Positions 1-48,123 of a stretch of 48,123 nt of DNA are shown here, piece by piece. The notes below the pieces were generated by a model that did no database searches, had not been told where the DNA came from, and worked only from the letters and a program-made list of their open reading frames with translations. Source of the DNA: an uncultured Rhodospirillaceae bacterium (lineage in GTDB: Bacteria > Pseudomonadota > Alphaproteobacteria > UBA8366 > GCA-2717185); contig CAJWOT010000003.1 of assembly GCA_913044215.1 (NCBI GenBank), positions 1 to 48,123 on the forward strand, read 5' to 3'. The position numbers and the translations under genes were made by a program. The stretch's first letter is position 1; the number at the start of each line of letters is the position of its first letter.

Positions 1-469
1 CATCCTGCGGCGGCGCGGAAGCCACGATGCGCTTCACCCCGGCGACCTTCGCCGTGACCACGCTCATATGGGCAGAGGCTACCATCGGATATTTGCCGCC
101 CGGGACATAACAGCCGACGCTGTTCACCGGAATATTGCGGTGACCGAGCACGACACCCGGCATCGTTTCCACCTCGAGATCCTGCAGGCATGCCTTCTGC
201 TTTTCAGCGAAGTTCTTTACCTGCGCCTGGGCGAATTTGATGTCCTCGAGATCGCGTTTGGCGACCTTGCTCATGGCGGACTCGATCTCGCGGTCGGAAA
301 GACGGAAGGCGTCGGGTGACCAGTTATCGAATTTGGCGGACAGTTCACGCACGGCCGCGTCGCCGCGCTGCTCCACTTTGGTCAGGATTCCTTCGACGGT
401 TTGCCGGGTCTTTGCATCATCCTGGGCAACTTCCTCGGCGTCTTTACCCTGTTTCAAATACCGCGCCAT
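1..469 (-). CDS. HisD-superfamily dehydrogenase, 5' part only (runs off the window)
   Basis: The minus strand is open from an ATG at 469 to the window edge and encodes about 156 residues starting [15 protein letters not shown]. The order of motifs ([14 protein letters not shown], then [18 protein letters not shown], then [12 protein letters not shown]) is that of the histidinol dehydrogenase superfamily, which oxidises alcohols with NAD in a zinc-dependent way. The [11 protein letters not shown] stretch is, from memory, more typical of HisD paralogues such as the sulfopropanediol dehydrogenase type than of the HisD of histidine biosynthesis, and no other his gene is in view. A purine-rich AGGGGA lies about eight bases before the ATG. 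The catalytic half is outside the window, so the substrate cannot be judged. The ORF track omits it because it has no stop here. Confidence 0.85.
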
Positions 470-569
470 CCTACTGTTCCCCTGTTTGTGAACTTTGGTC
501 AGAACATAGCTATGGGTGCGCATGCCCGACAATGCATGTCGCCCAATAGTTTTGGTTTCTTTGACTGGA

Positions 570-600
570 GGCCGATTAACCGGCCCAAAAAAACTTTTTT
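570..600. terminator. Hairpin with A and T tracts between two minus-strand genes
   Basis: GGCCG and CGGCC pair around a six-base loop (570-585) and are followed on the plus strand by seven A and six T residues. It lies directly after the stop of the small basic gene at 603 and before the HisD-like start at 469. On the minus strand the T tract comes before the hairpin, so it is not a textbook intrinsic terminator in the direction that matters. It may stabilise the 3' end of the upstream transcript. Confidence 0.3.
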
Positions 601-602
601 AC

Positions 603-761
603 CTACGCAGTAGGCTCGTCCGATGTGTCCGCTGGCGCATCGATACCCGCCTTCTTTTGTTCCGATTTTTCACGTTTGGCCTCGAGCCGTGCGGCCTTCT
701 TGGCAGCTTTGGCACGTTCGCGTTCCAGGCGTTCAAACTTGTAGTTCGGTTTTCGCGGCAC
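603..761 (-). CDS. Small basic, coiled-coil-like protein (52 residues), GTG start
   Basis: This gene is absent from the ORF track. A GTG at 761 opens a 52-codon frame ending in TAG at 603, with AAAAGGA about seven bases before it and an in-frame TGA upstream that fixes the start. The protein begins PRKPNYKFERLERERAKAAK, continues as a run of Lys, Arg, Glu and Ala with helix-like spacing to about residue 38, and ends in an acidic tail. I recall short proteins with this KPNYKFER-type start in other alphaproteobacteria, but no assigned function. It lies 92 bases after a cold-shock gene and in the same direction, so co-transcription with RNA chaperones and an RNA-binding role are plausible inferences. 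Confidence 0.75.
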   Translation of the reverse strand: MPRKPNYKFERLERERAKAAKKAARLEAKREKSEQKKAGIDAPADTSDEPTA

Positions 762-827
762 GTTCGTTCCTTTTCAAATTCGGCCTCTGCGCGAGGCGCC
801 AATGCGCCCCGAACAGATGCCAAGTTC

Positions 828-843
828 GCGGGCGAAAACCCGC
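828..843 (-). other. Short GC hairpin after cspA
   Basis: GCGGG and CCCGC pair around a six-base loop, ten bases beyond the cold-shock stop codon. No T run follows on the minus strand, so it may stabilise or weakly terminate the transcript rather than act as a full terminator. Confidence 0.25.
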
Positions 844-853
844 TTCAATCTGG

Positions 854-1063
854 TCAGTCCATCGCAACCAGGTTTTCGGCAGACGACTTGCCGTTGCGGC
901 CCGCAACCAGCTCGTATTCCACTTTCTGACCTTCGCGCAGGGTCGACATACCTGCCTGTTCGACGGCGGAAATGTGAACGAATGCGTCATTACCGCCGTC
1001 GCTGGGCTCAATGAAGCCGTAGCCTTTCTGCGGGTTGAACCATTTAACGGTACCAGATGCCAT
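854..1063 (-). CDS. cspA: Cold-shock protein, CspA family (69 residues)
   Basis: A single cold-shock domain of normal length. It binds single-stranded RNA and DNA in the cytoplasm and melts RNA secondary structure. The two RNA-binding motifs are clear: KGYGFIEP (RNP1) near residue 13 and [10 protein letters not shown] (RNP2) near residue 26. AGGAG lies about eight bases before the ATG. The gene follows the RhlE-type helicase with a 113-base gap and precedes the small basic protein, all on the minus strand. A second cold-shock gene at 6131 shares nearly all of the core. Whether this copy responds to cold cannot be told from the sequence. The symbol is the family name, not proof of one-to-one orthology. 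Confidence 0.93.
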
Positions 1064-1104
1064 AGTGCTTACTCCTGTTTTGGCAAAATTCGTGTTATTG
1101 GTTG

Positions 1105-1119
1105 ATACAATTCTTGTAT
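1105..1119. promoter_or_regulatory. Perfect 6-3-6 dyad in the cspA leader
   Basis: ATACAA and TTGTAT flank three bases, about 45 bases upstream of the cold-shock start and within the gap after the helicase gene. It could be a small AU-rich hairpin that melts or refolds with temperature, or a protein site. The sequence alone does not choose between these. Confidence 0.3.
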
Positions 1120-1176
1120 TCGGGGTCTGTCGTTATCGCGATTTTGTTGAAAGCCTAGCCTTTACGGCCGACGCGG

Positions 1177-2436
1177 TCACGCGGCGCGTTTCGGCTGCCG
1201 CCCGCGTGGCGGCCGACGGCGCCGTTTCGACGGGCGCCGTTGCTGCTGACGTGCCGGTTTCTTCATGTCTTCCTTAGACGGTTCGGAAGCGCGGCTGGTG
1301 CGTTGCGAATGGTCTTCGACAACTTCGACCGACATTTTGATCAATTTCTCAATGTCCCGCAGGTACGCCCGTTCGCTCGGGTCGCAGAAGGAGAGCGCCG
1401 CTCCGCTGGCGCCGGCCCGTGCCGTCCGACCGATCCGATGGACATAACTTTCCGGTTCGTTGGGCAATTCGAAATTCACGACATGGGTGACGTCATCGAT
1501 GTCGATACCGCGGGCCGCGATATCGGTCGCAACCAGCACCTGCACCTTGCTCTTCCGGAAGGCCTCCAAGGCGCGTTGCCGGGCATTTTGAGATTTGTTG
1601 CCGTGAATGGCTTCCGCGGTGATGCCGGCTTGCCCGAGCTGCTTCGCGACTCGGTTGGCCCGATGCTTGGTGCGGGTGAAAACGATCACACGGAACATCG
1701 ACTGCTCGCGGATAAGATCCTCCAGCAGGTCGCGCTTGCGCGCCGCTTCGACGAAATAGACCTTTTGATCGATCAGCTCGACCGGTGTCGCCGAAGGCGC
1801 CACTTCCACGCGGCGCGGATCGTTAAGGATTTCCGCCGCCAGCTTCGCAACATCGCGGGGCATCGTCGCCGAAAACAAAAGCGATTGCCGTTTGACGGGC
1901 AGTTTCGCCACGATCTTCCGGACATCGTGGATGAAGCCCATATCGAGCATGCGGTCGGCTTCGTCGAGCACGAGCGTCGTGGCCTTGTCGAGCAGCAAGT
2001 GCCCCTGTTGCATCAGATCGAGCAATCGTCCCGGCGTCGCCACCAGGATATCCACGCCGCGATTCAGCGCCTTCACCTGCGGATTCTGTCCCACGCCGCC
2101 ATAGATCACGGCATGGCGAAGCTTCAGATTTTGGCCATAGGCCTTGAACCCATCGCCGATTTGGATGGCCAACTCTCGCGTGGGCGCCAAGATCAACGCA
2201 CGGGGACGCCGCGCCTCAGGCCGTTTTTTCGCCTCGGCCAATCGCTGCAGAATCGGAAGTGCGAAAGCCGCCGTCTTGCCCGTGCCGGTCTGTGCCAGCC
2301 CCATGAGATCGCCACCGTCGAGCAGCAAAGGAATCGCTTGCGCCTGAATGGGCGTCGGCTCGGAATAGTTCTCGGCGCTGAGTGCACGCAGAAGCGGCAC
2401 GGCGAGGCCGAGCTCGGAAAACGTCGTTTTGGTCAA
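1177..2436 (-). CDS. rhlE: DEAD-box ATP-dependent RNA helicase, RhlE type
   Basis: Helicase motifs appear in order: the Q motif around [19 protein letters not shown] (I), PTRELA (Ia), [11 protein letters not shown] (II), SAT (III), [12 protein letters not shown] (V) and [10 protein letters not shown] (VI), followed by a basic tail rich in Arg, Lys and Pro. The enzyme unwinds short RNA duplexes with ATP, typically in ribosome assembly or RNA decay. I take a TTG at 2436 as the start (protein [11 protein letters not shown], 419 residues) because AAAAGGA lies upstream and relatives begin close to the TFSELGL motif. The ATG at 2511 used in the track adds 25 residues that look non-native. The downstream cold-shock gene suggests a shared role in RNA remodelling. 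Confidence 0.9.
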
Positions 2437-2776
2437 TTCAGTAAAAGTCCTTTTACGCCAGGCGGCGCACATCCTCATTCGGGCGGCGCCATGATGTGGC
2501 TTGGTCGCCAACTTCCACGCGCAAATGGAACAGACGGATTTTGAGAGAGATTTGCCTCGGGAATAGGCAATCGCAGTGTTGCTGCAATTACGTCGCGCAG
2601 TCGCGAGAAATCATAATGGCTTCCAAATGAGCCTTAAACTGTTGGGTGTCAAGTTAATTCCACCGGCCACACCGTGCATGGCAGCCGTGCAATATTTGAA
2701 CGTAACGGGGGATTTTGATAACGATTCCCCCGGTAAAGCCCGATTGCCTTACAATTCGGCCCGGAAGGAGACCGCG
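2437..2776. other. Divergent intergenic region, helicase / dioxygenase cassette
   Basis: 340 bases without a convincing gene between the minus-strand helicase and the plus-strand dioxygenase. It should hold promoters for both directions. I see a TTGACA on the minus strand (2652-2647) without a good matching -10 box, a GC hairpin near 2719, and GGAAGGAG just before the dioxygenase ATG. The reading frames that extend into it have no recognisable protein content. Confidence 0.5.
2706..2732 (+). promoter_or_regulatory. Hairpin/dyad upstream of the TauD-family gene
   Basis: CGGGGGA and TCCCCCG are perfectly complementary around a 13-base spacer, ending 44 bases before the ATG at 2777. No T run follows, which argues against a terminator. 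It could be an operator or a leader structure controlling the cassette. Confidence 0.3.
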
Positions 2777-3625
2777 ATGTCACTCGAAATCCAACCCCTG
2801 GACGACGCCCTCGGTGCCGAGGTGTCCGGACTGGACCTGTCCCGCGATCTGACCTCGGAAGAAATTGGTGCGGTACAAGATGCGTTTCTGAAGCACCATC
2901 TCCTATGCTTCCGCAGCGATCCGCTGGCGCCGCAGGATTTTGCGACCCTGTCACGCCATTTTGGCGACCCGCAGCTTCAACTCATTCGCAAGAGCCGGCA
3001 TGACGACGTTCCGGAAATCTCCGTGCTCGATTCCACCTACAAGCGTCCGGAAGACAAACCGGCGGATCTAAAGCTCAATCGCAAGGCGGGATGGCATACA
3101 GACGATTCCTATTTCGAGGTTCCGGCCAAGGTCACGCTGCTGCAGTCAATCGAGATTCCGGATATCGGTGGGCACACGCAGTTCTGCAATACGCGCAAGG
3201 CCTATGAAGAGTTGCCGGATACGGACAAGAAGCGGGTCGAAGGACTCCTTGCCGTCCATGCCTACGACACGATGCGCGCCCCCGCCCGCGCGCAGAAGCG
3301 AACCAAGCAGGAAGAAGCCGAGACGCCGGAGGTCGTCCATCCGCTGATCCGGACCCATGAGGATACGGGCGCGAAGGCGTTCTATTTCAACCCGAACCGG
3401 ACGGATCGGATCGTCGATATGGGGCGGGCGGAAAGCGACGCGCTGCTCGATTGGGTCCACGATACGATCACGCAAGATAAGTACCGTTATGATCATGAAT
3501 GGCGCGTCGGCGACATTCTGATCTGGGATAACCGCTGTCTGGTCCATTCGGTCAATGTGGATTTCCCGGTCGGCCAGACCCGTCTACACCAGCGCATCCT
3601 GCTTAAGGGATCGCGCCCACAATAG
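2777..3625 (+). CDS. TauD/TfdA-family Fe(II)/2-oxoglutarate dioxygenase (282 residues)
   Basis: This family uses Fe(II), oxygen and 2-oxoglutarate to hydroxylate a substrate, often releasing a sulfonate, phenoxy or amine group. The HxD iron ligands are in GWHTDDSYFEVPA and the distal His in CLVHSVNVDFP. TRLHQRILLKG near the C terminus supplies the Arg that binds 2-oxoglutarate. I choose the ATG at 2777 because GGAAGGAG lies about five bases upstream and the protein then begins MSLEIQPLDDALGAEV, the usual family start; the track ORF is extended by 67 residues. It leads a four-gene plus-strand cassette and the SDR begins ten bases after its stop. The substrate is unknown; taurine or 2,4-D activity should not be assumed. 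Confidence 0.87.
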   Translation: MSLEIQPLDDALGAEVSGLDLSRDLTSEEIGAVQDAFLKHHLLCFRSDPLAPQDFATLSRHFGDPQLQLIRKSRHDDVPEISVLDSTYKRPEDKPADLKLNRKAGWHTDDSYFEVPAKVTLLQSIEIPDIGGHTQFCNTRKAYEELPDTDKKRVEGLLAVHAYDTMRAPARAQKRTKQEEAETPEVVHPLIRTHEDTGAKAFYFNPNRTDRIVDMGRAESDALLDWVHDTITQDKYRYDHEWRVGDILIWDNRCLVHSVNVDFPVGQTRLHQRILLKGSRPQ

Positions 3626-3635
3626 GGCAAATGAC

Positions 3636-4400
3636 ATGAATCTGTTTGATTTGAAGGGCCGCGTCGCCATCGTGACGGGCGGCAATGGCGGCATCGGTCT
3701 CGGTATGGCCAAGGGTATGGCCTCCATCGGCGCCTCGATCGTCGTGGCCGGCCGCAATGCAGACAAGGCCGCAGATGCGGTGAAGCAGCTGCAAGATATG
3801 GGCGCCGAAGCGGTTTTTATTCCGGTCGACGTGTCGGACGACAAATCCTGCGCCGACCTGATCGCGGCGAGCGCAGCGCACTTCGGCCGTCTGGATATCC
3901 TGATCAACAATGCCGGGATCAACAACCGCAAGCAGCCCCATGAATATGAGATGGCCGAATGGCGCGAGGTGCTGGACATCAATCTGAACAGCGCCTTCGC
4001 TTGCTGCCAGGCCGCCTATCCGCATATGCAGGAAGCCGGTGGCGGCAAGATCATTAATATCGGCTCCATGTACTCACTTTTCGGCGGCGCCTTTACGGTT
4101 CCCTACGCCGCCAGCAAGGGCGGTATCGTGCAGATGACAAAAGGGCTCGCTGCCGCCTGGGCAAAGGACAATATCCAGGTGAACGCAGTACTGCCCGGTT
4201 GGATCGACACGGAACTGACGCAGAACGCACGGCGCGTTTTGAGCGACTTGAACGACAATGTTCTGCGCCGCACGCCGGCGGGACGCTGGGGCGACATCGA
4301 GGACATGGCCGGTATCGCCGCCTTCCTCGCTTCGTCCGCCTCCGATTTCGTGACCGGTACCGCAATTCCCGTCGATGGCGGTTACGCCGTACTCGGATGA
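3636..4400 (+). CDS. Short-chain dehydrogenase/reductase (SDR, 254 residues)
   Basis: A classical SDR with a Rossmann fold that moves hydride between NAD(P) and an alcohol or ketone. The cofactor motif TGGNGGIGLGMA lies near residue 14, NNAG near 90, the catalytic pair in YAASKGG near 155, and the upstream Ser in the SMYS stretch. The C-terminal FVTGTAIPVDGGYAVLG is typical of the family. The ATG at 3636 gives MNLFDLKGRVAIVTGG, the normal beginning; the track ORF starts 27 codons too early, inside the dioxygenase gene. It sits between two Fe/2-oxoglutarate dioxygenase genes, overlapping the next by four bases (ATGA), so translation is probably coupled. It may oxidise a hydroxylated product of one dioxygenase. 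Confidence 0.9.
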   Translation: MNLFDLKGRVAIVTGGNGGIGLGMAKGMASIGASIVVAGRNADKAADAVKQLQDMGAEAVFIPVDVSDDKSCADLIAASAAHFGRLDILINNAGINNRKQPHEYEMAEWREVLDINLNSAFACCQAAYPHMQEAGGGKIINIGSMYSLFGGAFTVPYAASKGGIVQMTKGLAAAWAKDNIQVNAVLPGWIDTELTQNARRVLSDLNDNVLRRTPAGRWGDIEDMAGIAAFLASSASDFVTGTAIPVDGGYAVLG

Positions 4401-5281
4401 CCCCCGAAGACATCCTCCAGCATCCGCCGATCGCGCTCAGTCAGGCGCAGCGCGAGTCCTATTTCGAGAACGGCTTCGTCGCCGTCGACGGGCTGGTGCC
4501 TGCAGAATGGGTGCAGCGTCTCACCGCGCGATCCGAGGCGTTCTTGGAGGAAAGCCGTTCTCTGACCCAATCGAACGAAGCGTTCGACCTGGGGCCGGAC
4601 CATTCCGCCGATGATCCACGCGTCCGGCGCTTGCGCGCGACGGTAGACCGCCATCCGGAGTTTTGGGAGTTCGCCTGCAATTCCGTTTTCACGGATGTCG
4701 CAGCCGATCTGGTTGGGCCGGACGTCAAATTTCACAGTGCGAAGCTTAACTACAAATGGCCGGGTGCGGGCGAGATCGTTCATTGGCACCAGGACATACC
4801 CGCCTGGCCGCACACCAACTACAGCCCTGTCACGTTGGGCGTCTATCTGGACACCGTTGATCCGGAGCACGGACCGCTGTTGTGCGTTCCCGGCAGCCAC
4901 GAAGGCCCATTGTTCAGGCATGACAATGAAGACGGGTCGTGGCGCGGTATCATTGCCGACGATGACTTGGACACGGTCGATCTGGAAAGTGCGGCCGCGC
5001 TCACCGGCGGGCCCGGCACAGTCGTGGCCATCAATTGCCGAACGATCCACGGGTCGCATGCCAACCGGTCCGATTCCGTCCGTCCCTTATTGCTTTACGT
5101 CTATAGCTCGGCCGACGCCTTCGCCTGGATGCCGCCGCCGACACCGACGCACCACACGGGTGACATCGTGCGCGGCAATCCGGCGCGCACCGCGCATCTC
5201 GATCCCCGCCCCTGCCCCGTGCCGCCGAATTGGGCGGAACAAGGGTACGGGTCGATCTTCACTGCGCAGCAGGGCGGTTAG
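4397..5281 (+). CDS. Phytanoyl-CoA dioxygenase (PhyH) family protein (294 residues)
   Basis: A second Fe(II)/2-oxoglutarate oxygenase from a different family than the TauD homologue two genes upstream. The iron ligands are HxD in IVHWHQDIPAWP and a distal His in CRTIHGSHANRS, followed by VRPLLLYVY, which supplies the cosubstrate Arg. PhyH-family enzymes hydroxylate CoA esters, small amines such as ectoine, or natural products, so the family does not define the substrate. The ATG at 4397 overlaps the SDR stop (ATGA) and gives MTPEDILQHPPIALSQ; the track ORF begins in the SDR gene. A GST gene follows 78 bases later. Confidence 0.87.
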   Translation: MTPEDILQHPPIALSQAQRESYFENGFVAVDGLVPAEWVQRLTARSEAFLEESRSLTQSNEAFDLGPDHSADDPRVRRLRATVDRHPEFWEFACNSVFTDVAADLVGPDVKFHSAKLNYKWPGAGEIVHWHQDIPAWPHTNYSPVTLGVYLDTVDPEHGPLLCVPGSHEGPLFRHDNEDGSWRGIIADDDLDTVDLESAAALTGGPGTVVAINCRTIHGSHANRSDSVRPLLLYVYSSADAFAWMPPPTPTHHTGDIVRGNPARTAHLDPRPCPVPPNWAEQGYGSIFTAQQGG

Positions 5282-5359
5282 GTCAGGCTATACACCAGCT
5301 AACCGGCATCCGGCGCAACCGGGCTGGAATACATAGATTTTACCAGAGCGAGGTCTCCT

Positions 5360-6055
5360 ATGATCGACCTGTACACCGCCGCCACGCCGAATGGGCAGAA
5401 GGTCCATATCATGTTGGAGGAGACGGGCCTGCCCTACAACGAGCACTATGTCTCCATCGACAAAGGTGAACAATTCGCCCCCGAATTCCTCGCCATCAGC
5501 CCGAACAACAAGATACCGGCAATCGTCGACCATGACGGGCCGGGCGGCGAGACCGTCTCGATCTTCGAGTCCGGCTGTATTCTGCAGTATCTGGCGGAGA
5601 AGACCGGCCGTTTTCTGCCGGATTCACCGCTGAAGCGGATCGAAACCATGGAATGGCTGTTCTGGCAGATGGGTGGCTTCGGTCCGATGTTGGGCCAGGC
5701 ACATCATTTTCGCGCCTACGCGCCGGAACGCATTCAATACGCCTATGACCGCTATTCGAACGAGGCGCAACGCCTCTATCAGGTCCTCGACCGGCGTCTC
5801 GCGGGACGCGACTATGTCGCCGCCGGCGAATACACGATTGCCGACATGGCGATATTTCCCTGGTGCCGATTGCACGGCCGTCAGGGTCAGGATCTTGCCG
5901 ACTACCCAAATGTCAAACGCTGGTTCGACGCGATCGCGCAGCGGCCGGCCGTCATCCGCGACATGGCGAAACTGGAAGACAAGGCGGATCAGAAGAACTG
6001 GAGCGCCGAAGACTGGTCGAACCTGTTCGGGTCCGAACAATATCGCAGGCGATAG
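5360..6055 (+). CDS. Glutathione S-transferase family protein, YghU/YfcG-like (231 residues)
   Basis: The N-terminal thioredoxin-like domain (about residues 1-85) begins MIDLYTAATPNGQKVHIMLE, with NNKIPAIVD before the cis-Pro and FESGCILQYLAEKTGRFLP for the glutathione gamma-Glu site. The helical C-terminal domain includes YTIADMAIFPW. The TPNG(Q)K start resembles the nu-class YfcG/YghU proteins, which act as disulfide-bond reductases or peroxidases with two glutathiones. It is cytosolic. GGTCTCCT is a weak ribosome site. It may be the last gene of the dioxygenase cassette, where it could detoxify or reduce an intermediate; that role is inferred only from position. Confidence 0.9.
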   Translation: MIDLYTAATPNGQKVHIMLEETGLPYNEHYVSIDKGEQFAPEFLAISPNNKIPAIVDHDGPGGETVSIFESGCILQYLAEKTGRFLPDSPLKRIETMEWLFWQMGGFGPMLGQAHHFRAYAPERIQYAYDRYSNEAQRLYQVLDRRLAGRDYVAAGEYTIADMAIFPWCRLHGRQGQDLADYPNVKRWFDAIAQRPAVIRDMAKLEDKADQKNWSAEDWSNLFGSEQYRRR

Positions 6056-6076
6056 TCCAGATTCTCCATAGGTGAT

Positions 6077-6106
6077 GGAGCCGTGAACACACTGTGCTCA
6101 GGCTCC
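6077..6106. terminator. Probable bidirectional terminator between gst and csp
   Basis: GGAGCC (6077) and GGCTCC (6101) close an imperfect hairpin with TGAACACA and TGTGCTCA inside, between two convergent genes. A shorter alternative, CTCCAT with ATGGAG (6064-6080), overlaps the left arm, so the two folds exclude each other. AAATTAATT follows on the plus strand. Strength is uncertain because no long T run is present. Confidence 0.45.
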
Positions 6107-6130
6107 AACCAAATTAATTCGGAAACGCTC

Positions 6131-6337
6131 TTAGTCGAGCAGTTTCAAATTGTCCGCGGCCATCTTGCCGTTACGGCCCTCGGTCAACTCGTATTCGACC
6201 TTGGCGCCTTCGTCGAGGCCCGGAAGACCGGCCCGCTCAACGGCTGAGATATGAACAAATGCGTCGTTACCGCCATCTTCAGGCTCGATGAAACCGTAGC
6301 CTTTTTGATGGTTGAACCACTTGACGGTGCCTTTCAT
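6131..6337 (-). CDS. Second cold-shock protein, CspA family (68 residues)
   Basis: A single cold-shock domain with [12 protein letters not shown] and [13 protein letters not shown], the RNA-binding RNP1 and RNP2 motifs. I start at the ATG at 6337 (MKGTVKWFNHQKG) because GGAGGG lies five to six bases before it. The track start at 6349 would place that ribosome site inside the gene and adds only MEGK. It lies downstream of tRNA-Met on the same strand with a 188-base leader and is convergent with the GST gene. It differs from the cold-shock gene at 854 mainly in the N-terminal link and the second half, so the two are paralogues rather than a recent exact duplication. Confidence 0.93.
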   Translation of the reverse strand: MKGTVKWFNHQKGYGFIEPEDGGNDAFVHISAVERAGLPGLDEGAKVEYELTEGRNGKMAADNLKLLD

Positions 6338-6525
6338 TTTTCCCTCCATCGGGATCGCAAGAATACGGCACCCGGAACAGCCCGGGGCCTAAGAATCCAA
6401 TATTTCTGGAGGGAAATTCACGCTTCATGGGAAACAGTTTAGCCCGCCAACATACTGGAACAAAATACGTTCTGCCTACCCTGACAAATCGCACACCCGG
6501 ATCAACACGACCCGGGATTTTATTA
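6338..6525 (-). other. Leader region of the second cold-shock gene
   Basis: 188 bases between the 3' end of tRNA-Met and the cold-shock ATG. It contains two GC-rich hairpin candidates, one at about 6496-6516 (CCCGG/CCGGG), which could end the tRNA transcript, and one near 6370-6388 (CCCGG/CCGGG), plus an AT-rich middle. Long structured leaders are usual for cold-inducible csp genes. I find no additional gene in it. Confidence 0.4.
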
Positions 6526-6602
6526 TGGTAGCGGAGGAGGGACTTGAACCCCCGACACGCGGATTATGATTCCGCTGCTCTAACCAACTGAGCTACTCCG
6601 CC
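6526..6602 (-). tRNA. tRNA-Met (anticodon CAT)
   Basis: Read on the minus strand, 77 bases fold as a complete cloverleaf: acceptor GGCGGAG with CTCCGCT (first pair G-U), D arm GCTC/GAGC, anticodon stem GCGGA/TCCGC around loop ATCATAA (anticodon CAT), T arm with GGTTCAAGTCC, and an encoded CCA end. The first base pairs with the acceptor strand, as expected for an elongator and not an initiator tRNA. A CAT anticodon could also belong to a lysidine-modified tRNA-Ile2; the overall sequence looks to me like elongator tRNA-Met. Confidence 0.95.
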
Positions 6603-6692
6603 ACGGTTGGGCTTCGAATACGATTTCGGCAGGCCGGTGTCAACCGCGGAAACGTACGCGGATTTATGGTTAACGTCTTGTCTTTGTACCGA

Positions 6693-7067
6693 TTAATCAA
6701 TCAGCGGCGGGGCGGGCAAAGAGAGAGTCAAAGGTGCGTCGCTACCGCCCATCTCTGCACGGGTCGTCAGCTTCGTCATCAACCGCATCGAGGTGTCAAT
6801 CACCCAGCGCACTTGGCTTTCGCCGGCGGCATTACCGGCGGCCACCACTTCGGGCAGTATCTGTTCCTGCAGGAATCCCGAGACCCCGGCCAACCCGCGC
6901 GCCGTGACCCGTAACTTGTCCGACGGGACCGTGATGTCCGCGCCGACCTCCACGGCATCCGCGATACGGGAGAGCTCGGCAACCATGGCCGCGACCTCGG
7001 GTTCAGAAGCATCTGTCTTGGCCGCAATGAAGCGAAGATGCGCGGCGTAAAATCCGTACGCGGCCAT
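6693..7067 (-). CDS. Conserved-looking hypothetical protein after mnmA (124 residues)
   Basis: The ATG at 7067 shares a base with the stop of mnmA (TGATG), so the two are translationally coupled at the end of the long sulfur locus. The protein is soluble and mostly helical by composition, beginning [20 protein letters not shown], with no Cys, no signal peptide and no membrane segment. The C terminus is Pro/Leu rich (PLTLSLPAPPLID). I do not recognise a family. Coupling to MnmA suggests a link to tRNA thiolation or the sulfur relay, but nothing in the sequence, such as a Cys that could carry sulfur, supports a direct relay role. Confidence 0.7.
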   Translation of the reverse strand: MAAYGFYAAHLRFIAAKTDASEPEVAAMVAELSRIADAVEVGADITVPSDKLRVTARGLAGVSGFLQEQILPEVVAAGNAAGESQVRWVIDTSMRLMTKLTTRAEMGGSDAPLTLSLPAPPLID

Positions 7068-8200
7068 CAGGCCGCCACACGATCCGCGTGTCTTCGAATC
7101 CAGCCACCGCCTAATACGCGGTCGCCGTCATAGACGACACAAGCCTGCCCCGGCGAGATTCCGAACTGCGGTTCGTCCAGGACAACGGTCGCATTGTCAT
7201 CGCCATCGTCGAAGAGACGCGCGCCCACCGGTGCCATCGTCGAACGTAACTTTACAGCACAATTGATACCTTCGGCGGGAATATCCGTCGCGCCCAGCCA
7301 ATTCAGCGATCCGATGTCGATGCGCCCAGTCCCCAGGGCGCTGCGCGGTCCGACAACAACCCGCCGCGAAGCAGGATCGAGCCGCACCACGTAGAGTGCT
7401 TCTTCACCTTCCGGCCGGCCGCCAAGGCTGAGCCCGCGCCGCTGGCCAATCGTAAAGTTGATTATGCCGGCGTGACGGCCCAGCACGGTGCCATCGAGGT
7501 CGACGATATCACCCGGATCGTGCGCTTCGGGGCGCAGTTTCTCGACGATGCGTGCGTAGTTGCCCTCCGGCACAAAGCAGATGTCCTGGCTGTCCGGCTT
7601 GGCGGCGACGGGGAGATCGAACCGTTCCGCATGGGCCCGCGTTTCCGCCTTTTCCATACCGCCCAACGGGAACCGAAGATAGTCGAGTTGGTCGCGCGTC
7701 GTCGCGAACAGAAAATAACTTTGGTCGCGCCCGGCATCGACGGCCCGCAAAAGGCCGGGCCCATCCGGCATCAGTTCGCGGCGCACGTAATGTCCGGTCG
7801 CGAGTGCGTCCGCGCCCAAATCTTTGGCCGTGGCCAGCAGATCGCGGAACTTGACGGTCTGATTGCAGCGGACACACGGGATTGGCGTTTCACCGCGCAG
7901 ATAGGAGTCGGCAAAATCATCGATCACCGCTTCGCGGAAACGGCTTTCGTAGTCGAGCACATAGTGGGGAATATCCAGCCGCGCCGCGACGGCACGCGCA
8001 TCGTAGATATCCTGGCCCGCACAGCAGGCTCCCTTGCGGCTGACCGCTGCACCATGATCGTAGAGCTGCAGGGTCACGCCGATGACTTCGTAACCCGCTT
8101 CCGCCATCAACGCGGCCGTGACAGAGGAATCTACGCCGCCCGACATGGCGACGACGACACGGGTTTCGGCAACGGGCTTATCGATGTCGAGGCCGTTCAT
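7067..8200 (-). CDS. mnmA: tRNA-specific 2-thiouridylase MnmA (377 residues)
   Basis: MnmA uses ATP and a persulfide to convert U34 of tRNA-Lys, -Glu and -Gln to 2-thiouridine. The PP-loop [17 protein letters not shown] lies near residue 17. The catalytic Cys pair is represented by [13 protein letters not shown] and the later DSQDICFV, with GQRRGL and the C-terminal beta-barrel [20 protein letters not shown]. Length is normal for the family. It starts 39 bases after sufA on the same strand, so it probably shares the SUF transcript. That fits its chemistry, because its sulfur comes from a cysteine desulfurase and two of those are encoded upstream. Confidence 0.95.
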
Positions 8201-8239
8201 ATTCGATCGTTCTTGTCTCGCCGGTCGCCCGGTCTTGGA

Positions 8240-8578
8240 TCAGATGTGGAAGGACTCGCCGCAGCCGCAATGCCCTTTGGCATTGGGGTTGTTGAAGACG
8301 AAGCCTGATTGCAGCCTGTCTTCCTGATAATCCATCTCGGAGCCGATGAGGAACATCGTCGCTGCCGGATCGATCAGAACGCGTACGCCTTGGTCTTCCA
8401 CGACCTCCTCGAAGGGCAATTCCTTCTCGGCATACTCCACGTGATAGCTCATACCCGAACAGCCTTGCGCCTTCACGCCGACACGGATCCCGATCACCGG
8501 CTTATCGGCCGCGTCTAACAGGGACTTGATCCGCGCGACGGCGGCTTCGGTCAATGTCATCGCTGGAGGTCTGTCCAT
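8240..8578 (-). CDS. sufA: A-type Fe-S carrier, SufA/IscA family (112 residues)
   Basis: A-type carriers receive Fe-S clusters from the scaffold and pass them to target apoproteins. The three ligand Cys are visible as AQGCSGMSY and GHCGCGESFHI. I start at the ATG at 8578 (MDRPPAMTLTEAAVAR), since GGAG lies seven bases upstream and it is 14 bases after the sufT stop. The track ORF adds 27 residues that overlap sufT. It is the last assembly gene of the SUF operon, followed by mnmA. Confidence 0.92.
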   Translation of the reverse strand: MDRPPAMTLTEAAVARIKSLLDAADKPVIGIRVGVKAQGCSGMSYHVEYAEKELPFEEVVEDQGVRVLIDPAATMFLIGSEMDYQEDRLQSGFVFNNPNAKGHCGCGESFHI

Positions 8579-8592
8579 CACCATTCTCCGCC

Positions 8593-8994
8593 TTAAAACA
8601 TATCCAATTCGACGCGCGCCGCTTCCGACATCATAGACGGATCCCACGGCGGGTCCCAAACGATCTCGACGGTCACCTCGCCGACGCCGGCCACCGCAGC
8701 TGCGGCTTCGGCAACCTGTCCCGGCAGGATTCCGGCTACCGGACAGGCCGGTGCGGTCAATGTCATGTCGATCGCGACATCACCCTTTTCGTCGATCTCG
8801 CACTTATATATGAGACCCAATTCGTAAATGTTAACAGGAATTTCGGGGTCGTAGACCGTTTTCACACCCTCGATCACGGCCTCGACCGCGGCAACTGGTA
8901 CCGACGGGTCGCGCGGTTCACCGGCCTTGGCGATACCGTCTTCCGGCATCGGGGTCGGCATGAAACCAGCAAAAGGGGCGTGTTCCATAGACAT
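8593..8994 (-). CDS. sufT: SufT-like Fe-S maturation protein, DUF59/MIP18 family (133 residues)
   Basis: The DUF59 core is clear: VYDPEIPVNIYELGLIYKC, then TLTAPACPVAGILPGQV with the conserved Cys, then VWDPPWDPSMMSEAARVELDMF. SufT-type proteins assist maturation of Fe-S proteins under high demand, and this form ends the SUF operon in many bacteria. I take the ATG at 8994 (MSMEHAPFAGFM), with GGCGGA upstream and a 14-base gap from sufU. The first 35 residues before the DUF59 core form a Pro-rich extension. The track ORF start at 9081 lies within sufU and is unlikely. Confidence 0.9.
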   Translation of the reverse strand: MSMEHAPFAGFMPTPMPEDGIAKAGEPRDPSVPVAAVEAVIEGVKTVYDPEIPVNIYELGLIYKCEIDEKGDVAIDMTLTAPACPVAGILPGQVAEAAAAVAGVGEVTVEIVWDPPWDPSMMSEAARVELDMF

Positions 8995-9008
8995 CTCGCA
9001 GTTCCGCC

Positions 9009-9476
9009 TCAGGCTTCCGTCGTCGCTTCGTCTTTGCCGTCGATCGCGGCGTTCAAGGTGTGCCAGGGCAGTGTCGCGCACTTGACCCGCACAGGGAAGG
9101 CGCGCACGCCGGACAGAACATTGAGCTTTTCCAGATCGTCTTCCAGCAGCGTCGAATCATCGCCGTTATCTTCGCCAGTGCACATCTCGTGGAACCGCTC
9201 GAACATCGCCTTGGCTTCGTCGACGGTGCGGCCCTTGACCAATTCGGTCATCATCGACGCAGACGCGACAGAAATCGCACAGCCCTTGCCAACGAAGGAG
9301 ACATCTTCGATCCGTTTGCCATCGTCGAGTTTCAGATAAACAACGAGCTGGTCGCCGCACAAAGGGTTGGCGCCATGCGCATGCGCGGTGGCGTCCTCGA
9401 CATCGCGAAAATTGCGCGGGCTCTTGCCGTGATCGAGGATCACTTCCTGATAAAGCTCGCGGAGATCATCCAACAT
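9009..9476 (-). CDS. sufU: SufU-type Fe-S scaffold/sulfur acceptor (155 residues)
   Basis: An IscU/NifU N-terminal fold starting LRELYQEVILDHGKSPRN. The Cys ligands are in GANPLCGDQL, GKGCAIS and VRVKCATLPWHTL. An insertion between the second and third Cys (about residues 85-110, including TGEDNGDDS) places it with SufU, a zinc-dependent sulfur acceptor for SufS, rather than with IscU. Its ATG overlaps the sufS stop by one base (TAATG), so the two are coupled. No SufE is seen, which fits SufU as the partner of SufS here. The Leu/Asp-rich C terminus is ordinary. Confidence 0.92.
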   Translation of the reverse strand: MLDDLRELYQEVILDHGKSPRNFRDVEDATAHAHGANPLCGDQLVVYLKLDDGKRIEDVSFVGKGCAISVASASMMTELVKGRTVDEAKAMFERFHEMCTGEDNGDDSTLLEDDLEKLNVLSGVRAFPVRVKCATLPWHTLNAAIDGKDEATTEA

Positions 9477-10735
9477 TAACCCAAGAACTCCTGTGTAAAC
9501 TCAAGCGCTTCGACCAGCGCGTCGGCGTCAGCCCGCGTGTTATACAGGCCGAAGGACGCGCGTGTCATGGCCGGCACGCCCATGCGGTCCATCAGGGGCT
9601 GCGCGCAATGATGCCCGGCGCGGCAGGCGACACCGGCGCGATCGATAATCGTGGCGATATCGTGCGGGTGAATATTCTCCATACTGAAGGAGATCACCGC
9701 CGCCTTGCTCGGCGCCGTACCAAAGATCTTGAGCCCCGGTATCGACGTCAGTTTCTGAGTCGCGTACCCCAGAACATCTTGTTCATGCGCCGCGATACGA
9801 TCCATCCCAATCGCGGAGACATAATCGATAGCGGCACCAAGCCCGATCGCCTGCGCGATCATGGGTGTACCTGCCTCGAACTTATTGGGCAATTCCGCCC
9901 AGGTACTCTCCGCCAGGGTGACTGTCGAGATCATCTCGCCGCCACCCAGATAGGGCGGCATGGCGTTAAGCAGCTCTTCCTTACCGTACAGAACGCCGAC
10001 ACCGGACGGTCCGTACAGCTTGTGGCCGGTAAAGACGTAGAAATCGCAGTCGATTGCCTGCACGTCGACAACGCTATGAACGGCGGCCTGGCTGCCATCG
10101 AACAATACCTTGGCGCCCGCGTCATGGGCGAGCCGAGCGATCTCCGCCACCGGCGTGATCGTACCGAGCACGTTCGAAGTATGCGTGATCGCAACGAGCT
10201 TCGTGCGCGGGGTCAAAAGCTTCTTGAAGTCTTCCAGCAGGAACTCGCCATCGTCGGTAACCGGCACGGCCTTCAGCACGAGCCCCTTTTCATCCCGCAG
10301 CATCTGCCAAGGCACGATATTGGCGTGATGCTCCATGACCGAGATGATTATTTCATCGCCGGGTTCCAGAAAGCGGCGACCATAGGTACCGGCGACCATG
10401 TTGACCGCTTCGGTGGCGTTGCGGGTGAAAATGACTTCATGGTCATGCGCGGCATTAATGAAACGCTGCACTTTGACGCGCGCGCCCTCATAGGCCTCCG
10501 TCGCTTTTTCCGACATGTAATGCACACCACGATGCACATTGGCGTATTCGTGCTCGTAGACATATCGCACCGCATCGATGACCTGTTGCGGTTTCTGTGC
10601 AGATGCCGCGTTGTCGAGAAAGATCAGCGGCTTATCGTAGATCTGTTCGCTCAGGATCGGAAAATCACTGCGGTAGCTAAGCACGTCATAAGCCGTGTCA
10701 TTCGCTGTCGGCATGGCTTGCGCAGTATCGCTCAT
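9476..10735 (-). CDS. sufS: SufS group II cysteine desulfurase (419 residues)
   Basis: A PLP enzyme that removes sulfur from cysteine as a persulfide for cluster assembly. The class-V aminotransferase fold is clear: IFLDNAASAQKPQQVIDA near the N terminus, the PLP Lys in FTGHKLYGPSGVGVLYG, and the catalytic Cys in CRAGHHCAQPLMDRMG, the short group II loop. About 20 extra residues precede the core. It follows sufD with a 6-base gap and AGGGG as ribosome site, and overlaps sufU. A separate group I desulfurase is encoded at 15896. Confidence 0.95.
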   Translation of the reverse strand: MSDTAQAMPTANDTAYDVLSYRSDFPILSEQIYDKPLIFLDNAASAQKPQQVIDAVRYVYEHEYANVHRGVHYMSEKATEAYEGARVKVQRFINAAHDHEVIFTRNATEAVNMVAGTYGRRFLEPGDEIIISVMEHHANIVPWQMLRDEKGLVLKAVPVTDDGEFLLEDFKKLLTPRTKLVAITHTSNVLGTITPVAEIARLAHDAGAKVLFDGSQAAVHSVVDVQAIDCDFYVFTGHKLYGPSGVGVLYGKEELLNAMPPYLGGGEMISTVTLAESTWAELPNKFEAGTPMIAQAIGLGAAIDYVSAIGMDRIAAHEQDVLGYATQKLTSIPGLKIFGTAPSKAAVISFSMENIHPHDIATIIDRAGVACRAGHHCAQPLMDRMGVPAMTRASFGLYNTRADADALVEALEFTQEFLG

Positions 10736-10741
10736 TACGTT

Positions 10742-12037
10742 TTACCCCTGCCTTTCACTTCGACTCTCAAGCCAGTCATCGACGACCGCCTGGAAGGCCG
10801 CACGCGGTGCTTCGGCCTGAATTTCATCCAACGCCTCGCCGACGAAAGCGGCGACCAGCATGCCGCGCGCCGTTTGCGGATCGATACCGCGTGCGCGCAA
10901 ATAAAACAGCGGCTCTTCCTCAAGCTCACCGGTCGTCGCGCCGTGACTGCATTGCACATCGTCGGCGTAAATCTCCAGCTCCGGCTTGGTGTCAATCTCG
11001 GTGCCCGGTGACAACAAGAGCGTTTTGTTGAGCTGATGCCCGTCGGTCTTCTGCGAATCCTGGCGTACCAAAATCTTGCCCTGGAACACGCCGCGCGCGT
11101 TTTCGTCAAGAACGCCTTTGTAAACCTCGCGCGAACTGCTGTTCGGTGCCGCGTGATCGATAAAGGTGGTGTTGTCGATATGCTGCTCGCCGCATGCCAG
11201 ATAGGCGCCATTCAAGCGGCACTCCACCCGTTCGCCCAATTCCGAACGAATCTCGTTGCGCGCCAAGTTGCCACCGACCTGAAGCACGAAATTGTCGTAG
11301 ACGGCCCGGTCAGCGATACGAACCAGATTCGCGGCCAAGTGATACGCCTCCGGTCCTTCGTTCTGCAGCTTGTAGTGGTTCAGCACCGCCCCGTCGCCGA
11401 CGGAAACTTCCGACACGCTGTTGCTGAAATACGCGCCCGAACCAACATGGCTTTCGACGATCGTCGCAACACTGCCGGCACCGGCGACGATCAAATGCCG
11501 GGGGTGAAACGACACGGGCTCTTCCCCAGCGGTACCGATCGAGACGAGATGCAGCGGCTTGTCTAGTGCGACTCCGTCATCCAGCTTCAAGTACAGCCCG
11601 TCCGACAACAGCCCGGTGTTTAGCGTCGCCATCGGCAAGTCAGTCACATCACTGAATTGCCCTTCCAGCGAGGTCCGATCCGCGCTGAGTTTCGCGGCCA
11701 AGCTGGTCGCTTCCACGCCTTCCGAGAGACCGTCCAGCGATGACAGCGACGGCGCAAAACGGCCGTTCACGAAGACCGCGACATAAGCGTCTTCCAGCGC
11801 GACGATCCCTTCCGGAACTGTCGTGACTTCAGTTGTCTGGTTCGCTTCAGCGGCGACAAATCCGGTGCGCGCCAGCCTGCGCAGATTGGTGTATTTCCAT
11901 GCCTCGGTACGCGGCGTCGGCAAACCGGACTTGCGGAACGCCTCTTGCGCGTCGGCACGCAATCGATCCAGCCAGCCGGTACCGGCACCCGGCAGGACCG
12001 CATCGAAATCTTCAAGGAAAGGAACAGGTTGCGCCAT
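10742..12037 (-). CDS. sufD: SufD, Fe-S assembly scaffold subunit (431 residues)
   Basis: SufD pairs with SufB and the SufC ATPase in the SufBCD scaffold. The beta-helix core is seen from about residue 120 to 390 (PLHLVSIGTAGEEP, LNGAYLACGEQHIDNTTFIDHA, SSREVYKGVLDENARGVFQGKI, and the late CSHGATTGEL motif holding a conserved Cys/His). The N-terminal helical domain begins MAQPVPFLEDFDAVLPGAG. Length is within the family range. It lies two bases after the sufC stop in the order B-C-D-S. Confidence 0.95.
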   Translation of the reverse strand: MAQPVPFLEDFDAVLPGAGTGWLDRLRADAQEAFRKSGLPTPRTEAWKYTNLRRLARTGFVAAEANQTTEVTTVPEGIVALEDAYVAVFVNGRFAPSLSSLDGLSEGVEATSLAAKLSADRTSLEGQFSDVTDLPMATLNTGLLSDGLYLKLDDGVALDKPLHLVSIGTAGEEPVSFHPRHLIVAGAGSVATIVESHVGSGAYFSNSVSEVSVGDGAVLNHYKLQNEGPEAYHLAANLVRIADRAVYDNFVLQVGGNLARNEIRSELGERVECRLNGAYLACGEQHIDNTTFIDHAAPNSSSREVYKGVLDENARGVFQGKILVRQDSQKTDGHQLNKTLLLSPGTEIDTKPELEIYADDVQCSHGATTGELEEEPLFYLRARGIDPQTARGMLVAAFVGEALDEIQAEAPRAAFQAVVDDWLESRSERQG

Positions 12038-12039
12038 CG

Positions 12040-12798
12040 CTATGCAGCCTCTGCCCCGACGAACGACGCGTAGCCCTTCTCTTCCAGCTCCAGCGCCAAG
12101 GTCTTGTCGCCAGATTGAATGATCTTGCCGCCTGCCAGGATATGAACATGGTCCGGCACGATATAGTCGAGCAGCCGCTGGTAGTGGGTGATCACCAGCA
12201 TGCCGCGCTCGGCCCCGCGCAGCGCGTTGACCCCGTCGGCGACGATCTTCAGCGCATCGATATCGAGGCCGGAATCCGTTTCATCGAGTACCGCGAATTT
12301 CGGCTCCAGCACCGCCATCTGCAGCACCTCGTTGCGCTTCTTCTCACCGCCGGAGAAGCCGACATTGAGCGCACGGCGCAACATGTCGTCATTGATGTTC
12401 AAGGCGCCGGCTTTCTCGCGCACGAATTTGAGGAACTGCATCGCGTCGAGCGCCCCTTCGCCACGATGTTCCCGCACCGCATTGACGGCCGTCTTCAGGA
12501 AGGTCGTGGTCGCGACACCCGGGATCTCGACGGGATATTGGAAAGCGAGAAACAGGCCGGACCGGGCGCGTTCATCCGCTTCCATCTCCAACAAATCTTC
12601 CCCGTCGAACAGAACCTGGCCTGACGTCACTTCATAGCCGTCCCGGCCGGCCAGGACGTAGGACAGCGTGCTTTTGCCCGAGCCGTTCGGCCCCATGATC
12701 GCATGCACTTCGCCGGCCTCGATCGTGAGATCGATACCCTTGAGGATTTCCTTGCCGTCGACAGTGGCATGCAGATCGCGAATTTCGATCAATGACAT
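12040..12798 (-). CDS. sufC: SufC, ABC-type ATPase of the SufBCD complex (252 residues)
   Basis: A cytosolic ABC ATPase that drives conformational change of the SufB-SufD scaffold. Walker A is GPNGSGKSTL near residue 36, the signature is NVGFSGGEKKRNEVLQMAV, and Walker B is FAVLDETDSGLDIDALK; the DETDSGLD form is characteristic of SufC rather than of transport ATPases. There is no membrane partner nearby. It begins 33 bases after sufB and ends two bases before sufD. Confidence 0.96.
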   Translation of the reverse strand: MSLIEIRDLHATVDGKEILKGIDLTIEAGEVHAIMGPNGSGKSTLSYVLAGRDGYEVTSGQVLFDGEDLLEMEADERARSGLFLAFQYPVEIPGVATTTFLKTAVNAVREHRGEGALDAMQFLKFVREKAGALNINDDMLRRALNVGFSGGEKKRNEVLQMAVLEPKFAVLDETDSGLDIDALKIVADGVNALRGAERGMLVITHYQRLLDYIVPDHVHILAGGKIIQSGDKTLALELEEKGYASFVGAEAA

Positions 12799-12831
12799 AG
12801 TTTGTTTCCCTGGCGTCTCGTTGTGGGGCGT

Positions 12832-14289
12832 TTAGCCCACGCTACCTTCAAGGCTGATGCCGATAAGTTTCTGCGCCTCGACGGCGAACTCCATCGGCAG
12901 CGTCTTCATAACTTCCTTGCAGAACCCGTTGACGATCACCGAGACCGCCTCTTCCGCCGACAGGCCCCGCTGCAGGCAGTAGAACAGCTGATCTTCGCTA
13001 ATCTTCGCCGTCGTCGCCTCATGCTCGACGCGCGCTGACGGGTTGCTGGTCTCGATATAAGGCACGGTGTGCGCGCCGCACTGATCGCCGATCAACAGGC
13101 TGTCGCACTGCGTAAAATTGCGCGCGCCTTCCGCGCTGGCCATGACCTTGACCAAGCCGCGATAGCTCTGGTCGGCGCGGCCCGCCGAAATACCTTTCGA
13201 GATGATCGTCGAGCTGGTGTTCTTGCCAATATGGATCATCTTCGTACCGGTATCGGCCTGCTGTCGGTTCGCCGTGATCGCAACGGAATAGAACTCGCCG
13301 ACGGAGTTATCCCCGATCAACAGACAGCTCGGATATTTCCACGTAATCGCCGAGCCGGTTTCGACCTGCGTCCAGGCGATCTTCGAATTCTTGCCGCGGC
13401 AGGCGCCCCGCTTGGTGACGAAGTTGTAGATACCACCGCGGCCTTCTTCGTCGCCCGGATACCAGTTCTGGACGGTCGAATATTTGATCTCGGCATCGTC
13501 CAGCGCCACCAGTTCAACGACCGCAGCGTGCAGCTGATGCTCATCGCGCTGGGGCGCCGTACAGCCTTCCAGGTAACTTACGTAGGACCCTTCATCGGCG
13601 ATGATCAATGTACGCTCGAACTGGCCCGTATTCTCAGCGTTGATACGGAAATAGGTCGATAGCTCCATCGGGCAGCGCACGCCCTTCGGAATGTAGACGA
13701 AGGAACCGTCCGTAAAGACAGCGCAATTCAGGCAAGCATGCTTGTTGTCGGCGTACGGAACGACGGAACCGAGATATTTCTGCACCAGCTCCGGGTGTTC
13801 CTGGACCGCTTCCGAGAAGGAGCAGAAAATGACGCCGACTTCCTCCAGCTTCTTCTTGTAGGTCGTTGCGACCGAAACACTGTCGAAGACGGCATCGACC
13901 GCAACACCGGCCAGCACTTCCTGCTCGCGCAGCGGGATACCAAGCTTCTCATATGTCTCAAGCAGCTTCGGATCCACCTCGTCGAGGCTTTTAGGCTTGT
14001 CCGCGTCGGATTTCGGCGCGGAATAATAGTAAGCGTCCTGATAATCGATTGGCGGAAAGTCGACCTTCGCCCATTCCGGCTCGGGCATCGTCAGCCAATG
14101 GCGGTAGGCTTTGAGGCGCCATTCCAACAACCATTCCGGCTCTTCTTTCTTGGCCGAGATGAAGCGGATGATGTCCTCGTTCAGCCCCTTCGGCGCACTC
14201 TCCTGCTCGATATCGGTGACGAAGCCGTGCTTGTAGCCATCCTCGGCAATCGAGTTGACCTGTTCCAGCGTTTCCGTACTGACTGCCAT
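12832..14289 (-). CDS. sufB: SufB, Fe-S cluster scaffold (485 residues)
   Basis: The main scaffold on which clusters form in the SufBCD complex. Seen motifs include [61 protein letters not shown] and the C-terminal [19 protein letters not shown], whose Cys is thought to receive sulfur and ligate the cluster. Length is typical. It starts two bases after the stop of the adjacent Rrf2 regulator gene, so the regulator and the scaffold are translated from the same message. Confidence 0.97.
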
Positions 14290-14291
14290 TG

Positions 14292-14756
14292 CTAAACCTG
14301 CCCTCGTACTTCTGCCGATGTTTCCGCATTTAACGGTGGCAGATCCTCGAATCCTGAATAGACCAGATCGGAAAGCGATACCGCTTCGAGTGCGCCGCGG
14401 ATCGCGTCATTGACCTTTTCCCAACCACCACGGATCGGGCACAGGCTTTCAACCTGACACTGCGCATCGGATGCTTCGACACAGGCCGTCAGCGCAACCG
14501 GCCCCTCCAACGCTTCGACGATGGCAGCGACGGAGATCTCGTCCGGCCCCCGCGATAAGCTATAGCCGCCATGGACGCCGCGGTGCGACACGACGAGATC
14601 GCTGCGCGCCAAGGATTTCAGGACCTTGCTGACCATCGGCGCCGGCAATCCGGTCGCTTCGGCGAGCTCGGGCGCGGTGGTCAAGCTGTCGCGGCGATTG
14701 GCCATCTGCGAGAGAACGACCACGCCGTAATCGATCATGCGGCTGAGTTTCAGCAC
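14292..14756 (-). CDS. Rrf2-family regulator of the SUF operon (154 residues), GTG start
   Basis: A winged-helix Rrf2 protein of the SUF-system regulator type. The N terminus [18 protein letters not shown], the recognition region [33 protein letters not shown] and three Cys ([10 protein letters not shown] and SLCPIRGGW) suitable for an Fe-S cluster are visible. Such proteins sense cluster status and repress suf genes when clusters are sufficient. The start is a GTG at 14756 with GGAG upstream. A strong dyad immediately before it (14764-14792) is a good autoregulatory operator candidate. It is the second Rrf2 gene in this locus; the other, at 17045, is IscR-like. Confidence 0.92.
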
Positions 14757-14763
14757 GTCGGCT

Positions 14764-14792
14764 CCAATCCGTACCTATTTGGTGCGGATTGG
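14764..14792 (-). promoter_or_regulatory. 29-bp dyad before the Rrf2/suf operon, candidate operator
   Basis: On the plus strand the halves are CCAATCCGTACC and GGTGCGGATTGG around a five-base spacer; 11 of 12 positions are complementary. It ends seven bases before the regulator's GTG and touches the ribosome site, and lies in a 119-base gap after tenA where an internal promoter would fit (a weak TTGAAA lies upstream on the minus strand). It could bind the Rrf2 protein as an operator, or fold in RNA and hide the ribosome site. Confidence 0.55.
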
Positions 14793-14875
14793 AAAATGTT
14801 TCATTTCATAGGCGATTTCAAGCCCGGGGCGGCGATTTTTTCCCGCAAAACCAAAATATTTCCGAAATTTTCGCG

Positions 14876-15550
14876 CTATCCGGCAGCGTCGATGCCCATT
14901 TGCCAGAATCCGACCTCCAAACGGGTCGCTTCGGCGAAGGTGCGGCTCAGGCTTTCGATCCGGCCCGGACCACCTCGGCGCGTCAACAACCGGTCGAGCT
15001 GCGCTGCATGTGCCCAAGCAACCTCCTGATAGTCTTCGGCTGCGTAGGTATCGATCCATTCCTGGTAGGGATTGTCGTCCCCACCAACAGACGCGTTCGA
15101 TGCAAGCCAGCTGCCAATCTCCGCATAGCCGACGACACAGGGCGCCAGCGCCGCCGCCAGATCCAGCGAGTCGCCGGACAGGCCACGTTCCAAGACGTAC
15201 CGCGTATAGGCCATGTTCGCCGGATCCTCGGGCAGTGCCGCCATCTCCGCCTCGCTCATCCCCCAGCGTTCGCAAAATGCGACATGCAGGCCCATTTCCG
15301 TGTCGACGATCGCGGAGACGGCACCTGCCGCCGATCGCAATTCCTCCAAATCCTCGGCCTTGAACGCGGCCAGCGCGTAGGCCCGCGCGAAATGGATCAG
15401 GAACAGGTAGTCCTGCTGCAGGTAGTAACGAAACGACGCTTCCGGCAGCGTTCCCGCACCCAATTCCTGGACGAACCGGTGTTTGGTATAGGCGTCCCAA
15501 TCGGACTGGCAGGCCGACTTGAGACGGTTGAACAGTTCGTATTCCGGCAT
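14876..15550 (-). CDS. tenA: TenA/thiaminase II family protein (224 residues)
   Basis: An all-helical TenA/PqqC-fold protein that typically hydrolyses aminopyrimidine breakdown products to salvage the HMP half of thiamine. The expected residues appear in order: Asp in QQDYLFLIHFARAYA, the nucleophilic Cys in ALAPCVVGYAEIGSWL, the Tyr/Trp region WIDTYAAEDYQEV, and the late Glu in ATRLEVGFWQMG. This is the Cys-containing TenA_C type. The ATG at 15550 (MPEYELFNRLK) has GGGG upstream; a GTG at 15556 overlapping the ferredoxin stop (GTGA) is the alternative. Its place between a ferredoxin and the SUF regulator is unusual. Confidence 0.88.
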   Translation of the reverse strand: MPEYELFNRLKSACQSDWDAYTKHRFVQELGAGTLPEASFRYYLQQDYLFLIHFARAYALAAFKAEDLEELRSAAGAVSAIVDTEMGLHVAFCERWGMSEAEMAALPEDPANMAYTRYVLERGLSGDSLDLAAALAPCVVGYAEIGSWLASNASVGGDDNPYQEWIDTYAAEDYQEVAWAHAAQLDRLLTRRGGPGRIESLSRTFAEATRLEVGFWQMGIDAAG

Positions 15551-15552
15551 GA

Positions 15553-15885
15553 TCACCCCAACAACATGTTATGGGTTTCCGGCGGCAATCGTACGGTCAA
15601 ACCGTCAAGCGCTTCGGTCAGCGTGATCTGGCAACCCAGCCGCGACGTCCGGGTCAAGCCCACCGCCAAGTCCAGCATATCTTCTTCGTCCTCTTCCGGC
15701 GGCGGCAGCTTGCCATGCCATTCCGCCTCGACGATGACATGGCAGGTGGAGCAAGCCATGACGCCCTCGCAGGCGCCTTCGATATCGATGTTGTTGCGAT
15801 GTGCAATTTCCAAGATCGTCGAGCCTGCCGGTGCATCGACTTCCTTGCGGGTCCCGTCGGACTCGATGAATACCATCTTTGCCAT
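15553..15885 (-). CDS. fdx: [2Fe-2S] ferredoxin, adrenodoxin/ISC type (110 residues)
   Basis: A plant/vertebrate-type ferredoxin of the Isc class. Cluster ligands are in [16 protein letters not shown] (C-x5-C-x2-C) and the fourth Cys in [16 protein letters not shown]. The acidic stretch [13 protein letters not shown] between them is typical of partners of ferredoxin reductase and of cysteine desulfurase. Such ferredoxins supply electrons for cluster assembly. It begins ten bases after the IscS-like gene, which supports an ISC-like functional pair embedded in a SUF locus that has no iscU, hscA or hscB. Confidence 0.95.
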
Positions 15886-15895
15886 TCGCTTTCCC

Positions 15896-17005
15896 CTACG
15901 CCGCCGGACGCCGCCCTGTGCGTTCGCTCAAATCCAATAGCGCTGTGACGAGACGCGCCACATCCTCTTTCGTGTTATCCGGTCCCAAACTGACGCGGAT
16001 CGCGCACGCGGCCAGCGCTTCCGGCACATCCATCGCCTGCAACACATGGCTTGGCGTCACCTTGCCGGACGAACAAGCGGATCCGGCGCTGACCGCAAGC
16101 CCGGCCAAATCAAGCGCCATGATTTGCGTCTCGGAACGCAGCCCCGGCACCGCAAAACAGCTTGTATTGGGCAGTCGCGCCACCCGGTCTCCAAAAACAA
16201 CCACGTCAGGCAGCGCTTCGGCTAGCGACGATTCCATCCCATCGCGCAACATCGCGACGCCCTGCATCCGAACCAAATCCTCGTGCGCCAGGCGAGCCGC
16301 GACCCCGAAACCGGCGATCCCCGCGGTGTTCTCCGTACCCGCCCGGCGACCGCGTTCCTGCCCGCCTCCCTTTATTTGCGAGGCGATCTGCATATCGGTA
16401 CCAAGGACCAACGCACCCACGCCCTGCGGGCCGCCCAGCTTGTGAGCCGACAGGCTGGCCGTTGCTGCACCTAAGGCTGCGATATCCACCGCGATCCGTC
16501 CTGCCGCTTGCACCGCATCAGTGTGCACGATCGCGCCGGCATCGTTGGCGATCGCGACGACATCGTCGATCGGCTGGATCACGCCGGTCTCATTGTTCGC
16601 GAGCATCACGGAGACCTGCCCTCCCGAGGTGGACAGCGCCGCCTCAAGCGTATCGAGCTTGATCACCCCATCCGCATCGACCGGCAGGCGGGTAGAATCT
16701 GCCTCAGCCTGCAGCACGGAATCATGCTCGATCGCGGACACGAATACCGGCTTTCGGCCGGACGCTTTGAGCGCCAGGTTGTTCGCCTCCGTACCGCCGC
16801 TGGTGAAGACCACGCGACTGGCTTCGACGCCGGCAAGCGCCGCCACCTCCGCACGCGCGTCCTCGACGAGCTGGCGATGACGACGTCCAAATGCGTGCAC
16901 CGACGACGCGTTTCCAGCGTGTTGCATCACATCGGTCATCACGTCGATAACCGGTTGCCGCATCAGCGATGATGCGTTGTGATCGAGGTAGACCGGCGCG
17001 TTCAT
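15896..17005 (-). CDS. Group I cysteine desulfurase, IscS/NifS family (369 residues)
   Basis: A PLP enzyme that yields persulfide sulfur from cysteine. Seen are [15 protein letters not shown] at the N terminus, [13 protein letters not shown], the PLP Lys in [30 protein letters not shown], and the catalytic Cys on the long loop in [19 protein letters not shown]. The longer loop and SSGK signature separate it from the SufS at 9476. It follows the IscR-type regulator by 39 bases and is coupled to the ferredoxin. It may serve sulfur relays other than SufBCD, for example tRNA thiolation by MnmA at the operon end. It is about 30 residues shorter than enterobacterial IscS. Confidence 0.93.
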
Positions 17006-17044
17006 CTTTCTTTGCGTATCCGGATTTGGCGTTCGGTTCCGGCG

Positions 17045-17512
17045 CTATCGCGCGTCCGCGCTATCAAACTGACTGCGATGAAGAATCCCGCTGGTCCCCA
17101 AGACGCGTCGCTCACAAACATCCGCGACGGTCACGGAACTGAGGAACAGGTGGATCTGATTGCTCAATTCCTCCCACAGGTCATGGGTCACACAACGACC
17201 GGAGGCACCGGTGCAGCCTTGCGGTGAACCCGGATCGCAGCGGGTCGCCCGGATCGGTTCGTCGACGGACAGGATGATGTCGGAAATACGTGTCTCCGAC
17301 GCGCTGCGCGCCAAAGTGTAGCCACCGCCGGGACCGCGGACGCTTTTCACCTGACCGCCGCGGCGCAGCTTCGCGAATAATTGCTCCAGATAAGACAGCG
17401 AAATTTCCTGCCGCGTCGCGATATCGGCGAGTGCGATCGGCTTGCCGTCGCTGTGCATGGCAAGATCGACCATGGCCATCACCGCATAGCGCCCCTTGGT
17501 ACTCAACCGCAC
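17045..17512 (-). CDS. iscR: IscR-like Rrf2 transcription regulator (155 residues), GTG start
   Basis: The N-terminal MRLSTKGRYAVMAMVDLA and the helix-turn-helix around QEISLSYLEQLFAKLRRGGQVKSVRGPGGGYTLAR match IscR closely. The cluster-ligand set Cys-Cys-Cys-His is present as RCDPGSPQGC and GRCVTHDLW. IscR carries a [2Fe-2S] cluster and controls Fe-S genes by cluster occupancy. The GTG at 17512 is preceded by GGAAGGAAG. It is followed by the desulfurase gene and preceded by cysE 57 bases upstream. The gene name is a family assignment; the regulator at 14292 shows that the locus has two sensors. Confidence 0.93.
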   Translation of the reverse strand: MRLSTKGRYAVMAMVDLAMHSDGKPIALADIATRQEISLSYLEQLFAKLRRGGQVKSVRGPGGGYTLARSASETRISDIILSVDEPIRATRCDPGSPQGCTGASGRCVTHDLWEELSNQIHLFLSSVTVADVCERRVLGTSGILHRSQFDSADAR

Positions 17513-17569
17513 TGTAACTTCCTTCCACTCATCGAGCCGGTGTTGCCGGTCTCATCGCCCCTGATCCCG

Positions 17570-18322
17570 CTATTTTTCGTTATGGGGAATCGTCGTCGTA
17601 TCGTCTTCTTCGAATCCGATCGCCCGTCCCGAAGCAGGAAACTCTGTTTCGCGGCCTTCGAGTTCATCGACCCGTGCCTTCAGCATCGTGACCTGATCCA
17701 TAAGCCCATCGAGCGCGCGCGCGACAGGGTCCGGCAGATCGCCCAGGGGCGTCCCATATGGCGCGAAGGATTCCGACTCACCAGCCGCGGGCCGCACGAT
17801 GGCGCGGCCAGGGATCCCAACGACGGTCACACTCTCCGGAACGTTTTTTGTCACCACCGAGTTGGCGCCGACCCGGGCGCCACGGCCAACGGTGATGGGT
17901 CCGAGGATCTGGGCCCCCGACCCGACGATAACGCCATCCTGCAGGGTCGGATGCCGCTTCTGGCCCCGCTGACTTTCACTGTCAACGGCTGGCGAGACAC
18001 CGCCCAACGTCACATCGTGATAGAGGGTCACATCGTCGCCGATCTCCGCCGTCTCGCCGACCACCACGCCCATGCCGTGGTCCACAAAGAAGCGTTGGCC
18101 GATCTTCGCGCCGGGATGGATTTCGATACCGGTCAGGAACCGCCCAAGATGCGACGTAAACCGCCCCAGCACGCGCCACCCGCGCCGCCAGAGCCAACTT
18201 GCCAGGCGATGGGTCGTAATCGCGTGAAACCCGGGATAACAGAGGATGACTTCAATCGACGACCGCGCCGCCGGGTCGCGCTCTTTAATCCCTCGAATTT
18301 CTTCGCGGATAGTATTGAACAT
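17570..18322 (-). CDS. cysE: Serine O-acetyltransferase (250 residues)
   Basis: CysE makes O-acetylserine, the carbon skeleton for cysteine. The N-terminal part is short (the gene begins [20 protein letters not shown]), followed by [21 protein letters not shown] and the left-handed beta-helix with [44 protein letters not shown], which holds the catalytic His and Asp. The C-terminal tail is about 40 residues longer than the core and acidic. It heads the minus-strand sulfur locus, so cysteine supply is encoded directly before cysteine use. A 17-base dyad lies just upstream of the ATG. Confidence 0.95.
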
Positions 18323-18331
18323 TACGCACCG

Positions 18332-18348
18332 TGCTTATGTTATAAGCA
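18332..18348 (-). promoter_or_regulatory. Perfect 7-3-7 dyad just upstream of cysE
   Basis: TGCTTAT and ATAAGCA flank GTT, 9 to 26 bases before the cysE ATG in the divergent gap to the alpha/beta hydrolase. It overlaps where a ribosome site or +1 would be, so a repressor site (for example for the IscR-like protein) or a leader hairpin are both possible. AT-rich TTATATCG lies a little further upstream. Confidence 0.4.
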
Positions 18349-18519
18349 GTCGCCGATTAAACGATATAAGTGCCTGATTCAGACAGTCAAGATTACTCGC
18401 TTCCGTTTATCCTTGTTGAACAAAGGCTTGGCAAGTAAAAACGCTGCTTCTCAGCGAATAGCCAGCCATTCGACCTTTACGGATGGCGGATGAGCGTCCA
18501 GCAACCAACCGGAGACCCC

Positions 18520-19173
18520 ATGCCAGAAGTGACCATTAATGGCCCGGAAGGCCGCATCGAAGGCCGCTATTTCCATTCAAAGACCCCCAACGCGCCGATC
18601 GCGCTGTTTTTGCATCCGCATCCGCAACATGGCGGCACGATGAACAACAAGGTGGTCTACTCGCTCTATCACGCCTTCGCGCAGCGAGGTTTCTCCTGCT
18701 TGCGGTTCAACTTCCGCGGCGTCGGGCGCTCGCAGGGAACGTTCTCTCGCGGTGAAGGAGAGATGTCGGACGCGGCGTCGGCGCTGGATTGGTTGCAAGG
18801 CAACAATGCCGACGCGCCGCAATGCTGGATCGCCGGGTTTTCGTTCGGTGCCTGGATTGGCATGCAACTGTTGATGCGCCGTCCGGAGATCAGCGGATTC
18901 ATCTCCGTCGCACCGCCGGCCAACATGTACGACTTCTCCTTTCTGGCCCCCTGCCCCGCCTCGGGGATGATCATTCAGGGAGACGAAGATGAGATCGTAC
19001 CGCCGGACTCGGTCGAGAAGCTGATCGACAAACTGCGCCAGCAAAAGGGCGTGACGATCGACCATCGCATCATCCCGGGCACCAACCATTTCTTCCATGG
19101 CGCCATGGACACGCTGGTCGACAATGTCGGCGACTATATCGACACGGCAGTGGACGAGAAGGCCGGAAGCTAA
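18520..19173 (+). CDS. Alpha/beta hydrolase, dienelactone-hydrolase-like (217 residues)
   Basis: A small single-domain alpha/beta hydrolase. The nucleophile elbow is GFSFGAW, the acid is probably the Asp in IQGDEDEIVPP, and the His is in GTNHFFHGAMD. LFLHPHPQHGGTMNNKVV before the fold core is characteristic of a widespread family of uncharacterised cytosolic serine hydrolases. I use the ATG at 18520 (MPEVTINGPEGRIEGRYF), which has CCGGAG at the right distance, and not the one at 18490. It is convergent with anmK, with only two bases between the stops. The substrate is unknown. Confidence 0.87.
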   Translation: MPEVTINGPEGRIEGRYFHSKTPNAPIALFLHPHPQHGGTMNNKVVYSLYHAFAQRGFSCLRFNFRGVGRSQGTFSRGEGEMSDAASALDWLQGNNADAPQCWIAGFSFGAWIGMQLLMRRPEISGFISVAPPANMYDFSFLAPCPASGMIIQGDEDEIVPPDSVEKLIDKLRQQKGVTIDHRIIPGTNHFFHGAMDTLVDNVGDYIDTAVDEKAGS

Positions 19174-19175
19174 CG

Positions 19176-20276
19176 CTAGCTGTTCAGCAGCGCCGGGTCG
19201 AACCGGCCGCCGGTCAGGGGCCGGGGTGCGCGGGTCGTGGTCGGAAATGTCAGCGGCAGGCCGCGCCGCGATCGAACTGCAAGATAGGCGAAGGCCTGCG
19301 CTTCGAGAGCGTCCCCCTCCCAGCCGACCGTTTCAACGGGATCGACAGGCACTGCCAAAAGCTCTGACAGCCAAGCCATCAATACAGCATTGTGCCGGCC
19401 ACCACCGGTAACAAGCCAACGCGCGACGGGCTGCGGGAAATGGTCAGCGGCCCGCGCGATTGCATGGACGGTGAACGACGCCAAGGTCGCCGCGCCATCC
19501 GCCACAGCCATCCCCTCGACGGGTTGGCTCGAAAAATCATTGCGATCGAGAGATTTTGGAGGCCGGCGCTCGAAATAGGGATTGTCGAGCAGCTGCCGCA
19601 GCGTTTCCGGATCCGTGCGGCCGGACGCTGCCAGATGGCCATCTGCGTCATACCGTTCGCCGGTATGGGCAAAGCACCAATCGTCCAGCATCGCGTTACC
19701 CGGTCCGGTATCGAAGGCGATCAGGGCCCCATCAGGCCCGATCCACGTTACGTTGGCGACGCCGCCGATATTGAGCACCGCGAGCGGCTTTTCCAAATTC
19801 GCCGCCAAAGCGGCGTGAAAGGCCGGAGCCAATGGCGCCCCCTCTCCCCCCGCTTCCATGTCGGCGGTGCGGAAATCCGATACGACATCGATCTCGGTCG
19901 CGACGGCCAACATCGCACCGTCGCCAATCTGCCAGGTGACGCCCGCCTCCGGCCGGTGCAGCAATGTCTGACCGTGGAACCCGATCAGGCTCACCTCTTC
20001 CGGCAACATATCCTGTTGACGCAGCAGCGCCGCGACGGCGGATGCGTGCGCCAATGTCATCGCCCGCTCAACCGATTTGACGTTGGGCATCATTTCGGCT
20101 TGATCGATCGCTTCTCGCAACGCCGACCGAACCGCATCGTCATAGGGTACCGTCAAGGCGCCGCACGCTTCCACGACAGATTGACCGTCGGTCCGCAGCA
20201 GTGCGGCATCGACGCCATCGATGGAGGTACCGCTCATCAGGCCGAGTGCAAGAACCGGCTCGTCCAATGCGCTCAT
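19176..20276 (-). CDS. anmK: Anhydro-N-acetylmuramic acid kinase (366 residues)
   Basis: AnmK phosphorylates 1,6-anhydro-MurNAc, cleaving the anhydro ring, so that peptidoglycan turnover products re-enter metabolism as MurNAc-6-phosphate. Seen are [19 protein letters not shown] at the N terminus (ATP site), [39 protein letters not shown] with the catalytic Asp nearby, and [16 protein letters not shown]. Length is typical. It is divergent from tyrS with about 106 bases between the start codons. Confidence 0.95.
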
Positions 20277-20382
20277 CGTCGCTGACTCCTACCCGTTATC
20301 CGGTTTGTCGGCATCTACGGTTTGTGATAAACGACCGGCCCGCAAGCACGCAAGCAAGAGCCACTGGCAGATCGGCTGGACC

Positions 20383-21636
20383 ATGACCGAAGCGAAATCC
20401 GAATTCCTGCAAGCCGCCACGGCGCGGGGTTTTCTACATCAATGCACGGACCTGGACGCCTTGGACGCGTTGGCGAACCGGGAGGTGATTACCGCCTATA
20501 TCGGTTTCGACGCGACGGCTGATTCGCTGCATGCCGGCAGCCTCGTCCCCATCATGCTCTTGCGCCTGCTGCAACGCACGGGACACCAACCGCTTGTCCT
20601 GATGGGCGGCGGCACGACAAAGGTGGGCGACCCGTCGGGCAAGGACACACAGCGGCAACTCCTCAGCGAAGCCGACATCGCGACCAACATCGCCGGGATC
20701 AAAGGAATCTTCGAAAAATTCCTGACTTTCGGCGACGGCCCGACAGATGCCTTCCTGGTCAACAATGCGGATTGGCTCGACAGCCTGTCCTATATCGATT
20801 TCCTGCGCGACTACGGACGCCATTTCTCGGTCAACCGCATGCTCGGTTTCGATTCAGTGAAACTGCGGCTGGAACGGGAGCAGCCGCTTTCCTTCCTGGA
20901 ATTCAATTACATGGTGCTGCAGTCCTACGACTTTCTGGAATTGTCGCGGCGCCATAATTGCCGCCTGCAGATGGGCGGTTCCGACCAGTGGGGCAACATC
21001 GTCAGCGGCGCCGATTTGGGACGTCGGTTGGACCAGACCGAACTGTTCGGGCTGACCAGCCCCCTCTTGACGACCGCAAGCGGGGCCAAGATGGGAAAGA
21101 CGGCGGATGGCGCTGTCTGGCTTAACGAGGATCGGCTGTCGGCTTACGACTACTGGCAATATTGGCGCAATACGCATGACGACGATGTCGGCAGGTTTCT
21201 CAAACTGTTTACCGACTTGCCGCTCGACGAGATCGCCCGTCTAGAGGTGTTGGAAGGCGCGGAACTGAACGACGCCAAAAAGACCCTCGCCCATGAAGCA
21301 ACCAAACTGTGCCATGGCGAAGCGGCGGCGCTGGCGGCGGCGGAAACTGCACGCAAGACGTTCGAGGAAGGGGCGCATGGCGCCGATTTGCCGAGCGTCG
21401 ACGTGCCCCGGACCGAGATCGACGCCGGCATCCTTGCCTACGAACTGTTGCGCCGCGCAGGCTTGGCCGCGAGCAATGGGGAGGCACGCCGTTTGATCAA
21501 GGGCGGCGGCGGACGTGTGAACGACGAGCAGATTGGCGACGAGAAGGCGATGATCGCCGCGTCCGATATCAATTCGGACGGCGTGATCAAGATGTCGGCC
21601 GGCCGCAAGCGTCATGCTCTGGTGCGCCCGGTCTAG
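20383..21636 (+). CDS. tyrS: Tyrosyl-tRNA synthetase (417 residues)
   Basis: A class I synthetase that charges tRNA-Tyr. The HIGH-equivalent motif is [14 protein letters not shown], preceded by [10 protein letters not shown]; the KMSKS motif is present as [27 protein letters not shown] lines the tyrosine pocket, and the C-terminal S4 RNA-binding domain reads [21 protein letters not shown]. The ATG at 20383 ([17 protein letters not shown]) gives the normal start; the track ORF begins 54 codons upstream, overlapping anmK. It is convergent with the AsmA-like gene, with a 12-base gap. Confidence 0.96.
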
Positions 21637-21648
21637 CGGCACGCTCTT

Positions 21649-24600
21649 CTATTGCGACTGTGACTGCGCGTCTTCCCCTGTCAGCGGCTTCACATCACCG
21701 CCCACCAAATTGCGCAAGAAACCCGGCGCCAACGCGGACAGCGGATTGACGGACACGCGGGGGTCTTCCAATTGTCCCTTAACGACATAGTTCGCGGCGA
21801 AAATTCCTTCATTTTCGCCCCCGGTCAGGATCGTGCCGAGTATGGGAATGTTGCCGAGGACACTATTGATCGTATAGGCCGGCACCACGGTGCCAGAAAG
21901 GTCGGCTGTTTCCTCGGAGATGTAGACAGCGCCTTCCGCCGTGATACCAATCGATGACCCAAAGGCACGGGCGTTCTTTATCTCAAGCGCCCCTCCGTAG
22001 TAGCGGAACTTGCCGTCGAGCGTCACAAAGTCGAGCCCATCCTGTCCCAATGCGGAAAAAATTCCGGTCAAGGAGAGCACCTGAAGAACCCGCGCCAACG
22101 CAGGCGCTTCCGTTACCTTGAACTGATTGAGCTTAAATTCGCCGGTTATGGGATCGCCCGGCGCCGGCTGCTTTCCGGTTACCAGCAAACTTCCGCCTTT
22201 CAACCGGTCCGTCCAGTTGGCCGCCTGCAGAGCCTGCCCGGCGTCGCGTGTCGAGATGTGCAAAGAGGCACCGTTGCCGTTGGGCACCAGTTTGACCGCA
22301 AGCCTGATGCTTTCGTTGATTCCCGCATCGATGCCAACCTGACGCCAATTCGTGCCGTCGCTGCCCAACACGGCTCGTACGTCGCGCAACCAGCGCCCTT
22401 CACCCAGCAGGACTTCATCAAAAGACGCACGAATGCGGAGCGCCCGCCCTTTCTCGACCGCCACAGCATCGACATCGTCATCGTTATCAAGGAATGGAGA
22501 CAGGTCGATCCGCTCACCGGTCAACTCGACATCGAACCCGCCATCCGCAGCGACATTGACACGGCCTTGCATGCTGTTCCCGGCGAATGCCAAATTTCGA
22601 AATTCGAAGGTGCGAAAATCCTTTAAATCAGGCGTTACTTCCACGCGTGCCGACAGGCGAAGGTCACCCGCTTCAACGCGCAAATCTTCCATCACCACGT
22701 CACCCGAAGGGGCCGTCGTCATGAATAAATAGAGGTTTCCGGGAACTTCGGAAGCCTTGCGCCAGCGAAGGGCCGGAAAATCGAGCGCGACCTTTGTCAA
22801 ATCGAGCTTCGCAACGGATTCGCTGCGACCACCGGCGAATATCGTATGCGTCAGCTCTCCAGCGAATTCGCCCGTCCCGACTGGAAGGTCGCCGATCCCT
22901 AATTTTCGGCGCGCCGTGTCGTCAACGATACCGCGCACCGTGAATCGCCGGTCAAACGCTGCCGCCGAGAAGTTTTCCTCCCAATTGATCTTCAGGGGCA
23001 CGCCGTTGAGCGCCGCATCGCCGGAAATTGTCATGCCGGCGCCGGTCAACTGCAGTTCCAGCGTGCCGTCGCGTACGGAGAGATCGAACGGCCCCTTATC
23101 CAATGCGACGCTGCGCAAGGTCGCACCCGTGGCAACAGCCACCTGTTCGATCTTCAAATCCTTCTGCAGAGGAAAATTAAAAACAATCCGCGCGGCGGTC
23201 TGTCCGGAAATTTTACCGGCGTCCATGCCAAAGCCGGCAACAAAGCGAAGCGGCTCACTATCGAGAATCGAAAGCGCTGATTCCACCGGACCTCGAACAA
23301 CGATATCGATATGAATCTTTTGGTCATCGCCGTCGAGACCGGTGATGATTGCGCTTCCTTCATCAAGGCGCAGTTCGTTTAGGCGGCCATCGGTGAACGC
23401 GATATCAAACCGCTTATCGGTAAAGGTCATATTTGCCGCGACGCCCTGCGCCGTGGGCAGCGGCGTGAGGTAGTTGACCTCCACACCGCGGACGCGAAGG
23501 GTGCCGTTCAACGACCCAATGACCGTCCTACTCGGGTCGGCGTCGGGAAAACGTGCCACCACACTCATGGTCGCGTCGTCGATGTCGCCACGCCGAATAT
23601 TCTTCAATACCCATTCTCGAGCGTCGATCGCGAGTTTCTTCGGCCAATAACGGCGAACGATCGCCATATTGATATCGGTAATCCCGCCATCGAGCCGCAG
23701 GTTCAAATCGCGACCGACGCGGGTTACCGCGGCACGCGCTGTCACGGTCCCCTGCTTCAAGGATATTCCGACTTCTTCGATCCGCATCTCGCGGAAACCA
23801 TCGGTCGCCTTCCCGCGCACACGCAATGAATTGACGGGGACCGGGTCAGCGTAGACTTCCGGCAAGCTAAGGGTCCCAGCCCCACCAGTCAGGTCGAAAT
23901 CCAACGACATTAGATCGCCGTCGGTCGTGCCCACCAGGGTCAATTTCCCGTCTATGGGAACATCGGCCCGAAGGCGCTCCACAGGTTCTGGAATCGCGGC
24001 TGCAACCATTGGCCAACGGACGCCTTCGAATTCGATGCCAGCGGATATCCCATAGCCGTCGTCACCGATTGAAACCTCGCCCCGCGCCGCGGCGCCGTCG
24101 CCTGTCACATCGAAGCGAACCGTTCGGACGGCACCGTCGCTCATCATCCGGAACGCGACCGACCCATCGAGCTTCAAGCCCAATTCGGCGAACCGTTGCG
24201 CAACCGGCCGAATGGAACCACGCAGGAACGGTGTGGGATCCAGTTCGCGAAACCCAAATGTCGCATCGATGATGCCGGTCTCGGTCTCGTATGCCGCATT
24301 TGCGGCGACACGGCTTTGCTGCCCGTCTAGTTCGAGATCGGCGTCGACGCTCGCGCTAATGCCGATAACGTTTCGTTCAAACGCGAGATCTGCGCGCGGT
24401 GCGTGCCAAATCTGTCGGAGTTGCCGATCGTCAAGGAACAGATCGGCTTCGATAATCGCGACGCGCTTCAGATACCCGAGCGGCCGAGACCGGTCCGGTT
24501 CCGACATCAGTTCCGCAATCAGGCGCTCCAGAACCAGGTTCTCCGCGCCGGGTTCGCTATCCGGCGCTTCACCAGACTTCGCGAAACCGATTGCGAAGGC

Positions 24601-24993
24601 GCCATCTTCGTTGCGCACAACCGACACGCTGGGACGCACAATTTCAAAATAGGTCGGTGCGATTTTCGCGCGAAGCAACGCCCGCAGTGAAAGGCCCAGC
24701 GACACTTCGGGCACCTCGGCGATTACGCGGCGTTCAAGATCCAGGACCCGCACATCGCGCACCCGTAGATTGGCTGCTCGCTGCCAACCAGCCCACTGCA
24801 GTTGGGTCTCTTCGATTTCGACGGCGATCGTACTGTCGGCCGGCGACAGGGCGTCCTCGATATAAGGTGTCAGGAATGTGAGCGGTATCGGGCCGCTCCA
24901 TAGCCACCAGGCACCGGCAATCAGCAAAATAACGGAACCCGCTACCAGGCCGGCCAGGAATTCGAGAAAGATTTTTGTCGTGCGCCGGATCAC
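21649..24993 (-). CDS. AsmA/YhdP-like large envelope protein (1114 residues), GTG start
   Basis: A single N-terminal membrane segment (FLAGLVAGSVILLIAGAWWLW, residues 13-33) is followed by about 1070 residues of beta-rich, periplasmic sequence with DUF3971/AsmA-like repeats. The C-terminal part contains GSLLVTGKQPAPGDPITGEFKL and NSVLGNIPILGTILTGGENEGIF, typical of the family. YhdP and related AsmA proteins form long hydrophobic grooves that carry phospholipid between inner and outer membrane. The GTG at 24993 has only a weak ribosome site. It is divergent from glnE with 97 bases between starts. Transport function is inferred from the family. Confidence 0.87.
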   Translation of the reverse strand: MIRRTTKIFLEFLAGLVAGSVILLIAGAWWLWSGPIPLTFLTPYIEDALSPADSTIAVEIEETQLQWAGWQRAANLRVRDVRVLDLERRVIAEVPEVSLGLSLRALLRAKIAPTYFEIVRPSVSVVRNEDGAFAIGFAKSGEAPDSEPGAENLVLERLIAELMSEPDRSRPLGYLKRVAIIEADLFLDDRQLRQIWHAPRADLAFERNVIGISASVDADLELDGQQSRVAANAAYETETGIIDATFGFRELDPTPFLRGSIRPVAQRFAELGLKLDGSVAFRMMSDGAVRTVRFDVTGDGAAARGEVSIGDDGYGISAGIEFEGVRWPMVAAAIPEPVERLRADVPIDGKLTLVGTTDGDLMSLDFDLTGGAGTLSLPEVYADPVPVNSLRVRGKATDGFREMRIEEVGISLKQGTVTARAAVTRVGRDLNLRLDGGITDINMAIVRRYWPKKLAIDAREWVLKNIRRGDIDDATMSVVARFPDADPSRTVIGSLNGTLRVRGVEVNYLTPLPTAQGVAANMTFTDKRFDIAFTDGRLNELRLDEGSAIITGLDGDDQKIHIDIVVRGPVESALSILDSEPLRFVAGFGMDAGKISGQTAARIVFNFPLQKDLKIEQVAVATGATLRSVALDKGPFDLSVRDGTLELQLTGAGMTISGDAALNGVPLKINWEENFSAAAFDRRFTVRGIVDDTARRKLGIGDLPVGTGEFAGELTHTIFAGGRSESVAKLDLTKVALDFPALRWRKASEVPGNLYLFMTTAPSGDVVMEDLRVEAGDLRLSARVEVTPDLKDFRTFEFRNLAFAGNSMQGRVNVAADGGFDVELTGERIDLSPFLDNDDDVDAVAVEKGRALRIRASFDEVLLGEGRWLRDVRAVLGSDGTNWRQVGIDAGINESIRLAVKLVPNGNGASLHISTRDAGQALQAANWTDRLKGGSLLVTGKQPAPGDPITGEFKLNQFKVTEAPALARVLQVLSLTGIFSALGQDGLDFVTLDGKFRYYGGALEIKNARAFGSSIGITAEGAVYISEETADLSGTVVPAYTINSVLGNIPILGTILTGGENEGIFAANYVVKGQLEDPRVSVNPLSALAPGFLRNLVGGDVKPLTGEDAQSQSQ

Positions 24994-25090
24994 CTTGCGC
25001 GCCGTTTCTTCAGTACATAAACCAATATAAACAGTTTAAGTGTTCTGCCTAGGGATAGCTCCCCTACGCGCGATCACAAACGGACGATTC

Positions 25091-28069
25091 ATGCCTGAAC
25101 TGAAACTGCCTTTCGATCCGGTCACCCTGCCGGAAGCCAGCCAGCCCGAAAAGGCGGAGATCGGCATCGAGCGTTTGGTCGACCGTTACAAGAACGATAA
25201 CGGGCAAAGCCCATTCATCGAAACGCTTATCGCCGACAGCGGCGGGCGCCGCCTGTTGGATAGCATTTTCGGCAATAGCGGCTTCCTCGGACAATGCATC
25301 CTGCAGGATCCGGCGTTTCTTCAAGAACTCCTGGCAAAGGGCCCGGACGCGGCGTTTCAGGAAGTCCTCTTATCCCTGGAACCGTATCGCACCGCCGACG
25401 AAGGACAGGATCAGATTATGTCGGTTTTGCGAGTGGCGCGCCGCCGCGTCGCCCTGCTGACCGCCATTGCCGACATCACCGCGATGTGGCCCCTGCACCG
25501 CGTCACCGGGAGCCTCTCAAAATTTGCGGACACGGCCACAAGCGTCGCAACGGCGCACCTGCTGCGCGGCGCCGCCTCGCAAGGCGCCTTGACGATACGC
25601 AATCCGGACGATCCCAATCTTGAGTCCGGCTATTTCGTTCTCGGGATGGGGAAGCTCGGGGCGGGTGAGCTCAATTATTCGAGCGATATCGATCTGATCG
25701 TCCTTTTCGACCCCGACAAAATCGTCACAGATGACGAGATGGGATTGCGACAGGTTTTCGTGCGCGCAACCCGCGCCCTGATGCGCATTTTCGACGAACG
25801 CACCACGGACGGGTACGTCTTTCGGACCGACCTGCGGCTGCGCCCTGACCCGTCGGCAACGCCTCTGGCGATCTCGGTCAACGCCGCTTCGGAGTATTAC
25901 GAGAGTATGGGGCAGAATTGGGAACGCGCGGCGATGATCAAGGCGCGCCCCATCGGCGGCGACCTCGAGGCTGGCGAGGACTTTCTGCAAAACTTGCGGC
26001 CCTACATCTGGCGCAAGCATCTCGACTTCGCCGCGATTGAAGACATCCACTCCATCAAGCGGCAGATCACGGCGCATCGCGGCGGCGGCGAAATCGCGAT
26101 CAACGGACACAATATCAAGCTTGGCCGCGGCGGCATTCGTGAGATCGAATTCTTCGCGCAGACCCAGCAATTGATCTGGGGTGGCCGCGACCCGTCACTG
26201 CGCATGCCGGGAACCTGTGCGGCGCTGATCGGGCTGGCGACCGCAGGCCGCACCACCGACGCAGTCGCGAGCGAGATGATCGCCGCGTACGAGTTCCTCC
26301 GCCGGGTCGAACACCGATTGCAGATGATCGACGACAAACAGACGCATTCTCTGCCGAATGAGGACGCGGAAATCGATCGGCTCGCCACCTTCCTGGGATA
26401 CCCAGACGGCGACAGGTTCCGAAAAGACCTGCTCCTGCATTTGGGCCGCGTGGAACGCCATTACGCCAACCTGTTCGAAGATTCCGCGGATCTAGGCGGC
26501 GGCGGTGCGCTGGTATTCACCGGTGGCGACGACCATCCGGAAACCGTGCGCAATCTCGAGGAGATGGGTTTCAGCGACGGCCGAACGGTTTCCGGCATCA
26601 TCCGTACCTGGCACCACGGCCGGTATCGGGCCACGCGCTCCGAGCGCTCCCGGCAATTGCTCACCGAGCTGACGCCGGGTCTGCTGACCGCGCTGTCGCG
26701 CACCGCCGAGCCGAGCACCGCATTGCTTGGCTTCGACACGTTCTTGAAAGCGCTTCCGGCCGGCGTTCAAATCTTCTCGCTGTTTGCCGCCAATCCGCCG
26801 CTGCTCGAGCTGGTGGCGGAAATCATGGGCAATGCGCCGCGCCTCTCCGAGTGGCTTCGGCGCAACCCTTCCTGCCTGGATGCCGTTCTTTCCGACGGTT
26901 TCTTCGAGGAGGCGGCAACGCCGGAGTCGCTGACCGAACATCTGGCTCTGGCGCTGCAGCAAGCGAACGATTTCCAAGACATTCTCGATATCGTGCGTCG
27001 CTGGACCAATGAGCACAAATTCCAGGTCGGGGTACAAACCTTGCGCGGCAGGTCAGATGGCACCAAGTCGGGTCCGACACTTTCCGCGATCGCCGAGACC
27101 GCTATCGCAGCGACATGGCGCGCCGTCGAGGCAGAGTTCATCCAGCAACACGGGTCGGTCGCCGGCGGCGGGATGGCGCTACTAGCGTTCGGCAAGCTGG
27201 GCGGACGGGAAATGACGCACCGGTCCGATTTGGATCTTGTGTTCATATACGACCACGATGCTGATGCCACGGGCTCCGATGGTCCAAAGTCTCTGATGCC
27301 GAGCGTCTACTTTACGCGGCTTTCACAGCGGCTGATCACCGCCATTACCGCTCAGACCGGCGAGGGTCATCTGTACGAATTGGACATGCGGTTGCGCCCG
27401 TCCGGCAATAAGGGCCCAATCGCATCGCGGTTAGACGGCTTCGACCAGTATCACGGGGAACAGTCCTGGACCTGGGAACATATGGCGATGACCCGGGCGC
27501 GGATTTTCGCCAGTCCGGACCCGCTAAGGCAATCGATCGAGGAGTCCTTGCGGCGAACTCTGACGCGCGAACGCGACCCGGACACCTTGCTCGCCGATGT
27601 CGCCGCGATGCGGGAGCGCATGGCCAAGGAACATACGGGCGAGTCAATCTGGGACACCAAGCATTTGCGCGGCGGTCTCGTGGATATCGAGTTCATTGCC
27701 CAATACTTGATGCTGCGCCACGCCGCGTCTGATCCGACCGTTTTGAGCCCGAACACGGCGGATGCGCTGGCGCGATTGGGGCGGGCGAATTATCTCGATG
27801 CGGACACCCACGACGCGCTCCAAGACGCTCTGGGTCTCTGGCAACGCCTGCAAGGCGTGTTGCGACTGACCTGCGAGGGCGACTTCGACGAGAGCCGCGC
27901 AACGGCGGGCCAGCGAGATTTGTTGATCCGCGCCGGCCTTGTCGAGGATTTCGATGCGCTGAAAAATCGGATTCGGGAAACCGCCAGCATCGCACATGCG
28001 GTGTTCGACCGGTTGATTGCGGAGCCAGCGGTGCCTATACGTGCCGCTCAAAGCGACATGACGAAATAG
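25091..28069 (+). CDS. glnE: Glutamine synthetase adenylyltransferase/deadenylase (992 residues)
   Basis: GlnE attaches and removes AMP on glutamine synthetase in response to nitrogen status, guided by PII and glutamine. Two nucleotidyltransferase domains are seen: GMGKLGAGELNYSSDIDLIVLFD near residue 200 (deadenylylation) and FGKLGGREMTHRSDLDLVFIYD near residue 700 (adenylylation), each with its metal-binding Asp pair. RMRLRPSG- and RLRPDPSA-like strands follow each. The ATG at 25091 (MPELKLPFDPVTLPEA) is preferred; the track start adds 17 residues of non-family sequence. bcp follows after ten bases. Confidence 0.96.
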   Translation: MPELKLPFDPVTLPEASQPEKAEIGIERLVDRYKNDNGQSPFIETLIADSGGRRLLDSIFGNSGFLGQCILQDPAFLQELLAKGPDAAFQEVLLSLEPYRTADEGQDQIMSVLRVARRRVALLTAIADITAMWPLHRVTGSLSKFADTATSVATAHLLRGAASQGALTIRNPDDPNLESGYFVLGMGKLGAGELNYSSDIDLIVLFDPDKIVTDDEMGLRQVFVRATRALMRIFDERTTDGYVFRTDLRLRPDPSATPLAISVNAASEYYESMGQNWERAAMIKARPIGGDLEAGEDFLQNLRPYIWRKHLDFAAIEDIHSIKRQITAHRGGGEIAINGHNIKLGRGGIREIEFFAQTQQLIWGGRDPSLRMPGTCAALIGLATAGRTTDAVASEMIAAYEFLRRVEHRLQMIDDKQTHSLPNEDAEIDRLATFLGYPDGDRFRKDLLLHLGRVERHYANLFEDSADLGGGGALVFTGGDDHPETVRNLEEMGFSDGRTVSGIIRTWHHGRYRATRSERSRQLLTELTPGLLTALSRTAEPSTALLGFDTFLKALPAGVQIFSLFAANPPLLELVAEIMGNAPRLSEWLRRNPSCLDAVLSDGFFEEAATPESLTEHLALALQQANDFQDILDIVRRWTNEHKFQVGVQTLRGRSDGTKSGPTLSAIAETAIAATWRAVEAEFIQQHGSVAGGGMALLAFGKLGGREMTHRSDLDLVFIYDHDADATGSDGPKSLMPSVYFTRLSQRLITAITAQTGEGHLYELDMRLRPSGNKGPIASRLDGFDQYHGEQSWTWEHMAMTRARIFASPDPLRQSIEESLRRTLTRERDPDTLLADVAAMRERMAKEHTGESIWDTKHLRGGLVDIEFIAQYLMLRHAASDPTVLSPNTADALARLGRANYLDADTHDALQDALGLWQRLQGVLRLTCEGDFDESRATAGQRDLLIRAGLVEDFDALKNRIRETASIAHAVFDRLIAEPAVPIRAAQSDMTK

Positions 28070-28079
28070 GAAGCAAGCG

Positions 28080-28544
28080 ATGAGTGTAGAAGCAGGCGAC
28101 AAAGCCCCCAACTTCAAAGGCCAGACCGATGGCGGCGGGGAATGTAAGCTCGCCGACTTCAAGGGCAAACCGCTGATCTTGTATTTCTATCCCAAGGACG
28201 ACACGCCGGGCTGCACCACGGAGGCGCAAGGCTTCCGCGACGCCATGACAGACTTCACCAAAACGGGTGCGGCGATCGTCGGCGTTTCCAAGGACACGGT
28301 GAAGAAACACGACTGGTTCAAGGCCAAGCATGACCTCAACTTCACCCTGATTTCCGACGAGGACGGCACGCTGTGCGAGGCCTATGGCGTCTGGGTGGAG
28401 AAGAATATGTACGGCCGCAAATATATGGGCATCGAACGGTCGACCTTCCTGATCGACGGCAAGGGCAAGGTCGCCGAAGTTTGGCGGAAGGTCCGGGTCA
28501 AGGGCCATGTCGATAAGGTCCTCGAAGCCGTCCAGGCGCTTTAG
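28080..28544 (+). CDS. bcp: Peroxiredoxin, BCP/PrxQ type (154 residues)
   Basis: A thiol peroxidase that reduces hydrogen peroxide and lipid peroxides with thioredoxin. The peroxidatic Cys is in PKDDTPGCTTEAQGFRD; no resolving Cys is found five residues later (the position is Gln/Gly region), so this may be the 1-Cys or the alternative 2-Cys form, with another Cys only at LCEAYGVW. YGRKYMGIERSTFLIDGKGKVAEVW is typical of the family. GGAAGCAAGCG is the ribosome site. It is tightly linked to glnE and followed 15 bases later by an aminotransferase. Confidence 0.93.
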   Translation: MSVEAGDKAPNFKGQTDGGGECKLADFKGKPLILYFYPKDDTPGCTTEAQGFRDAMTDFTKTGAAIVGVSKDTVKKHDWFKAKHDLNFTLISDEDGTLCEAYGVWVEKNMYGRKYMGIERSTFLIDGKGKVAEVWRKVRVKGHVDKVLEAVQAL

Positions 28545-28559
28545 GCAAGGTCGCGTCCC

Positions 28560-29723
28560 ATGCCGCGTGAGCTTCGCATTCGCCCCGTCTTGCACCATTT
28601 GCAACCGCAGGGCATTTCGGAAATATCCGAGTACGGTGCCGATTTCGACGGCGTCATTCCGATGTGGTTCGGCGAATCAGACCTGGTCACGCCGGAAGCG
28701 CCGCGCCGTGCCCTGATCGAATCGCTCGAAAGCGGCAAAACATTCTACCAGGCGCAAAACGGCCTCCCGGCCCTGCGCGACGCCATCGCTGCCTACGACA
28801 CGCGGCTGCACGACAAGCCCGTCGCGGCCGACCGCATCACCGTGACCGCCTCCGGCATGACGGCCCTGCATGTCGCCCTGCAGACCATCGTCGATGCCGG
28901 CGAAAACATCGTGCTGGTAACGCCGATCTGGCCAAACGCGCCAGCAGCGATGCAGATCATGGGCGCCGAGCCGCGCCGCGTCAGCCTGGTCAGCCAGCCG
29001 GACGGCAAATGGCAGCTCGACCTGGACCGGCTGTTCGACGCCTGTGACGACAAGACCCGCGGCATCTTCGTCAACTCGCCGAACAATCCGACGGGGTGGA
29101 TGTGCCGCCGCGACGAACAGCAGGCCATCCTCGACTTCGCGCGCGAACGCGGCATCTGGATCCTCGCCGACGAGGTCTATCACCGCATCACCTATGGCAG
29201 GGAGACTGCGCCCTCCTTCCTCGACCTGGCCGAGTCGGACGATCCGGTGCTCGCCATCAACAGCTTCTCCAAGAGCTGGGCGATGACCGGCTGGCGCCTC
29301 GGCTGGCTGACCGCCCCGCCCGCCCTTTACGACACGCTCGGCCTGATGGTGCAGTACACCAACAGCAACTCGCCGGAATTCATCCAGGACGCCGGCATCG
29401 CCGCCATCGAACAATGCGAGGATTTCGTCCAGCGCTTCCGCGACTATTGCGCGGCCGGCCGCGAGATCGTCGACGAGGTGCTGGGCGGTGCGAACCGAAT
29501 CCGCTACGCGCAGCCGGAGGCCGCCTTCTACGCCTTTCTCGAGGTTGAGGGCGAGCACGACAGCATGGCCCTGGCGGAACGGCTCGTGCGCGAGGCGAAG
29601 GTCGGCGTGGCGCCCGGCATGTCCTTCGGCGAGGAGAGCGACAGCTGGCTGCGCCTGTGCTTCGCGCAGGACCCAGAAACGCTGCGCACCGGCCTCGAAC
29701 GCATGGCCGACACGCTGCGCTGA
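28560..29723 (+). CDS. PLP-dependent aminotransferase, class I/II (387 residues)
   Basis: A fold-type I aminotransferase. TASGMTALHVALQTI binds the PLP phosphate, NSPNNPTGW and ILADEVYHRITYG carry the Asn and Asp/Tyr of the cofactor site, and the PLP Lys is in NSFSKSWAMTGWRLGW, with RLCFAQD holding the carboxylate-binding Arg. It resembles the aspartate/aromatic aminotransferase group; the amino donor cannot be named. Codon use from here to about 32.0 kb is markedly richer in G and C at third positions than in the genes just upstream, which may reflect transfer. A second aminotransferase at 42968 is a distant relative. Confidence 0.9.
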   Translation: MPRELRIRPVLHHLQPQGISEISEYGADFDGVIPMWFGESDLVTPEAPRRALIESLESGKTFYQAQNGLPALRDAIAAYDTRLHDKPVAADRITVTASGMTALHVALQTIVDAGENIVLVTPIWPNAPAAMQIMGAEPRRVSLVSQPDGKWQLDLDRLFDACDDKTRGIFVNSPNNPTGWMCRRDEQQAILDFARERGIWILADEVYHRITYGRETAPSFLDLAESDDPVLAINSFSKSWAMTGWRLGWLTAPPALYDTLGLMVQYTNSNSPEFIQDAGIAAIEQCEDFVQRFRDYCAAGREIVDEVLGGANRIRYAQPEAAFYAFLEVEGEHDSMALAERLVREAKVGVAPGMSFGEESDSWLRLCFAQDPETLRTGLERMADTLR

Positions 29724-29793
29724 ATTTCAAGGTGCCGCGCCGCGACCCGTGGCGTAGTATCCCGCAAACGCGACATCAGGGAGGAGCAATCCA

Positions 29794-30639
29794 ATGAAAC
29801 TCTTGCGCTATGGGCCCGCCGGGGCCGAGAAGCCCGGCATGCTGGATGGCGACGGCGCCATTCGCGACCTGTCGGGCGTGGTCGGCGACATCGCAGGCGA
29901 CGTCCTCACGCCGGACGGGCTCGACAAGCTGCGCGCGGTCGACCCGGCGTCGCTGCCAAAGGTCGACGGCACCCCCCGCATGGGCCCCTGCGTCGGCGAT
30001 ATCGGCAAGTTCATGTGCATCGGCCTGAACTATTCCGACCATGCGGCGGAGACCGGCGGTGAGGTTCCCTCCGAACCGATCCTGTTCATGAAGGCGAACA
30101 GCGCGATCTCCGGCCCGAACGACGACGTCATCATCCCGCGCGAGTCCAAGCAGACCGACTGGGAGGTCGAACTCGGTTTCGTCATCGGCAAGCCCGGCAA
30201 GTACATCTCCGAGGCCGACGCGATGAGTCATGTCGCCGGCTACTGCGTGGTCAACGACGTCTCCGAGCGCGATTTCCAGATCCGCATGCAGGGCCAGTGG
30301 ACCAAGGGCAAGAGCTGCGACACGTTCGGCCCGGTCGGCCCCTGGCTGGTCACCGCGGACGAGGTCGCGGACCCGCAGGCGCTGGCGCTGTGGACAGAGG
30401 TCAACGGCCACCGCTATCAGGACGGCAACACCAACACGATGGTCTATGGCGTGCAGTTCCTGGTCAGCTACCTCAGCAAGTTCATGACCCTGCAGACCGG
30501 CGACGTGGTCGCCACGGGTACACCGCCCGGCGTTGGCATGGGCCAGAACCCACGCGTCTTCCTGAAACCGGGCGATGTCATGCGCCTCGGCATCGAAGGC
30601 CTTGGCGAACAGGAACAGAAGCTCGTCGCCGACGACTAA
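29794..30639 (+). CDS. Fumarylacetoacetate hydrolase (FAH) family protein (281 residues)
   Basis: FAH-family enzymes cut C-C bonds in beta-dicarbonyl compounds or act on oxaloacetate, ureidoglycolate and similar acids with a divalent metal. The fold core starts at GKFMCIGLNYSDHAAETGG; the metal acids are in TDWEVELGFVIGK and the Asp of YCVVNDVSERDFQ; TGTPPGVGMGQ closes the site. A 70-residue N-terminal domain of the YcgM/ureidoglycolate-lyase-like type precedes it. GGGAGGAGCAATCC is a strong ribosome site. The family does not fix the substrate; neighbouring genes suggest breakdown of an organic acid or aromatic compound. Confidence 0.9.
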   Translation: MKLLRYGPAGAEKPGMLDGDGAIRDLSGVVGDIAGDVLTPDGLDKLRAVDPASLPKVDGTPRMGPCVGDIGKFMCIGLNYSDHAAETGGEVPSEPILFMKANSAISGPNDDVIIPRESKQTDWEVELGFVIGKPGKYISEADAMSHVAGYCVVNDVSERDFQIRMQGQWTKGKSCDTFGPVGPWLVTADEVADPQALALWTEVNGHRYQDGNTNTMVYGVQFLVSYLSKFMTLQTGDVVATGTPPGVGMGQNPRVFLKPGDVMRLGIEGLGEQEQKLVADD

Positions 30640-30677
30640 CCGCGGCGCGGTCTGGGGATCCGCAAGGATTCGGAATG

Positions 30678-30801
30678 GCTGCAAAACTTCGCCTCATGTC
30701 ACCCCGGCCATCGAGCCGGGGTCCAGGGATACGGCGCGCTTTGCATAACGGCTGGCCCCCGGCTCGGAGGCCGGGGCACCACGAGGTGTTTTGCATCAGC
30801 C
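30678..30801. repeat. Inverted pair of REP-like palindromes (REPIN/BIME type)
   Basis: Two GC-rich hairpins, ACCCCGGC/GCCGGGGT (30700-30721) and CCCCGGCT/GGCCGGGG (30757-30775), lie in opposite orientation. The match extends outwards: GGCTGCAAAAC at the left edge is mirrored by TTTTGCATCAGCC at the right. The element fills most of the 178-base gap between the FAH gene and the DUF455 gene. It is likely a mobile, non-autonomous repeat; in RNA it would form a long stem that could end or stabilise the FAH transcript. Confidence 0.6.
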
Positions 30802-30817
30802 ATAGCGGCGAAGCGCC

Positions 30818-31606
30818 ATGTCTTTGACCCGTCGCGCCTGCGCGATCCTCGAGACCGCGTGCCCTGCGGCGAAAGCGGCGCTGTCGCGCGAGACCGCTTC
30901 GGCCTGGCGGGACGGCGCGATAACGGAGATCGGGGACAGCCGGCCGTCCCTGCGACCGGCGCGGCCAGAACGGCCTGAGCTGCTGCCGCCGCAGCAGATG
31001 CCGCGGAGGCGCGGCGCCGCGGGCCGGGCAGCCCTTCTGCACGCGATCGCCCATATCGAATTCAACGCCATCGACCTCGCCTGGGACATGATCGCGCGCT
31101 TTGCCGATCCCACCCTGCCGCGCGAATTCTACGATGATTGGGTCCGGGTCGGCGACGAGGAGGCGAAGCACTTCCGTCTCCTGTCGAACCGGCTCGTCGC
31201 CTTGAACGTCCGCTATGGCGACATGCCCGCCCATGACGGGCTGTGGCAGGCGGCACAAGAAACCGCGGATGATATATTGGCGCGGCTTGCCATTGCGCCC
31301 CTCGTCCTCGAGGCGCGCGGCCTCGACGTGACACCGGGCATGATCGAACGGCTGGCAAAGGCAGGCGACAATGACAGTGTCGCCATTCTGCGCATCATTC
31401 TGGAAGACGAAATCGGCCATGTCGCGGCCGGCCGCCGCTGGTTCACCCACATCGCCGCCGTCCGCGGCCTGGCGCCGGACGACGCTTTTCGCACGCTCGT
31501 CCGGAAACACTATCGCGGCCGGCTCAAACCGCCGTTCAATAGGGCAGGCCGGGACGCCGCAGGGTTCCACGCCGACTGGTACGAGCCGCTCGTCCCCCAA
31601 AGCTGA
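30818..31606 (+). CDS. DUF455 ferritin-like protein (262 residues)
   Basis: A four-helix, ferritin-like protein with putative di-iron ligands: ALLHAIAHIEFNAIDLA, VGDEEAKHFRLLSNRL, LVLEARGLDVTP and ILEDEIGHVAAGRRWF, giving the alternating E/ExxH pattern. The family is uncharacterised; its relation to MiaE-like tRNA hydroxylases is a structural resemblance only. The first 70 residues are Arg/Ala/Pro rich. The ATG at 30818 follows the REP pair by 16 bases and its ribosome site is weak. RidA follows after 11 bases, probably in one transcript. Confidence 0.85.
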   Translation: MSLTRRACAILETACPAAKAALSRETASAWRDGAITEIGDSRPSLRPARPERPELLPPQQMPRRRGAAGRAALLHAIAHIEFNAIDLAWDMIARFADPTLPREFYDDWVRVGDEEAKHFRLLSNRLVALNVRYGDMPAHDGLWQAAQETADDILARLAIAPLVLEARGLDVTPGMIERLAKAGDNDSVAILRIILEDEIGHVAAGRRWFTHIAAVRGLAPDDAFRTLVRKHYRGRLKPPFNRAGRDAAGFHADWYEPLVPQS

Positions 31607-31617
31607 AGGAGACCGTC

Positions 31618-32007
31618 ATGCTGAAAACCTACAATCCCGCCTCGATTTCGTCGTCGCGCTCGAACTACAGCCACGCCGTCGAGGTACCGCCCAACGCGCG
31701 CACCCTTTACATCTCCGGCCAGGTGCCCGTCGCCGCGGACGGATCGACGCCGGAAGGAATCGAGGATCAAGTCGTGCTGGCCTTCGACAACGTCCAGACG
31801 GTCCTGGCGGAGGCCGGCATGAGCCTGGACGATGTAGTGCGGGTGAATGTCTACCTGACGGATGAGAGCTACTTCCCCGCCTTCCGGGATCACCGCAACC
31901 GGCTGTTCACCGATCACAAGGCGGCGTCGACGGCCGTCGCCATCGCGGCGCTGGCACACCCACAATTCAAGGTCGAGATCGAAGCGGTCGCGGCGAAGGT
32001 GGATTAG
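31618..32007 (+). CDS. RidA/YjgF-family protein (129 residues)
   Basis: RidA proteins form trimers that hydrolyse reactive enamine/imine intermediates such as those made by PLP enzymes. Signatures are LYISGQVPVAADGSTP near residue 30, VLAEAGMSLDDVVRVNVYLTD in the middle, and HPQFKVEIEAVAAK at the C terminus. In the canonical RidA the active site uses an Arg in the C-terminal R-x-x-L-P-x-x-A-x-V-E-I/M motif; this protein has no Arg in that place, so it may belong to a Rid2-7 subfamily. Its neighbours include an aminotransferase, which could generate such imines. GAAGGAGACCGTC is a good ribosome site. Confidence 0.9.
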   Translation: MLKTYNPASISSSRSNYSHAVEVPPNARTLYISGQVPVAADGSTPEGIEDQVVLAFDNVQTVLAEAGMSLDDVVRVNVYLTDESYFPAFRDHRNRLFTDHKAASTAVAIAALAHPQFKVEIEAVAAKVD

Positions 32008-32093
32008 ACTGGCACCGCTCGTGCGGGTCGTCATGTAAGGCGACGACGCGCGGTCGTTGGCGGCTCAAGAAGACGTTCCGGCTTTCCCTGCCT

Positions 32094-32870
32094 TCAGTTC
32101 AACAGACCCTCGACCTGCGCCTTCACCCGTGCTGCCGGGCCGGCGGCTGCATCGAACAGTGGCGGCAGCAGCTGCTGGAGCGCGGTTGGTGTTTCCAATT
32201 CGGTGACACTCCAGAGGGCGGCGGCGGAGCAGACGTTCGACGACAAAAACAAGGCGTTCTTTTCGGCCGTGAGTTTCAGTTGCGGTGCCAGCGTATTTGC
32301 GCCGGTGCCGCTCAACAAGGTGGCGTCCGCTGCGCCCGTATCGATTTGGGAGAGCGCGTCGGCGACCTCTGCCTCCGTCAAAACATAGGCTTTGAATTCA
32401 TCGGATATCGAATGCAGCTGAACAAGGTCGAAGCCGGCGGCACGCCAATAGGCCTGCGCCAACGCGGTCAAGTCACGCGGATACGGGGACACGAGGGCCA
32501 GCCGTTCGACACCGAGGGCCCGCAGCACGAACAGGATGGCCACGCTCGCGGTCAGCACCGGCACCGAGACCTGGCGCGACAAGGCGCGGCACATCTGCAC
32601 GTCGCCGTCCGGCAACAGGCGGTAGGACGACCCGGTCATGGCGATGGAGACGGCATCGAGTTGCAGTGATCCGAAGTCCCGCAAGGCGTTGGGATAGGCT
32701 TCCAGATAGAGCGCATTGCGTTCGGTCAAGATCGTATCGGGGAATACCGGCAAGCGCGTCACATGATAGGCTGCGTCTTCTGGCAGCAAGCGGCGCATTT
32801 CCGGTTCCACCGCAGGGTTCGCCGGCGGCACCACCACACCCAACCGCGCGCGCGCATTCGCATCAGCCAT
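32094..32870 (-). CDS. Maleate isomerase / Asp-Glu racemase superfamily protein without the usual catalytic Cys (258 residues)
   Basis: The fold is that of maleate isomerase and arylmalonate decarboxylase: LGVVVPPANPAVEPEM near the N terminus, LALVSPYPRDLTALAQAYW, and the final NALFLSSNVCSAAALWSV. The two positions that normally hold catalytic Cys are replaced: AMTGSSYRLL has Met where ACTSGS-like sequences have Cys, and LLSGTGANTLAP has Gly where SCTNL- or SCGGL-like sequences have Cys. The single later Cys is in another place. Either the chemistry differs or it is a binding protein. It overlaps the FAD monooxygenase gene by eight bases on the same strand, so they are coupled. Confidence 0.85.
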   Translation of the reverse strand: MADANARARLGVVVPPANPAVEPEMRRLLPEDAAYHVTRLPVFPDTILTERNALYLEAYPNALRDFGSLQLDAVSIAMTGSSYRLLPDGDVQMCRALSRQVSVPVLTASVAILFVLRALGVERLALVSPYPRDLTALAQAYWRAAGFDLVQLHSISDEFKAYVLTEAEVADALSQIDTGAADATLLSGTGANTLAPQLKLTAEKNALFLSSNVCSAAALWSVTELETPTALQQLLPPLFDAAAGPAARVKAQVEGLLN

Positions 32871-34062
32871 CGTACCGCCCTCCGTTCACGCGCGGCATCT
32901 TCACACCGCCCAGCATATCGAGCATCGCCTGTTGATGAAGAAAGCCCGGCAATTTATCCGGATCCTTGCTGATATAGACGATGCGGCGCAGCCGCTCGCG
33001 GCCCGTTCCGATAGTCGCATCGGTCCGGGGGATAAGAATGTCGCGGGTGATACGGCCCCTCTCATCCGCCACCTTGTGAAGCGGTTCGAGGGACGCCGCG
33101 TCCGCCGCCGCCTCCAGCCCCTGTGCCAGCGCCAGCGCATCGTGAATGCCGGCGTTCAAATTCATGCCGCCCCGCGTATTCGTCAAATGCAGCGCGTCGC
33201 CAGCAAGGAAGACACGGTTTGTTCGCGGCGTCAGCGCATGACGCCGTGTCGCCGCATAAACGTCGCGTTGTTCCACGGCGGGCAAGATGTCACCAATGGG
33301 GATAAGCGATTGCAGACGGCCTATCGCCCATGCGTCCGACATCGCTTCATCTTCCGAAATACCCTCAGGGACACGGACGACGACACGCCGGCAGTCGTTC
33401 ATCTCCAGCAGACTCACGGAATCATCGCCGTTGAAGATATAGGTTATGCCGTCGAGGCCCGGCAGATGACCGCTGAGATCGCGCGGCGCGTAGAGCCGCA
33501 GCACCATCCCTGGATAGTGTTTCTCAACGGTTTCCATGCCGGCGGCCTGCCGGACGACGGATTGCGCGCCATCACAACCGAAGAGAAAATCGGCTTCAAA
33601 TCGTGTTTCGCGTCCCTTGTGCAGACAATTCACGGTGACCTGATCGCCGCGTTCCGCGATCTCGAAAACTTCGCTGTCGAAGTGAAGCTGCGCCCGTTCA
33701 TCGCTATCCAATGCGACACGCAGAAGATCGGACAGGTCCGACTGTTCGTAATGCAGCCGGTGCGGATAGGAGGTCAGGCCAACCAGCGATTCGAAGCCTA
33801 ATCGCGCCAAGATATCGCCATTGGCGTCGCGGTACTGGATCGCGTCGACCACAACACCGTCCGCGACCATCTGGTCGGCAACGCCGAGCTGACCCAGTAT
33901 GTCGAGGGTGGGAGCGTGGAATGTCGACGCTTTCGATTGCCGGTTCACGTCTTTGCGCTTTTCGAGAACCGTCACCGGAATGCCGGCCCGCGCGACAAAA
34001 AGCGCCAACGAAAGCCCGACCGGACCCGCACCGGCAACGATCACTGTTGGTTTGCTGCTCAT
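32863..34062 (-). CDS. FAD-dependent aromatic-type monooxygenase, PheA/UbiH family (399 residues)
   Basis: A group A flavoprotein hydroxylase. The dinucleotide fold is VIVAGAGPVGLSLALFVARAG, with LEKRKD binding the ribose; the DG motif is FLFGCDGAQSVVRQAAG and the GD motif is NRVFLAGDALHLTNTRGGMNLNAGIHDAL. These use NAD(P)H and oxygen to hydroxylate aromatic or related rings. The substrate is not predictable. At 399 residues it lacks the C-terminal thioredoxin-like domain found in phenol hydroxylases. It is upstream of and coupled to the racemase-fold gene; the divergent crotonase gene starts 224 bases away. Confidence 0.9.
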   Translation of the reverse strand: MSSKPTVIVAGAGPVGLSLALFVARAGIPVTVLEKRKDVNRQSKASTFHAPTLDILGQLGVADQMVADGVVVDAIQYRDANGDILARLGFESLVGLTSYPHRLHYEQSDLSDLLRVALDSDERAQLHFDSEVFEIAERGDQVTVNCLHKGRETRFEADFLFGCDGAQSVVRQAAGMETVEKHYPGMVLRLYAPRDLSGHLPGLDGITYIFNGDDSVSLLEMNDCRRVVVRVPEGISEDEAMSDAWAIGRLQSLIPIGDILPAVEQRDVYAATRRHALTPRTNRVFLAGDALHLTNTRGGMNLNAGIHDALALAQGLEAAADAASLEPLHKVADERGRITRDILIPRTDATIGTGRERLRRIVYISKDPDKLPGFLHQQAMLDMLGGVKMPRVNGGRYDG

Positions 34063-34286
34063 GGAAAGCCCGATGGTGCGACAGATGTTCAGACAGAAAC
34101 TCTGCGTAGTTTACACGTTTCTGAATCAGGGCAATTGCCTTGCCGTAGCCGAACAACGCCAAAGACGAAATCTGATGCATGAACGCTTCTTGTTCGAAGA
34201 CTGTAGCCGCCATAGGGGCGGTTTCGCTCAAACTGGGCGACCTGCTATGACTCAAGCGCACACCAAATTGACAGGGAACCCGACAC

Positions 34287-35018
34287 ATGACCGACGATGC
34301 CGTCCTGCTCAACGAGAATGTCGACACGATCCGCCTGCTGACCCTCAACCGTCCGAAGGCGCTCAATGCGCTCAACTCGGAACTGGTCAACGCCATCGTC
34401 GACGCGGTCGACGCCGCGCATGCCGACGACGGTGTCTCGGCGATCGTCCTTGCCGGGAACGAGCGCTCCTTTTCCGCCGGCGCCGACCTGAAGGAGGCGC
34501 AGGCGCGGCACGGCGACGACGCACAGGCCGCACGGGCGCACGCGGACGCAGGCGGTCGGCTCTACCAGCTCGGCGAGCGGACCGACAAACCGGTGATCGC
34601 GGCGGTGCGCGGCTACGTGCTGGGCGGCGGCTGCAATTTGGCAATCGCGTGCGACCTGGTGGTCGCGGGCGAGAACGCGGTGCTTGGCTATCCGGAACTG
34701 AAACGCGGGCTGGCGGCGACCGCGGTGACGCCGGGTCTGGTCCACCGGATCGGCCCAAAAGTCGCCTTCGAGATGCTGGCGATTGCAGAGAACATCACCG
34801 CCCAGCGTGCCTATGAGCTCGGCATGATCAACAAGGTCGTGCCGGACGACGCGGTCATCGACGCCGCCCTGGACATGGCGCGTGCGCTCGCCGAATACGA
34901 TCTCGCCGCGGTGCGGACCACAAAGCGGGTGTTCCAGAAATCGACGGAACTCAGCCTGTCGCAATCGCTCGACGTAGCCCGCGAGGCGGCCCTGCTCAAC
35001 CGGGCGATGCGGGATTAA
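34287..35018 (+). CDS. Enoyl-CoA hydratase/isomerase (crotonase) family protein (243 residues)
   Basis: A crotonase-fold enzyme that acts on acyl-CoA thioesters. The oxyanion-hole motifs are SFSAGADLKEA and RGYVLGGGCNLAIACDLV. In true hydratases the second motif reads GGGCELA, supplying one catalytic Glu; here it is Asn. The other acid, in AVLGYPELKRGL, is kept. It may therefore be an isomerase, hydrolase or lyase of the same superfamily. The stop codons of this gene and prfB overlap on opposite strands (TTAA at 35015-35018). High GC at third positions matches the 28.6-32 kb genes. Confidence 0.88.
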   Translation: MTDDAVLLNENVDTIRLLTLNRPKALNALNSELVNAIVDAVDAAHADDGVSAIVLAGNERSFSAGADLKEAQARHGDDAQAARAHADAGGRLYQLGERTDKPVIAAVRGYVLGGGCNLAIACDLVVAGENAVLGYPELKRGLAATAVTPGLVHRIGPKVAFEMLAIAENITAQRAYELGMINKVVPDDAVIDAALDMARALAEYDLAAVRTTKRVFQKSTELSLSQSLDVAREAALLNRAMRD

Positions 35019-36137
35019 TCGCTCGTCTCTTCCCGCGTCCGGCCGGCGCGCGCCGCAAGCGCCGCTTCCAAGAACGGGTCGAGATCGCCGTCGAGCACGT
35101 TCTGGGCGTTGCTCGTCTCCTCATTGGTGCGCAGGTCCTTGACCATCTGGTAGGGGTGCAGCACGTAAGAGCGAATCTGGTGGCCCCAGCCGATATCCGA
35201 CTTCGCCTCATGTTCGGCCCGGGCTTCATCTTCACGGCGTTTCAGTTCGCGTTCGTATAGGCGCGCCTTCAGCATCTTCATCGCGCTGGCGCGGTTCTTG
35301 TGCTGCGAGCGGTCGTTCTGACACTGCACCACGATTCCGGTCGGCTCATGCGTGATCCGCACCGCGCTGTCGGTGCGGTTGACGTGCTGCCCGCCGGCGC
35401 CGGAGGCGCGGTAGGTGTCGATCCGTATATCCTTATCCTGGATATCGACTTCGATCGCGTCATCGACCACCGGATAGACGTCGATCGAGGCGAAGCTGGT
35501 ATGCCGCCGCGACGCGGAATCGTAGGGCGAGATCCGCACCAGCCGATGAACGCCGGCTTCCGTCTTCAGCCAGCCATAGGCGTTGTCGCCCAGGATACGC
35601 ACGGTCGCTGATTTTAGACCCGCCTCTTCGCCCTGAGACTCTTCCATCAATTCAACTTTGCAGCCATGCTGCTCCGCCCAGCGCGTATACATCCGCAACA
35701 GCATTTCGGCCCAGTCCTGGGATTCGGTGCCGCCCGCCCCCGCATGAACTTCCAGATAGCTGTCGTTGGCGTCGGCCTCGCCGGACAGCAGGCTTTCGAG
35801 TTCCTTCTTGGCGCTGATCTCCCGCAGGGCCAGCAGCGCGGCTTCCGCTTCAGCCAGCACGTCGCAATCGTCTTCGGCTTCCGCGAGCGCAATCATATCG
35901 GTCTGGTCGTTCAGTTCCTGCTCGATCGATTCGATGCCGGTGATCGCGCCTTCCAGGCGGTTGCGTTCCCGCATCACGGATTGCGCCGCGTCGGGATCAT
36001 TCCAGAAATCGGGGGCTTCGGTGAAGGCGTTCAGTTCTTCCAGACGCAGGCGGGCCGCGTCGAGGTCAAAGAGACCTCCTCAGCAGTTCCAATGACTGCT
36101 CGATTTCATCTGCCACGGCCTGGATTTCCGCCCGCAT
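35015..36137 (-). CDS. prfB: Peptide chain release factor 2, with programmed +1 frameshift (373 residues)
   Basis: RF2 releases peptides at UGA and UAA. A first frame from ATG 36137 encodes 23 residues (MRAEIQAVADEIEQSLELL...) and stops at TGA (36068-36066). Reading moves forward one base at CTT-TGA-C and continues for 350 residues to 35015. The specificity motif is not quoted here, but the hydrolysis motif GAGGQHVNRTDSAVRI contains GGQ and is clear. The track lists only the part from an internal ATG at 35977, which omits the N-terminal domain. It is the last gene of the amidase-PBP1A-prfB set and ends in the crotonase stop codon. Confidence 0.95.
36065..36080 (-). promoter_or_regulatory. prfB programmed frameshift site
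   Basis: On the minus strand an internal AGGAGG (36080-36075) is followed three bases later by CTTTGAC, with the in-frame TGA at 36068-36066. This is the standard arrangement: low RF2 stalls the ribosome at UGA, the ribosome-site-like sequence pulls it forward, and Leu-tRNA slips by one base. It makes RF2 synthesis self-limiting. Confidence 0.95.
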
Positions 36138-36209
36138 TACGCGTCCCCTTAAAAAGAATCTACGATCGCCATTTAGAAAATTCGCGCCGCGAACGCAAGC
36201 GGTTGCCGC

Positions 36210-38660
36210 TCAGTATTTACCCCCGACGGACGAGGTTCCCGTCAGAGAGAAGCCGTCCGACCCGTCGATCACCTTGCCGGCGCCGCCCGGCTCGCTGCCA
36301 GAACGGAACGCTTCCAGTATGACCTTCTTGTCACCCGGCCCCGCGGGACGGCTGGTGTCGGCATTGATCCGTACCAGACGCACGCCCGGCGGCACCCGGA
36401 ACGGAATGGCCGGTTTGCCTTGCAACGCACGGGCCATAAACGTCTTGAAGATGGGCGCGGAGACCGACGATCCCGTTTCCCGACGGCCAAGCGGCCGCGG
36501 GGTATCGAATCCCGCAAACACACCAACCGCGAGGTCAGGCGCGAAACCGACGAACCAGGTATCCATTTCCTTGTTGGTCGTGCCCGTCTTGCCCGCCAAC
36601 GGTTTGCCAACAGCGCGAATCCGCCGCCCTGTCCCGCGCTGAACGACACCCTTCAGCATCGAGACGATCTGGTACGAGCTGACCGGATCGGCAACGCGTT
36701 CGCGCAGGTCCGGCAGCCGAGGCGGCCTGGCACTGGATCGATTCGCCTTACGGCATTCGGCACAATCCCGCGCATCGTGACGGAAAATCGTCTTGCCGTT
36801 ACGGTCCTGTATCCGGTCGACGAAGGTGGGGGTGATCCGCTTGCCGCCGTTTACCAACATGCCGTAGGCGGTTGTCAGGCGCAGCAAAGTCGTCTCACCG
36901 GCCCCGAGCGCCATGGATAATTGCTGCGGCATATCCCGGGCGATATCGAAGCGCTGCGCGTAATCGGAAACCGTCTCCATGCCGATCGCGCGCGCAAGGC
37001 GCACCGTCATCAAGTTACGCGATTTCTCGATACCAAGCCGCATCGGACTGGGCCCGTAAAATTTCTTCGCGTAGTTGGCAGGCTTCCACTTGCCCAGGCC
37101 AGGTCCCTGATCGAGGACGAACGGCGCGTCCAGAATGCGTGTCGCCGGCGTATAGCCCTTCTCCAGCGCCGCCAGATAAACGAAGGGCTTGAAAGCCGAG
37201 CCAGGCTGCCGTGTGGCCTGGGTCGCCCGATTGAACTCACTCGACGAGAAATCGTATCCGCCGGACAGTGCCAACACCCGTCCGGTATGCGGGTCCAAGG
37301 CGACGATACCGCCTTGGATTTCCGGTATCTGCCGCAAGCCGTACTGGCGAATTTCGCCGATCATATGCGGCGGATCGTCCTTCGTCTCCGGTTCCGGCAG
37401 CGCCTCTACCATCACCACATCGCCCGGCTTAAGGACGTCGGAAGCTTTTCGGATCGCCGGACCACGCAATTGCTTCTCGCGCCATTCCCGCGCCCATTTC
37501 AGTTCGGATAGCGGAATCGCACCAAGCTCGCCCGTTTCTACCCCGAGTTCCGCCTTGCCTTTGGAAACTTGGAGAACAGCGGCCAGTTGCCAATTGCCGA
37601 TACCGCTTGGCTGTTTAACCTCACGAAGCCGGCCAAGCCAGCTATCGTCGACGGCGATGGTCGTCACCGGACCGCGCCAGCCATGCCGGCGGTCATAGGC
37701 GATCAGCCCGCTCCGCAAGGCGTCGTCGGCGATCGCCTGCAACCGCGGATCCAGCGTTGTGCGGACGGACAGCCCCCCTTCATACAAGCCGTCCTCGCCA
37801 TAGCGGTCGATCAGTTCACGGCGCACCTCTTCGACAAAAAAGTCGGCCACGACGAACTGGGTCGCGTCCCGCAAAACAACGGCCAAAGGCGCGTCGCGCG
37901 CGATCCGCGCGGTGTCCGGCTTGATAAAGCCTTCCTCCAGCATCCGGCCGACGACCCAATTACGCCGGTCCGTCGCCGCCTTTCGCTTGCGCAGCGGATG
38001 ATAGTTGTTCGGCGCCTTTGGCAGCGCGGCGAGATAGGCAACCTCCGCCGTCGTCAACTCATCCATCGATTTGTTGAAATAGTTCAGCGCCGCCGCGGCA
38101 ACCCCGTAAGACCCGTAGCCGAGATAGATCTCGTTCAAATAGAGCTCGAGAATCCGGTCTTTGGTCAGGGCGCGCTCGATACGAAAGGCGAGAATCGCTT
38201 CCTTTATCTTGCGTTCGATCGATACTTCGTTGGTGAGTAGAAAATTTTTCGCGACCTGTTGGGTAATGGTCGAGGCCCCGACCGGACGCCGCCCCTGCGC
38301 ATAGTTGGCGACGTTGGTCACCACGGCCCGGGCCAACGCGACGAAATCGACGCCGTAATGGCTGTAGAAATTCTGGTCCTCAGCCGCGATAAACGCTTGC
38401 TTCACACGCCGCGGCATCGCCGCGACCGGCACGAAAACACGTCGTTCCTTTGCGTATTCGGCGATCAACCGGCCGTCGCCCGCATGAAGACGCGTCACGG
38501 TCGGCGGCTCGTAATCGGCCAATTGCTTGTAGTCCGGTAGATCGCGGCCGTAATGCCACAAGCCGTAGATGCCGACGCCGACGGCCGCCAGCGCACCGAA
38601 GATACCGAGCACGAACAAAAACACGCAAAAGCGCAGGAAAAACCGCATCCGGCGTCCCAT
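36210..38660 (-). CDS. mrcA: Penicillin-binding protein 1A, bifunctional (about 816 residues)
   Basis: A class A PBP that polymerises and cross-links peptidoglycan. A short cytoplasmic start and one membrane segment (FLRFCVFLFVLGIFGALAAVGVGIYGLW) are followed by the glycosyltransferase domain (AAEDQNFYSHYGVDF, STITQQVAKNFLL, KEAILAFRIERALTK) and the transpeptidase with SxxK in GSAFKPFVYL, SxN in EKSRNLMTV, and KTGT in AGKTGTTNKEMD. Inside the transpeptidase is a CxxC (RDCAECRK). The ATG at 38660 is used; 38648 has a better ribosome site (GGGA) and is possible. It lies between the amidase and prfB genes. Confidence 0.94.
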   Translation of the reverse strand: MGRRMRFFLRFCVFLFVLGIFGALAAVGVGIYGLWHYGRDLPDYKQLADYEPPTVTRLHAGDGRLIAEYAKERRVFVPVAAMPRRVKQAFIAAEDQNFYSHYGVDFVALARAVVTNVANYAQGRRPVGASTITQQVAKNFLLTNEVSIERKIKEAILAFRIERALTKDRILELYLNEIYLGYGSYGVAAAALNYFNKSMDELTTAEVAYLAALPKAPNNYHPLRKRKAATDRRNWVVGRMLEEGFIKPDTARIARDAPLAVVLRDATQFVVADFFVEEVRRELIDRYGEDGLYEGGLSVRTTLDPRLQAIADDALRSGLIAYDRRHGWRGPVTTIAVDDSWLGRLREVKQPSGIGNWQLAAVLQVSKGKAELGVETGELGAIPLSELKWAREWREKQLRGPAIRKASDVLKPGDVVMVEALPEPETKDDPPHMIGEIRQYGLRQIPEIQGGIVALDPHTGRVLALSGGYDFSSSEFNRATQATRQPGSAFKPFVYLAALEKGYTPATRILDAPFVLDQGPGLGKWKPANYAKKFYGPSPMRLGIEKSRNLMTVRLARAIGMETVSDYAQRFDIARDMPQQLSMALGAGETTLLRLTTAYGMLVNGGKRITPTFVDRIQDRNGKTIFRHDARDCAECRKANRSSARPPRLPDLRERVADPVSSYQIVSMLKGVVQRGTGRRIRAVGKPLAGKTGTTNKEMDTWFVGFAPDLAVGVFAGFDTPRPLGRRETGSSVSAPIFKTFMARALQGKPAIPFRVPPGVRLVRINADTSRPAGPGDKKVILEAFRSGSEPGGAGKVIDGSDGFSLTGTSSVGGKY

Positions 38661-38756
38661 CACTGCAAAACCCGCTAGGGGTATACCGTCCTGTTGTTAA
38701 CGAAGAAATATGGCGAAGTTATGTTTTTTGCCACAAATGGCCCGCGCCGCCGTGCG

Positions 38757-39980
38757 TTATGACCGATTGTTCAGTTCCTTGCGGGCGAAATAGCGGTCCG
38801 CAGCCCGCAGCAGCGCCTGCCCGATCCCCTTGCGATATCGCGGGCTTTTGAGGTTTTTCTCGTCCGTACGGTTCGACAGATAGCCAAGTTCGATCAGGGC
38901 GGAGGGCACGTTTGGCGACTTCAATACGGCGAACCCGGCATATCGATGCGACGTGCGCAGGAGCTTGATTTTCTTTTTCAGCTCGCCCACCAGCATCTTC
39001 GCCAAATGCCAGGATTCGCGGTTGGTGTCGTTCTGCGCCAGATCGATCAACACCCGGGAGACCTCCGACGCGTATCCGGTCAGGTCGGCGCCGGCGATAA
39101 TGTCCGATTTGTTCTCCTTGTTGGCGAGATCTTCCGCTTCCTTATCGGACGCCTTGTCCGACAATGTGTAGATCGATCCGCCGCGAATCTTGCGGCTGCC
39201 GATCGAATCCGCGTGCAGCGAGATGAACATTTCCGCCTTGTTGTTGTGCGCGATCTCAAACCTGTCCCTGAGGCGCACATAGACATCGCGCGTGCGCGTC
39301 AGCACGACACGGTAGCGGCCGCTCGCTTCAAGGACCTTTTTCGCCGCTTTCGCGACCGCGAGCGTGATGTGCTTTTCGTAGCTTCCCGTTACGCCGACAG
39401 TGCCGGGATCGACCCCGCCATGCCCGGGGTCCAAGACGATTACGCGCCGCCGGTCTCCGCTGCGCTTAGGCTTCGGTTTCGGCGTTGCGCCGCTTACGCT
39501 GGCGGGACGCTTCTGTTTGGTCCAATTCTTCGATTGGGCACTCCGGGCGCCCGCAAAAAATGCGTCGCGGGTGACGGGGTTCAAGTCCACCACGAAGCGC
39601 CGTGGCTTGCTCCCCTTTGGCGGCAAGATGAAATGCTTGGTCACCATTGCCGGTGCTTTTACGTCCACCACGACTCGGCTGTTCCCCGGTTGAAACAGGC
39701 CGAACCGGAATCGTGACACGAGACCGGCAGCGGTCCGCATCCGGGCTTCTGAAACCCGCCAGGAAACTTCGGGAAAATCGATAACGATGCGGAACGGATC
39801 GGCAAGGGTGAAGATCTTGTACGGAACGGCGCGGTCCATTTCGAACACAAGACGGGTCGATTCCGGATGCACGCCGACCCGGGCGCCGGAAATCACCGGT
39901 AGCCGCTCGGCCATGGCCGGTGCCGCGGCCCAAACGGTCGCCACCAGCAGGTAGAGTGCTACAAAGTGCCTGATGCGCAT
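38757..39980 (-). CDS. amiC: N-acetylmuramoyl-L-alanine amidase, AmiC type (407 residues)
   Basis: A periplasmic zinc amidase that splits peptidoglycan at division. From the ATG at 39980 the protein has a signal peptide (RHFVALYLLVATVWAAAPAMAE), an AMIN domain (about residues 30-140) that recruits it to the septum, a basic linker, and an amidase_3 domain with VIVLDPGHGGVDPGTVG, EMFISLHADS and SALIELGYLSNRTDEKNL. The zinc His and Glu residues are in those motifs. The track start at 40007 adds nine residues and is not excluded. It is divergent from rne. Confidence 0.92.
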   Translation of the reverse strand: MRIRHFVALYLLVATVWAAAPAMAERLPVISGARVGVHPESTRLVFEMDRAVPYKIFTLADPFRIVIDFPEVSWRVSEARMRTAAGLVSRFRFGLFQPGNSRVVVDVKAPAMVTKHFILPPKGSKPRRFVVDLNPVTRDAFFAGARSAQSKNWTKQKRPASVSGATPKPKPKRSGDRRRVIVLDPGHGGVDPGTVGVTGSYEKHITLAVAKAAKKVLEASGRYRVVLTRTRDVYVRLRDRFEIAHNNKAEMFISLHADSIGSRKIRGGSIYTLSDKASDKEAEDLANKENKSDIIAGADLTGYASEVSRVLIDLAQNDTNRESWHLAKMLVGELKKKIKLLRTSHRYAGFAVLKSPNVPSALIELGYLSNRTDEKNLKSPRYRKGIGQALLRAADRYFARKELNNRS

Positions 39981-40007
39981 CGGCCTGTGCCGCCAGATAT
40001 TGGGCAT

Positions 40008-40506
40008 ATCGTTGTGTTAACTACTAGATATATCTTACCGGCGCTTCGCCATTCAATCGAAATCCATATCACAGGCTTTTCATCAAATTGCATAGAAACC
40101 ATTTGTGGAATTGTTTCAAGCGCCCTATTTTAACTTCGCGCGATTGACTGCGCTCATGTTGAACGGTCGTTACGCACTGCTTCAGCGCTGTCGTTGGTCG
40201 TTTGAAGTCCCGGCCTGTTTCCTACTGGCTTCCATATGGTGCGAAACGGGCTTGCGTTTAAGAGCACTCGACTTCCGGCAATATTAAGCGTGGTCTTATT
40301 TTTGGTTTAGCGCGAAGTCTTTTCCGGAGTGGATCGTCTCCAGTCCGGAAATTGGTGGGCGCCGAGTTCCCGCCCTGTCCTGGTGTTATTGCTTTAATGC
40401 CGTTCGACAGGTCGTAGGTGGCGACGCCGGCTTCGCCGTAATGGCGGCACGATGCAGCGAATCCTGATCGCGCGTTTTGTCTCGCATCAGCCGCCGGAGA
40501 GTTAAC
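40008..40506 (+). promoter_or_regulatory. Divergent region and long rne leader
   Basis: About 500 bases without a convincing gene. The rne side has GGAGAG before the ATG at 40507. A stable hairpin lies at 40323-40351 (TTCCGGA and TCCGGAA, with GGA and TCC pairing inside), and a few weaker stems are nearby. RNase E messages in other bacteria are autoregulated by structured leaders that RNase E binds; the size and folding here fit that idea. Promoters for rne and the amidase operon must lie here, but I cannot pin them. Confidence 0.5.
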
Positions 40507-42957
40507 ATGTCAAAAAGAATGCTTATCGACGCCACCCATGCGGAAGAAACCAGGGTGGTGGTCGTCGACGGCAACCGGCTCGAAGATTTCGACTACGAGT
40601 CAGCCACAAAAAAACAACTCAAAGGCAATGTCTACCTGGCGAAAATCACCCGGGTAGAGCCCTCGCTGCAAGCCGCTTTCGTCGAATATGGCGGCAATCG
40701 GCACGGGTTCCTGTCGTTCAACGAAATTCATCCGGACTACTATCAGATCCCCGTCGCCGATCGGGAGAAGCTGGTCGCGGACGAGGCCGACAGCGAAGAC
40801 GATGAAGCCGGTGAAGAAGGCGACAGCGTCGAAGAGGTTGGCGGCGACGAAGTCGAAGAAGAGGTTGAGCGGCGACGCCGGCCGTCCTATCGCGGCTACA
40901 AGATCCAGGAAGTCATCAAGCGCCGGCAAATCGTGCTGGTGCAGATCGTCAAGGAAGAGCGCGGCAACAAAGGCGCGGCGCTGACGACCTATCTGTCGCT
41001 GGCGGGCCGGTACTGCGTCCTGATGCCGAACACCAACCGCGGCGGCGGAATCAGCCGGAAAATTTCCAACCCCAAGGACCGGAAACGGCTCAAGACGGTG
41101 CTCGACGGTCTGAACATCCCGGAAGGGATCGCGGTCATCGTGCGCACCGCCGGCGCCGAACGGTCAAAGGCGGAGATCAAGCGCGATTACGACTATCTCA
41201 TGAAACAATGGGATCAGATCCGCGAACTGACGCTCGCCTCCACGGCACCCGCCCTGATCAACGAGGAAGCCAATCTGATCAAACGGTCGATCCGGGACCT
41301 TTACTCGAAAAACATCGAACAGATCCTGGTCGAAGGCGATACGGGATACCGGCTGGCCAAGGATTTCATGAAAACGCTGATCCCGAGCCACGCGGTGCGG
41401 GTGAAACCCTACAAGGATGGCGGCATCCCGATTTTTCATCGCTATCAGGTGGAAAACCAGATCGACGCCATCCACAACCAGACGGTCCAGTTGAAGTCCG
41501 GCGGCTATATCGTCCTCGATTCGACGGAAGCCCTGGTTGCGATCGACGTGAATTCCGGCCGGTCGACCCGCGAACGGAATATCGAAGAGACAGCGCTGAA
41601 GACCAATGTCGAGGCGGCGGAGGAAATCGCCCGGCAACTGCGGCTGCGCGATCTCGCAGGCCTGATCGTCATCGACTTTATCGACATGGAACACTCGCGC
41701 AACATCCACGCGGTGGAGCGCAAGCTGAAGGAATCGCTTAAGGCAGACCGTGCCCGGATCCAGGTTGGGCGGATCAGTCATTTCGGCCTGTTGGAAATGT
41801 CTCGCCAGCGGCTTCGGCCGAGCCTGGCGGAAGTGTCCAGCAATGTTTGCCCGACCTGTGGCGGGGCCGGCCATGTCCGGTCGATCGAGTCGACCGCGCT
41901 GCATGTCCTGCGGGCGATCGAGGAAGAGGGCATTCGCAAACGCTCCGCGCAGATCACGGTGCACGTACCGACCGCGGTCGCCTTGTACGTCCTGAACCAA
42001 AAGCGGGTGACCCTTGCCGAGATCGAGTCGCGATACGATCTGACCGTTTCGATCGAAACCGACGACAGCCTCATTCCGCCCGAGTACCGGCTCGACCGGA
42101 CGCGGGGGACGGATCAGTCCGATGCGGAGGCGCCCGAGAGCAACGCCACGGCGGATGACGGCGAGCAGGCGGAAGGCGGCAGACGGAAACGCCGGTCGCG
42201 GCGGCGGCGCTCGAAACGGCGTGATGACGAAACGGTCGAAACGACCGAGACGACCGAGGAGCAAGTCGAAAAGTCCGAGTCGGATGCTGGCGAGGACGCC
42301 GCCGACACATCGGAAGCGGAAACCAGCGATACCGAGGGTGAGCCGAGGAAACGCCGGCGTCGGGGACGACGCGGCGGACGTCGCAGATCCCGGAAGCCGG
42401 AGAGCACGGAAGAAACCGTTACCGCAAGCGAAGACGCGGAAACCGACGGCGCGGTAGCGCTGGAAGCGGACACGTCAGCGGAAACGGCAACCGATGCCGA
42501 AACCGAACAAACCGCGGAAGATGGCGAAGCGCCGCAAACAGATGCGGAAGCGGAACCCGAGGAAAAGAAGAAACCGCGTCGCAGGCGGTCCAAGAAGGCG
42601 GAGACGTCCGGCGAGGAATCCAGCGAAGACGCCAAACCCAAACGCCGTCGCGCACCGCGCAGGAAAGCTAAAACGGACGATGCTGCGGAAGCGGATAGCG
42701 AAGCGCAGCCGGAGGCAGCCGCTGCTGATGAGGCACCTACAGCCGAAGAACCGGTTGCGAGCAACGATGCAGCGCCGGAACCGGAAGTGACCGAAGAGAC
42801 ATCGCCAGAACCGGTTGTGGCTGAAACGCCGGCAGCGGAGCCAACCGAACCGTCTCCGGAACCTGAGCCCGTGCCGATGGCCGCCAGCGCGCCGGAAACC
42901 GAGCCCGAGCCGGATAAACCGAAACGCGGCGGCTGGTGGCAGAAAATTATGCGCTAA
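40507..42957 (+). CDS. rne: Ribonuclease E/G (816 residues)
   Basis: RNase E cuts AU-rich single-stranded RNA and organises the RNA degradosome. The catalytic half begins MSKRMLIDATHAEETRVVVV with an S1 domain that is interrupted by an acidic insertion (DEADSEDDEAGEEGDSVEE...). LVAIDVNSGRSTRERNIEETAL and VIDFIDM carry the Mg-binding Asp residues, and the Zn-link Cys pair is in VCPTCGGAGHVR. Residues about 535 to the end are low-complexity: basic Arg/Lys blocks alternating with acidic Glu/Ala runs, ending GGWWQKIMR. The start at 40507 is supported by GGAGAG. It has its own long leader and is divergent from the amidase operon. Confidence 0.95.
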   Translation: MSKRMLIDATHAEETRVVVVDGNRLEDFDYESATKKQLKGNVYLAKITRVEPSLQAAFVEYGGNRHGFLSFNEIHPDYYQIPVADREKLVADEADSEDDEAGEEGDSVEEVGGDEVEEEVERRRRPSYRGYKIQEVIKRRQIVLVQIVKEERGNKGAALTTYLSLAGRYCVLMPNTNRGGGISRKISNPKDRKRLKTVLDGLNIPEGIAVIVRTAGAERSKAEIKRDYDYLMKQWDQIRELTLASTAPALINEEANLIKRSIRDLYSKNIEQILVEGDTGYRLAKDFMKTLIPSHAVRVKPYKDGGIPIFHRYQVENQIDAIHNQTVQLKSGGYIVLDSTEALVAIDVNSGRSTRERNIEETALKTNVEAAEEIARQLRLRDLAGLIVIDFIDMEHSRNIHAVERKLKESLKADRARIQVGRISHFGLLEMSRQRLRPSLAEVSSNVCPTCGGAGHVRSIESTALHVLRAIEEEGIRKRSAQITVHVPTAVALYVLNQKRVTLAEIESRYDLTVSIETDDSLIPPEYRLDRTRGTDQSDAEAPESNATADDGEQAEGGRRKRRSRRRRSKRRDDETVETTETTEEQVEKSESDAGEDAADTSEAETSDTEGEPRKRRRRGRRGGRRRSRKPESTEETVTASEDAETDGAVALEADTSAETATDAETEQTAEDGEAPQTDAEAEPEEKKKPRRRRSKKAETSGEESSEDAKPKRRRAPRRKAKTDDAAEADSEAQPEAAAADEAPTAEEPVASNDAAPEPEVTEETSPEPVVAETPAAEPTEPSPEPEPVPMAASAPETEPEPDKPKRGGWWQKIMR

Positions 42958-42967
42958 CCGGCGGGCC

Positions 42968-44125
42968 TTAACCCTCTCGCCAATCCTGCAGCGCCTTCGC
43001 GGCCGCGGCCATGGTTTCGGTGGTGCCGGCGAAGCTGAACCGCACGAACCGATTGCCGCGATCGGGATCGAAATCGATACCCGGCGTGATGGCGACGCCG
43101 GTCTCGGCCAGGATGACCCGGCAGAATGCGTCGCTATCGTTCGTCATGTGCGACACGTCGGCATAGAGGTAGAACGCACCGTCCGCGGGCGCGATGCTGT
43201 CAAACCCGGCTTTCGGCAATTCTTCCAGCAAGAGCTCGCGATTGCGGGCGTACTGCGCAACATTGCGGTCCAACTCCTCCGAACAGTCCAGCGCCGCAAC
43301 CGCGGCGATCTGCGACAACGTCGGCGGCGAGATGTACAGATTTTGGCTCAGGCTTTCGGTCACCCTCAGCAGATCCTCCGGCATCACCATCCAGCCCAAA
43401 CGCCATCCGGTCATCGAAAAATATTTGGAGAAACTGTTGATGATGACGGCGTCCTGGGTAAAGGAAAGCGCGCTGTCAGCATCCGCGCCGTAGGTGATGC
43501 CATGGTAGATTTCATCGGAGACCAGGCGGATATCATGCGCGCCGCAATAGGCCACCAGTTCCCGAAACGATTTGGAATCGAGCATGGTCCCCGTCGGGTT
43601 TGACGGGCTGGCGACGATCAAGCCGGCGAGCGGCCCCGCCTCAAGCGCCTTGTCCAGCAGCGCCGGCGTCGGTTGAAAACGGTCCGACAATTCGGCCGGC
43701 AGCAGAACCGGCTCAATGCCGAGCGCGGACAGGATATTTCGATAACAAGGATAGCCCGGGGCCGCCAGCGCGACACGGTCGCCCGGATCGAATGCGGCCA
43801 AGAAGGCCAGAACGAAACCGGCCGACGACCCGGTCGTCGCCACAATCCGCTCCGGTGCCACATTCAGGCCGTAATAGTCGCCATATCGCTTTGCCACCGC
43901 TTCACGGATATCCGGAATACCCAGCGCATCGGTATAGCCAAGACGCTCGGCGCGTAATGCATTCTCGGCGGCCCGCAATGCGCCTTCCGGTGCACTGGTC
44001 CCCGGCTGACCGACCTCCAGGTGATGGACGGCTTGTTTGGCGATTTCACGTTCGTTCGCCGCCCGCATAACTTCCATGACGAAGAAGGGCGGGATGTCCA
44101 GCGCCCGCTGCGACACTTTCAGCAT
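42968..44125 (-). CDS. PLP-dependent aminotransferase, class I/II (385 residues)
   Basis: A fold-type I aminotransferase. TTGSSAGFVLAFLAAF lies at the phosphate site, SPSNPTGTMLD and LVSDEIYHGITYG hold the Asn and Asp/Tyr, the PLP Lys is in NSFSKYFSMTGWRLGWMVM, and VRFSFAGTTE contains the carboxylate-binding Arg. It resembles aspartate/alanine-type enzymes; the substrate is unassigned. AGGAGACGATGAA is the ribosome site. It starts 11 bases after the GGT-like gene on the same strand, and its stop faces rne with a 10-base gap. Confidence 0.9.
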   Translation of the reverse strand: MLKVSQRALDIPPFFVMEVMRAANEREIAKQAVHHLEVGQPGTSAPEGALRAAENALRAERLGYTDALGIPDIREAVAKRYGDYYGLNVAPERIVATTGSSAGFVLAFLAAFDPGDRVALAAPGYPCYRNILSALGIEPVLLPAELSDRFQPTPALLDKALEAGPLAGLIVASPSNPTGTMLDSKSFRELVAYCGAHDIRLVSDEIYHGITYGADADSALSFTQDAVIINSFSKYFSMTGWRLGWMVMPEDLLRVTESLSQNLYISPPTLSQIAAVAALDCSEELDRNVAQYARNRELLLEELPKAGFDSIAPADGAFYLYADVSHMTNDSDAFCRVILAETGVAITPGIDFDPDRGNRFVRFSFAGTTETMAAAAKALQDWREG

Positions 44126-44136
44126 TTCATCGTCTC

Positions 44137-45876
44137 CTACCGTTCCGGTTCAGCCGCCAAACCGGCGCCGCGCGGATCGGCATATACGAAGCAGGCAATA
44201 TTCTCAGTGCGCACGTCGAGGCCAAGCGGGCATTCCACCGCGTTTACCTTCCCCAAGGCCGGCACGACCGCCGTCTTGTGACCACGCTGTTCCAAGTCAC
44301 GCTTGAAATTCTCGGGAACCGCGGCTTCCAATACGGCGATATCGGGTGCGCCGCCATGATGCACCCGGGGCGCTTCGATCGCCTTTTCCAAGGTGACTCC
44401 CTGCTGCATCGAGGTGGCCAACACGGAAGTTGTGGCCGTCATCGCTGCGGCTCCGCCCGATCCGGCGATTGCGTAGCGAAAACTTTGAAACTCCGCGTCA
44501 AAGGACAGAACCGGACCGAGGGAAAGCGCATTGCGATCCGCTTGCCCAGGCGCCGCGGCAAGAACGATCCCGGTACCCGGCGCAACGCGCCCGGTGCCGA
44601 ACAAATTATAATTGGTTAGATTACAAGCTACCGCCAAACCCACTAGGTCGACGATTACGAACCCGGTACCGGCGGGATTCTCCCGAACGGGCGCTGGCAC
44701 CGGATCCAGCTTCGCGATTGGAGTCGCTGCGCTGCGGTTGAAGGATGCCATGAGTGATTGCGCGTTGCCGGGATTCGCAAAAGCCTGCTCCGCCTTCACG
44801 GTCCCAACGGACTGCAACCAGCTAGGCCGTGCACCGAAGGCGCGCTTCGCCGTCTCCAAAAGCAGATGCAGCCGCGCTGCACCGGCAGCCCCCTGAAAGC
44901 GGTTTTCCATTGCCAACATGTTCCACATCAAGCCGCTCGCAATGCCGCCGCCCGCCGGTGCAGGAACAAAATTCACAATCTGGTCGTCATACGGAATCGC
45001 AACGGGCTTGCGCCAACGCGGGACATAATTTCGCAAATCTTCTACGGAAAGGGTGCCGCCAGCATCCTGTACCGCCTTTACGATCCGTGCCGCCAAGGGC
45101 CCTTCATAGAATGACGTGACCCCTCCCGCTCGGAGTGCCGCGTAGGTATCCGCGAGATCCTGCTGGATGTGGCGGTCGCCCTCTTCAAAGGGCCTGCCAT
45201 CCGGTCGCGCAAATACCCTTCGGGCGTTGGGGTCCTGAAAAAGCGGTTTCGCCGCAAGCACCATCTCCCGCGCTGCCGCTCGCGACACGATATGACCGAA
45301 CCGCGCCTTTTTCTCGGTCTTCGCCAATATTTCCCGAAGTTCAGATTGCCCGTAACGGACCTGCAATGCCGCCAGTCCCCGCAACAAGGTGGGAATAGCA
45401 CTGGGTCGATCGGCCCGCGCGTTCGATGTGCCTGGCGGCGCGATGAAGTCGATAACTTCTGTTTTCTTTTGACCCGGGTCATGCACGATGCAGACCCCAC
45501 CGCCGCCCAAACTGATGGATGACGGCATCGTAACTGTCATTGTCAAGGCGAGCGCAACCGCCGCATCGGCTGCCGTTCCCCCGAATTTTAGGACATCTTC
45601 CGCCGCTATGACGGCATTGGGTTCATCCCCTGCGATAGCGCCAAAGAAAACAACGTTGCTGTTGATCAGGGTACTCCTGGTCTGGCTACGGGATTCCGAG
45701 CCGGGCAAAATACCGGAGAGGCCAGAAAATATGCCCGATTTACCGTCTGACCCGCTGTCACCGCCGCATCCGACGGTCAGCGCAGCGGCCAGAGCGAGCG
45801 CAATCACTTGATTGCTGCGGCGATAGACCCCGGCTATGGTGCGGGCTCTCAGGAGATTCGGCACGTCAATGCGCAT
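44137..45876 (-). CDS. Gamma-glutamyltranspeptidase-like lipoprotein (579 residues)
   Basis: A member of the GGT N-terminal nucleophile family, which hydrolyses or transfers the gamma-glutamyl group of glutathione. The protein starts MRIDVPNLLRAR, has a hydrophobic stretch ending LTVGCGGDSGSD (a possible lipoprotein cut at Cys) and a Gly/Ser-rich linker. The catalytic Thr is probably the one in AGTGFVIVDLVG, where typical enzymes have TTHxSVVD; the processing site context is therefore altered. GTGRVAPGTGI follows. The ATG at 45876 is preferred over the TTG used in the track at 45888. The enzyme may be active or degenerate. Confidence 0.85.
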   Translation of the reverse strand: MRIDVPNLLRARTIAGVYRRSNQVIALALAAALTVGCGGDSGSDGKSGIFSGLSGILPGSESRSQTRSTLINSNVVFFGAIAGDEPNAVIAAEDVLKFGGTAADAAVALALTMTVTMPSSISLGGGGVCIVHDPGQKKTEVIDFIAPPGTSNARADRPSAIPTLLRGLAALQVRYGQSELREILAKTEKKARFGHIVSRAAAREMVLAAKPLFQDPNARRVFARPDGRPFEEGDRHIQQDLADTYAALRAGGVTSFYEGPLAARIVKAVQDAGGTLSVEDLRNYVPRWRKPVAIPYDDQIVNFVPAPAGGGIASGLMWNMLAMENRFQGAAGAARLHLLLETAKRAFGARPSWLQSVGTVKAEQAFANPGNAQSLMASFNRSAATPIAKLDPVPAPVRENPAGTGFVIVDLVGLAVACNLTNYNLFGTGRVAPGTGIVLAAAPGQADRNALSLGPVLSFDAEFQSFRYAIAGSGGAAAMTATTSVLATSMQQGVTLEKAIEAPRVHHGGAPDIAVLEAAVPENFKRDLEQRGHKTAVVPALGKVNAVECPLGLDVRTENIACFVYADPRGAGLAAEPER

Positions 45877-47224
45877 AAAATGTTCCAAATATGTTAGCCG
45901 TTTTCTGGCGGTTTTCGGGGCTGTTCTGATTACGCTGTCCGGTCAGACGACGGCAAGCGCTATTTCGCTGATCCGCGACACGGAGATCGAAAATACCATT
46001 CGCGTGTACTCCCAGCCGATCTTCGAAGCCGCCGGTCTCGAAACCGGCGATATCCAGATTCACATCGTCAATGACCCGTCCCTGAACGCCTTTGTCGCCG
46101 GCGGGCAAAGACTTTTCATCAATACAGGCCTGCTTATGAAAGCGGAAAATGCCGGCCAGGTCATCGGTGTGATTGCGCATGAGACCGGTCACATCTCCGG
46201 CGGCCATCTGGTCCGGCTACAGGAAAGCCTCAAAAACAACACCGCGAAAACTATTCTGACACTCGTCCTCGGTGGCATTGCCGCCGTCGCCACCGGCCAG
46301 GGCGAAGCCGCGGGCGCCGTTGTCGCGGGCGGTGCGACCTTGCAGCAGCGCTCGCTGCTCAGCTACACACGCACGATGGAACAGTCCGCCGATCAAGCCG
46401 CGGCCCTTTTCTTGGATGAGGCAGGCTATTCCGGGCGCGGCCTTTTGCAGTTTCTAAGCACGCTGTCGGGACAGGAACTCCTTTCCGCGGGCCGTCAGGA
46501 TCCCTATCTGCGCTCGCACCCGTTGACCCGGGACCGCATCGAATTCATGCGCAACCATGTTGCGACGTCGCGCCATTCGGACACACCGCTGCGTAAGGAT
46601 CTTGTAGAGGCGCACGACCGGATGCGGGCGAAGCTAAAGGGTTTCATCAATCCGCCTTCGCGCACTCTGCGCGAATACAAAGCCGACGATACCAGTTTTT
46701 CGGCACGATATGCCCGGGCGGTGGCCTTCAAAAAACAATTCAAAATCGACGAAGCGCTGGCCCTGCTGGACGGACTGATCGTGGAATCGCCAAACGATCC
46801 GTTCCTTTACGAACTGAAGGGTGACGTATTGCAGGATGCCGGACGGGTCGCCGATTCTATTCCACCATATGAAAAAGCAGTTGAAATGTTGCCGTGGGCC
46901 GCACTGATCAGGGTCAGTCTCGCTCAATCGCAGCTTGAATTGAAGGACCGCCGGTCGAGCGACGCGGCGCTCGAGAACTTGCAACAGGCCGTCCGCTACG
47001 AGCCGGAAATGCCGCTGCTTTGGCGTCTTCTCGCCACCGCCCACGCACGCAATGACGACCAGGCCCATGTGATGCTGTCGCTCGCGGAAGAGGCGTTGCT
47101 AAGGGGCAAGAAGTCCGAAGCCCGTCAACGGTCCAAACGGGCGATGGATTTGCTGCCGGAAGGCACCGCCGGTTGGATACGCGCACAGGATATTCACCAA
47201 GCCGCCAAGAAGAAAAAGAAATAG
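45869..47224 (+). CDS. M48-family metalloprotease with TPR-like C-terminal region (451 residues)
   Basis: A periplasmic zinc metalloprotease of the BepA (YfgC) type, which helps outer-membrane protein quality control. A signal peptide (FLAVFGAVLITLSGQTTASA) is followed by the M48 domain with HETGH in VIAHETGHISGGHL and the third ligand in EQSADQAAALFLDEAGYSG. The last 180 residues have helical TPR-like repeats, ending in KKKKK. I choose the ATG at 45869 (MRIKCSKYVSRFL), with AGGAG 13 bases upstream; the ATG at 45836 is the alternative. Its 5' end overlaps that of the divergent GGT gene. Confidence 0.92.
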   Translation: MRIKCSKYVSRFLAVFGAVLITLSGQTTASAISLIRDTEIENTIRVYSQPIFEAAGLETGDIQIHIVNDPSLNAFVAGGQRLFINTGLLMKAENAGQVIGVIAHETGHISGGHLVRLQESLKNNTAKTILTLVLGGIAAVATGQGEAAGAVVAGGATLQQRSLLSYTRTMEQSADQAAALFLDEAGYSGRGLLQFLSTLSGQELLSAGRQDPYLRSHPLTRDRIEFMRNHVATSRHSDTPLRKDLVEAHDRMRAKLKGFINPPSRTLREYKADDTSFSARYARAVAFKKQFKIDEALALLDGLIVESPNDPFLYELKGDVLQDAGRVADSIPPYEKAVEMLPWAALIRVSLAQSQLELKDRRSSDAALENLQQAVRYEPEMPLLWRLLATAHARNDDQAHVMLSLAEEALLRGKKSEARQRSKRAMDLLPEGTAGWIRAQDIHQAAKKKKK

Positions 47225-47287
47225 GCCGCTCGTAAACACCGTCATCGCCGCGTTGGGCAGGACACGGCAAACCGCAAGGAACATCGC

Positions 47288-48028
47288 GTGAAGCTCTTTT
47301 CCTCTTTTTGTTTCGCTACACTAATCGTTGCCGCGACGGCAATACTATCCGCCGCCCAGGTATCAGCCAAGGACAAGTCCGCTATCGAGGAGATCGTTCG
47401 GCAATATATCCTCGAGAATCCTGAGGTCATTACTGAAGCGCTTGAACGGCTTCAGGAGCGCGAGAGACTGGCGCAGGAAAAGGCGCAACAGCACGCTCTT
47501 AAACAGAGTGCGGCGGCGCTCTACCAGCACCCCATGACGCCGGAACATGGCAATCCTAAAGGGGATGCGGTTGTCGTCGAGTTCTTCGACTATCAATGCG
47601 GTTACTGCAAACGCGTCTTACCCTCCCTCATGGAGGTAATCGACTCCGACAAGAATCTTCGGGTGATCTGGAAGGAACTGCCGATCCTGGGACCGGTCTC
47701 GCGTTTCGCCGCCCGCGCGGCCATGGCGTCGGACAAACAGGGGAAATACCTCGAATACCATATCGCCCTGATGGCGTTGCGGGGCCGGCTGACCGAAAAA
47801 CGGGTCATGGAAACCGCGAAAAGCGTTGGCCTCGATATAGGACGGCTGATCGAGGATATGGGATCGCCGAAAATCGACCGCTATCTCGATGAGACGCTGC
47901 GGCTTGCCGAAGCTTTGGGAATCAATGGTACACCGGCATTCCTGATAGGAAACCAGCTGGTCCCGGGCGCGATAAGCGCCGATCAATTGCGTCAAATCAT
48001 CGCGCAATCACGGGAACCGAAGGGCTAG
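47288..48028 (+). CDS. DsbA/ScsC-like thiol-disulfide oxidoreductase (246 residues), GTG start
   Basis: A periplasmic thioredoxin-fold protein. The signal peptide is FCFATLIVAATAILSAAQVSAKDK. An N-terminal helical stretch (IEEIVRQYILENPEVITEALERLQ) resembles the oligomerisation stalk of ScsC-type proteins. The active site is FFDYQCGYCKRVLPSL (CGYC), and the cis-Pro is in GINGTPAFLIGNQLVPG. The start is a GTG with AAGGAAC upstream. It follows the M48 protease after 63 bases in the same direction, so a shared envelope-protein folding/quality-control job is plausible. Confidence 0.92.
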   Translation: MKLFSSFCFATLIVAATAILSAAQVSAKDKSAIEEIVRQYILENPEVITEALERLQERERLAQEKAQQHALKQSAAALYQHPMTPEHGNPKGDAVVVEFFDYQCGYCKRVLPSLMEVIDSDKNLRVIWKELPILGPVSRFAARAAMASDKQGKYLEYHIALMALRGRLTEKRVMETAKSVGLDIGRLIEDMGSPKIDRYLDETLRLAEALGINGTPAFLIGNQLVPGAISADQLRQIIAQSREPKG

Positions 48029-48046
48029 CTCAGATCGCGACCCGCT

Positions 48047-48123
48047 CTAAGGCACCGCATCCGACAAATTTTCGATCGGAAGCGGTTCGATCCTGTCTGC
48101 CGGGGTGAAGCCGAAAATCATTC
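48047..48123 (-). CDS. Possible 3' end of a minus-strand gene (window edge)
   Basis: An open frame enters from the right edge and ends with TAG at 48049-48047. It reads MIFGFTPADRIEPLPIENLSDAVP. It could be the C terminus of a gene convergent with the DsbA-like gene. Only 24 codons are visible and no family can be named; it may be chance. Confidence 0.25.
   Translation of the reverse strand, partial: MIFGFTPADRIEPLPIENLSDAVP

Follow-up and report, generated by a model that had tools for sequence, protein, structure and literature searches.

A near-perfect inverted repeat lies in front of the second Rrf2-type regulator gene of the window (the whole stretch of 48,123 nucleotides analyzed here, from an uncultured Rhodospirillaceae bacterium), and its position raises the question of whether it works as a DNA site for the adjoining regulator, as an RNA structure in the leader of the regulator gene, or not at all. 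The initial annotation, made from the sequence, had favored an autoregulatory operator of the suf operon, with a hairpin hiding the ribosome site as the alternative.

The suf locus and the geometry of the dyad

The dyad is located within a 119-bp gap that separates the end of tenA (14876) from the GTG start codon, at 14756, of an Rrf2-family gene. This GTG (14754-14756) opens a 154-aa protein that scores 141.7 bits against NCBIfam TIGR02944 (SUF system Fe-S cluster assembly regulator; cut-off 110.65), and the gene is single-copy in the window's genome. It is indeed the second Rrf2 gene, coming after an IscR-like one at 17045-17512, and the block upstream of it consists of the iscR-like gene, a cysteine desulfurase gene, a ferredoxin gene and tenA. 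Downstream, the regulator's stop codon is followed after 2 nt by sufB, which scores 924.8 bits against a cut-off of 717. The genes of the likely operon are the following:

14292..14756, minus strand: Rrf2-family SUF regulator (TIGR02944), the proposed binder, with Lys44 in the recognition helix and family-invariant D9 and C92/C100/C106
12832..14289, minus strand: sufB, first downstream target gene, by family score and position
12040..12798, minus strand: probable sufC of the same operon, by an ORF translation with ABC ATPase motifs and by gene order
10742..12037, minus strand: probable sufD, downstream gene, by ORF and order
9476..10735, minus strand: probable sufS cysteine desulfurase, downstream gene, by ORF and order
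9009..9476, minus strand: probable sufU-like scaffold gene, downstream, by ORF and order
8593..9081, minus strand: probable sufT/DUF59-like gene, last of the likely operon, by ORF and order, its start codon uncertain

As to the other Rrf2 genes, the IscR-like gene begins 57 nt past a cysE-like serine acetyltransferase gene, with which it may be cotranscribed, and it is without an operator of the suf-regulator type. A third paralogue (G000:C167:7007-7396), present in most relatives, shares 29% identity with the TIGR02944 protein and 36% with the IscR-like protein.

The two halves that had been annotated, CCAATCCGTACC (14764-14775) and GGTGCGGATTGG (14781-14792), are both present, complementary at 11 of 12 positions, separated by a spacer of five and ending, as annotated, 7 nt from the GTG. 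The dyad does occupy the 29 bp assigned to it, but the symmetry continues one pair outward, giving a 31-bp dyad whose 13-nt arms (14763-14775 and 14781-14793) are complementary at 12 of 13 positions around the 5-nt spacer, the extended arm lying 6 nt from the start codon. In full, the dyad reads TCCAATCCGCACC-AAATA-GGTACGGATTGGA on the coding (minus) strand. Within and around it, the following elements were distinguished:

14763..14793, minus strand: full 31-bp dyad, as extended in the window's genus, by its arms and an RNA fold of -17.5 to -18.8 kcal/mol
14766..14790, minus strand: candidate 25-bp palindromic operator AATCCGCACCAAATAGGTACGGATT (coding strand), with half-site AATCCGNAC and core AC-N7-GT, by conservation and as the sole full match in its own genome
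14762..14765, minus strand: putative Shine-Dalgarno-like GGAG, 5 nt before the GTG, overlapping the outer edge of the dyad and not the 25-bp operator
14816..14821, minus strand: putative -35 element TTGAAA, inside a TTGAAAT block that is family-invariant between variable neighbors
14795..14800, minus strand: weak putative -10 element AACATT, 15 nt from the -35 element, in a conserved AACA.TT block

As pure symmetry, the dyad is not exceptional. The window holds two dyads of comparable quality, and Markov-1 simulations gave a mean of 0.5 per window; since dyads of such quality are not rare, the case rests on conservation and not on symmetry. The other dyad with 13-nt arms (40321-40351) lies 5' of an RNase E-like gene (40477-42957, plus strand) and is possibly a leader hairpin.

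Conservation of the palindrome in suf regulator leaders

Leaders were taken from orthologues in relatives and from 80 named genome contigs, and the set comprised Azospirillum, Sneathiella, Kiloniellales, Hwanghaeella and the window's own MAG family. A 25-bp palindrome was found in all 81 orthologous leaders of this wider lineage, the window included, with the form AATCAGGACTAATTTAGTCCTGTAT in Azospirillum and a form close to AATCCGNACYAAWTNGGTACGGATT in the window's family. Position-weight scores ranged from 16 to 38 bits throughout, against a shuffled 99th percentile of 3.4. As the matrix had been trained on these 81 leaders themselves, it was tested on other leaders. Among further alphaproteobacterial leaders from many families, 66 of 67 scored above 6 bits; the exception, L216, had a negative score and probably reflects a wrong guess of the start codon. 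For 40 of these 67 leaders, from held-out genomes fetched for this test, every upstream window exceeded 6 bits (40/40, median 26.2), while the controls taken from the same genomes gave 0/40 in two coding windows and 0/40 in the -300..-161 window. Moreover, TIGR02944 regulators, which head suf operons in Alphaproteobacteria, are also found elsewhere in the phylum, with 71 of 200 phylum-level genomes scoring over the family cut-off. A sample of 30 such loci, all outside the window's class by their handles, provided 27 usable leaders, and 26 of them were above the shuffled 99th percentile of 6.2; in the remaining one, L191, an operator match was not found.

The initial annotation had named, as the result that would speak against an operator, a dyad that is not conserved while its flanking bases are. 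The reverse was observed: within the window's family, mean pairwise identity is 0.90 and 1.00 in the two arms, 0.52 in the spacer and 0.36-0.41 in the distal upstream flank. The recurrence of the motif before orthologous regulator genes extends across the class, and in two large bacterial classes it precedes almost all copies of the regulator gene that were examined; what recurs is a palindrome with an AC-N7-GT core in the regulator's own leader, as in Rrf2 operators of the GAC-N7-GTC type.

These results also bear on two other readings of the dyad, namely that it belongs to an intrinsic terminator or that it arose between genes by chance, which can for practical purposes be dismissed. Roughly 0.5 dyads of equal quality are expected per window, so that chance could account for the dyad taken alone, but not for its strong conservation in more than 170 leaders, by which this reading is ruled out. 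A terminator is ruled out by the absence of a terminator-like T run.

Two further observations were made in the leader collection. Two tandem operator-like sites are present in L095, L101, L106, L112, L114 and L121 (Sneathiella and kin), and likewise in L161/L111 (Hwanghaeella), L098, L109 and L126-L132, which suggests cooperative binding. In addition, a suf regulator of alphaproteobacterial type is found together with the operator in L086 (CP051228.1), on a chromosome whose title reads Mesoflavibacter sp. Mesoflavibacter is a name from the Bacteroidota, and since L086 matches G039, from the window's order, the title looks wrong.

DNA site, RNA hairpin and the probable binding protein

We then considered at which level the palindrome could act. 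The TTGAAAT block, approximately 25 nt before the operator, is invariant in the window's family, and TTGA or TTGC occurs at a similar distance in many relatives; TAAATA or TACATC is found in relatives 16 nt from the -35 element. The putative -10 element would set the start of transcription at the 5' edge of the operator. As a generic promoter scan found no canonical sigma-70 promoter in the regulator leader, the overlap of operator and start site rests on the conserved TTGAAAT and the weak -10 element. The GGA of the Shine-Dalgarno-like element is kept across the window's family, with one GGG as the exception.

Some features would suit an RNA hairpin in the leader that masks the Shine-Dalgarno sequence and regulates translation of the Rrf2 gene: the leader of the window's genus forms a stable fold (about -18 kcal/mol, z about -7), the outer arm covers the GGA of GGAG, and a strong stem persists in some family members (L058, L060). 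The relatives argue otherwise. Most Sneathiella leaders have the motif intact with a dG of 0 to about -4 kcal/mol, and in L106, L114, L118 and L119 it is conserved without a stem (dG about 0). Within the family, the right arm is invariant and changes in the left arm are uncompensated, the fold of L057 falling to -7.5; an Rfam match was not found, and the transcript may even begin inside the 5' arm. Moreover, in the wider set, between 3 and 108 nt separate the operator from the start codon, and in relatives the motif is often 30-100 nt away. Because this distance varies and RNA pairing is frequently absent, the conserved feature is better explained as a DNA operator than as a hairpin hiding the ribosome site, and we conclude from these comparisons that selection most likely acts on the DNA sequence. 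The hairpin is thus very unlikely as an explanation of the dyad, and the alternative offered by the initial annotation did not hold as a conserved function: a cis-acting leader structure in that role is rejected on the grounds that pairing is not conserved across relatives and that an Rfam match was not found. An extra translational effect in the window's own lineage is possible. One might also imagine, in this lineage, a single palindrome with two roles, serving first as the DNA operator of the repressor and then, once repression is lifted, as a stem at the 5' end of the RNA. Such a stem would cover part of the Shine-Dalgarno sequence, so that less of the regulator would be made than of the suf enzymes encoded behind it, but we regard this as improbable.

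If the palindrome is a DNA operator, the window offers two candidate binders, the TIGR02944 protein and the IscR orthologue encoded at 17045-17512. The E. coli IscR type 1 operator has the consensus ATASYYGACTRWWWYAGTCRRSTAT (PMC6599224), and the site described here resembles it: both are 25-bp AT-flanked palindromes with a GAC-N7-GTC-like core, and both precede the Fe-S operon of the regulator itself. That the order-wide motif resembles this consensus, with approximately 19/25 matches in the Azospirillum form by hand count, and that the iscR gene lies just upstream, speak for IscR. However, the site of the window's own genus matches at only about 14/25 positions by the same count, its half-site being AATCCGNAC (AATCAGGAC in Azospirillum), and a model scan of the window found no such site in the iscR leader. 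Furthermore, the site is kept before the TIGR02944 gene in genomes lacking a close IscR orthologue, for example in the near-complete G005, G012, G015, G017, G023, G027 and G032, by which IscR as the binder is disfavored.

The proteins themselves point in the same direction. The contact residues of E. coli IscR are S40, Y41, E43 and Q44 (PMC11475020); the upstream Rrf2 protein keeps all four, and the TIGR02944 protein has P40, M41, S43 and K44 instead. E. coli IscR and the TIGR02944 protein share the Rrf2 fold and three Cys, but the latter is below the cut-offs of the IscR families TIGR02010 (61.7 vs 207.55 bits) and PRK10857 (40 vs 275 bits), and the His107 ligand of IscR has no conserved His counterpart at 107-109 in 173 TIGR02944 proteins, although a His at another position may serve as a ligand; together, these two features indicate that it is not an IscR. 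Residue 44 aligns with the base-contacting Gln44 of IscR and falls inside the predicted recognition helix (39-51); 161 of the 173 proteins have Lys there and 12 have Gln, with two changes on the FastTree topology. At half-site position 9, the core C of AC-N7-GT, distinct half-sites carry C in 91% of cases with Lys44 and in 31% with Gln44; this association (Fisher p = 6e-7, a value that ignores kinship) rests on two evolutionary events. As half-site base 5 likewise differs strongly between the two groups, part of this signal may be shared ancestry. A strict rule coupling Lys44 to Gln with a change of the core from AC to AG, suggested by L126-L132, is broken by L203, a Gln44 protein that retains the C core, and the claim is therefore reduced to a loss of constraint at the core C. 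Altogether, since the site is kept without IscR and the core C is usually lost with Gln44, the TIGR02944 protein is the likely binder, and IscR is a most improbable one.

Proposed feedback circuit, known systems and target range

Based on the family footprint and on the class-wide recurrence, the operator proposed by the initial annotation gains considerable support: the dyad is very probably the operator of the adjoining TIGR02944 Rrf2 protein, through which it would autoregulate the suf operon. A TIGR02944 homodimer would place one recognition helix on each half-site (AATCCGNAC) of the 25-bp palindrome, and this palindrome would overlap the region in which transcription starts from a dedicated promoter between tenA and rrf2, so that the bound protein could block RNA polymerase. 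In its cluster-loaded form, the protein would repress the rrf2-sufBCDS-sufU-sufT operon; when cluster supply fails, as in iron limitation or in the presence of oxidants, the apo-protein would release the DNA and the operon would be induced. The outcome would be a local negative feedback with essentially one target in the window's genome. Repression by the holo-form is suggested by analogy with RisR (PMC9973013) and by the operator's place beside the conserved TTGAAAT; the regulator may instead activate the suf operon.

Regarding the cluster, the fold model matches Rrf2 structures (CymR, RsrR, IscR, NsrR) and nothing else well, its cluster loop (91-108) being of low confidence. C92, C100, C106 and D9 are invariant in 173/173 TIGR02944 proteins. 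In S. coelicolor NsrR, Asp8 is the non-Cys ligand of the [4Fe-4S] cluster (PMC5411485), and D9 falls on it by the offset of the profile match (query 2-135 to chain 1-134). Like NsrR, the TIGR02944 protein has three Cys, along with an Asp close to its N-terminus at an apparently matching position, and a Cys3Asp [4Fe-4S] cluster, unlike that of IscR, is a reasonable guess. NsrR differs in sensing NO, and in its operators and genes.

Other Rrf2 systems can be compared by their published descriptions. In M. xanthus, holo-RisR yields a footprint over a GAC-N7-GTC core and acts as a repressor of both suf and isc (PMC9973013). Its site is similar in the core, in AT-rich flanks and in overlapping promoter elements, and RisR is likewise a three-Cys Rrf2 protein, there a suf repressor, without the contact residues of E. 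coli IscR; unlike the TIGR02944 protein, it also controls isc, and it is assigned to a subgroup called IS6. In Zymomonas mobilis, suf is the sole assembly operon, with the Rrf2 gene ZMO0422 as its first gene and expression that rises with O2 (PMC6372839); by this description, an Rrf2-family gene heads sufBCDS there as well. RNA-seq profiles of a ZMO0422 deletion (GSE304360 and GSE304389) are public, their samples being labeled rsuR (PMC13064070), and none of the literature found describes an operator for it. Rrf2 regulators of alphaproteobacterial isc-suf operons are also known as IscR in Caulobacter (PMC11475020) and in Rhodobacter, with its Iron-Rhodo-box (PMC4618611); unlike the TIGR02944 system, these have large regulons, other motifs and another cysteine pattern (a single Cys in Rhodobacter). 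The literature search, to which subscription journals and RegPrecise were external, returned only IscR, RisR, RirA and Zymomonas, and no description of a TIGR02944 operator. Nothing observed falls outside the known Rrf2 scheme; the novelty lies in the operator, in how widely it occurs and in a candidate specificity contact. The operator, the contact between Lys44 and the C:G pair of the core, and the single-target feedback circuit are testable predictions, for which Azospirillum or Zymomonas would be tractable organisms.

The initial annotation had also suggested a search for the motif near other Fe-S or iron genes. With the half-site pattern and three mismatches allowed, the dyad is the sole match within the window; across the 4.75-Mb genome (93% complete, 525 contigs), the match without mismatches is unique, and the next best has two. 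A sequence-only profile of the family sites gave E = 3e-8 for the operator and 1.05 for the next best, among the best 150 of 2121 candidates that were scored, in agreement with the pattern scan. Neither scan yielded a second convincing site in the window's genome, so that a wider iron or Fe-S regulon was not found there. As this is the only good site, a single-target feedback loop is suggested, unlike the approximately 40 targets of IscR. Seven family relatives gave the same single-site picture. Weak secondary hits in relatives fell mostly inside or near unrelated genes. In Pacificispira (G027, matching Pacificispira spongiicola), there are only two such hits (L158 1501-1524 and L162 1501-1524), both weaker and located 56 nt and about 246 nt upstream of RpoH-like sigma factor genes.
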